Part shown: positions 1-40,887 of the stretch, piece after piece | Layout: each line of letters begins with the position of its first letter | Numbering within the stretch: position 1 is the stretch's first letter | From: an uncultured Neglectibacter sp. | Lineage (GTDB): Bacteria > Bacillota > Clostridia > Oscillospirales > Acutalibacteraceae | Length of the DNA stretch: 40,887 bases | NCBI GenBank assembly: GCA_904391645.1 | Contig: CAJFMJ010000003.1 | Coordinates: 1-40,887 of the forward strand | Direction of reading: 5' to 3' | The notes under the pieces: generated by a model | Database searches by the model: none | What the model was told of the DNA's origin: nothing | Seen by the model: only the letters and a program-made list of their open reading frames with translations | Position numbers and translations under genes: made by a program

Positions 1-1137
1 CCAGGCGTTCTTCATGCCGTTTTCCCTGGCGTTCTGGATGGCGTCCTTCACCGCGTCGGGGTTCAGCTCCACCCCCAGCACCTGGCCGGCGCCGTGCTTT
101 GCCACCACCAGGCCGATGGTCCCGATGCCGCAGTAGGCGTCCAGCACCTTTTCCTTCCCGGAAAGCCCGGCAAACTCCATGGCTTTGTTGTAAAGCACTT
201 CCGTCTGGAGGGGGTTGATCTGGTAAAAGGACTTGGCAGAGATCCGGAACTTGCACCCGCACAGCACGTCGGTGATGGTCCCCGGGCCGTAGAGCACCTT
301 TTCCTGGTCCCCCAGCACCATGGAGGTGTACCGGTTGTTCACGTTCTGCAAAATGGTGGTGATCTCCGGGTGGAGGTCCAGCAGGGCCTTCACAAAGTGC
401 TTTTTTGCGGTGAACACAGGGGTGCCCGTCACCAACACCACCATCACTTCCCCGGTGGAGAAGCCCCGCTTCACCAGCACATGGCGCAAAAAGCCCCGGC
501 CGGTGGTTTCATCAAAGGCGGTGAGCTTGAAGTCCTTCAGCAGTTTCCGCACGGAAACGATGATCCGGTCGGCGGTTTCGTCCTCAGTCTGGCAGGAGTC
601 GATAGGCACGATCCGGTGGGTGCTGGACTGGTACACCCCGCTGATGATCCTTCCGTGTCGCTTGTCAAAGCTGAACGCCGCCTGGACCTTGTTCCGGTAG
701 TGGTAGGGGCTTTCCATGCCCAAAATGGGGGAAACCTTCCCAAATTTCCCCAAAAGCTTCTGGCAGCGGTCCTGCTTCCAGAGAAGCTGCCGGGGATAGC
801 TGAGGTTTTGCAGCTGGCAGCCGCCGCATTTCCGGTACACTGGGCAGGGGGTGTGGCCCCCTTGGCCCTCCGGCGGGAGGTTCTCCGGCTGGGGGACCCC
901 AGGCCGTACCGCCTGCACTGCCCCCTTTTTCCCTGGTTGGGCAGGGGCTTGCCTCTGCGCTGGGCGGTTAGGCCGGGCCGCCTCCCCTTTCTTCCCCAGA
1001 CGGGAAGAAGCTTTTCCCCCTTCCTGGGGGTGGGAATCCCGGGCGTTCCGGTTCGGGCGGCCTTCCTGGGGGTGGGAACCCCGGGCGTTCCGCTCCGAGC
1101 GGGCCCCTTTGGGGCGGGAGCTATGTTTTCTCTCCAT
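1..1137 (-). CDS. rlmD: 23S rRNA (uracil-C5)-methyltransferase, RlmD/RumA-like (C-terminus cut by window edge)
   Basis: Reverse frame read by hand: MERKHSSRPKGARSERNARGSHPQEG...CPVYRKCGGCQLQNLSYPRQLLWKQ...LDAYCGIGTIGLVVAKHGAGQVLGVELNPDAVKDAIQNARENGMKNAW; Cx5CxxC Fe-S motif and SAM motif of the TrmA/RumA family. Confidence 0.85.
   Translation of the reverse strand, partial: MERKHSSRPKGARSERNARGSHPQEGRPNRNARDSHPQEGGKASSRLGKKGEAARPNRPAQRQAPAQPGKKGAVQAVRPGVPQPENLPPEGQGGHTPCPVYRKCGGCQLQNLSYPRQLLWKQDRCQKLLGKFGKVSPILGMESPYHYRNKVQAAFSFDKRHGRIISGVYQSSTHRIVPIDSCQTEDETADRIIVSVRKLLKDFKLTAFDETTGRGFLRHVLVKRGFSTGEVMVVLVTGTPVFTAKKHFVKALLDLHPEITTILQNVNNRYTSMVLGDQEKVLYGPGTITDVLCGCKFRISAKSFYQINPLQTEVLYNKAMEFAGLSGKEKVLDAYCGIGTIGLVVAKHGAGQVLGVELNPDAVKDAIQNARENGMKNAW
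1021..1104 (-). repeat. Two tandem 42-bp in-frame repeats in the N-terminal extension of the RlmD-like protein
   Basis: ttcctgggggtgggaaycccgggcgttccg occurs twice at 42-bp spacing; encodes (R)NAR(D/G)SHPQE twice. Confidence 0.85.
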
Positions 1138-1165
1138 AAGTGGCTCCTTTCGCATAAAGGCAGGA

Positions 1166-1205
1166 AAAGGCTCGCCAAGGACATCCCCTGGGCGGGCCTT
1201 TTCAC
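1166..1205 (-). terminator. Probable terminator of the acc/fab operon
   Basis: Minus strand GGCCCGCCCAGGGGATGTCCTTGGCGAGCCTTTTCC: imperfect hairpin then T-tract. Confidence 0.45.
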
Positions 1206-1249
1206 CGGCTTTTGGAAGTGTGGTTTTCCACACTTCCTGAACCGTTTGT

Positions 1250-2014
1250 TTAGAATTTCCGGAACCGCTGGTAGCGCTGCTCCAGCAGCTCTTCCACCGG
1301 CAGGGCGCACAGCTGGGACAGGGTGCTCTCCAGCTGCTCTTTCAGGTGGCTGTAGGTCTGGGAGAACTCCTTCTCCTCGGGGATGACCTGCTCCACCACC
1401 CCCAGCTCCATCATGTCCTGGGCAGTCAGCCGCAGGCAGTCGGCGGCGTCCTTCACCTTTTTGGAGTCCTTCCACAGGATGCTGGCACAGCCCTCGGGGG
1501 AAATCACCGAGTACACTGCGTTTTCCAGAATCCACACCCGGTCGGCCACTGCCAGGGCCAAGGCCCCGCCACTGCCGCCTTCGCCGATGAGCACGGAGAT
1601 CACCGGGGTCTTCAGGCCCGCCATGGCCACCAGGTTTTCCGCAATGGCCTGGCCCTGGCCACGCTCCTCGGCGCCCATGCCGCAGAACGCGCCGGCGGTG
1701 TCCACAAAGCACACCACGGGCCGGTGGAACTTCTCCGCCTGCTCCATCAGCCGCAGGGCTTTCCGGTAGCCCTCCGGGTTGGAGGAGCCAAAGTTGCGCT
1801 TCACACGCTCCCGCATATCCTTGCCCTTGTCCATGGCAATGACGGTGACGGGCTGGCCGTTCAAGGTGGCGATGCCCCCCACGATGGCCGGGTCGTCGGC
1901 AAACCGCCGGTCCCCGTGAAGCTCGATGAAGTCCTCAAAGATGTTCTCGATATAGGAAAGCCCGGTGGGGCGGTCCTTGGCCCGGGCCAGCAGGACCTTT
2001 TCATAAGCGCTCAT
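1250..2014 (-). CDS. accA: Acetyl-CoA carboxylase carboxyltransferase subunit alpha
   Basis: ORF 254 aa; [47 protein letters not shown]; last gene of the acc/fab cluster. Confidence 0.95.
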
Positions 2015-2868
2015 TGTTCTGCCCCCTTCCGGTGAAGCTTTAACAGCTTTCCAATGGTTTCTTTCTGCTGGGTGCGGGGGACGATCAGGTCCACAAAGCC
2101 GTGCTCCAAGAGGAACTCCGCCTTCTGGAAGCCCTGGGGCAGCTTTTTCCGGATGGTCTGCTCAATCACCCGGGCGCCGGCAAAGCCGATGGTGGCTCCC
2201 GGTTCCGCCATGATGATATCCCCGTCCATGGCAAAGCTGGCGGTGACCCCGCCGGTGGTGGGGTCGGTGAGTACCGTCAGGTAGAAGTTCCCCGCGTCCG
2301 AGTGCTTGCGCACTGCCGCGCTGGTCTTGGCCATCTGCATCAGGGACAGGATGCCCTCCTGCATCCGGGCGCCGCCGGACACGGTGAAGCCCACCACCGG
2401 CAGGCTGTGCTCTGTGGCGTACTCAAACAGGCGGGTGATCTTCTCGCCCACCACGGTGCCCATGCTGCCCATCATGAAGTTGGGGTCCATCACAAACAGG
2501 GCGCACTCCTCCCCGGCCACCTGGGCGGTGCCGCAGATCACGCCCTCCTTCTCCCGGGAGGCCAGCTTGGCGTTGCGCAGCTTCTGGTCATAGCCGGGGA
2601 AGGAGAGCACGTCCCGGCTCTTCATGTCCCCATACAGCTCGGAAAAGCTGTCCTCGTCCACCAGGTACACGATCCTGTCCCGGGGCCCCATGCGGAAGTG
2701 GTACCCGCAGGCGGTGCACACCTGCAGGTTGTCCTGCAAATCGTTCAAGGGCAGCTGCACCCCGCAGTGGGGGCAGGCGGTGCGGATGCCGGCGTCCTCT
2801 TCCGGCACCGGCTTGCCGCCCTTTTCCAGCTCGTTTTCAGGCGAGCGGAACAGGCCCATCAAATTCAT
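2011..2868 (-). CDS. accD: Acetyl-CoA carboxylase carboxyltransferase subunit beta
   Basis: ORF 285 aa; [29 protein letters not shown] zinc ribbon, [26 protein letters not shown] overlap with accA. Confidence 0.95.
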
Positions 2869-2917
2869 ACCTTGCCATCACCCTTCTTTGTGGAATCCCA
2901 AGGGCCGCAGCGTTTTC

Positions 2918-4237
<1,320 letters not shown>

Positions 4238-4272
4238 TTGCTTTCATCCTTTCCGCAAAGGCAGAGCCTGCC

Positions 4273-4710
4273 TTATTCGGATTTCACCAGCGCGAAGGAA
4301 AACTCCGCACTGACGCACAGCTTGCCATTGACCATACCCTTGCCCTTGGCAAAGTAGAACTGGCCCCGCTGACGGGTGATCTCACACTCTGTTTCCAAGG
4401 TGTCGCCGGGCTTCACCTGGCCCCGGAACTTCACCTTATCCAGGCTGGTGAACAGGGGGGTGCAGCCCTCGGAGGCGCCGCTTGCCAGCAGCACGCAGGC
4501 AGACTGGGCCAGCATCTCGCACTGGATCACCCCAGGCACCACGGGATTCCCGGGGAAATGCCCCTGGAGGAAATACTCGTCGCCCTTGATGTGGCACTTG
4601 CCGTAGGCCACGCCGTCGATCAATTCCACCTCGTCCACCAGCAGCATGGGCTCCCGGTGGGGGAGGATCTTTTTGATTTCTTCTTTATTCATTGGGATAC
4701 ACCTCTTCAC
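4273..4710 (-). CDS. fabZ: 3-hydroxyacyl-ACP dehydratase FabZ
   Basis: ORF 145 aa; [36 protein letters not shown]. Confidence 0.93.
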
Positions 4711-5162
4711 ACGATCCGGAACAGGGGCTGGTTGTACTCCACCACCTGGCCGTTGCCCACGCAGATCTCCGCCACGGTGCCGTCCACCTCACTGGGGATC
4801 TCGTTCATCAGCTTCATGGCCTCGATGATGCACAGGGTGTCGCCCTTCTTCACCTGGTCGCCCACCTCCACAAAAGGACGGGCGTCGGGAGAGGGAGAGG
4901 CGTAAAACACGCCCACGGTGGGGGACAGCACCAAGGTGCCCTCCTTCTGGGGGGCAGCCTGCTCATGGGAAACCCCCAGGGCTTCCGCGCCCGCCGCCGG
5001 AGCGGGGGCTGCCACCGGCATCACCGGGGCAGCGGGGGCCACAGCCACCACTTCCTGCTGACGCTCCAGGCGCAGCTCTACATCGCCCTCCACCAGCTCC
5101 AAGCCGGTGAGGCCGGTTTCCTGCATCAGTTTGGCAAGGCTTTCAATCTTTTTCACATCCAT
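4707..5162 (-). CDS. accB: Biotin carboxyl carrier protein of acetyl-CoA carboxylase
   Basis: ORF 151 aa; [23 protein letters not shown] biotinyl motif; overlaps fabZ. Confidence 0.95.
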
Positions 5163-5165
5163 AGC

Positions 5166-6398
5166 TTAAACCCTCCGGAAAGCAAGATAGGCGTTGTGGC
5201 CGCCAAAGCCCAAAGAAGCGGAAAGCGCCAGGTCCACCTGGGCCTCGCGGGCCACGTTGGGAACGTAATCCAGGTCGCACTCCGGGTCGGGCTCCTGGTA
5301 GCCGATGGTGGGGGGCACGATGCCCTCCTTCACAGCCAGCACACTGGCGATGGCCTCCACGGCCCCTGCCGCGCCCAGCATATGGCCGGTCATGGACTTG
5401 GTGGAGGAAACCATGCACTTGTGGGCGGCTTCCTCGCCCAGGGCCTTCTTGATGGCCTTGGTTTCACCGGAGTCATTGAGAGGGGTGCTGGTGCCGTGGG
5501 CGTTGATGTACAGTTTGGAGAAATCCTCGCAGCCGCCGGCCTCTTCCAAAGCCATGGTCAGGGCCGCGGCGCCGCCCAAGCCTTCCGGATGGGGGGCGGT
5601 GATGTGGTGGGCGTCGCAGGAAACACCGTAGCCGCACAGTTCGCCGTAGATCTTGGCGCCCCGGGCCACAGCGTGCTCGTACTCTTCCAGCACCAGGGCA
5701 CCGGCGCCCTCGCCCATGACAAAGCCGTTGCGGCGGGCGTCAAAGGGCACGCAGGCGGCAGCCGGGTCCTCGGTGGTGGACAGGGCCTTCATATTGCTGA
5801 AGCCCGCCACGCCAATGGGGATGATGGCCGCTTCCGCGCCGCCGGTGAGCACCGCGTCCAGATAGCCGTGCTTGATGGCCCGGTAGGCCTCGCCGATGGC
5901 GTTGTTGCCGGTGGCGCAGGCAGTGACGATGGGGATGGAAGCCCCCTGGAAGTTGTATTTAATGGCGATCAGGCCGCCGGCCATGTTGATGATCATGCCG
6001 GGGACAAAGAAGGGGGACACCCGGCGGGGGCCCTTCTCCATGAGGACTTTCTGCTCCTCGGCGAAGGTGCTCATGCCGCCGATGCCGGAGCCAAAGTAGG
6101 TGCCAATGCGCTGGGGGGGCAGGGTATCTTTGATACCGCTCTCCTCCACGGCCTGGGTGGCCGCGGCCATGGCATACCAGCAGAACACGTCGAATTTCCG
6201 GATCTCCGACTTTTCCATGTACTGCAAGGGGTCGAAGTCCTTCACCTCGCCGGCCACCTTCACCTTGTAGTCGGTGGTGTCAAAGTGGGTGATGGGGCCG
6301 ATGCCGCACTTGCCGTTTTTCAAACTCTCCCAAAAGGCGGGCACGTCGTTGCCGATGGGGGTAACACAGCCCATACCTGTGATGACGACTCTTCTCAT
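5166..6398 (-). CDS. fabF: Beta-ketoacyl-ACP synthase II
   Basis: ORF 410 aa; MRRVVITGMGCVTPIGND, TACATGNNAIGEAYR, INAHGTSTPLNDSGETKAIK. Confidence 0.96.
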   Translation of the reverse strand: MRRVVITGMGCVTPIGNDVPAFWESLKNGKCGIGPITHFDTTDYKVKVAGEVKDFDPLQYMEKSEIRKFDVFCWYAMAAATQAVEESGIKDTLPPQRIGTYFGSGIGGMSTFAEEQKVLMEKGPRRVSPFFVPGMIINMAGGLIAIKYNFQGASIPIVTACATGNNAIGEAYRAIKHGYLDAVLTGGAEAAIIPIGVAGFSNMKALSTTEDPAAACVPFDARRNGFVMGEGAGALVLEEYEHAVARGAKIYGELCGYGVSCDAHHITAPHPEGLGGAAALTMALEEAGGCEDFSKLYINAHGTSTPLNDSGETKAIKKALGEEAAHKCMVSSTKSMTGHMLGAAGAVEAIASVLAVKEGIVPPTIGYQEPDPECDLDYVPNVAREAQVDLALSASLGFGGHNAYLAFRRV

Positions 6399-7132
6399 AT
6401 TGCCAGGCCTCCGTCCACGCGAATGGTTTCGCCGGTGATGTAGTCAGACTCGGGGGAGGCCAAGAACAGCGCCAAGTTGGCCACGTCCTCGGGGGTGCCC
6501 ATCTTCCGCATGGGGACCTGCACCAGCAGGGGGTTGTCCTCCTTGATGTCCTTGGTCATGGCGGTTTCGATGAACCCGGGGGCAATGCAGTTGCAGCACA
6601 CGCCACGGCTACCCAGCTCCTTGGCCACCGACTTGCTCATGCCGATGAGCCCCGCCTTGGAAGCGGCGTAGTTCACCTGGCCCACGTTGCCCACCAGGCC
6701 CGCGATGGAGCTGATGTTGATGATCTTGCCGCTCTTCTTGCGCATAAAGTCCCGGTAGCAGGCGCGGATCATATGGAAAGCGCCCTTCAGGTTGATGTCC
6801 AGCACCATATCGTAGTCGGCGTCCTTCATGGTGACCATCAGGCCGTCCCGGGTGACACCGGCGTTGTTCACCAGGATGTCCACCTTGCCCAGGTCCTTCT
6901 TCACCGCGGCCACGGTTTCCTCCACGGCCTTCTCGTCCCGCACGTCACAGGGATAGCTCACTGCCCGGCGGCCCAGGGCCTCGATCTCTTTGCAGGTTTC
7001 CAGGGCAGGCTCTTCCGGCCCCACATAGATCACAGCCACGTCGGCGCCGTTTGCTGCCAGCTTCAAAGCGATGGCCTTGCCCAACCCCTGGGAAGCGCCG
7101 GTCACCAGCGCGATCTTTCCTTCCAGCTTCAT
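6395..7132 (-). CDS. fabG: 3-oxoacyl-ACP reductase FabG
   Basis: ORF with start chosen at MKLEGKIALVTGASQGLGKAIA; NNAGVTRDGLMVTM, YAASKAGLIGMSKS, GGLAI end. Confidence 0.93.
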   Translation of the reverse strand: MKLEGKIALVTGASQGLGKAIALKLAANGADVAVIYVGPEEPALETCKEIEALGRRAVSYPCDVRDEKAVEETVAAVKKDLGKVDILVNNAGVTRDGLMVTMKDADYDMVLDINLKGAFHMIRACYRDFMRKKSGKIINISSIAGLVGNVGQVNYAASKAGLIGMSKSVAKELGSRGVCCNCIAPGFIETAMTKDIKEDNPLLVQVPMRKMGTPEDVANLALFLASPESDYITGETIRVDGGLAI

Positions 7133-7282
7133 GTTGTCTGACCTCCTGTCCGCCCCCAACCGGGGACGGCTTATTTGGTTTCTTCTTTAAGATTGGTAAA
7201 AAGCATTCTCTATGGCATCCCCGCCAGGCGGTCTGAGGGGCGTTCCCCCGCACTCCCCGCCCTGGGGGTCCTTACAAAATGG

Positions 7283-8203
7283 TCAACCCTGGGCCTTCAC
7301 GGCCTCCAACGCCGCCTGGAGGGTTTCCCCGTCCTGGACGTTCAGGGTCTTCACGCCCTTGGCGGTCTTGCGGATCAGCCCGCACAGTGTCTTGCCAGGG
7401 CCGCACTCGATGAAGGTATCCACGCCCAGTTCCACCAGACGCTCCACCGTTTCCTGCCACTGCACCGGGTTTTTCACCTGCTGGGTGAGAAGCTCTTTGG
7501 CAGAGCCATCGTAGGGCTGGGCGGTGTAGTTGGCATACACCGGCACCCGGGCCTCTGAGAGCTCCATGGGCTCCAACACCTCACAGAGGGTCTGGGAAGC
7601 GCTCTCCATAAAGGGGGAGTGGAATCCGCCGCTCACTGCCAGAGGCACAGCCTTGCCGCCGGCCTCGGCCACCTTGCCGCAGAACGCCTCGATCTGGGAC
7701 TTCTCCCCGGCGCACACCAGCTGCCCGGGGCAGTTGTAGTTGACGGGCCACACCTTCTCAAAGCCGGCGCACAGCTCTTCCACTTGCTCATTTTTCAGCT
7801 TCAGCACGGCGGCCATGGCCCCGGGGTTTTCCTCCCCGGCCTTCTGCATGGCCTCGGCCCGCTTGCACACAAAATCGAACCCCTGCTCTTCGCTGAACAC
7901 CCCGGCAAAGCTGAGAGCGGCGATCTCTCCCAGGGAGAAGCCCGCCACATAGTCGGGGGTCACGCCTGCTTCCTCCAGGGCCTTGGCGGCTGCCAGGTCC
8001 ACGCAGTAGAGGCAGGGCTGGGTGTTTTTGGTGATGGACAGTTCCTCGGCAGTGCCGGTGAAGCACTGCTCACTGGTGCCGGGGCGCAGCTTGTCGGCGG
8101 CGTCGAACACGGCCTTGGCGGCGGGGCTTACCTCACACAGGGACTGGCCCATGCCGCTGTACTGGGCCCCCTGGCCCGCGAAAACAAAGGCTATTTTACC
8201 CAT
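7283..8203 (-). CDS. fabD: ACP S-malonyltransferase
   Basis: MGKIAFVFAGQGAQYSGMG start, GFSLGEIAALSFAG (GxSxG), SGGFHSPFM; supplied ORF extends upstream out of context. Confidence 0.94.
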   Translation of the reverse strand: MGKIAFVFAGQGAQYSGMGQSLCEVSPAAKAVFDAADKLRPGTSEQCFTGTAEELSITKNTQPCLYCVDLAAAKALEEAGVTPDYVAGFSLGEIAALSFAGVFSEEQGFDFVCKRAEAMQKAGEENPGAMAAVLKLKNEQVEELCAGFEKVWPVNYNCPGQLVCAGEKSQIEAFCGKVAEAGGKAVPLAVSGGFHSPFMESASQTLCEVLEPMELSEARVPVYANYTAQPYDGSAKELLTQQVKNPVQWQETVERLVELGVDTFIECGPGKTLCGLIRKTAKGVKTLNVQDGETLQAALEAVKAQG

Positions 8204-9135
8204 TTGGTCGCTCCTTTCAGCACCTCTTCCGCCTCTTGGAACATCTCCTGGATGATCTCCGCGGCGGGCTGCTCTTTGTTCACCATGCCGGCGATCTGCC
8301 CGGCCAGGAAGTCGCCGGTCTTCTCGTCGCCTTCCACAGCGGCCCGGTACAGGGCGCCGCTGCCCAGCTTCTCCAGCTCCTCGTCGGAGATCTGGCTGTA
8401 CTCGGCCTTGGCGTACTCTTTGGCGAACTGGTTCTTGATCTGCCGCACCGGATGGCCCAGCCGCTTGCCGGTGACCATGGTGGCGATATCGTTGGCCTTT
8501 AAGACCTTTTTCTTGTAGTTGGGATGGACGCCGCACTCCTCAGCCACCAGGAACCGGGTGCCCACCTGGACGCCCACGGCACCCAGCTGGAAGGCCGCCG
8601 CAATGCCCCGGCCGTCGCCGATGCCGCCTGCTGCCAGAACGGGCAGGGTGGTGGCGTCCACCACCTGGGGCACCAGCACCATGGTGGTCAGGTCACCCAC
8701 GTGGCCGCCGGACTCGCCGCCCTCAGCGATGATGGCCGCAGCGCCTGCCTTGGTCACCAGCCGGGCCATGGCAACGCTTGCCACCACGGGGATCACCTTG
8801 ATGCCGGCTTCCAGCCACATGGGCATATACCGGGAGGGGTTGCCCGCGCCGGTGGTGACCACAGCCACCTTTTCCTCGGCCACCAGCTTGGCCACCTCGT
8901 CGGCAAAGGGGGACATGAGCATGATGTTCACGCCAAAGGGCTTGTCGGTGAGGCTGCGGGCCAGGTCGATCTGCTTTTTCAGGTACTCGGCGTTGGCATT
9001 CATGGCGGAGATGATCCCCAGGCCGCCGCCGTTGGACACGGCCGCTGCCAGCTTGCCATCGGAGATCCAGGCCATGCCGCCCTGGAAAATGGGGTATTCA
9101 ATGCCCAAAAGGTCGCAAATGGGCGTTCTGATCAT
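8191..9135 (-). CDS. fabK: Enoyl-ACP reductase II (FabK, FMN type)
   Basis: ORF 314 aa; MIRTPICDLLGIEYPIFQGGMAWIS, GGESGGHVGDLTTMVLVPQVVD. Confidence 0.93.
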   Translation of the reverse strand: MIRTPICDLLGIEYPIFQGGMAWISDGKLAAAVSNGGGLGIISAMNANAEYLKKQIDLARSLTDKPFGVNIMLMSPFADEVAKLVAEEKVAVVTTGAGNPSRYMPMWLEAGIKVIPVVASVAMARLVTKAGAAAIIAEGGESGGHVGDLTTMVLVPQVVDATTLPVLAAGGIGDGRGIAAAFQLGAVGVQVGTRFLVAEECGVHPNYKKKVLKANDIATMVTGKRLGHPVRQIKNQFAKEYAKAEYSQISDEELEKLGSGALYRAAVEGDEKTGDFLAGQIAGMVNKEQPAAEIIQEMFQEAEEVLKGATKWVK

Positions 9136-9206
9136 AAGGCTTCAATCCTTTCTCTTATGGTTCTATCCACAGCGGGGAAGCCCCGCTTATTTTTACGCAG
9201 CGGATC

Positions 9207-10163
9207 TCACCAACGGATCACGCTGGCCGCGGTGGAAAGCCCGCCGCCAAAGGCGGTGAGCACCACGTAATCCCCCCGCTGCAAAAGCCCCTGGCGGTTG
9301 GCCTCGTCCAGCAGGATGGGCTCACTGGCAGAGGAGGTGTTGCCAAACCGGTCGATGTTCATCAAGAACTTCTCCGGGGCAATCTCCGGCAGCCGGCGGC
9401 GAGCCTCGTTGATGATCCGGTAGTTGGCCTGGTGGGGGATGACGGCCTTCACCTGGTCCCCGGTGATCCCGGCCTGCTCCATCACCAGCCGCACGTCCCG
9501 CACCATGGAGGTGACCGCAAACTTATAGGTTTCCTGGCCGGCCATAAACACGCAATTCTTTTTCAGTTCATTTTCATAGAACGGGGAGTTGTCCCACTTG
9601 GTGGGGATGGAGATCACGTTGTCCCCGCCAATGGTGCTCAGGGTGGAGGAGAGGTAGTTGTCCCCTTCGCCCAACACAGCTGCCCCGGCGCCGTCGCCGA
9701 AGATGACGCAGGTGCTCCGGTCGGTCCAGTCGATCAGGCCGCTCATCCGCTCAGAGCTGACCACCAGCACCTTCTTCACCACCTTGCGGGCAAAGAACCC
9801 GGCCGCCACGTCCAGGGCAAACAGGAACCCGGGGCAGGCCACGTTCATGTCAAAGCAGGGGCAGGTGGCGCCAATGCGGTTCTGCACCATGCCCGCCAGC
9901 CCGGGGGAGATGGAGTCGGCACTGATGGTGGCGCCGATGATCAGGTCCAGCTCCTGGGGTTTGACACCGGCGTTTTCCAGGGCCGCCAACGCCGCGGCCA
10001 CGCCCATGTCCGTGTTGCTCTCGGTGGTGCACACATGGCGCTCTTTCACACCCACCCGCTTTGTGATCCACTCGTCTGAAGTTTCTACCATGTTGGAAAG
10101 GTCGTCGTTTGTGAGGACTCTTTCCGGCGCAAAGCTGCCTGTACCCAGAATCTGAAAGCTCAT
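9207..10163 (-). CDS. fabH: Beta-ketoacyl-ACP synthase III
   Basis: MSFQILGTGSFAPERVLTNDDLSNMVETSDEWI; DMNVACPGFLFAL, IPHQANYRII, GNTSSASEPI. Confidence 0.95.
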   Translation of the reverse strand: MSFQILGTGSFAPERVLTNDDLSNMVETSDEWITKRVGVKERHVCTTESNTDMGVAAALAALENAGVKPQELDLIIGATISADSISPGLAGMVQNRIGATCPCFDMNVACPGFLFALDVAAGFFARKVVKKVLVVSSERMSGLIDWTDRSTCVIFGDGAGAAVLGEGDNYLSSTLSTIGGDNVISIPTKWDNSPFYENELKKNCVFMAGQETYKFAVTSMVRDVRLVMEQAGITGDQVKAVIPHQANYRIINEARRRLPEIAPEKFLMNIDRFGNTSSASEPILLDEANRQGLLQRGDYVVLTAFGGGLSTAASVIRW

Positions 10164-10245
10164 ATCCCGATCTCCTGTTCTTGTTTTTTCTCTCTTTTTT
10201 TCACCGGTTTTCCCGGCCATGTAACAGAGGGAGCTTAACCTCTTT

Positions 10246-10274
10246 ATTTTATAAGAAAAGGGAGGATTTGTCAA
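10246..10274 (-). promoter_or_regulatory. SigA-type promoter for the fab/acc operon
   Basis: Minus strand TTGACA - 17 nt - TAAAAT about 80 nt upstream of the fabH start. Confidence 0.7.
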
Positions 10275-10341
10275 ACCCTCCCCTGTCCAGATTCCCCTCC
10301 CTGGGGGACAATGTTTTAGAATCTTTTCCCAAAACAAAAAC

Positions 10342-11067
10342 TCAGATCACCAGCCCGCCGTTGAGCCCCAGCACCTGCCCGGTGAGGAACTCCTGTTCCA
10401 GCAGGAACGCCGCGGCCTGGGCCACCTCTTCCGGGGTGCCGATCCGCTCCAGGGGCGTTTCCTCCCGGAGGGCATCCAGGTCCGCCGGGGAAAGGTCCCC
10501 GTTCATGGGGGTGTCGATCACCCCGGGGGCCAGGCAGTTGACCCGCACCCCCGAAGGGCCCTCCTCCTTGGCCAGGGCTTTCGTCAGGCCGATGACCCCT
10601 GCTTTCGCCGCGGAATAGGCCGCCTCGCAGGAGGCGCCCACCTGGCCCCACATGGAGCTGACGTTGACGATGCTCCCCCGCTTTTGCCGGATCATGGGGG
10701 GCAGCGCCCGGCGGCAGCACAGGAACACGCTGGTCAGGTCTGCATCCAGCACCCCCTGCCAGTCAGCCAGGGTCATGTGGGTAAACAGGCCCTTCCAGGC
10801 GGTACCGGCGTTGTTCACCAGGCCCTCCAAAAAGCCGAAGTCCCTCTCGGCAGCCTCAAACAGGGCCTCCACCTGGGCCTCCTGGGTCAAGTCTGCCTGA
10901 TAGGTACGGGCCATGCCCCCCAGCCGGCGGATATCCTCCTCCACAGCCAGGGCAGCTTCTCGGTTCTTGTGGTAGTGGAGGGCCACCCCCCACCCACGAT
11001 GGGCAAGCTCCAGGGCCATGGCACGACCCAGGCCTCCCGAGGCACCGGTCACCAAGACGCTTTTCAC
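10342..11067 (-). CDS. ymfI: SDR oxidoreductase, YmfI-like (EF-P 5-aminopentanone reductase type)
   Basis: ORF 241 aa; MKSVLVTGASGGLGRAMA, NNAGTAWKGLFTHM, SSMWGQVGASCEAAYSAAKAGVIGLTKALAKE resembles the YmfI WGxVGASCE motif. Confidence 0.7.
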   Translation of the reverse strand: MKSVLVTGASGGLGRAMALELAHRGWGVALHYHKNREAALAVEEDIRRLGGMARTYQADLTQEAQVEALFEAAERDFGFLEGLVNNAGTAWKGLFTHMTLADWQGVLDADLTSVFLCCRRALPPMIRQKRGSIVNVSSMWGQVGASCEAAYSAAKAGVIGLTKALAKEEGPSGVRVNCLAPGVIDTPMNGDLSPADLDALREETPLERIGTPEEVAQAAAFLLEQEFLTGQVLGLNGGLVI

Positions 11068-11810
11068 AGCTTCTCCCTCCTCTCCAATTCCATGTCGCCT
11101 TTCTCATAAAAAATACAGGCCAGCGCCGCCAAGGGGGCGGTTTCCGTGCGGAGGATCCTGGGCCCCAGGGTGAGCACCTTCCCTCCCAGGGACTGGGCCA
11201 GGGCCGCCTCTTCCGGGGAGAAGCCCCCCTCCGGCCCCACGAACACGAACAGCCGCTGCCCGGCGGTTTTCAGGGCAGCTTTCAGGCTCTCTTCCCCCCG
11301 CTCGTAGAAAAACAGGATCTCCCCTTCCCGGGCGGCGGTTTCCAGGGCCTTTTTCAAAGACGCCGGTTCCAGCACCCGGGGGATGATCCCCCGGCCGCTT
11401 TGCATGGCCGCTTCCCGGGCGATCTTTTGCAGCCGGGCCGTTTTCTTCCCGGCGGACTTCTCATCCAGCCGCACCACGCACCGGGCGCTCTCCACCGGCC
11501 AGATCTCCGCTGCCCCCAGCTCCACTGCCTTTTGGGTGACGGTTTCCAGCTTGTCGCCCTTGGCCAGGCACTGGCACACGGTGACTTTCGCCGCCGGCTC
11601 GCTGCTGGTGGGGACAGCCTCCCCCACCTGGACCAAGGCCCCCTCCCCGGTGCAGGAGAGGATCACCCCCGGGTAGTCCCAGCCTTGGCCGTCGCACAAG
11701 GTCAGCTCCTCCCCCGGCCGCATCCGCAGGGACTTGGCAATGTGCCTGCCGTCCTCCCCACCGATGAAAAATTCCCCAGCGGGCGTTTCGTCCACAAAAA
11801 ATCGAGGCAT
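11064..11810 (-). CDS. rsmE: 16S rRNA (uracil(1498)-N(3))-methyltransferase
   Basis: ORF 248 aa; MPRFFVDE...HIAKSLRMRPGEELTLCDGQG, FVGPEGGFSPEEAALA, LGPRILRTETAPLAALA. Confidence 0.93.
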   Translation of the reverse strand: MPRFFVDETPAGEFFIGGEDGRHIAKSLRMRPGEELTLCDGQGWDYPGVILSCTGEGALVQVGEAVPTSSEPAAKVTVCQCLAKGDKLETVTQKAVELGAAEIWPVESARCVVRLDEKSAGKKTARLQKIAREAAMQSGRGIIPRVLEPASLKKALETAAREGEILFFYERGEESLKAALKTAGQRLFVFVGPEGGFSPEEAALAQSLGGKVLTLGPRILRTETAPLAALACIFYEKGDMELERREKL

Positions 11811-11950
11811 GGTCCTCCCCCTTTCTCCCCTGATTCTATCCTCCCGGCCCCCTGTTTGTCAATGTCCGCCGTGCAATTTGCCCCGGCCGGCCCCTGCTGT
11901 GGGCTTGGCTGGCGGCCAGATTGGGTGGTGATTTTTGCGGGGAACTGTGC

Positions 11951-11956
11951 TATAAT
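11951..11956 (+). promoter_or_regulatory. Extended -10 promoter element (TGCTATAAT)
   Basis: gtgcTATAATgatt about 75 nt upstream of the lipoprotein ATG; no clear -35. Confidence 0.4.
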
Positions 11957-12030
11957 GATTGGGAATAGATTTTTTTACCACTTTTTGGAACCGTCGGCTG
12001 GGCAGCCGCCCGCCGGGAAAGGAGGAGCCC

Positions 12031-13401
12031 ATGAAGATCCAGCCCATCAAGCGCTTGGCCTCTCTGGCCTTGGGCGCGGTGCTGTGCCTGGCCCAGGCAG
12101 GGTGCTCCTTCTCCGGGCTGGACGCCCAGAACCTGATGTCCCCGCCCCGGGCCAGCATGGACCAACAGGGCATTTACGAGCTCCTCCAAGGGGACCAGCA
12201 AGAGCTGACGTTGGTGTACCCCAAGCGGGGGGACCACCGCTCGGCCATCATCATGCACGACTGGTCGGGGGACGGCGTGGAAGACGCGGTGGGCTTTGTA
12301 GCCCTGGACCGGGGCGTGGAGGTCCACTTTTTGGAAAAGAGCCAGGGCGGCTGGCGGGCAGCTGCCTCCTTTGGGAACACTGCCACCCAGGTGGACCTGG
12401 TGTGCTTTGGGGACTTGAACGGCGACGGCGTGGAAGACGTGATCATCGGCTGGGGCAGTACCACCGGCACCACAGGCCGCACGGCCTCTGTTTCCGCCTA
12501 CCTCTACCAGGAGGGGAACGTCACTAAATACTCCCTGGGCACTTACGGCGAGCTGGCCCTCACAGACTTTGACGAAAACGGCATTTACGAAGTATTTACC
12601 GTGGATATGTACATTGCCGCCGAGGAGGAGGGCGCTGTAGACCTTCCCGCAACGGCCCACGTGTACGCCTGGCAGGAAGACACCCTCCGGGAGGTTCACA
12701 CCGCCAGCGCCGACAACTCCATCACCAGCTATGTTTCCATCCAGTTCGGCAAACTGGGCAGGGGCCTTTACGGGGTGGTGGTGGACGGCGCCAAGGCCGA
12801 CGGCAGCATGACCACCCAGGTGTTCACCCTGCAAAACGGCCTGCTGAAAAACGACCCCGCCGGGGTGAACACTCAAAGCTATCAAAACCCGTTTGCCAGG
12901 CCGTCCTCGGCCATTTACACCTCCCAGGACATCAACGGCGACGGGCTGTTGGAGCTGCCGGTGGTCAGCCTGCTGCCGGGCCTGCCCGAAGGCGTTTCCC
13001 TCGATTCCACCAGCTACCAGGTGGAGTGGGTCAGCTTCCAGCCCCCGGGGGCCTCTAAAACGGCCCTCACCGCCCTGATGAACCTGGGCGAGAACTACTG
13101 GTTCCGGCTGCCCCAGGGGCTTTTGGGCAAGCTCTCCGCCTCCAACAACACCTCCACCCGCACGGTGACCTACACCGAGGTGGTCACGGCGGAGGACTCC
13201 TCCCAGCTGCTGGGCTCGCCGCTGTTTGCCATCCGGGTGTTCACCCGCTCGGCTTGGGACAGCCGGGGCACCACCAGCGGCTACGAGCTTTTGGCGGAAC
13301 GAGGCGACCTTGTATACGGCATCCAGACCTTCACCCAAGACGCCACCTATCTTCGGGCCATTGCCCAGGTGAAACGGTACTTCACGGTGATCCAGGAATA
13401 A
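12031..13401 (+). CDS. Putative lipoprotein with FG-GAP/VCBS-like Asp-Gly repeats
   Basis: MKIQPIKRLASLALGAVLCLAQAGCSF lipobox; repeats DWSGDGVEDAVGF, DLNGDGVEDVIIGWG, DFDENGIYEVFT, DINGDGLLELPVV; RBS ggaggag. Confidence 0.75.
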   Translation: MKIQPIKRLASLALGAVLCLAQAGCSFSGLDAQNLMSPPRASMDQQGIYELLQGDQQELTLVYPKRGDHRSAIIMHDWSGDGVEDAVGFVALDRGVEVHFLEKSQGGWRAAASFGNTATQVDLVCFGDLNGDGVEDVIIGWGSTTGTTGRTASVSAYLYQEGNVTKYSLGTYGELALTDFDENGIYEVFTVDMYIAAEEEGAVDLPATAHVYAWQEDTLREVHTASADNSITSYVSIQFGKLGRGLYGVVVDGAKADGSMTTQVFTLQNGLLKNDPAGVNTQSYQNPFARPSSAIYTSQDINGDGLLELPVVSLLPGLPEGVSLDSTSYQVEWVSFQPPGASKTALTALMNLGENYWFRLPQGLLGKLSASNNTSTRTVTYTEVVTAEDSSQLLGSPLFAIRVFTRSAWDSRGTTSGYELLAERGDLVYGIQTFTQDATYLRAIAQVKRYFTVIQE

Positions 13402-13453
13402 TTTCGGGCACGGCCAACCTGCCGTGCCGGTTGTGAGAAAGGGGCATTTCTCT

Positions 13454-14158
13454 ATGCGGAAGATCCTTGTGGCAGAAGACGAACAGAACATCCGGGAATT
13501 TGTGGTCATCAACTTGCAGCGGGCCGGCTATGAAACCTTTGAGGCGGAAACCGGCGACCAGGCCCTGGAGCTTTACGACCGGGAAAAAGGGGATTTCGAC
13601 GTGGCGGTGCTGGACATCATGATGCCCGGCAGCCACGACGGCCTGGCGGTGTGCAAAGAGCTGCGGCGGAAAAACCCCTCCATCGGCATCATCCTGCTGT
13701 CTGCCCGCACCCAGGAGATGGACAAGGTGTCCGGCCTGATGATGGGCGCCGACGACTATGTGACCAAGCCCTTCTCCCCCTCGGAGCTGGTGGCCCGGGT
13801 GGACGCCATTTACCGCCGGGTGGCCCTGGCCTCGGACAGGCGGGACAGCGACACCCGGGACGAGCTGCTTTCCGGGGAGTTCTCCCTGAACCTGCGCAAC
13901 CGCTCTTTCCGCAAAAACGGCAAACCCATCGAGCTGACCCAGGTGGAGTTCCAAATTATGGAGTACTTTTTCTCCAACCCGGGGGTGGCCCTGAACCGGG
14001 GGGATATTTTAAAGCACGTGTGGGGCGCCGGCTACACCGGCGAGGAAAAGATCGTGGACGTGAACATCCGGCGCCTGCGCATGAAGGTGGAGGAAGAGCC
14101 CTCCAACCCCCAGCACATTGTCACCGTCTGGGGCCTGGGTTACCGCTGGGACGCCTAG
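13454..14158 (+). CDS. OmpR/PhoB-family response regulator
   Basis: MRKILVAEDEQNIREFVVINL, VAVLDIMMPG, YVTKPFSPSELVARV, winged-helix IVDVNIRRLRMKVE...VWGLGYRW. Confidence 0.93.
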   Translation: MRKILVAEDEQNIREFVVINLQRAGYETFEAETGDQALELYDREKGDFDVAVLDIMMPGSHDGLAVCKELRRKNPSIGIILLSARTQEMDKVSGLMMGADDYVTKPFSPSELVARVDAIYRRVALASDRRDSDTRDELLSGEFSLNLRNRSFRKNGKPIELTQVEFQIMEYFFSNPGVALNRGDILKHVWGAGYTGEEKIVDVNIRRLRMKVEEEPSNPQHIVTVWGLGYRWDA

Positions 14159-14292
14159 CGCCCGCACCTGCGGTGAGCACTCCGCCCATCTGCCTGCGGC
14201 AGGGGCGGGGGCGAGCTGCCCCCCAGCGGGATGGGGTTCCCGACCAGCATCGCGAAGAGCTCAGCCCGAGCACGGGCAGAAAGGAGGATTGC
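14159..14292. repeat. Copy of the modular interspersed repeat, between response regulator and kinase
   Basis: ccgcacctgcggtgagcac..tctgcctgcggcaggggcgggggc.ag..gcc..ggggttccc aligns with the reverse complement of 30415-30545; also carries cccgagcacgggc. Confidence 0.75.
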
Positions 14293-14293
14293 C

Positions 14294-15763
14294 ATGTTTT
14301 CCAAAGGGGTTTCCCGCCGCTGGATGGTCAACACCATCGGCGTGGTGTTTTTCATTTTGCTCATCTCCATCACCACCCTGTCCTTAATGGTGAAAAGCTC
14401 CACCTACAACAGCATTGAACAGACCCTCAACGGCCGGGCCGACGAGCTGCTCAACTGGCTTTCCTCCAGCTCTGGGCAGCCCTTTACCGGCATTGTCCGG
14501 GACTATATTGCAGCTTTTCAGGACAAGAACCAAATGGAAATCATGGCCCTGGACCAAAACGGCCAAGTGTTCATCACCTCCACCGGCTTTGAACCGGACC
14601 ACAACCAGGAAATGCCCGACTATGAAACGGCCCTGCAAAACCCCAAGGGGGAGGGCCAGTGGATCGGCACCCTGAACACCGGGGAAAAAGCCATGGCCAT
14701 CACCCGGGTGATCCGGGACGAAAACGGCGGGCTCATCGGCTCGGTGCGGTACCTGGTGTCCATGGAGCGGGCCGACCAGCAGATCACCTGGGTGATCCTG
14801 CTGCTGGTGGTGGTGGGGATCGTGATCCTGCTGCTGCTGATCCTGTCCGGCGTGTACTTCATCCGCTCCATCCTGGTGCCGGTGCGGCAATTGAGCCAAA
14901 GCGCCCGGCAGATCGCCCAGGGTGACTTTGCGGTGCGCATCGACAAGGCCAAGGACGACGAGATCGGCGACCTGTGCGACGCCATCAACGACATGGCCGG
15001 GGAGCTGGGCGCCTCGGAGCAGCTGAAAAACGACTTTATCTCCTCGGTTTCCCACGAGCTGCGCACCCCCCTCACCGCCATCAAAGGCTGGGCCGAAACC
15101 CTGCAAGAGGGCGCCGACCCGGTCACCACGGAAAAAGGCATGAACGTCATCATCCGGGAGTCGGAACGGCTTTCCGGGCTGGTGGAGGAACTGCTGGACT
15201 TCTCCCGGCTGCAGAACAACCGGATGCGGCTGATGGTCACCAAGCTGGACATCCTGGCAGAGCTGGACGAGGCGGTGTATATGTTCACCGACCGGGCCCG
15301 CACCGAGGGCAAGCAGCTCCACTATGAGGAAACCCCCTCCCTGCCCCCTGTGTACGGCGACGTGGACCGGCTGCGGCAGGTATTCGTCAACATCATTGAC
15401 AACGCCCTGAAATACACCCGTACCGGGGGGACCATCACCGTGTCCTCCCGGCAGGACAACGGCTGGGTGGAGGTGACCATCAGCGACACCGGCTGCGGCA
15501 TCCCCGCCGAGCACCTGCCCAACGTGAAAAAGAAATTCTACAAGGCCAACCAGCTGGTCCGGGGCTCGGGCATCGGGCTGGCGGTGGCCGATGAGATCGT
15601 CCGCCTCCACGGCGGCGCGCTGGAGATCGAAAGCCAGGAAGGCGTGGGCACCACTGTGACCATCTCCCTGCCCTCCTGCGCCCATCTGGAAGCTGATCCC
15701 CAGCTGACCGACACCCCCGAGCTCTTAAACTTTATCACAGGAAAGGATACCCCCTACGTATGA
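14294..15763 (+). CDS. Membrane sensor histidine kinase (HAMP, HisKA, HATPase)
   Basis: MFSKGVSRRWMVNTIGVVFFILLI TM; HAMP; SVSHELRTPLTAIKGWAETL H-box; DNALKYTRTGGTITV N-box; GCGIPAEHLP, GSGIGLAVADEIVRLHGG. Confidence 0.94.
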   Translation: MFSKGVSRRWMVNTIGVVFFILLISITTLSLMVKSSTYNSIEQTLNGRADELLNWLSSSSGQPFTGIVRDYIAAFQDKNQMEIMALDQNGQVFITSTGFEPDHNQEMPDYETALQNPKGEGQWIGTLNTGEKAMAITRVIRDENGGLIGSVRYLVSMERADQQITWVILLLVVVGIVILLLLILSGVYFIRSILVPVRQLSQSARQIAQGDFAVRIDKAKDDEIGDLCDAINDMAGELGASEQLKNDFISSVSHELRTPLTAIKGWAETLQEGADPVTTEKGMNVIIRESERLSGLVEELLDFSRLQNNRMRLMVTKLDILAELDEAVYMFTDRARTEGKQLHYEETPSLPPVYGDVDRLRQVFVNIIDNALKYTRTGGTITVSSRQDNGWVEVTISDTGCGIPAEHLPNVKKKFYKANQLVRGSGIGLAVADEIVRLHGGALEIESQEGVGTTVTISLPSCAHLEADPQLTDTPELLNFITGKDTPYV

Positions 15764-16698
15764 GCAAGAAAATTACCACCATCGGCGGCCAAGCTTTGAT
15801 GGAAGGCATTATGATGGTGGGCCCCAAGCGCACCGTCGCCGCCTTCTGCGACGAAAACGGCAACATCTCCACCGAGGAGATCACCGTCCCCCGGCTGACC
15901 AAACAATACCCCATCCTGGGCAAACCCTTCATCCGGGGCATTTTCGCCCTGATCGACTCCTTCCGCATGGGCTACAAGGCCCTGTCCCTCTCCGCCGACA
16001 AGATCACCCAAGGGGACGAGGAGGAAGAGCTTTCCGGCGTGGACAAGTGGCTCAACGACCACCTGGGAGAAAAGCTCACCGGCGCCCTGATGGCTGTGGC
16101 CTCCGTGCTGGGCGTGGCCCTGGCGGTGGTGCTGTTCTTCATGCTGCCCACCGTGCTGTTTAACCTGCTGCAAGGGGCGGTGCAATCGAACATCGCCGGG
16201 TGGCGGTCCATCTTCGAGGGCGTCATCCGCATCGCCCTGTTTGTGGGCTATGTGGCCGCCATCGGCATGGTGCCCGACATCAAGCGCACCTTCCAATACC
16301 ACGGCGCGGAACACAAGACCATCTTCTGCTACGAAAACGACCTGCCCCTCACCGTGGAAAACGTCCGGAAGCAGGGGCGGTTCCATCCCCGGTGCGGCAC
16401 CAGCTTCCTGTTGCTGATGCTGCTGCTGGGCATCGTTGTGGGGTTCTTCATCCCCTTCTCCAACCCCTTCCTGCGGACCTTCACCAAGCTGTTGTGCATC
16501 CCGGTGATCATGAACCTGGGCTATGAGATGCAGAAAGCCTGTGCCCGCCACGACAACTGGTTCACCCGGGCGCTGGTTGCCCCCGGCCTGTGGATGCAGC
16601 GCCTGACGGTGAAGGAGCCTGACGACAAGATGATGGAAGCCGCCATCACCGCCATGGAGGCTGTCATTCCGGAAAACGGCGAGGACCTGATCCGGTGA
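15760..16698 (+). CDS. DUF1385 (YqhQ-like) membrane protein
   Basis: ORF 312 aa; ITTIGGQALMEGIMMVGPKRT, YHGAEHKTIFCYE, RFHPRCGTSFLLLM; ATGA overlap with kinase. Confidence 0.88.
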   Translation: MSKKITTIGGQALMEGIMMVGPKRTVAAFCDENGNISTEEITVPRLTKQYPILGKPFIRGIFALIDSFRMGYKALSLSADKITQGDEEEELSGVDKWLNDHLGEKLTGALMAVASVLGVALAVVLFFMLPTVLFNLLQGAVQSNIAGWRSIFEGVIRIALFVGYVAAIGMVPDIKRTFQYHGAEHKTIFCYENDLPLTVENVRKQGRFHPRCGTSFLLLMLLLGIVVGFFIPFSNPFLRTFTKLLCIPVIMNLGYEMQKACARHDNWFTRALVAPGLWMQRLTVKEPDDKMMEAAITAMEAVIPENGEDLIR

Positions 16699-17555
16699 CC
16701 TACCAGGAGCTGTACCAGCTGGCCCGGCAGCGGCTGCAAAAAGCGGGGGTGGACTCCCCCGGGGTGGACGCCGCCCTGCTGACCCAGGGCTTCTTAAACC
16801 TGACCCGCACCGGCCTGGCCCTCCACGGGGAGGAAACCCCCACCCCGGAGCAGGAGGCGGCCTTCCTCCAGGCGGTGGAGGAGCGGGCTTCCCGGCGGCC
16901 CCTGCAATACATCCTGGGGGAGTGGGAATTTATGGGGCTTTCCCTGGCGGTGGGAGAAGGCGTCCTCTGCCCCCGGGAGGACACCATCGTGCTGGTGGAA
17001 ACCTTGGCCCGGCGGCTGGAATGCTGCCCCGCCCCCAACGGCCTGGACTTGTGCGCCGGCACCGGGGCAGTGGCCTTGGGGCTTTTGACCCTCCGGCCGG
17101 AAACCACCGCCCAGTGTGTGGAGCTTTCCACCGAGGCCCTGCCCTACCTGCGGGAAAACCTGTCCCGCCACGGCAAGGGGCAGGTCCGCGCCCTGCTGGG
17201 GGACGTGCTCTCCCAGTCGCTTGCCGCTTCGTTTGATCAGGGCAGTTTGGACTTTGTGGCCTCCAACCCACCCTACATTGAAACGGGGGAACTGCCCACC
17301 TTGCAGCCGGAGGTGCAGAAAGAGCCCTCCCTGGCCCTGGACGGCGGGGAGGATGGCCTGCTGTTTTACCGGGCCATTGCCACCCTGTGGGCGCCCCTGG
17401 TGCGCCCCGGCGGCGTGGTGGCGGTGGAGATCGGCGAAACCCAAGGCGCTGCCGTGGCAGAGCTGTTTGCCCAGGCGGGCCTGGAGGACATCCAAGTGGC
17501 ACAGGACTGGTCCGGCCTGGATCGGGTGGTCAGTGGGCGCAGCCCCCTGGGGTGA
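16695..17555 (+). CDS. prmC: Peptide chain release factor N(5)-glutamine methyltransferase
   Basis: GTG start overlapping DUF1385 stop; REDTIVLVETL, DLCAGTGAVALGLL, FVASNPPYIETGELPTLQPEV (NPPY motif). Confidence 0.93.
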   Translation: MTYQELYQLARQRLQKAGVDSPGVDAALLTQGFLNLTRTGLALHGEETPTPEQEAAFLQAVEERASRRPLQYILGEWEFMGLSLAVGEGVLCPREDTIVLVETLARRLECCPAPNGLDLCAGTGAVALGLLTLRPETTAQCVELSTEALPYLRENLSRHGKGQVRALLGDVLSQSLAASFDQGSLDFVASNPPYIETGELPTLQPEVQKEPSLALDGGEDGLLFYRAIATLWAPLVRPGGVVAVEIGETQGAAVAELFAQAGLEDIQVAQDWSGLDRVVSGRSPLG

Positions 17556-17564
17556 GGCCAGGAA

Positions 17565-17604
17565 TAAAAAAGACAGCCAAGCATTTGCCTGGCTGTCTTT
17601 TTTT
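17565..17604. terminator. Bidirectional intrinsic terminator between prmC and potD
   Basis: aaaaaagacagcca agcatttgcc tggctgtctttttttt. Confidence 0.9.
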
Positions 17605-17623
17605 CTCGAACGATAGTAGGGCG

Positions 17624-17981
17624 GACTCGCCCAGCGGGGGCACCCGCTCACACACTAAGGGAAATAAGCTCCCAGGCAACTGCCTGCGCGGACGACCCAC
17701 TGGCCGAAACCTCCGGCGCGGCGTCAAGCCGCCGCCCCAAAGCGCGAATTGCTCCGCCCGAGCACGGGCCAAACCGCGGACAGAACCCTGGCGGGAGCCA
17801 GTATGGAGAGTAAGCGCAGCGCACGAAAGCGCGACTTGCCCAGCGGGGGCACCCGCTCACGCACTAAGGGAAATAAGCTCCCAGGCAACTGCCTGCGCGG
17901 ACGACCCACCGGCCGAAACCTCCGGCGCGGCGTCAAGCCGCCGCCCCAAAGCGCGACTCGCCCAGCGGGGGCACCCGCTCA
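17624..17981. repeat. GC-rich repeat cluster: two 124-bp direct repeats (17624-17747, 17833-17956) plus a 27-bp partial third copy (17955-17981)
   Basis: ga(c)t(c/t)gcccagcgggggcacccgctcac.cactaagggaaataagctcccaggcaactgcctgcgcgg...gccccaaagcgcga at 209-bp offset, about 3 mismatches seen by eye. Confidence 0.92.
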
Positions 17982-19034
17982 CTGGCCGCAGGCGGACTTA
18001 AACTCGGTATACACCCGGTTGTGGACCTCCACAGCCTCGGCGGAAATGTTCTCGATCATCTCCATGTTCTCCATGTCAATGCCCTCCGGCAAGGTGAGGA
18101 AATCCCGGTACTCCTCGGAGATGTACTGCTCTGCGTCCTTGTTGGTGCAGTAGTAACCCAGGTACTCAAAGCACTGGGCAGACACCTCCGGCTGGAGGAT
18201 GTAGTCTATAAACTTGTAGGCGTTCTCCGCGTTGGGCGCATCGGAGGGGATGAACTGGGCCATGACGCCAAAGCCGATGCCCTCCTCCGGGAACACCACC
18301 TTCAGGTCGGGGTTGGTCATTTTGGCCAGGGTCACCATGGAGGTGTACAGCACCGCTGCGCCCACCTCACCGGAGAGCAGGTCGTCCTGGGTGTTGTTGT
18401 CCTTGATCAGCCGGATGTTGGGGGCCAGCTCCAACAGCTTGTCCCCGGCAGCCTCGATGGTGGCGGTGTCCTCGGTGTTGTAGCTTTCGCCCAGGACCTT
18501 CAGCGCCATACCGTCGATCACCCGGTAGCTGTCGATGACGCCCACGTTGTCTTTCAGGCTCTCGTCCCACAGGTCGGCGTAGCCTTTGATCTCAATGTCC
18601 ACCAGGCTGGGGTCGTAGACGATGGTCTGCACTCCGGCGCCGTAGGGGACGGTGTACTTGTTCTCGGGGTCGAAGAACTGCCCCTGGTACACAGGGTTGA
18701 TGCTGCCGTAATTCTCCAGCTTGGAGGTGTCCAGCTCCTGGACCAGCCCCTCCTGGATGGCGGTTTCAATGATGTAGTCGTCGGCGATGACCAGGTCGTA
18801 GTCCCCGCCCTTGGCAGCTTCCAGCTTGGCCAGCATGGTTTCGTCCGTGTCAAAGTTGGAGTAGGTCACCTCAATACCGGTTTCTTCGGTGAAGGCGTCC
18901 AGCACCTCCTGGGGGAACATCCCCTCCCAGGTGTAGAGCACCAGTTCGCCGTTTTCCGCCTTCCCGCCGGAACATCCGGCAAAGGAGGACACCAGCAGCA
19001 GGGCGGCAAGGGCCGCAGCAAGAATTCGTTTCAT
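17979..19034 (-). CDS. potD: Spermidine/putrescine ABC transporter substrate-binding lipoprotein
   Basis: MKRILAAALAALLLVSSFAGCSGG lipobox; LVLYTWEGMFPQEVLDAFTEETGIEVTYSNFDTDETMLAKL. Confidence 0.92.
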   Translation of the reverse strand: MKRILAAALAALLLVSSFAGCSGGKAENGELVLYTWEGMFPQEVLDAFTEETGIEVTYSNFDTDETMLAKLEAAKGGDYDLVIADDYIIETAIQEGLVQELDTSKLENYGSINPVYQGQFFDPENKYTVPYGAGVQTIVYDPSLVDIEIKGYADLWDESLKDNVGVIDSYRVIDGMALKVLGESYNTEDTATIEAAGDKLLELAPNIRLIKDNNTQDDLLSGEVGAAVLYTSMVTLAKMTNPDLKVVFPEEGIGFGVMAQFIPSDAPNAENAYKFIDYILQPEVSAQCFEYLGYYCTNKDAEQYISEEYRDFLTLPEGIDMENMEMIENISAEAVEVHNRVYTEFKSACGQ

Positions 19035-19041
19035 AAAGCGG

Positions 19042-19836
19042 TCACGTCCTTTCAGATTTGCGTTTTTTAGGCGCCCTGCCCAGCAGCGCCGCCAGCCCGC
19101 ACAGCAGCAGGGTGGCCACAAACAGCAGGGTGCACAGGGCGTTGATCTCCGGGGTCACCCCGGTTTTTAACTGGGAATAGATCTTCACCGGCAAGGTGTT
19201 GGTACCCACCCCGGTGACAAACACGCTGATGATCACGTCGTCCATGCTCATGGCAAAGGCCAGCAGCATCCCCGAGGCAATGGCCGGGGCCACCAAGGGC
19301 AGGGTGATGTCAAAGAACACCCGGGCCGGGGCGGCGCCCAGGTCCTGGGCGGCCTCCAGGAGGCTTTGGTCCATGCCCACCAGCCGGGCCTTCACCAGCA
19401 TGAACACATAGGGGATGGAAAAGGCCGTGTGGGCGATCACCAGGGTGGTCATGCCGAAGGGCAGGCCCAACAGGGAGAAGAAGGCCATAAACACCATGCC
19501 CAAAATGATCTCGGGGATCATGATGGGCAGGGTGGACACATACTCCACCGCGCCCTTCAGGGGGAATTTTACTTTGCTCATACCATAGGCCCCCAGGGTG
19601 CCGATTACCGCGGCGGCGCAGCTGGAGAGCACCCCCAGCACAATGGAGTTCCACAGCGCTTCAAACAGGTCCTCGTCCCGGAACAGCTGCTCATACCATT
19701 TCCAGGAGAACCCACCCCACACGGCGCTGGTCTTGCTCTCGTTAAAGGAGTAGACGATCACCAGCAAAATGGGGACGTACATCAAAGCCAACAGCACGCC
19801 CAAATACACGTTGGGCAGCCTTGTTCGATTTTTCAT
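19042..19836 (-). CDS. potC: Spermidine/putrescine ABC transporter permease
   Basis: ORF 264 aa; NVYLGVLLALMYVPILLVIVYSFN; EAAQDLGAAPARVFFDITLPL EAA motif. Confidence 0.92.
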   Translation of the reverse strand: MKNRTRLPNVYLGVLLALMYVPILLVIVYSFNESKTSAVWGGFSWKWYEQLFRDEDLFEALWNSIVLGVLSSCAAAVIGTLGAYGMSKVKFPLKGAVEYVSTLPIMIPEIILGMVFMAFFSLLGLPFGMTTLVIAHTAFSIPYVFMLVKARLVGMDQSLLEAAQDLGAAPARVFFDITLPLVAPAIASGMLLAFAMSMDDVIISVFVTGVGTNTLPVKIYSQLKTGVTPEINALCTLLFVATLLLCGLAALLGRAPKKRKSERT

Positions 19837-19853
19837 AAACCTCCTCCTTCCCT

Positions 19854-20023
19854 GTCCGTGGCCGGACTGGACAAGTCGCGATTGCGTGCGCTGCGCTTAC
19901 TCCCATTGCGTGGCGGGCGAACCTCACTGTCCGCGGTTTTTAGAATCTGGGCCGTTGTTACAACCCATCCGCTGACGATGGCTGGGTCCGTGGCCGAGCT
20001 GGACAAGTCGCAGGTGCACGGGC
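19854..20023. repeat. Copy of the modular interspersed repeat inside the pot operon, flanked by 26-bp near-identical direct repeats (19854-19879, 19986-20011)
   Basis: gtccgtggccggactggacaagtcgc / gtccgtggccgagctggacaagtcgc; contains gcgtgcgctgcgcttactcc core. Confidence 0.8.
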
Positions 20024-20902
20024 TTAAACAATCCCCTCCAGGTCTTTCACGCCGGAGAGTTTGCGGTACAGCCAGATGATCACCGTGGTCAGCACCAGCA
20101 GCACCACAGAGAGGGCCGCCGCGAAGGGCCAGTTGTGGGCCTTCATCAGCTGTTCCTGGATCACGTTGCCCACCAGCACCACCTTGTTGCCCCCCAGGAT
20201 GTCCGCAATGAAGAACAGCCCCATGCTGGGCACAAAGGTGAGCACCACCCCGGAGAGCAGCCCCGGCAGGGTCAGCTTCAGGGAAACGGTGAGGAAGGCC
20301 TTCATGGGGGAGGCCCCCAGGTCCCGGGCGGCTTCCACCAGGCTGAAGTCCAGCTTTTCCGCGCTGGAATACACGGCAAAGATCATAAAAGGCAGCAGGG
20401 CGTAGATCATGCCCACCACCACTGCCGGGTAGGTGTACAACAGCTTTAAGGGCTCCTCGGTGATGTGCAGCCCTTGCAGCACCGTGTCCAACACGCCGCC
20501 CGCCCGGAAAATGATGATCCACCCGTACAGCCGGATCAGGGAGCTGGTCCAGAAGGGGATCATCAACAGCAGCATGGTGCGTTTTTTCCACTTGGGCCCC
20601 AACTTGGCCATGAAGTACCCAAAGGGGTAGCCCAGGGCGATCACCAACAGGGTGCTGATCACCGCCAGCCGCAGGGACTGGCCAAAGGTCTGGAGGTACA
20701 CCGGCTGGGTGATGTCCCCGTAGTTTTTCAGGGTGAATTCCGGCACCACGCCCCAGGTTTCCCCCCGGGTGAGGAAGCTCAAAACCACCATGTACACAAT
20801 GGGCCCCACAATGAACAGCACGGTAAACAAGATCAGGGGCAGGGCCATCAAAAACTGGCCCCGGGCCTGTTTCCGCTTTAAACGGGACGTTCCTTGTTCC
20901 AT
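20024..20902 (-). CDS. potB: Spermidine/putrescine ABC transporter permease
   Basis: Start chosen at MEQGTSRLKRKQARGQFLMALPLI; EAARDLGASPMKAFLTVSLKL EAA motif. Confidence 0.9.
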   Translation of the reverse strand: MEQGTSRLKRKQARGQFLMALPLILFTVLFIVGPIVYMVVLSFLTRGETWGVVPEFTLKNYGDITQPVYLQTFGQSLRLAVISTLLVIALGYPFGYFMAKLGPKWKKRTMLLLMIPFWTSSLIRLYGWIIIFRAGGVLDTVLQGLHITEEPLKLLYTYPAVVVGMIYALLPFMIFAVYSSAEKLDFSLVEAARDLGASPMKAFLTVSLKLTLPGLLSGVVLTFVPSMGLFFIADILGGNKVVLVGNVIQEQLMKAHNWPFAAALSVVLLVLTTVIIWLYRKLSGVKDLEGIV

Positions 20903-20904
20903 GG

Positions 20905-22005
20905 TCACGCCTCCTCCCCTGCCTGGGGCCGGGCTTCCGGCACGTCCACCGGGCAGGCGTCTTCCGGCGCCCAGGTGATGCGCACCTTGTCCCCGGGGGC
21001 CAGCTCCCAGTCGATGCCGTGGCGGCTGCACACAAACTCCCCGCCGCCGCCCAGGGCCACGGTGAGCCGCAGCATCCCGCCGGCAAAGCTCTTCTCCGTC
21101 ACCACCCCAGGCAGGCCGGGGCCATCTTCCCCTTTCACGGCCTGGGCCTGTTCCCCCCGGACCGCCAAAGCCACCGGGGCACCGGGGGCAAACTGGTACC
21201 CGCGGCTGCCGAAGGAGGCTTTCCCCCCTTGGCCCACAAACTCCACCACGTCCCCCTGGACAGCTCCCGCCGTGCCCTGGACGATGTTGGCCTCCCCCAC
21301 AAACCGGGCAACATAGGCGGTTTTGGGAGAATCGTACACCTGGGAGGGGGTGCCCATCTGCTCAAACCGGCCTTCCCGCATGACAGCAATCCGGTCGGAC
21401 ATATTCAGGGCCTCCTCCTGGTCGTGGGTGATGTAGATAAAGGTGATGCCCAGCTTCTTTTGCAGGCGCTTCAGCTCCTGCTGCATCTGCCGCCGCAGCT
21501 GTAGATCCAACGCCCCCAGGGGCTCGTCCAGCAGCAGCAGCTTGGGACGGTTGATCAGCGACCGGGCAATGGCCACCCGCTGTTTCTGCCCGCCGGAAAG
21601 CTCCGAGGGCTTCCGGCGCTCAAAGCCGGACAGCTGCACCAGCTCCAGCATCTTTTTCACTTCTTCCTTGATCTCCGCCTTGGGCCGCTTGCGGATCTTC
21701 AAGGCATAGCCGATGTTCTGCTCCACACTCATGTGGGGGAACAGGGCATAGTTTTGGAACACCGTGTTCACGTCCCGCTTGTTGGGCTGGGCGTCGGTCA
21801 TGTCCTTGCCCTCCAGCAGCACCCGGCCCTGGTCCGGGCTCTCCAGCCCCGCGATGATCCGCAGGGTGGTGGTCTTCCCGCAGCCCGAGGACCCCAACAG
21901 GGTGATGAACTCCCCCTGCTTTGCCTCTAAATCGATGCCCCGCAGCACCGGTGTGCCGTCAAAACTTTTATGGATATTCTCCAGGCGCAAAATGGCTTCG
22001 CTCAC
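20905..22005 (-). CDS. potA: Spermidine/putrescine ABC transporter ATP-binding protein
   Basis: GTG start ([17 protein letters not shown]); [44 protein letters not shown]-like C-terminus. Confidence 0.93.
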
Positions 22006-22045
22006 AATGGACCGCCTCTTCCCTAGGTTCTTTCTCCTTTTCGCC

Positions 22046-22072
22046 GAAAGTATACCGAATCGGTATACTTTC
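22046..22072. promoter_or_regulatory. 27-bp perfect palindrome, candidate operator of the pot operon
   Basis: GAAAGTATACCGA-A-TCGGTATACTTTC, 13-bp arms, just downstream of the -10 box. Confidence 0.85.
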
Positions 22073-22083
22073 CTTACCGCTTG

Positions 22084-22112
22084 ATTATACTGGCTCCCCC
22101 GGCCCTTGTCAA
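22084..22112 (-). promoter_or_regulatory. Consensus SigA promoter of the pot operon
   Basis: Minus strand TTGACA - 17 nt - TATAAT. Confidence 0.9.
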
Positions 22113-22168
22113 GACAAGGCGCGCAGGTTAGCTTCAACTATCCGCCCTTTTTTCCGTTTTGTGGGAAA

Positions 22169-22206
22169 CAAAAAAAGAAAGCCGGCACTTTGTCCGGCTT
22201 TTCCCT
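22169..22206. terminator. Intrinsic terminator downstream of recX
   Basis: aaaagccggacaaagtgccggctttcttttttt on the minus strand. Confidence 0.85.
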
Positions 22207-22825
22207 ATTCCCATTCCTCTGGCTGGCCCATCACCGCCGAGATTTGGCTGTAAGAGTACCCCAGCCTTTGCAGGGCCGCCACAGCCCGCCGGCGGGCCTT
22301 CTCGTCCTCCCGCCACAGGGGATACCGCCGCTGAAGCACCAAGGCGATATTCTCCCGGGCGGCCTCTCCCCCGTCCTCATAGGCGCAGAGCACCTCCTCT
22401 TGGATCTCCGGGGAAATGCCCTTCCGGGAAAGCTCCTGCCGGACCCGCCGCAGGCCATAGCGCTTGCGCACCACCAGCTCCCGGGCATAGCTCTCCGCGT
22501 AGGCCCGGTCGTCGAGCAGCCCGATCTCCTCCAGGTGATCCGCCGCCGCTTGGGCCGCCTGACGGGAAGCCGCTGTCCGGGCGATCTTCTCCGTCAGCTC
22601 CCGCTTGCTGTGGCTCCGGTGCTCCAACAGGTACAGGGCCTTCTCCCGGGCACGCCGGGCGTCGGAGCGCTCCACCAGGGCCTCCAGCTCCTCCTGGGTG
22701 AGCTCTGCCCCGGCCTTCAACCGGGAAAGGACGAACACCTCTTCGTCAATTTTCGGCCCCGGCTGGCCGTCCAAGTACAGCTGGACCAGTCCCTTCCGCC
22801 GGGGCTCCGCCGCTGTCAGCTCCAT
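22205..22825 (-). CDS. recX: Regulatory protein RecX
   Basis: ORF 206 aa downstream of recA; ARRAREKALYLLEHRSHSKRELTEKI, three-helix RecX repeats. Confidence 0.87.
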   Translation of the reverse strand: MELTAAEPRRKGLVQLYLDGQPGPKIDEEVFVLSRLKAGAELTQEELEALVERSDARRAREKALYLLEHRSHSKRELTEKIARTAASRQAAQAAADHLEEIGLLDDRAYAESYARELVVRKRYGLRRVRQELSRKGISPEIQEEVLCAYEDGGEAARENIALVLQRRYPLWREDEKARRRAVAALQRLGYSYSQISAVMGQPEEWE

Positions 22826-24012
22826 CAGTCGTCGTCCACGGTGATGTCAATGCTCTTCTTGGCGGCTGTCTTGTTGGCAGGCGGGGGCGTCAGGGTCTGC
22901 TGGGCCGGGGCCGCCTCCGGGGCGGGCATCTCCACCGGCTTTGCCACCTCCCGGGCAGCGGGCCGGGTGGGGATCTTATCGTAGAGCTTGTCCACGTTGT
23001 CCCGCACCAGCTGCTCGATCTCGTCAGCCATCTCCGGGTGGTTGGACAGGAACTCCTTGGAGTTGTCACGGCCCTGGCCAATGCGCTCCCCGTTGTAGGA
23101 GAACCAAGCGCCGCTCTTCTGGACGATCTCCAGCTTCACGGCGATGTCCAGCAGCTCGCCCATGCGGGAGATGCCGGTGCCGTACATGATGTCGAACTCC
23201 GCCGTGCGGAAGGGCGGGGCGATCTTGTTTTTCACCACCTTGGCCCGGGTGCGGGCGCCGATGATGTCCGTGCCGTTCTTGATGACCTCGGCCTTGCGCA
23301 CCTCGATGCGCACGGAGGAGTAGAACTTCAAAGCCCGGCCGCCGGGGGTGACCTCCGGGTTGCCGTAGATGACGCCCACCTTTTCACGGAGCTGGTTGAT
23401 GAAGATGGCCACGCAGTTGGACTTGGAGATGGCGCCGGCCAGCTTCCGCAGGGCCTGGCTCATCAGCCGGGCCTGCAGGCCCACATGGGAGTCGCCCATC
23501 TCCCCTTCGATCTCTGCCCGGGGCACCAGGGCCGCCACAGAGTCCACCACGATCACGTCAATGGCGTTGGAGCGCACCAGTGCCTCGGTGATCTCCAAAG
23601 CCTGCTCGCCGGTGTCCGGCTGGCTCACCAGCAGGCTGTCCACGTCCACACCCAGGTTGCCGGCGTACACCGGGTCCAGGGCGTGTTCCACGTCAATGAA
23701 GGCCGCGTTGCCGCCCCGCTTCTGGCCTTCGGCAATGCAGTGGAGGGCCAGGGTGGTCTTACCGGAGGATTCCGGCCCGTAGATCTCGATGATCCGGCCC
23801 CGGGGCACGCCGCCAATGCCCAACGCCAAGTCCAGGGAAAGGGAGCCTGTGGGGATGGCCTCCACATTCAGGGCGGAATCCTGCCCCAGGCGCATGACGG
23901 CGCCCTCGCCAAATTGTTTTTTGATCTGGGCCAGGGCCGTTTCCAGAGCCTTGGCCTTTTCCTCGGCGCCGCCGGCCTTCCCGCTGGCCGCTGCCCGCTT
24001 GCTTTCCGCCAT
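22825..24012 (-). CDS. recA: Recombinase A
   Basis: Start at [78 protein letters not shown]. Confidence 0.97.
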
Positions 24013-24096
24013 ATGTAGTACCTCCTGTGAAGCGTTGTTTCTGCCCTCTATTATAAAAGAAACCGCCGGGAAAAGCAATGGATTTCCCAAAATTTC

Positions 24097-24110
24097 CGAA
24101 CAAATGTTTT
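24097..24110. promoter_or_regulatory. LexA/SOS box upstream of recA
   Basis: CGAACAAATGTTTT, close to Gram-positive consensus CGAACRNRYGTTYC. Confidence 0.75.
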
Positions 24111-24130
24111 TACCCTTCCCAGAAAAGTCG

Positions 24131-24159
24131 TTGACAACCGCCCCACTCCGTGGTATGCT
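24131..24159 (+). promoter_or_regulatory. SigA promoter of the ABC-F gene
   Basis: TTGACA - 17 nt - TATGCT. Confidence 0.75.
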
Positions 24160-24191
24160 TTACCTGATTTTTGAATGAACGGAGTGAAAGG

Positions 24192-24203
24192 ATGCGCAAA
24201 TAA
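24192..24203 (+). CDS. Candidate 3-codon leader ORF (Met-Arg-Lys-stop)
   Basis: GGAG tgaaagg ATG CGC AAA TAA: good SD spacing, in the leader of the ABC-F gene. Confidence 0.5.
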   Translation: MRK

Positions 24204-24348
24204 GCCTTAAATCGGGAAAATCGGAAAGAAGCTTTCGGGCATGGCCCGGGGGCGGTTCCGTGCTGCCGGTTTTTGTGGCTTAGCCATCCTTTTTTTGCAG
24301 CCAGCGCCAGGGCATTCTGGCTTTGGCCTGCCTTTCCCTGGGGATGAT

Positions 24349-24384
24349 GGGCCTGTTCCGGCAGCGGAACAGGCCCTTTGTTGT
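24349..24384 (+). terminator. Leader terminator (attenuator) of the ABC-F gene
   Basis: GGGCCTGTTCCG GCAG CGGAACAGGCCC then TTTGTTGT; perfect 12-bp stem just upstream of the RBS. Confidence 0.75.
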
Positions 24385-24399
24385 ACCCAAGGAGGTTTT

Positions 24400-25953
24400 A
24401 TGCTGCAAATTCGGAACTTAAACGTCACCATGAAAAAAGACCTGCGCCAGCTGGTGAAAGACTTCACCTTTGCCCTGGGGCCGGGGGATAAAGTGGCCAT
24501 CATCGGGGAGGAGGGCAACGGGAAGTCCACCCTGCTGAAGCTCCTCTACGACCCGGCCCTGGTGGAGGGCTATGTGGAGTACACCGGCACCATCCAGCGG
24601 GACGGCACAATCCTGGGCTATCTCTCCCAAGAGCTGCCCCCGGAGCAGGCAGGGCTTTCCGCCTACCAGTTCTGCTGTGAAGAGCCAGCCTTCCTGGACG
24701 CCTCCCCCGGGGAGCTGGCAGCGGCGGCCAAACAGCTGCACTTCCCCCTGGAGTGGTTTTATGCAGACAGGAAGATGTCCACCTTTTCCGGCGGGGAGAA
24801 GGTGAAGCTGCGCCTGGCCCTTTTGACCCTCCGCCGCCCGGACTGCTACCTGCTGGACGAACCTTCCAACGACCTGGACATTGAAACCCTCCAGTGGCTG
24901 GAAACCTTTATCCGGGAATGTCCCGTGCCGGTGCTGTATATCTCCCACGACGAAATGCTGTTGGAGGCCACCGCCAACGCGGTGTTGCACCTGGAGCAGC
25001 TGCGGCGCAAGACCCTGCCCCGTTGGACCCTGGCCCGGATGGGCTACCGCCCCTATGTGGAGCAGCGGCTGCAGGCCTTTGCCCACCAGGAGCAAGTGGC
25101 GAAAAAGGAGCGGGAGGAGGACAGAAAGCAGCAGGAACGCTTCCGGAAGATCCAGCAGAAGGTGGAACACAGCCTGCAAACGGTTTCCCGCCAGGACCCC
25201 CACGGGGGAAGGCTGCTGAAAAAGAAGATGAAGGCGGTGAAGTCCCTGGAGCACCGGTTGGACCGGGAACGGCAGGACCTGACGGAATTCCCCGACAGCG
25301 AAGAGGCCATCCTGGTGGGGTTTGGGGAGGGCGTGGGCCTTCCCGCGGGGAAGACCGTGCTGGACTTCTCCCTGCCCCGGCTGGAAACCCAAGAACGGCT
25401 TCTGTCGGAAAACCTGCGGCTGTATGTGCGAGGGCCGGAACACGTGGGGATCATCGGGCCAAACGGGGCGGGAAAAACCACCCTGCTGCGGCAGATCGCC
25501 GGGGAGCTTTTGCCCCGGACAGACTTGCAGGTGGCCTATATGCCCCAGGACTACGGGGAAACCGTGGACCAAACCCTGACCCCGGTGGAGTTCCTGGCAA
25601 AAAGCTGGGAAAAGGAGGAACTCACCCGGGTGAAGACCTACCTGGGCAGCATGAAATACACCCCCCAGGAGCAGGAGCACGCCATCGGGGAGCTTTCGGG
25701 CGGGCAGAGGGCCAAGCTATTCTTTTTAAAGATGATCCTGGATGGGGCCAATGTGCTGGTGCTGGACGAACCCACCCGGAATTTCAGCCCCCTGTCCGGG
25801 CCGGTGATCCGGGGCATCCTGGCGGATTTTCCAGGGTGCATTCTCAGCGTTTCCCACGACCGGAAATACCTGGGGCAAGTGTGCTCCACCCTGTACCGGC
25901 TGGAACCTCAGGGCCTGGTGAAAGTGCCCAACCCCTGGGCAGAACAACCCTGA
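24400..25953 (+). CDS. ABC-F family ATP-binding protein (ribosome-associated, possible antibiotic-resistance type)
   Basis: MLQIRNLNVTMKKDLRQLV; two ABC domains GEEGNGKST/FSGGEKVKL/LLDEPSNDLD and GPNGAGKTT/LSGGQRAKL/VLDEPTRNFSPLSGPVIR; charged interdomain linker; RBS aaggagg. Confidence 0.9.
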   Translation: MLQIRNLNVTMKKDLRQLVKDFTFALGPGDKVAIIGEEGNGKSTLLKLLYDPALVEGYVEYTGTIQRDGTILGYLSQELPPEQAGLSAYQFCCEEPAFLDASPGELAAAAKQLHFPLEWFYADRKMSTFSGGEKVKLRLALLTLRRPDCYLLDEPSNDLDIETLQWLETFIRECPVPVLYISHDEMLLEATANAVLHLEQLRRKTLPRWTLARMGYRPYVEQRLQAFAHQEQVAKKEREEDRKQQERFRKIQQKVEHSLQTVSRQDPHGGRLLKKKMKAVKSLEHRLDRERQDLTEFPDSEEAILVGFGEGVGLPAGKTVLDFSLPRLETQERLLSENLRLYVRGPEHVGIIGPNGAGKTTLLRQIAGELLPRTDLQVAYMPQDYGETVDQTLTPVEFLAKSWEKEELTRVKTYLGSMKYTPQEQEHAIGELSGGQRAKLFFLKMILDGANVLVLDEPTRNFSPLSGPVIRGILADFPGCILSVSHDRKYLGQVCSTLYRLEPQGLVKVPNPWAEQP

Positions 25954-26127
25954 CGCCAGAGCAAAAACGCCCTTTGAAACGCAACCCCTCAAACCCTGGC
26001 CCGCCCCCTGATGGGCAGGCACACTTTCCCATTGCCTGGGACAACATAGCCGCCTATTCCATGGCCGCAGGGCACACAGGAAGCACCTACTGCCCCGTCG
26101 TACTTCCCCCCATCAGACTCCAAACAC

Positions 26128-26172
26128 AAAAAAGACCCGTTGCACGGCCTGGGCCGCCCAGCGGGTCTTTTG
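26128..26172. terminator. Bidirectional intrinsic terminator between ABC-F gene and peptidase
   Basis: aaaaaagacccgttg...cagcgggtctttt. Confidence 0.85.
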
Positions 26173-26191
26173 ATTTCCGGGCGTGGGGAGA

Positions 26192-27466
26192 TTACTTGTC
26201 CTCCACCTCGGAGAGCTCTTTCTTGAACAGGTATTTTTCCACTTCTTCCACCATGTTCTGGGGGATCTTCCGCTCCACAGGCAGCAGGGCGGCATTGGCC
26301 ATCTCCTGGGCAAAGGCCAGCACGATGCGGGTGGTCTTGGCCAGGGCCTCGTCAGAGAGGAAGTCCAGGGTGTCGAAACGGTTGTGGATGTACGCCGCGC
26401 CCTGGTTGCCGAACCGGGTGAAGTTCACCCCGGGGATGCCGCTGTCGGCAAAGGGGATGGAGTCGCTGGAGTAGATACCCTGCTTCACCTCAGCAGCAAA
26501 GCCGTGGATCTTCACAAAGTACTCCAGGTAGGTGGCCAGCTTCTCCTCGGCAGTGGCGGCAATGCGGTCGGTGCCCAGCACAGGGCCGCCCACGTCCACG
26601 TTGATCATCAGCAGGTGGTTCTCCAGCTCTTCCTTGTGGCCCTTCACATAGGCCCAGCTGCCCTCCAGGCCGATCTCCTCGGAACCGTACCACATAAACT
26701 TCAGGGTGCGCTTGGGGGGATTCTCTTTGAAGTACCGCAGCACTTCCATGTTGATGACGCTGCCCGCGCCGTTGTCGTACACGCCCTTGGAGAAGTCCAC
26801 GGAATCGTAGTGGGCGCCGAAGGAGATGATCTCTTCCGGCCGCTCGGTGCCCAGCACCGTGGCGATCACGTTGTGGGAAGTCCACTCTTCGGTGTGGCCC
26901 TTCAGGACGATGCGGGCCTTGCAGGCGCCCTTGCGGACCATGTCCATGGCGTCAGCCACCCGTGTGTGGACCATGGGCACATTGCCGAAGGCCCGCAGGG
27001 TGCGGCGCAGCTTCTTGGTGGACAGGTCGGTTTCGTCCCGCTTGTCCCGCAGCTCGCCTTCCATGGACACAATGCCCGCCACGCCGGCCTTCATCAGCTT
27101 GCGGAACAGGGGCAGCCGCACAAAGCCGTTGACCAGCACGATCTTCCCCCGGACGTCCATCAAGTCCACATCGGTGGCGTTGGCCACATAGGCAAACTCA
27201 GCGGTGAGTCCCCCCTCGGGGGTGTTTTCCGCGCACTGGTACCCGGTGACGGGGTACTCCTGATGGAAGGGCTCCAGAATCTCCAGCTTGGCCTCTTCCA
27301 CAATGCCCTGCTCGATCTCAAAGGGCTCAATGATGGCGGGCACACCGATGGCGTCGCACTCCGCTTTCAGGATCTGGGCGGCTTTCTCCTCCTCAGGAGA
27401 GCCGGCAATCCGGGTAAAGCCGATCTTCTTCAGCAGTTCCATCTCCCGCTTCCCACAAATTTCCAT
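26192..27466 (-). CDS. M28-family-like metallopeptidase/aminopeptidase
   Basis: Start at MEICGKREMELLKKIGF with RBS ggagg; SFGAHYDSVDFSKGVYDNGAGSVINMEVLRYF, FMWYGSEEIGLEGSWAYV. Confidence 0.82.
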   Translation of the reverse strand: MEICGKREMELLKKIGFTRIAGSPEEEKAAQILKAECDAIGVPAIIEPFEIEQGIVEEAKLEILEPFHQEYPVTGYQCAENTPEGGLTAEFAYVANATDVDLMDVRGKIVLVNGFVRLPLFRKLMKAGVAGIVSMEGELRDKRDETDLSTKKLRRTLRAFGNVPMVHTRVADAMDMVRKGACKARIVLKGHTEEWTSHNVIATVLGTERPEEIISFGAHYDSVDFSKGVYDNGAGSVINMEVLRYFKENPPKRTLKFMWYGSEEIGLEGSWAYVKGHKEELENHLLMINVDVGGPVLGTDRIAATAEEKLATYLEYFVKIHGFAAEVKQGIYSSDSIPFADSGIPGVNFTRFGNQGAAYIHNRFDTLDFLSDEALAKTTRIVLAFAQEMANAALLPVERKIPQNMVEEVEKYLFKKELSEVEDK

Positions 27467-27496
27467 GATAGGATCCTCCTCTGCATTTTCGATAGA

Positions 27497-27532
27497 CAAA
27501 AACCCAACGGCACTCCCACCGTTGGGCTTTTC
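27497..27532. terminator. Intrinsic terminator-like hairpin in the peptidase leader
   Basis: Minus strand aaaagCCCAACGGtgggagtgCCGTTGGGtttttg. Confidence 0.8.
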
Positions 27533-27542
27533 CTTACACTGT

Positions 27543-27571
27543 ATTTTACTCTTTTAACGGGGTAAAGTCAA
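27543..27571 (-). promoter_or_regulatory. Candidate SigA promoter upstream of the peptidase
   Basis: Minus strand TTGACT - 17 nt - TAAAAT. Confidence 0.55.
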
Positions 27572-27574
27572 TAG

Positions 27575-27840
27575 GCCCGTGCTCGGGTTGAGCAAGTTGC
27601 GGTGCTGGTGCCCGGTGGGCACCGCCCAGCACCGACCGAGGCGGCAGCCGAGAAGCGTGCGCTGCGCTTACTCCCCTTGCGAGGCAACTGTCCCTCGCAG
27701 TCCGCGATTTATGGTGTTTCGGGAAAGGGGAAGAACCCTCCCGCGGCCGCCAGAAAATGGGGAACCCCGTCCAGCCCGTGGCGACTTGCCCCCGCCCTTG
27801 CGGAACGCAAGAGGGCGGATTGACCTGTCCGGTCACGGAC
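27575..27840. repeat. Copy of the modular interspersed repeat, overlapping the cysS stop codon
   Basis: gcgtgcgctgcgcttactcccc...ccctcgcagtccgcgatttatggtgtttcgggaaaggggaagaaccct...ggaaccccgtccagcccgtggcgacttgcccccgcc shared with 30325-30549. Confidence 0.9.
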
Positions 27841-29251
27841 CCACGTGCCACTCCACGCCGTTCGGGGTATCCTTCATCACCACGTGGCGGGCGGCCAGCT
27901 GGTCGCGGATGGCGTCGGCGGTGGCCCAATCCTTGTTCTTCCGGGCCTCGGCACGTTTGGCGATCAACGCTTCGATCTCCGCGGCTTCCTCAGCGGACAG
28001 CTCCTTCCCGGCGGGTTTCGCCCCCTTGGCCGCGGCTTCCAGCAGGCCCAGGGACAGCACCTGGTCAAAGTCCCCGACAAGGTACCGCTTGGTGGCGTCG
28101 GTCAAATCGGCTTTCAGCACGTCGTACAGCACCGTCAGCCCCAGGGAGGTGTTCAGGTCGTTGCCCAGGGCCTCCTTGAATTTCTCCTGGTAAGGTGCTG
28201 CGGCTTCCAAATCCGGGTCGCCATCGGCTTTCAGGGCAGCGATGCGCTGGACCAGCTTTTGGTACGCCTGGGCGGCGTTGTCCAGGGTTTCAAAGGAGAA
28301 GGTCAGGGGCTTGCGGTAGTGGGACTGGAGGCAGAACAGCCGGTACACCAAGGGGTCGTACCCCTTCTCCTCCAGCAGGGACACCGTCAGGAACCCGCCC
28401 TTGGACTTGCTCATCTTACCCCGGGCGTCGTTGAGGTGGAGCACATGGAACCAGTTTTTGCACCAGGGATGGCCCAGGTAGGCTTCACTTTGGGCGATCT
28501 CGTTGGTGTGGTGGGGGAAGGCGTTGTCAATGCCTCCGCAGTGGATGTCCAGGTACTCCCCCAGCTCCTTCACGGAGATGGCAGAGCACTCAATGTGCCA
28601 TCCGGGGTAGCCCAGGCCCCAGGGGGATTCCCACTTCAGCTCCTGGTCGTCGAACTTGGACTTGGTGAACCACAGCACAAAGTCGGTCTTGTTCCGCTTA
28701 TTGCTGTCCTCTTCCACGCTGTCCCGGACGCCCACGGCCAGGTCCTCGCTGTTTTGGTTGCCGAACACGTAGTAATTTTCCAGCTTGGACGTGTCAAAGT
28801 ACACGTTGCCGCCAGCCTCGTAGGCATAGCCTTTTTCCAGCAGCACCTCCACCATGTGGATGAAATCCGCCACCCGGCTGGTGGCGGGCACCACGGTGTC
28901 GGGCTTGCGGATGTTCAGCTTCTCGCAGTCCTTGAAAAAGGCGTCGGTGTAAAACTGGGCGATCTGCAGCACGGTCTTGTGCTCCCGGCGGGCGCCGGCC
29001 AGCATCTTATCCTCGCCGGTATCCGCGTCGCTGGACAGGTGTCCCACATCGGTGATGTTCATCACCCGGTCCACCTGGTTGCCATCGTACCGGAGGAATT
29101 TTTCCAGCACGTCCTCCATGATGTAGGTGCGCAGGTTGCCGATGTGGGCATAGTGGTACACCGTGGGGCCGCAGGTGTACATTTTCACCTGGCCGGGGGT
29201 GTGGGGCACAAAGGGCTCCTTCTTCTGGGTGAGGGTATTGTAGAGTTCCAT
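27833..29251 (-). CDS. cysS: Cysteinyl-tRNA synthetase
   Basis: ORF 472 aa; MYTCGPTVYHYAHIGNLRTYI, WHIECSAIS, HTNEIAQSEAYLGHPW, ARGKMSKSKGGFLT. Confidence 0.97.
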   Translation of the reverse strand: MELYNTLTQKKEPFVPHTPGQVKMYTCGPTVYHYAHIGNLRTYIMEDVLEKFLRYDGNQVDRVMNITDVGHLSSDADTGEDKMLAGARREHKTVLQIAQFYTDAFFKDCEKLNIRKPDTVVPATSRVADFIHMVEVLLEKGYAYEAGGNVYFDTSKLENYYVFGNQNSEDLAVGVRDSVEEDSNKRNKTDFVLWFTKSKFDDQELKWESPWGLGYPGWHIECSAISVKELGEYLDIHCGGIDNAFPHHTNEIAQSEAYLGHPWCKNWFHVLHLNDARGKMSKSKGGFLTVSLLEEKGYDPLVYRLFCLQSHYRKPLTFSFETLDNAAQAYQKLVQRIAALKADGDPDLEAAAPYQEKFKEALGNDLNTSLGLTVLYDVLKADLTDATKRYLVGDFDQVLSLGLLEAAAKGAKPAGKELSAEEAAEIEALIAKRAEARKNKDWATADAIRDQLAARHVVMKDTPNGVEWHVGP

Positions 29252-29323
29252 ACAGGTTCCATCCTTTCCGCCGGGGCACTCCCGGCACCGTTTCCTTCCA
29301 CCGGCTCTGGGCCGGGTCTTTTT

Positions 29324-29986
29324 TTATCCTTCCTGGGGGGTGGGTTCTTCCAGGCTTTCCACCCGGCGCTGGAGCCGCTCCAGTTCCCCCCGGAGCCTGC
29401 ACAGCTCCATGGACACCGGGTCGGCCACATGGATCTGGTCCAGCTGCTGGCTGGGGTGAACCACCCGCTGGTTGCCGATCTTCACCACCCGGGCAGGGAC
29501 GCCCACAGCGGTGGCGTCCTCAGGCACGGCGTCCAGCACCACAGCGCCGGCAGCCACCCGGGCGTTATCCCCCACGGTAAAGGGGCCCAGCACCTTGGCG
29601 CCCGCGCCCACCAGGACGTTATTCCCCAGGGTGGGGTGGCGCTTGCCCTGATCCTTGCCGGTGCCTCCCAAGGTGACCCCCTGGTACAGGGTGCAGTTGT
29701 CGCCGATCTGGGTGGTTTCGCCGATGACCACGCCCATGCCGTGGTCGATGAACAGCCCCCGGCCGATCTGGGCGGCGGGGTGGATCTCAATGCCGGTTTT
29801 CCGGCGGGAACGCTGGGAGATCCAGCGGGCCAGGAACTTCAAGTTGTGGCGGTAACACCAGTTGGCCTTCCGGTGGGACCGGACCGCCTTAAACCCGGAA
29901 TACAGGAAGAAAACTTCCCACCGGGAACGGGCGGCCGGGTCCCGGTCCATTACCGCGTCCAGGTCCTCTCGAAGCGTGCGAAACAT
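29324..29986 (-). CDS. cysE: Serine O-acetyltransferase
   Basis: ORF 220 aa; TGIEIHPAAQIGRGLFIDHGMGVVIGETTQIGDNCTLYQGVTLGGTGKDQGKRHPTLGNNVLVGAGAKVLGP hexapeptide repeats. Confidence 0.95.
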   Translation of the reverse strand: MFRTLREDLDAVMDRDPAARSRWEVFFLYSGFKAVRSHRKANWCYRHNLKFLARWISQRSRRKTGIEIHPAAQIGRGLFIDHGMGVVIGETTQIGDNCTLYQGVTLGGTGKDQGKRHPTLGNNVLVGAGAKVLGPFTVGDNARVAAGAVVLDAVPEDATAVGVPARVVKIGNQRVVHPSQQLDQIHVADPVSMELCRLRGELERLQRRVESLEEPTPQEG

Positions 29987-30019
29987 GGCAGCATCCCCTT
30001 TCTCTCAAACGGGACCGGG

Positions 30020-30250
30020 ATAAAAAAACGCCCCCGCAAACGCAACTGCGTTTGCGAAGGCGATGATCACTCGCGGTCCCACTTCGCTTTTAGGCTCGTT
30101 TGGCTGATAACGGCTCCCGCCGGGTGGGGATTTCCCCCCGCCTGCTCCGGAACGCATTTCCCCATCCCCCGGTGGACGGGGCTTGCAGCCGGTGACCCCT
30201 TCTCTCTGGCGCCGGGCGGGACAGGTACTTCTTTCCTTCTTTGCATTTGC
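30020..30250 (-). ncRNA. T-box riboswitch leader (Cys specifier) upstream of cysE-cysS
   Basis: Minus strand T-box AAGTGGGACCGCG (30072-30084), terminator cgccttcgcaaacgcagttgcgtttgcgggggcgttttttt (30021-30062), candidate specifier gaaaTGCgttcc, stem I AGAGAG motif. Confidence 0.88.
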
Positions 30251-30254
30251 CCTT

Positions 30255-30283
30255 ATTATATGCGCTTTCCCTCCATTTGTAAA
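30255..30283 (-). promoter_or_regulatory. SigA promoter of the T-box/cysE-cysS operon
   Basis: Minus strand TTTACA - 17 nt - TATAAT. Confidence 0.8.
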
Positions 30284-30324
30284 CCCCCCTACTTTCTTGA
30301 AAGAAAGTAGGCAAAGAACTTTTA

Positions 30325-30549
30325 CATCGCGTTTGCGTGCGCTGCGCTTACTCCCCACACTGGGGTTGGCTCCCTCGCAGTCCGCGATTTATAGTGTTTC
30401 CGGAAAAGGGAAGAACCCTTCCGTTGCCGCCGACAAATGGGAACCCCGTCCAGCCCGTGGCGACTTGCCCCCGCCCCTGCCGCAGGCAGAAGGGCGGCGT
30501 GCCCACCGCAGGTGCGGATTGCCCCGTCCGGGCACGGACCCCGCAGGTG
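30325..30549. repeat. Copy of the modular interspersed repeat
   Basis: Long colinear similarity with 27645-27840 and, inverted, with 14159-14250. Confidence 0.9.
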
Positions 30550-30586
30550 CAAAAAAAGTGGCCTTGCGTTCTGCAAAGCCACTGTT
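30550..30586 (-). terminator. Intrinsic terminator of prs-like gene
   Basis: Minus strand agtggctttgcagaacgcaaggccacttttttt. Confidence 0.85.
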
Positions 30587-30618
30587 TTCGTTTTTTTAAA
30601 GCCTGCCGGCCCGCTGCT

Positions 30619-31797
30619 TTAGAAAGTCAGCTGGGCGCCTTGCTGCAAGCTGCGCTCCTGGCGGCGGCGCTCCAGCAGGGCGTCGATCTTCTCATGGGGA
30701 TCGATCATGGCAGACACAGACATATCGTGGTTCAAGGCGGAGATGAAGTAGGCAATGTACTTGGAAACATCCACCTCATAGAACCAAGGACGGTTCTTCA
30801 ACGCCTCGGTGCGATAGGTCAGGTTGGAGCCAAACACACCGTCGATCATGCCCTCCTGGTAGGCCTTGTCAAAGGTTTCCAGGCCATTGGTAAAGATGGC
30901 ATAGGTGGCGTAGGTGAAGATCCGCTTGGCGTTGCGCTTCTTCAGGTTGTAGGCAATGTCCAGCATGGACTCGCCGGAGGAAATGATGTCGTCAGACACA
31001 AACACGTCCTTGCCGGCCACGTCGCTGCCCAGGTACTCGTGGGCCACAATGGGGTTGCGGCCGTCCACCATGCGGGAGTAGTCCCGGCGCTTGTAGAACA
31101 TACCCAGCTCGCAGCCCAGCACAGAGGCATAGTACATATTCCGGTTCAGGGCGCCTTCGTCAGGGGAAACCACCATGAAGTCCTCCCGGTCGGTGGACAG
31201 ATCGGGGAACGCCTTGAACATGGCCTTGAGCACCTGGTAAGAGGGCATCAGGTTGTCAAAGCTCATCAGGGGCACCGCGTTGGAAACACGGGGGTCGTGG
31301 GCGTCAAAGGTCACAACACTGTCCACGCCCATGGCTTTCAGCTCTTGCAGGGCGAATGCGCAGTCCAGGGATTCCCGGTAGCTGCGGCGATGCTGCCGCC
31401 CGCCGTACAACAGGGGCATCACCACGTTGATCCGGTGGGCCTTGCCCATGGCAGCCTGGATCAGCCGCTTCAAATCCTGAAAATGGTCGTCAGGGGACAT
31501 ATGGTTTTCCTGGCCAAAATACTTGTAGGTGCAGCTGTAGTTGCCCACATCCACGATGAAGTACAAGTCATAGCCCCGCACAGAGCTGTTCAAAATGCCC
31601 TTGCCGTCCCCCGAAGAGAATCGGGGACAGCTGCAGCCAATCCGGAAGGTGTCGAAGTCCATGCCTGCCTGCTTTGCCCAGCGCACCAGATGCGCCTCGA
31701 TTTTGTCCGCCAGCTCCTCAGCGCCGTTTAAGGCCACAATCCCCAGAGGGGCTACACGGTTTTCAGGGCTGAAAAAAAACTGAGCCGATTGTTCCAT
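30619..31797 (-). CDS. prs: Ribose-phosphate pyrophosphokinase-like protein (long divergent form)
   Basis: Start at MEQSAQFFFSPENR; MPLLYGGRQHRRSYRESLDCAFALQELKAMGVDSVVTFDAHDP, MVVSPDEGALNRNMYYASVL, VFVSDDIISSGESMLDIA (PRPP-binding-like). Confidence 0.85.
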   Translation of the reverse strand: MEQSAQFFFSPENRVAPLGIVALNGAEELADKIEAHLVRWAKQAGMDFDTFRIGCSCPRFSSGDGKGILNSSVRGYDLYFIVDVGNYSCTYKYFGQENHMSPDDHFQDLKRLIQAAMGKAHRINVVMPLLYGGRQHRRSYRESLDCAFALQELKAMGVDSVVTFDAHDPRVSNAVPLMSFDNLMPSYQVLKAMFKAFPDLSTDREDFMVVSPDEGALNRNMYYASVLGCELGMFYKRRDYSRMVDGRNPIVAHEYLGSDVAGKDVFVSDDIISSGESMLDIAYNLKKRNAKRIFTYATYAIFTNGLETFDKAYQEGMIDGVFGSNLTYRTEALKNRPWFYEVDVSKYIAYFISALNHDMSVSAMIDPHEKIDALLERRRQERSLQQGAQLTF

Positions 31798-32042
31798 GAT
31801 GCTGCCTTTCCTTTCTTTTCCGTTTTGGAAAAACACAGTATTTGCCCGGCACGGGCTTTCCTTTGCCGCGCCTTTTCTTAATAAAATCTTAACATATATC
31901 CAGGCGGTTTTCTACAAAAACCCACATCTTTTTCTATTTTTTCCGTACCGAACAATTTTCCGCCTGTTTTTTCAGCCAGTTTTGTGATTCCCCTCTGTAG
32001 GTTTCCCCTCTTTTTTGCAAAAACGCTCTGTTGTAAAACCAA

Positions 32043-32075
32043 AAAAAGCCTGCCGCAGCTTGCGGCAGGCTTTTT
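32043..32075. terminator. Bidirectional intrinsic terminator between prs-like gene and oppF
   Basis: aaaaagcctgccgca gct tgcggcaggcttttt. Confidence 0.92.
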
Positions 32076-32088
32076 GAAACCCTCGTCT

Positions 32089-33063
32089 TTACTTTTGGGG
32101 CTGCACCAGATGGCAGGCCACAAAGTGGCCGGGAGTGATCTCCTGCAGGGGAGGCTTGCTCTCTTTGCACTGGTCGCAGACCTTGGGGCAACGGCCGGCA
32201 AAGTTGCAGCCCTTGGGGGTGTTGATGGGGCTGGGCACGTCGCCGGAAATGATGATCCGCTGCTTCTGGGCCTCCTGGCTGGGGTCCGGGATGGGCACGG
32301 CCGACAGCAGGGCCTGGGAATAGGGGTGCAGGGTGTTCTTGTACAGCTCGTCGGAGCTGGCCAGCTCCACCACATTGCCCAGGTACATCACGGCGATCCG
32401 GTCGGAAATGTACTTGACGATGTTCAGGTCGTGGGCGATGAACAGGTAGGTCAGGCCCAAACGCTCCTGGAGTTCCGCCAGCAGGTTGATCACCTGGGAC
32501 TGGATGGACACGTCCAAAGCAGAAATGGGCTCGTCGCACACAATGAATTCCGGCTCGATGGCCAAGGCGCGGGCAATGCCGATACGCTGCCGCTGGCCGC
32601 CGGAGAACTCGTGGGGGAAACGGTTGGCGTGTTCGCGGTTGAGGCCCACCATCTCCAACAGCTCGTACACCCGCTCCTTGCGGCGCTTGGCGTCGTACAT
32701 ATTGTGGATCTCCATGCCCTCTTGGATGATGGAGGAAACCGTCATACGGGGGTCCAGGGAGGCGTAGGGGTCCTGGAAGATGATCTGGGCCACCTTGGAG
32801 TAATTGAAGCGGTCCTTGGCGTGCTTCAGGTTCACCTGCTTGCCCTTGTAAGTCAGCTTGCCGTGGGTGGGAGGGTAAATGCCCATGGCCACACGGCCCA
32901 GCGTGGACTTGCCGCAGCCGGACTCGCCCACCAGGCCCATGGTTTCACCCTTGTGGATGTCAAAGCTCACGTGGTCCACAGCCTTCAGCGTGCCGCCGGA
33001 CACTTTAAAGTATTTGCAGATGTCCTCCAGGGAGAGGAGCACCTCGTTATTCTTAGTCGACAT
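32089..33063 (-). CDS. oppF: Oligopeptide ABC transporter ATP-binding protein
   Basis: MSTKNNEVLLSLEDICKYFKVSGG; GESGCGKSTLGR, FSGGQRQRIGIARAL, C-terminal Cys-rich oligo_HPY motif GCNFAGRCPKVCDQC. Confidence 0.93.
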   Translation of the reverse strand: MSTKNNEVLLSLEDICKYFKVSGGTLKAVDHVSFDIHKGETMGLVGESGCGKSTLGRVAMGIYPPTHGKLTYKGKQVNLKHAKDRFNYSKVAQIIFQDPYASLDPRMTVSSIIQEGMEIHNMYDAKRRKERVYELLEMVGLNREHANRFPHEFSGGQRQRIGIARALAIEPEFIVCDEPISALDVSIQSQVINLLAELQERLGLTYLFIAHDLNIVKYISDRIAVMYLGNVVELASSDELYKNTLHPYSQALLSAVPIPDPSQEAQKQRIIISGDVPSPINTPKGCNFAGRCPKVCDQCKESKPPLQEITPGHFVACHLVQPQK

Positions 33064-34081
33064 CTTTCTCTCCCCTTTCTTCCGCACTGGGACAGTCGGG
33101 ATGGAGCAGCCAGCAAGAAGCCACATGGCCCTCGCCCAAAGTGAACTCGGGGGGCTGCTCCTCCTGGCAGATCTTCATGCAATGCTTGCACCGGGCGGCA
33201 AAGCCGCAGCCCTTGGGCGGGGCCAGCAGGTCGGGAGGCGTGCCGGGGATGGACACCAGCCGGTCCTTCTTATCCGCGTCCACAGTGGGCAGGCTCTTCA
33301 ACAGCGCCTGGGTATAGGGATGGGCGTTGCGGTAGAAAATGTCCTCCACCGTGCCGGTTTCCACAATCTTACCGGCATACATCACCGCTACACGGTCGGC
33401 CATGCCGGCCACCACACCCAAGTCATGGGTGATGAGGATAATCGCGGTGTTAGTTTCCTCTTTGATGTCTGCCAGCAAGTCCATAATCTGGGCCTGGATG
33501 GTCACGTCCAAAGCCGTGGTGGGCTCGTCGGCGATGAGCACCTTGGGGTTGCAGGAAAGGGCCATGGCGATCATGGCGCGCTGCCGCATACCGCCGGAGA
33601 ACTCGTGGGGATACTGCTTGGCCCGCTCCTCCGCGTTGGGGATGTTCACCATCTTCAAATACTTGATGGCTTCTTTCTGGGCCTCCGCAGCAGACAGATG
33701 CTGGTGGTGGCGGATGGCCTCCACGATCTGCTTGCCCACGTGCTTGGTGGGGTTCAGGCAGGTCATGGGGTCCTGGAAGATCATGGAAACTTCCTTGCCG
33801 CGCAGCTTCTGCATCTCTTTTTCGCCGGCCTTCACAATGTCATGCTCGCCCAGGTGCACCTCGCCCTGGGGGATACGGGCGGGGGGCATGGGGTTGAGCT
33901 TCATGATAGTCTGGGCAGTAACGCTCTTGCCGCAGCCGGACTCGCCCACGATGGCCAACACTTCGCCCTCGTGCAGCTGGAATGTGACGCCGCGCACGGC
34001 CTTCACTTCGCCGGCGTAGGTGTCAAAGGAAACGTGCAGGTCCTTTACGTCCAGGACCACATTTTTCATATCTTTTGCCAT
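33053..34081 (-). CDS. oppD: Oligopeptide ABC transporter ATP-binding protein
   Basis: ORF 342 aa; GESGCGKSVTAQTIM, FSGGMRQRAMIAMAL, GCGFAARCKHCMKIC. Confidence 0.93.
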   Translation of the reverse strand: MAKDMKNVVLDVKDLHVSFDTYAGEVKAVRGVTFQLHEGEVLAIVGESGCGKSVTAQTIMKLNPMPPARIPQGEVHLGEHDIVKAGEKEMQKLRGKEVSMIFQDPMTCLNPTKHVGKQIVEAIRHHQHLSAAEAQKEAIKYLKMVNIPNAEERAKQYPHEFSGGMRQRAMIAMALSCNPKVLIADEPTTALDVTIQAQIMDLLADIKEETNTAIILITHDLGVVAGMADRVAVMYAGKIVETGTVEDIFYRNAHPYTQALLKSLPTVDADKKDRLVSIPGTPPDLLAPPKGCGFAARCKHCMKICQEEQPPEFTLGEGHVASCWLLHPDCPSAEERGEKDVD

Positions 34082-34087
34082 GGCGCA

Positions 34088-35041
34088 TTACCTCCTCAAA
34101 CGCGGGTCAAAGGCATCCCGCAAACCGTCGCCCAACAGGTTAAACGAAAGCATGGTCAGGCTGATGGCGATAGCCGGGATCCAAAGCCGGTGGGGATACA
34201 GCTGGAACACGCTGGCGCCTTCCTGGGCCAACATACCCCAGGAGGGGTTGGGCACCGGCACACCCAAGCCAATGTAAGAGAGGAACGCCTCGGTGAAGAT
34301 GGCGCTGGGCACTGCCAGGGTCACATTGATGATAACAACGGAAAGGGTGTTGGGCAGCAGGTGCTTGCCGATGATCCGGCGGGCGCCGGCACCCATGGCC
34401 TCGGCGGCCACAACGAACTCCTGGTTCTTCAAGGACAGGCTCTGGCCACGAACCAGACGGGCCATGCCGGTCCAGCCGGTGGTGGCATAGGCGATAACCA
34501 TGGTGAACACGCCCTGGGGCAGCACCATCATCAGCAGCACCATGATGATCATAAAGGGGATGCCGTTGATGACTTCCACAATACGCATCATCACGTTGTC
34601 CACGGTGCCGCCGAAGTAACCGGAGATGCCGCCGTAGATCATGCCGATGACCAGGTTCACCGCCACAGCGGCAAAGGCGATCATCAGGGACACACGGCCG
34701 CCCTCAAAGGTACGCACCAGCAGGTCGCGGCCCAGGTTGTCGGTGCCGAACACGTGGACCAGGTTCTGGCCCTCGTAGCGGCTGTCCACACACTGGAACA
34801 TAAAGCCCTTGTTGCCGCAGGACAAATGCTGCTCGCGGCTGTCAAAGGGGGTGAAAAACGGGATCAAAATACAGGAAAGGATCAGCAGCAGAATGATGCA
34901 CAGGCACACCATGGCCACGGGGTTGCGGCGCAAACGGCCCAAGGCGTCCTGCCAATAGGTCACGCTGGGGCGGGCAATCCCTTCCCGTTTTTCCGGGTCG
35001 GAGCCAACCCATGTAAAACGGTTTTTCTCAATTTTTTCCAT
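34088..35041 (-). CDS. oppC: Oligopeptide ABC transporter permease
   Basis: ORF 317 aa; DALGRLRRNPVAMVCLCIILLLI, FGTDNLGRDLLVRTFEGGRVSL, AAEAMGAGARRIIGKHLLPN. Confidence 0.94.
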   Translation of the reverse strand: MEKIEKNRFTWVGSDPEKREGIARPSVTYWQDALGRLRRNPVAMVCLCIILLLILSCILIPFFTPFDSREQHLSCGNKGFMFQCVDSRYEGQNLVHVFGTDNLGRDLLVRTFEGGRVSLMIAFAAVAVNLVIGMIYGGISGYFGGTVDNVMMRIVEVINGIPFMIIMVLLMMVLPQGVFTMVIAYATTGWTGMARLVRGQSLSLKNQEFVVAAEAMGAGARRIIGKHLLPNTLSVVIINVTLAVPSAIFTEAFLSYIGLGVPVPNPSWGMLAQEGASVFQLYPHRLWIPAIAISLTMLSFNLLGDGLRDAFDPRLRR

Positions 35042-35045
35042 AGGT

Positions 35046-35984
35046 TCAGCCCTCCTCCAGTTTTACTCTCGGGTCGATGATGCCGTACACCAAGTCCACA
35101 ACCAGGTTGGCGAAGATCAGGAAAGCGCCGTAGAAGATGGTGGTGCCGGAAATCATGGTGTAGTCCCGGTTCTGGATGCTCAGCACAAAGTAACGGCCCA
35201 TGCCGGGGATGGAAAAGATGTTCTCCACCACGAAGCCGCCGGTGAGGACGCCGGCCGCGATGGGGCCCAAAACGGTGACCACCGGGGTGATGGCGTTGCG
35301 CAGCGCGTGCTTCCAGATGATGGCGGGCTGGGAAAGGCCCTTGGCCCGGGCAGTCTTGATGTAATCCTGGCCCATCACGTCCAGCATGGAGGTGCGGGTC
35401 AAACGGGAGATCTGCGCCAAAGAGCCAAAGCCCAAGGCAAACACGGGCAGGATCTTGGAATTCCAGCCGTCCCAGCCAGTGGTGGCGAATATGGGGTGCC
35501 CCAGTGCCATGGTCACTTTCATGGCCAGGAAATACTGGAGGATGGAAGCCACAATAAAGCTGGGAACCGAAACGCCCACCAGAGCGATGAGCATACAAAC
35601 GGTGTCGATGGGGGTGCCGCGCTTGATAGCGGCCACAGTGCCCAACACCACGCCCATGATAAAGGCAAACAGGATGGCCCGGATGCCCACGTCAAAGGAA
35701 ACCACAAAGCTTTCGGCGATCACAGTGGTAACCTCACGGTTATTCTGCAAAGAGACACCCAAATCTCCGTGGAGGCAGTTGCCGATATAGATGAAATACT
35801 GCTGCCAAATGGGCTTGTCCAAGCCATACTTGGCGTAAAGAGCCTGCAAGATGGCTTCGGGAAGGTCTTTTTCACCCGTGAAGGGTTTGCCCGGCAGAAG
35901 CTGCTGCATGAAAAAAGTCAGCGAAACCAGCACAAACAGCGTCACCACGCCATAGGCGATCCGCTTGAGAAAATACTTAGCCAT
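35046..35984 (-). CDS. oppB: Oligopeptide ABC transporter permease
   Basis: MAKYFLKRIAYGVVTLFVLVSLTFFMQQLLPGKPF; TARAKGLSQPAIIWKHALRNAITPVVT. Confidence 0.94.
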   Translation of the reverse strand: MAKYFLKRIAYGVVTLFVLVSLTFFMQQLLPGKPFTGEKDLPEAILQALYAKYGLDKPIWQQYFIYIGNCLHGDLGVSLQNNREVTTVIAESFVVSFDVGIRAILFAFIMGVVLGTVAAIKRGTPIDTVCMLIALVGVSVPSFIVASILQYFLAMKVTMALGHPIFATTGWDGWNSKILPVFALGFGSLAQISRLTRTSMLDVMGQDYIKTARAKGLSQPAIIWKHALRNAITPVVTVLGPIAAGVLTGGFVVENIFSIPGMGRYFVLSIQNRDYTMISGTTIFYGAFLIFANLVVDLVYGIIDPRVKLEEG

Positions 35985-36054
35985 GCCGCAAGTTTCCTCC
36001 TTTCCTAATCTAAATTCTGCTGCTTCTCTCTCATCCATCCCCACCGGCGCACAA

Positions 36055-36148
36055 AGGGCCCGCCTCCGGGCCCTAGCGCGTCCGATATAAGGACCTGTAA
36101 AATACCGCAGGGCGAGGACACCAAAGCGCCCTCGCCTGCTTATGCGGT
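36055..36148 (-). promoter_or_regulatory. Two tandem stem-loops in the oppA-oppB intercistronic gap
   Basis: agggcccg-cctc-cgggccct (36055-36074) and accgcagggcgagg...cctcgcctgcttatgcggt (36104-36148). Confidence 0.7.
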
Positions 36149-36183
36149 AAAGACTTTATAGAGTATTCGTTCTTTTCAAAAAC

Positions 36184-37944
36184 TTACTCGGCAAGAGTGG
36201 CATACCAGAAGGTGGTCTGGTTGGCGGTGATGATAGCACCGTCGATGATCTTGTCGGTGTTGTAGGAGTAGTTGGGGCACTGCCAGTACAGCGGGATGAT
36301 GGGCATCTCTTCAGCCAGGATCTCCTCGCACTGGAACAGGATCTCCTGACGGGCAACTTCATCAGCCTCGGCAGTGGCCTGAGCGATCAGTTCGTCATAC
36401 TCGGCGCTGCTCCAGTTGGTGTCGTTGTTGCCACCGCCGGTCAGCCACAGATCCAGGAAGGTCATGGGATCGTTGTAGTCAGGGGACCAGCCGCCCAGGG
36501 ACATACAATAGTTGCCGGCATTCCGGTCAGCGGAAACCTGAGCGCTCTGCTTGGAGTTGACGGAGATGTTCTCGATGCCCAGGTTCTGCCGCCACTGTTC
36601 CTGCAGGAAGGTGGCGCAGTTGCGGCGCAGGGAGTCGTCAGAGCAGTCGATGGAAAGGGTAATTTCGTCTACGGTGCAGCCCAGTTCGGAGAGGGCGGCA
36701 TCCAGGTATTCCTTCGCCTTGTCCAGATCTGCGGTAGCGGGATACATCTCACCCTTTTCGGCCAACAGAGCTTCCTGGAAGGAACTATCGTTGGCGCCCA
36801 TGGTGGCGGGAGGTACCAGGCTGGTCATGGGCTGGTTGTCGTTCTGATACACAGCGGAAATCAGAGCGGTACGGTCCACGGAATAGGCCAGGGCCAGACG
36901 CAGGTTCTGGTTGGACAGGTAGGGATCGTTCACGTTAGCGAACAGGTAGTAAGAGGAACGGGCGGGCTTGACGCCAACTTCGAAGCCGGCGTTCTCAGCC
37001 TGGAGTACAGTTTCGCCGCTGTCCAGGTCGGTGTAGTCGATCTCGCGGGACAGGTAGGAGTTCAGGCCGGCCTGGCTGTCGGAGATGATCTTGTAAACCA
37101 CCTTATCGGGACCCACAGCGTCAGCGTTCCAGTAATCTTCGCGCTTCTCGAAGGTGATGGAGCTGTTGTGCTCCCAACCGGTGATGTTGTACATACCGTT
37201 GGTGCAGAAGTACTCCACTTCGGTGGCGTACTTGTCAGCGCCCACTTCGTTGTAGAACTTCTCATTGATGGGGCACATGATGGGGAAGGCAAACAGGTCG
37301 CCTGCATAGGGCAGGGGGTTGACCAGCTTGGCTTCCAAGGTGTACTCGTCGATAACCTTCACGCCAACATCTTCCCAAGTGACTTCGGCGGGGATCTCCT
37401 TATCGGGGTTGGCTTCCACCCAAGCGTCGGGTTTAAAGACGTAGCTTTCATAGTTGAAGTAGGCCTCGGCGTTCTCCAGCATATACAGGATGTAGCCGTA
37501 GGAGGCGGCAACTTCGGGGTTCAGGGCCTGCTTCCAGGCAAACTCAAAGTCGGTGGCCACCACGGGGTCGCCGTTGGACCAAACAGCGTCTTCCCGCAGG
37601 TGGAAGGTGTAGGTCAGGCCATCCTCGGAGATGTCGACGCTCTCAGCAGCTGCAGGCTGGGGTATGTCGTTCTCGTCGTCCCGGTACAGACATTCAATCA
37701 TAGCCCGCATGGGAGTAAAGTCGTAGGCATAGGTGGCCAGCAAGCTGTTCAAGCTGGTGGGCTCCATGGTGGAACGCATATTCAGCGTGCCGCCGGAGGG
37801 GCCAGTGGCAGTGTCGCCGGTTTCAGCGCTGGAGCTGTTGCTGCCGGAACTGTTACTAGAACCGGAGTCATTGCCGCAAGCAGCCAGGGTGGTGCACAGC
37901 AGAGCCAGTGCCAAAACCACAGCCAAGATCTTACGTAACTTCAT
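36184..37944 (-). CDS. oppA: Oligopeptide ABC transporter substrate-binding lipoprotein
   Basis: MKLRKILAVVLALALLCTTLAACGND lipobox with Ser-rich linker; SBP_bac_5 features ESVDISEDGLTYTFHLREDAVWSNGDPVVATDFEFAWKQALNP. Confidence 0.95.
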   Translation of the reverse strand: MKLRKILAVVLALALLCTTLAACGNDSGSSNSSGSNSSSAETGDTATGPSGGTLNMRSTMEPTSLNSLLATYAYDFTPMRAMIECLYRDDENDIPQPAAAESVDISEDGLTYTFHLREDAVWSNGDPVVATDFEFAWKQALNPEVAASYGYILYMLENAEAYFNYESYVFKPDAWVEANPDKEIPAEVTWEDVGVKVIDEYTLEAKLVNPLPYAGDLFAFPIMCPINEKFYNEVGADKYATEVEYFCTNGMYNITGWEHNSSITFEKREDYWNADAVGPDKVVYKIISDSQAGLNSYLSREIDYTDLDSGETVLQAENAGFEVGVKPARSSYYLFANVNDPYLSNQNLRLALAYSVDRTALISAVYQNDNQPMTSLVPPATMGANDSSFQEALLAEKGEMYPATADLDKAKEYLDAALSELGCTVDEITLSIDCSDDSLRRNCATFLQEQWRQNLGIENISVNSKQSAQVSADRNAGNYCMSLGGWSPDYNDPMTFLDLWLTGGGNNDTNWSSAEYDELIAQATAEADEVARQEILFQCEEILAEEMPIIPLYWQCPNYSYNTDKIIDGAIITANQTTFWYATLAE

Positions 37945-37981
37945 TCTTAATTCCCCCTAAATTCTCTATGGATAGAGTAAG

Positions 37982-38032
37982 AGTATAAAAGCGTGAGTCG
38001 CTGTAACAACCTCGTCACCATCGACTCACGTT
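37982..38032 (-). promoter_or_regulatory. Candidate oppA promoter overlapped by inverted repeat CGTGAGTCG/CGACTCACG
   Basis: Minus strand TTGTTA - 16 nt - TATACT; arms at 37992-38000 and 38022-38030. Confidence 0.55.
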
Positions 38033-38431
38033 ACTGTAATGATACACCAGATTAAAGCATTTTGCAACTACTGAAACAGAAAAATGCAAATTTCTATTTT
38101 CCCCATTTTTAGTCTTTTTGACTGAATTTTATCAAAGGTTACAGCTTTCTAGCGAAGATATCTCAGACTTGTAACCGGTTTTCTCCTGTTTTCACTCCGG
38201 TTTTCTCGGCATTTTCCGAGCGTTTTCACTAAATCCATGCCACACGTACACCTGTCCATAAATATCATTTTTGCATTTTTTGACCTTTGGCTATTGCGCA
38301 GGGGGAAAGAGCCTTGGAATTTCCCTGGTAAAAAACCCCTTCCTGTGGTATACTATATTTTAAAATCTCTGCCGCACTTCTGCAACGCGGCCCCACGCAA
38401 GTTGCCCCGTCCCCTTCAAGGAGGGTTGCCC

Positions 38432-39337
38432 ATGAAGCTTTTCAAAAAGCATTTTACCTGGTTTATGGACCGCATCGATCAGGACAGGCTGGACTCCACC
38501 GCGGCCCACGGGGCCTTTTTCCTGCTGATCTCCTTCCTGCCCTTTGTGGCCTTTTTGCTCACCCTCATGCAGCAGATCCACTTTGGCAACGGGGTCACCT
38601 TGATTGAGCGGGCCTTGGAGATCTTCCCCGACAGCGTGGCTGCCTATTTGGCGTCCCTGCTGCCGGACCCCTTCCACTCCAGCGGGGTGATGCCCGTGGC
38701 GGTGATCGCCGCTGTGTGGTCCTCCTCCATGGGGATGCTGGCCATCATCAAGGGGCTGGACCAGATTTTCCAAGTCCAGGAAACCCGGGGCTATGTGCGG
38801 CTGCGGATCATGGCAGTGGTGTATGTCATCCTCTTTGCCGCGGTGCTGATTGTGGCCGCAGCGCTGCTGGTGTTCGGCACCGCCATCTACCGGCTGCTCA
38901 CAGCCCACGTGTCGGCTTTCACCGCCAACATCCTCTTGCATTTTAAATCCGTAGCAGGCTTTGTACTGCTTTTTTCCTTCTTCACCCTGCTGTACACCGG
39001 CGTGCCCCGGCGGCGGGTGAAATTCACCCACAACCTGGCGGGGGCAGCGTTCTCTGCGGCAGGTTGGGTGGTGTTCTCCACGTTCTTCTCCATCTTTGTG
39101 GAAAACTTCTCCGACTTCTCCATCTACGGCAGCCTGGCCACCCTGGTCATTTTGATGTTCTGGCTTTTCTTTTGTATGTACATCATGTTCCTGGGGGCAG
39201 AGGTGAGTATGTGGCTGGAAACCAGCTCCATTTTGATGGACGTGAAAAACCTGCGGAAAAAACGGAAACGGCGCCGCCTGCGGAAAAAACAGCAGCGCCT
39301 TTTGAAGAAACCTTCGAAAACCTCGAAAAAGGAGTGA
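38432..39337 (+). CDS. YihY/BrkB family membrane protein
   Basis: MKLFKKHFTWFMDRIDQDRLDSTAAHGAFFLLISFLPF; multiple TM; GVPRRRVKFTHNLAGAAFSAAGWVVFSTFFSIFVENFSDFSIYGSLATLVILMFWLFFCMYIMFLGAE. Confidence 0.92.
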   Translation: MKLFKKHFTWFMDRIDQDRLDSTAAHGAFFLLISFLPFVAFLLTLMQQIHFGNGVTLIERALEIFPDSVAAYLASLLPDPFHSSGVMPVAVIAAVWSSSMGMLAIIKGLDQIFQVQETRGYVRLRIMAVVYVILFAAVLIVAAALLVFGTAIYRLLTAHVSAFTANILLHFKSVAGFVLLFSFFTLLYTGVPRRRVKFTHNLAGAAFSAAGWVVFSTFFSIFVENFSDFSIYGSLATLVILMFWLFFCMYIMFLGAEVSMWLETSSILMDVKNLRKKRKRRRLRKKQQRLLKKPSKTSKKE

Positions 39338-39342
39338 AGCGT

Positions 39343-40548
39343 ATGGCTTCTTTCACACCGGATCTGGAACGGCTCCAAGAGCTGTATGAACAATATGGGG
39401 CAGACCTGTTCGCCCTGTGCTACTTACAAGGGGGCCGGCCCGCCCCCACCCTGGACCTGATGGCGGCCGCCCTGTGCGACATGGCGGCAAGCCCCAAGCT
39501 TTGGAAACTTGCCACCTCTTCCCGGGAGGGCTTTTTGCGGGTAGGGTACTTAAACTGCGTAGACGCCTCCCTGCGGCGGCCCAAGCGCCGGAAAAAGAAA
39601 AAAGGCGCCCCTCTGGAAGACGCCCCCCGGGCGGTGCTGCCCTTCTCCATGACCGACCCCCTGCGGCAGATCTTAAAGCTGCGGCTCCACCTCAGCGCGG
39701 CGCTGTTCTGCCGGGAGCGGCTGGGGCTCTCCCCCCAAGAGGCGGGGACGCTTTTGGGCACCTCCCCGGCCCGGGCAAACCGCCTGGCAGACACCGCCCT
39801 GAAGAAAGCAGGCATCACCCAGGTTCAGGCCCGGGCCAATTTGGAGTCCCTGGCCCCTGGGGCGGACAACCTTCAAAAGGTCTGGCAGGAGTTCCTCTCC
39901 CAGCAGGGCCAGGGGGGCTTTGCCGCCCGGCAGCGGTTCCGCCGCTTCCGCCGGGCCATGGACAGCGCGGTGATCTACATAGCGGTAGGGGTGGTGGCGC
40001 TGTGCGTGGTGGCCTTCTTGGGGGTGGAGCAGGGCTGGTTTGGCCAAAGCTACCTGCCCTCTCAGGAGATTGAGGGCACCAGCTCCACTGCCGACGTCCC
40101 CCAGTGGGTGGGGGACATCTCCGTGTTTGTCCCCGAGGGGGAGGGCTTTGTGGAGTACACCGTCCACAAGACCCCCGGCGACCCGGAACAGGTCCTGCGG
40201 CAGATGGTGCTGCTGGGAGGCGCCCCCGCCGGCACCACCCTGCTCTCCTGGGACTATAACACCGGCGGGGTGGAGTCCAGCGACGGCAGCACCGCCACCA
40301 TCACCCTGGGGGAGGAGGCTACCCTCACCGTGGAGCTTTCCAAAGACGCGCTGTCCCTCTCCGGGGAAGAGGGGGTGGCCATGCTGCGGGCCATGGTGGC
40401 CACCTTCACCGCCTATCAAAAGGACGTGGACACCCTGTCCATCCGCTGCGAGGGCCAGGAGCTCACCGTGGAAGGCCACACCGCCCAGGACTTCCTGGGC
40501 CAGGGCCTGAACATCACCCGCACCGCGGAAACCGATTACCGGGAATGA
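39343..40548 (+). CDS. Putative fusion: ECF-sigma-like N-terminus, single TM helix, GerMN-like extracytoplasmic domain
   Basis: LYEQYGADLFALCYLQGGRPAPTLDLMAAALCDMA resembles sigma region 2; LSPQEAGTLLGTSPARANRLADTALKKAGI resembles region 4; TM SAVIYIAVGVVALCVVAFLGV; GerMN-like VFVPEGEGFVEYTVHKTPGDPEQVLRQMVLLGGAPAGTTLLSW... Confidence 0.6.
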   Translation: MASFTPDLERLQELYEQYGADLFALCYLQGGRPAPTLDLMAAALCDMAASPKLWKLATSSREGFLRVGYLNCVDASLRRPKRRKKKKGAPLEDAPRAVLPFSMTDPLRQILKLRLHLSAALFCRERLGLSPQEAGTLLGTSPARANRLADTALKKAGITQVQARANLESLAPGADNLQKVWQEFLSQQGQGGFAARQRFRRFRRAMDSAVIYIAVGVVALCVVAFLGVEQGWFGQSYLPSQEIEGTSSTADVPQWVGDISVFVPEGEGFVEYTVHKTPGDPEQVLRQMVLLGGAPAGTTLLSWDYNTGGVESSDGSTATITLGEEATLTVELSKDALSLSGEEGVAMLRAMVATFTAYQKDVDTLSIRCEGQELTVEGHTAQDFLGQGLNITRTAETDYRE

Positions 40549-40572
40549 GGCAGGGCCAGAAAGGAAACCGCT

Positions 40573-40887
40573 ATGAAACAGAAAAAACTGCTGGTCATCG
40601 ACGGCCAGGGGGGACGCATGGGCGCCGCCCTGGTGAGCCAGTGCAAAGCCGCCGGGCTGGACGCCCAGGTGATCGCCGTGGGTGCCAACTCTGCGGCCAC
40701 CACCGCCATGCTGAAGGCCGGTGCTGACGCCGCCGCCACAGGGGAGAACCCGGTGATCGTCAACAGCCAGGACGCGGACGTGATCCTGGGGCCCATGGGC
40801 ATCCTCACCGCCAACGCCCTGTGGGGGGAGATCACCCCGGCCATGGCGGCAGCGGTCAGCGAAAGCCGCGCCCAAAAAGTGCTTATC
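40573..40887 (+). CDS. DUF3842 family protein (C-terminus cut by window edge)
   Basis: MKQKKLLVIDGQGGRMGAALVSQCKAAGLDAQVIAVGANSAATTAMLKAGADAAATGENPVIVNSQDADVILGPMGI. Confidence 0.85.
   Translation, partial: MKQKKLLVIDGQGGRMGAALVSQCKAAGLDAQVIAVGANSAATTAMLKAGADAAATGENPVIVNSQDADVILGPMGILTANALWGEITPAMAAAVSESRAQKVLI

Follow-up and report, generated by a model that had tools for sequence, protein, structure and literature searches.

A probable ribosome-mediated transcription attenuator with a three-codon upstream open reading frame ahead of a divergent ABC-F gene in Acutalibacter/Neglectibacter-like bacteria

The leader of a divergent ABC-F gene in the window, by which we mean the whole 40,887-nucleotide stretch of DNA analysed here, is read as a ribosome-mediated transcription attenuator of the vmlR/cplR type, with a probability of roughly 0.86. 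Very probably, it turns on a likely ribosome-protection gene of gut Clostridia only when a drug freezes the ribosome on a three-codon upstream open reading frame (uORF). The mechanism is already known from vmlR and cplR in Bacillus and Clostridioides and is not new, and the leader family is new to Rfam. The elements of the leader, with the coordinates of the window, are as follows.

24131 to 24159, + strand: SigA-type promoter TTGACA-17-TATGCT with TG ahead of the -10, from a motif search; similar promoters occur in orthologues
24181 to 24191, + strand: Shine-Dalgarno (SD) region serving the uORF, GGAGTGAAAGG; 64 leaders give a consensus around this motif
24186 to 24226, + strand: segment 1, the 5' side of the anti-antiterminator (SD end, uORF and 20 nt further), from the free fold and native-versus-swapped pairing
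24192 to 24203, + strand: three-codon uORF ATG CGC AAA TAA (MRK*), a length that recurs in orthologue leaders
24231 to 24253, + strand: central hairpin, the apex of the anti-antiterminator in the free fold; a hairpin is visible there in leaders of the genus
24255 to 24272, + strand: 5' strand Y of the antiterminator (GTTCC-gt-GCTGCCGG), which segment 1 holds when the leader folds freely
24277 to 24293, + strand: segment 2, predicted by folding to partner either segment 1 (uORF region) or 24340-24353 (antiterminator helix X)
24340 to 24353, + strand: segment 3, antiterminator 3' strand X predicted by folding, which extends into the beginning of the terminator 5' arm
24349 to 24376, + strand: predicted intrinsic terminator, a 12-bp hairpin with loop GCAG and tail TTTGTTGT
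24358 to 24370, + strand: antiterminator 3' strand Y (CCGGCAGCGGAAC), covering the terminator loop and flanks; exact complement, and the pairing covaries
24390 to 24395, + strand: SD AGGAGG of the ABC-F gene, read from the sequence
24400 to 25953, + strand: divergent ABC-F protein gene, 517 aa, probable ribosome-protection (ARE-like) factor

Several of these elements had been named in a preliminary description of this DNA. The promoter is present where it was placed, as is the uORF, with GGAG at 24181-24184 lying 7 nt ahead of the ATG (24192-24194) and the stop TAA at 24201-24203. The perfect 12-bp terminator hairpin just before the ABC-F ribosome-binding site was confirmed, although its T-tract (TTTGTTGT) is imperfect and weaker than in many relatives. 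The antiterminator complementarity proposed there is exact, with GTTCC (24255-24259) and GCTGCCGG (24262-24269) facing CCGGCAGC (24358-24365) and GGAAC (24366-24370), and folding adds a second antiterminator helix (24277-24291 with 24340-24353) to the single one described. The suggested pairing of TAAGCC (24201-24206) with GGCTTA (24277-24282) is found in the computed free fold and proves longer than stated, as part of a helix between 24186-24226 and 24256-24293 that includes the end of the uORF SD, the start codon and the stop, and closes over antiterminator strand Y. The leader as a whole folds more stably than all of 200 shuffles (z = -5.1). Within the genus, TGCCGG in the 5' strand Y is largely conserved. 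One SigA-type promoter match was found in the leader region against 0.5 expected, and TTGACA/TATAAT-like promoters occupy the same relative position in most orthologues. A terminator hairpin precedes the gene in nearly all uORF-bearing leaders, the exception being one clade. Elsewhere in the genome, another DNA match (L002, 1509-1537) is an ordinary terminator at the end of a different gene, with a stem (GGGCCTGTT...AACAGGCCC) nearly that of the leader terminator, and was rejected.

The host of the leader and gene is an Acutalibacter/Neglectibacter-like bacterium, and the ABC-F gene is present in 28 of 29 genomes of the genus; named relatives with an orthologue include Neglectibacter timonensis, Candidatus Acutalibacter pullistercoris and similar organisms. 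The locus looks chromosomal rather than mobile because its neighbours are recA and recX, upstream on the opposite strand, and an M28 peptidase gene. The protein is an ABC-F protein, yet it lies outside the named ARE families, falling under the curated cut-off of every named subfamily (VmlR, VmlR2, CplR, Vga, Lsa, Msr), with scores of 267 bits against a cut-off of 380 for NF000355, 192 against 725 for Vga and 144 against 780 for CplR. The closest solved structure by sequence is 8BUU, the VmlR2 entry and model of PMC10201436; this relationship, together with the leader, suggests that the protein is probably a ribosome-protection (antibiotic-resistance) factor. A longer in-frame ORF (24241-25953, 570 aa) was considered as the coding sequence and rejected, as it would cross RNA elements that are conserved, and in many orthologues an in-frame stop lies near the gene start. 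Annotation could mistake the beginning of this ORF, which overlaps the terminator, for the start of the ABC-F gene.

Homologue searches yielded 102 distinct orthologue upstream regions, in which the uORF ATG was picked by promoter distance and SD, blind to ORF length; 26 regions had no promoter call and 17 no promoter-anchored ATG. Exactly three codons were found in 50 of the 59 promoter-anchored uORFs, against about 2% expected per leader (~2% of the triplets in these leaders are stops), which gives a nominal binomial p of ~1e-75 that treats the leaders as independent when many are related. When leaders were clustered by similarity, the three-codon uORF was found in 49 of 54 clusters. Codons 2 and 3 vary widely (MRK, MLV, MLK, MFA, MIG, MRL, MRF, MRI, MKK and others). 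MRK is itself written with six different Arg/Lys codon pairs (CGC AAA, CGC AAG, CGT AAA, CGG AAG, AGG AAG, AGA AAG), and on this coding evidence selection appears to act on the translated uORF peptide. By inspection, some regions missed by the automatic rule do carry three-codon uORFs, several of them in Lachnospiraceae with MRR, MFR, MYR or MLR. A search for the uORF-region pattern in 300 family genomes returned eight places, four of them ahead of genes of this ABC-F family and four being chance matches within unrelated genes.

Other leader layouts were observed among the orthologues. Lachnospiraceae regions L030, L032, L040, L043, L051, L065 and L069 have longer leaders with MRR, MFR, MYR or MLR three-codon uORFs, an AATCT/AGAT-type pairing and a terminator farther from the gene. 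In L010, a putative leader ORF of greater length (MKKTVYRLPQK...) lies in the region ~50-300 nt before the ABC-F start, and another short ORF, MKNNIA, sits near the gene. A Ruminococcus-like clade (L006, L044, L046, L060, L072, L078) is without the leader; in L006, L046, L060 and L078 a promoter lies ~50-60 nt ahead of the gene, which suggests constitutive expression.

Compensatory changes preserve two pairings, that of the uORF with the anti-antiterminator and that of the antiterminator with the terminator. When the leaders were aligned by column with MAFFT, RNAalifold returned no consensus pairing and a first covariance model from the alignment captured sequence only, because spacers of variable length misalign the pairing arms; fixed-column covariation counts for the antiterminator and terminator were weak for the same reason. 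Native-versus-swapped duplex tests were therefore used, in which partners were exchanged between leaders, either in all swaps or among nearest relatives, after four leaders with doubtful terminators had been set aside. For the anti-antiterminator, native partners beat swapped ones over all swaps (p = 1e-10) and over nearest-relative swaps (-26.3 versus -22.4 kcal/mol, p = 5e-8), while the native antiterminator/terminator pairing was stronger than swaps in general and than nearest-relative swaps (the latter at p = 1e-4). These tests amount to the covariation search that the preliminary description had named as a check, and both pairings covary. The compensated pairing can also be read directly, as TAAGCC/GGCTTA in the window, TAAGGCC/GGGTCTTA in L102 and AAGTCT/AGACTT in L013, with further re-invented versions in L005 (ATAATCTATTTTC/GAAAATAGATTAT) and L008 (AACCTGTAA/TTACAGGTT).

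Switching was computed with the ribosome modelled as a fixed unpaired block on the uORF and with terminator positions set by a simple search and three manual corrections. With this block in place, nascent RNA ending at 24364 is predicted to form 24277-24291/24340-24353 together with 24263-24269/24358-24364. The probability of the antiterminator helix in the window leader was 0 at every length tested without a ribosome, whereas a ribosome placed at the uORF AUG raised it to 0.85-1.0 for transcripts ending at 24364-24370. Across the leaders, less three with doubtful terminators (of the four left out of the swap tests), a ribosome weakened the nascent terminator in 44 of 54 when placed at the AUG and in 50 of 54 at the stop, compared with 52 of 324 trials (16%) on shuffled leaders (native versus shuffled, p ~1e-10); a block of equal size in mid-leader had little effect on terminator formation. 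Beyond these lengths, the complete terminator of the window wins at equilibrium even with the ribosome bound, and no terminator is lost, so the switch must act kinetically, during transcription, as expected for attenuation. The earlier suggestion that a ribosome on the uORF could switch the fold thus finds a counterpart in the computed nascent folds, which shift away from the terminator. The reading as ribosome-mediated attenuation likewise draws support from the conserved uORF, pairings and terminator with their compensatory changes.

The proposed sequence of events would be as follows. In the absence of drug, the three-codon uORF would be translated and the ribosome would leave at once, so that free segment 1 (SD, uORF and stop) could pair with segment 2 as an anti-antiterminator that also holds antiterminator strand Y; the hairpin at 24349-24376 would then form and transcription would stop ahead of the ABC-F gene. 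A drug of the peptidyl-transferase centre, most likely a pleuromutilin, lincosamide or streptogramin A, would freeze the ribosome at the start or early codons of the uORF, where it would cover segment 1. Once the polymerase reached 24340-24353 and 24358-24364/70, the freed segment 2 and strand Y could pair with these stretches, and the terminator would be delayed and the ABC-F gene read. We infer uORF translation, stalling and termination in vivo; the drug class, the stalling position and resistance are put forward by analogy with precedent.

One clade appears to couple the same sensor to a different output. Six leaders (L004, L022, L104, L109, L111, L114), and probably L021, have no usable terminator upstream of the ABC-F gene; in the six, a hairpin (TGCGCATA...TATGCGCA) encloses the main SD, with no clear T-tract. 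For four of the six, folding predicts the antiterminator helix only if a ribosome occupies the uORF (probability 0 without it, ~0.9-1.0 with it). An equilibrium test of SD accessibility in this clade was negative, and a scan over nascent lengths resolved the matter, the SD hairpin being delayed by the uORF ribosome in all six. With L021, the seven leaders form one clade of the ABC-F tree (SH-aLRT 100 in a quick tree), and the best interpretation is that output moved once from transcription to translation in this one clade of the genus, which retained the sensor.

The existence of this clade, and the fact that cplR mostly works that way (PMC10201436), lend some weight to the idea that the window leader too acts mainly on translation, the terminator hairpin or its neighbours limiting access to the ABC-F SD with little termination of transcription. 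We consider this unlikely for the window, where the hairpin ends 13 nt ahead of the SD and is followed by a T-run, and where placing a ribosome on the uORF brings no increase in the computed accessibility of the SD and start of the ABC-F gene. Macrolide-specific arrest of a nascent chain on the uORF, as in the msrD or ermD leaders, is a very improbable account: the peptide has just three residues, and many relatives (MLV, MFA, MIG) lack any basic residue, although R and K do occur in macrolide/ketolide stalling motifs (PMC8298421). Moreover, vmlR, with its three-codon uORF, is described as uninduced by the non-cognate erythromycin (PMC9226507), and the MLV uORF was unstalled by erythromycin in toeprints (PMC12421871).

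An amino-acid-responsive attenuator of the trp/his type, in which a shortage of charged tRNA holds ribosomes at the Arg or Lys codon, would fit a uORF with one codon of each and a layout like that of classical 1:2 / 2:3 / 3:4 attenuators. In relatives, however, LV, LK, FA, HA, IG, RF and others stand at the same codons within the same structure, so that length is conserved and not residue, and the gene controlled encodes an ABC-F protein rather than a biosynthetic enzyme; there is little chance that this reading is correct. Least credible is an ordinary 5' region, in which the promoter is constitutive, the mini-ORF arose by chance and the terminator belongs to an antisense or small RNA from upstream. 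Similar GGGCCTGTT... terminators do serve ordinary genes in the same genome (L002), but the uORF, pairings and terminator recur in dozens of diverged leaders, and their covariation makes such a reading a very long shot.

No Rfam covariance model matched the leader, even at E-values up to 5, and neither it nor the Clostridial ABC-F leader family was found in the papers searched, a set outside which many subscription papers lie. The early suggestion that the leader and its minimal uORF may be undescribed therefore holds, within those papers, for the leader and its family and fails for the uORF, since three-codon uORFs, MRK included, are published. We think it reasonably likely that a large unnamed class of three-codon-uORF attenuators controls this Clostridial ABC-F family, that the selected trait is length rather than residues, as in a generic start-codon-stalling sensor, and that within one genus the output module was naturally exchanged once, a hairpin that sequesters the SD taking the place of the terminator while sensor and antiterminator stayed the same. 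If the attenuator reading is right, Acutalibacter, Neglectibacter, other Oscillospirales and Lachnospiraceae of the gut would have an intrinsic drug-inducible ABC-F gene with a control RNA missing from Rfam and a protein product under the curated resistance cut-offs, and common gut bacteria would thus hide an inducible tolerance to lincosamides, pleuromutilins or streptogramins. The natural set of tripeptides and the terminator-to-SD swap would offer direct tests of three-codon length and of change in attenuator output.

Among known systems, the vmlR leader of Bacillus subtilis has a uORF, MIN, in a bulge of its anti-antiterminator hairpin, at whose start codon lincosamides and pleuromutilins stall the ribosome; the variants MDN and MDK equal wild type, and MRK is functional but less efficient in B. 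subtilis (PMC9226507). The window leader shares with it a three-codon uORF in an anti-antiterminator hairpin, an alternative antiterminator and an intrinsic terminator before an ABC-F gene. It differs in controlling another ABC-F protein, in having an antiterminator of two helices, to the terminator loop and into its 5' base, and in that no counterpart of the vmlR SD hairpin was seen in it. The likeness to vmlR or cplR is one of anatomy, and common descent of the leaders is not claimed. Published uORFs further include MR[I/M] in cplR, MK[L/Q] in vmlR2 and MAGN in LsaA (PMC10201436). The cplR leader of Clostridioides/Clostridium, which is induced by retapamulin and lincomycin (PMC10201436), likewise places a three-codon uORF in a hairpin and a terminator before the ABC-F gene. 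There the terminator covers the SD as well, and control is exerted mainly at translation, whereas in the window terminator and SD are separate; the sister clade described above shares SD sequestration with cplR and is the only clade like cplR in that respect. In Streptomyces, the are5sc uORF MLV shows start-codon stalling by lincosamides, tiamulin and pristinamycin IIA (PMC12421871); this system differs in being actinobacterial, in its TTG start and in an overlapping second uORF. Termination before an ABC-F gene is likewise relieved by a ribosome stalled on a leader ORF in msrD and other leaders of macrolide ABC-F genes, but there the leader peptide is longer and the macrolide arrest is sequence-specific (PMC10314930).
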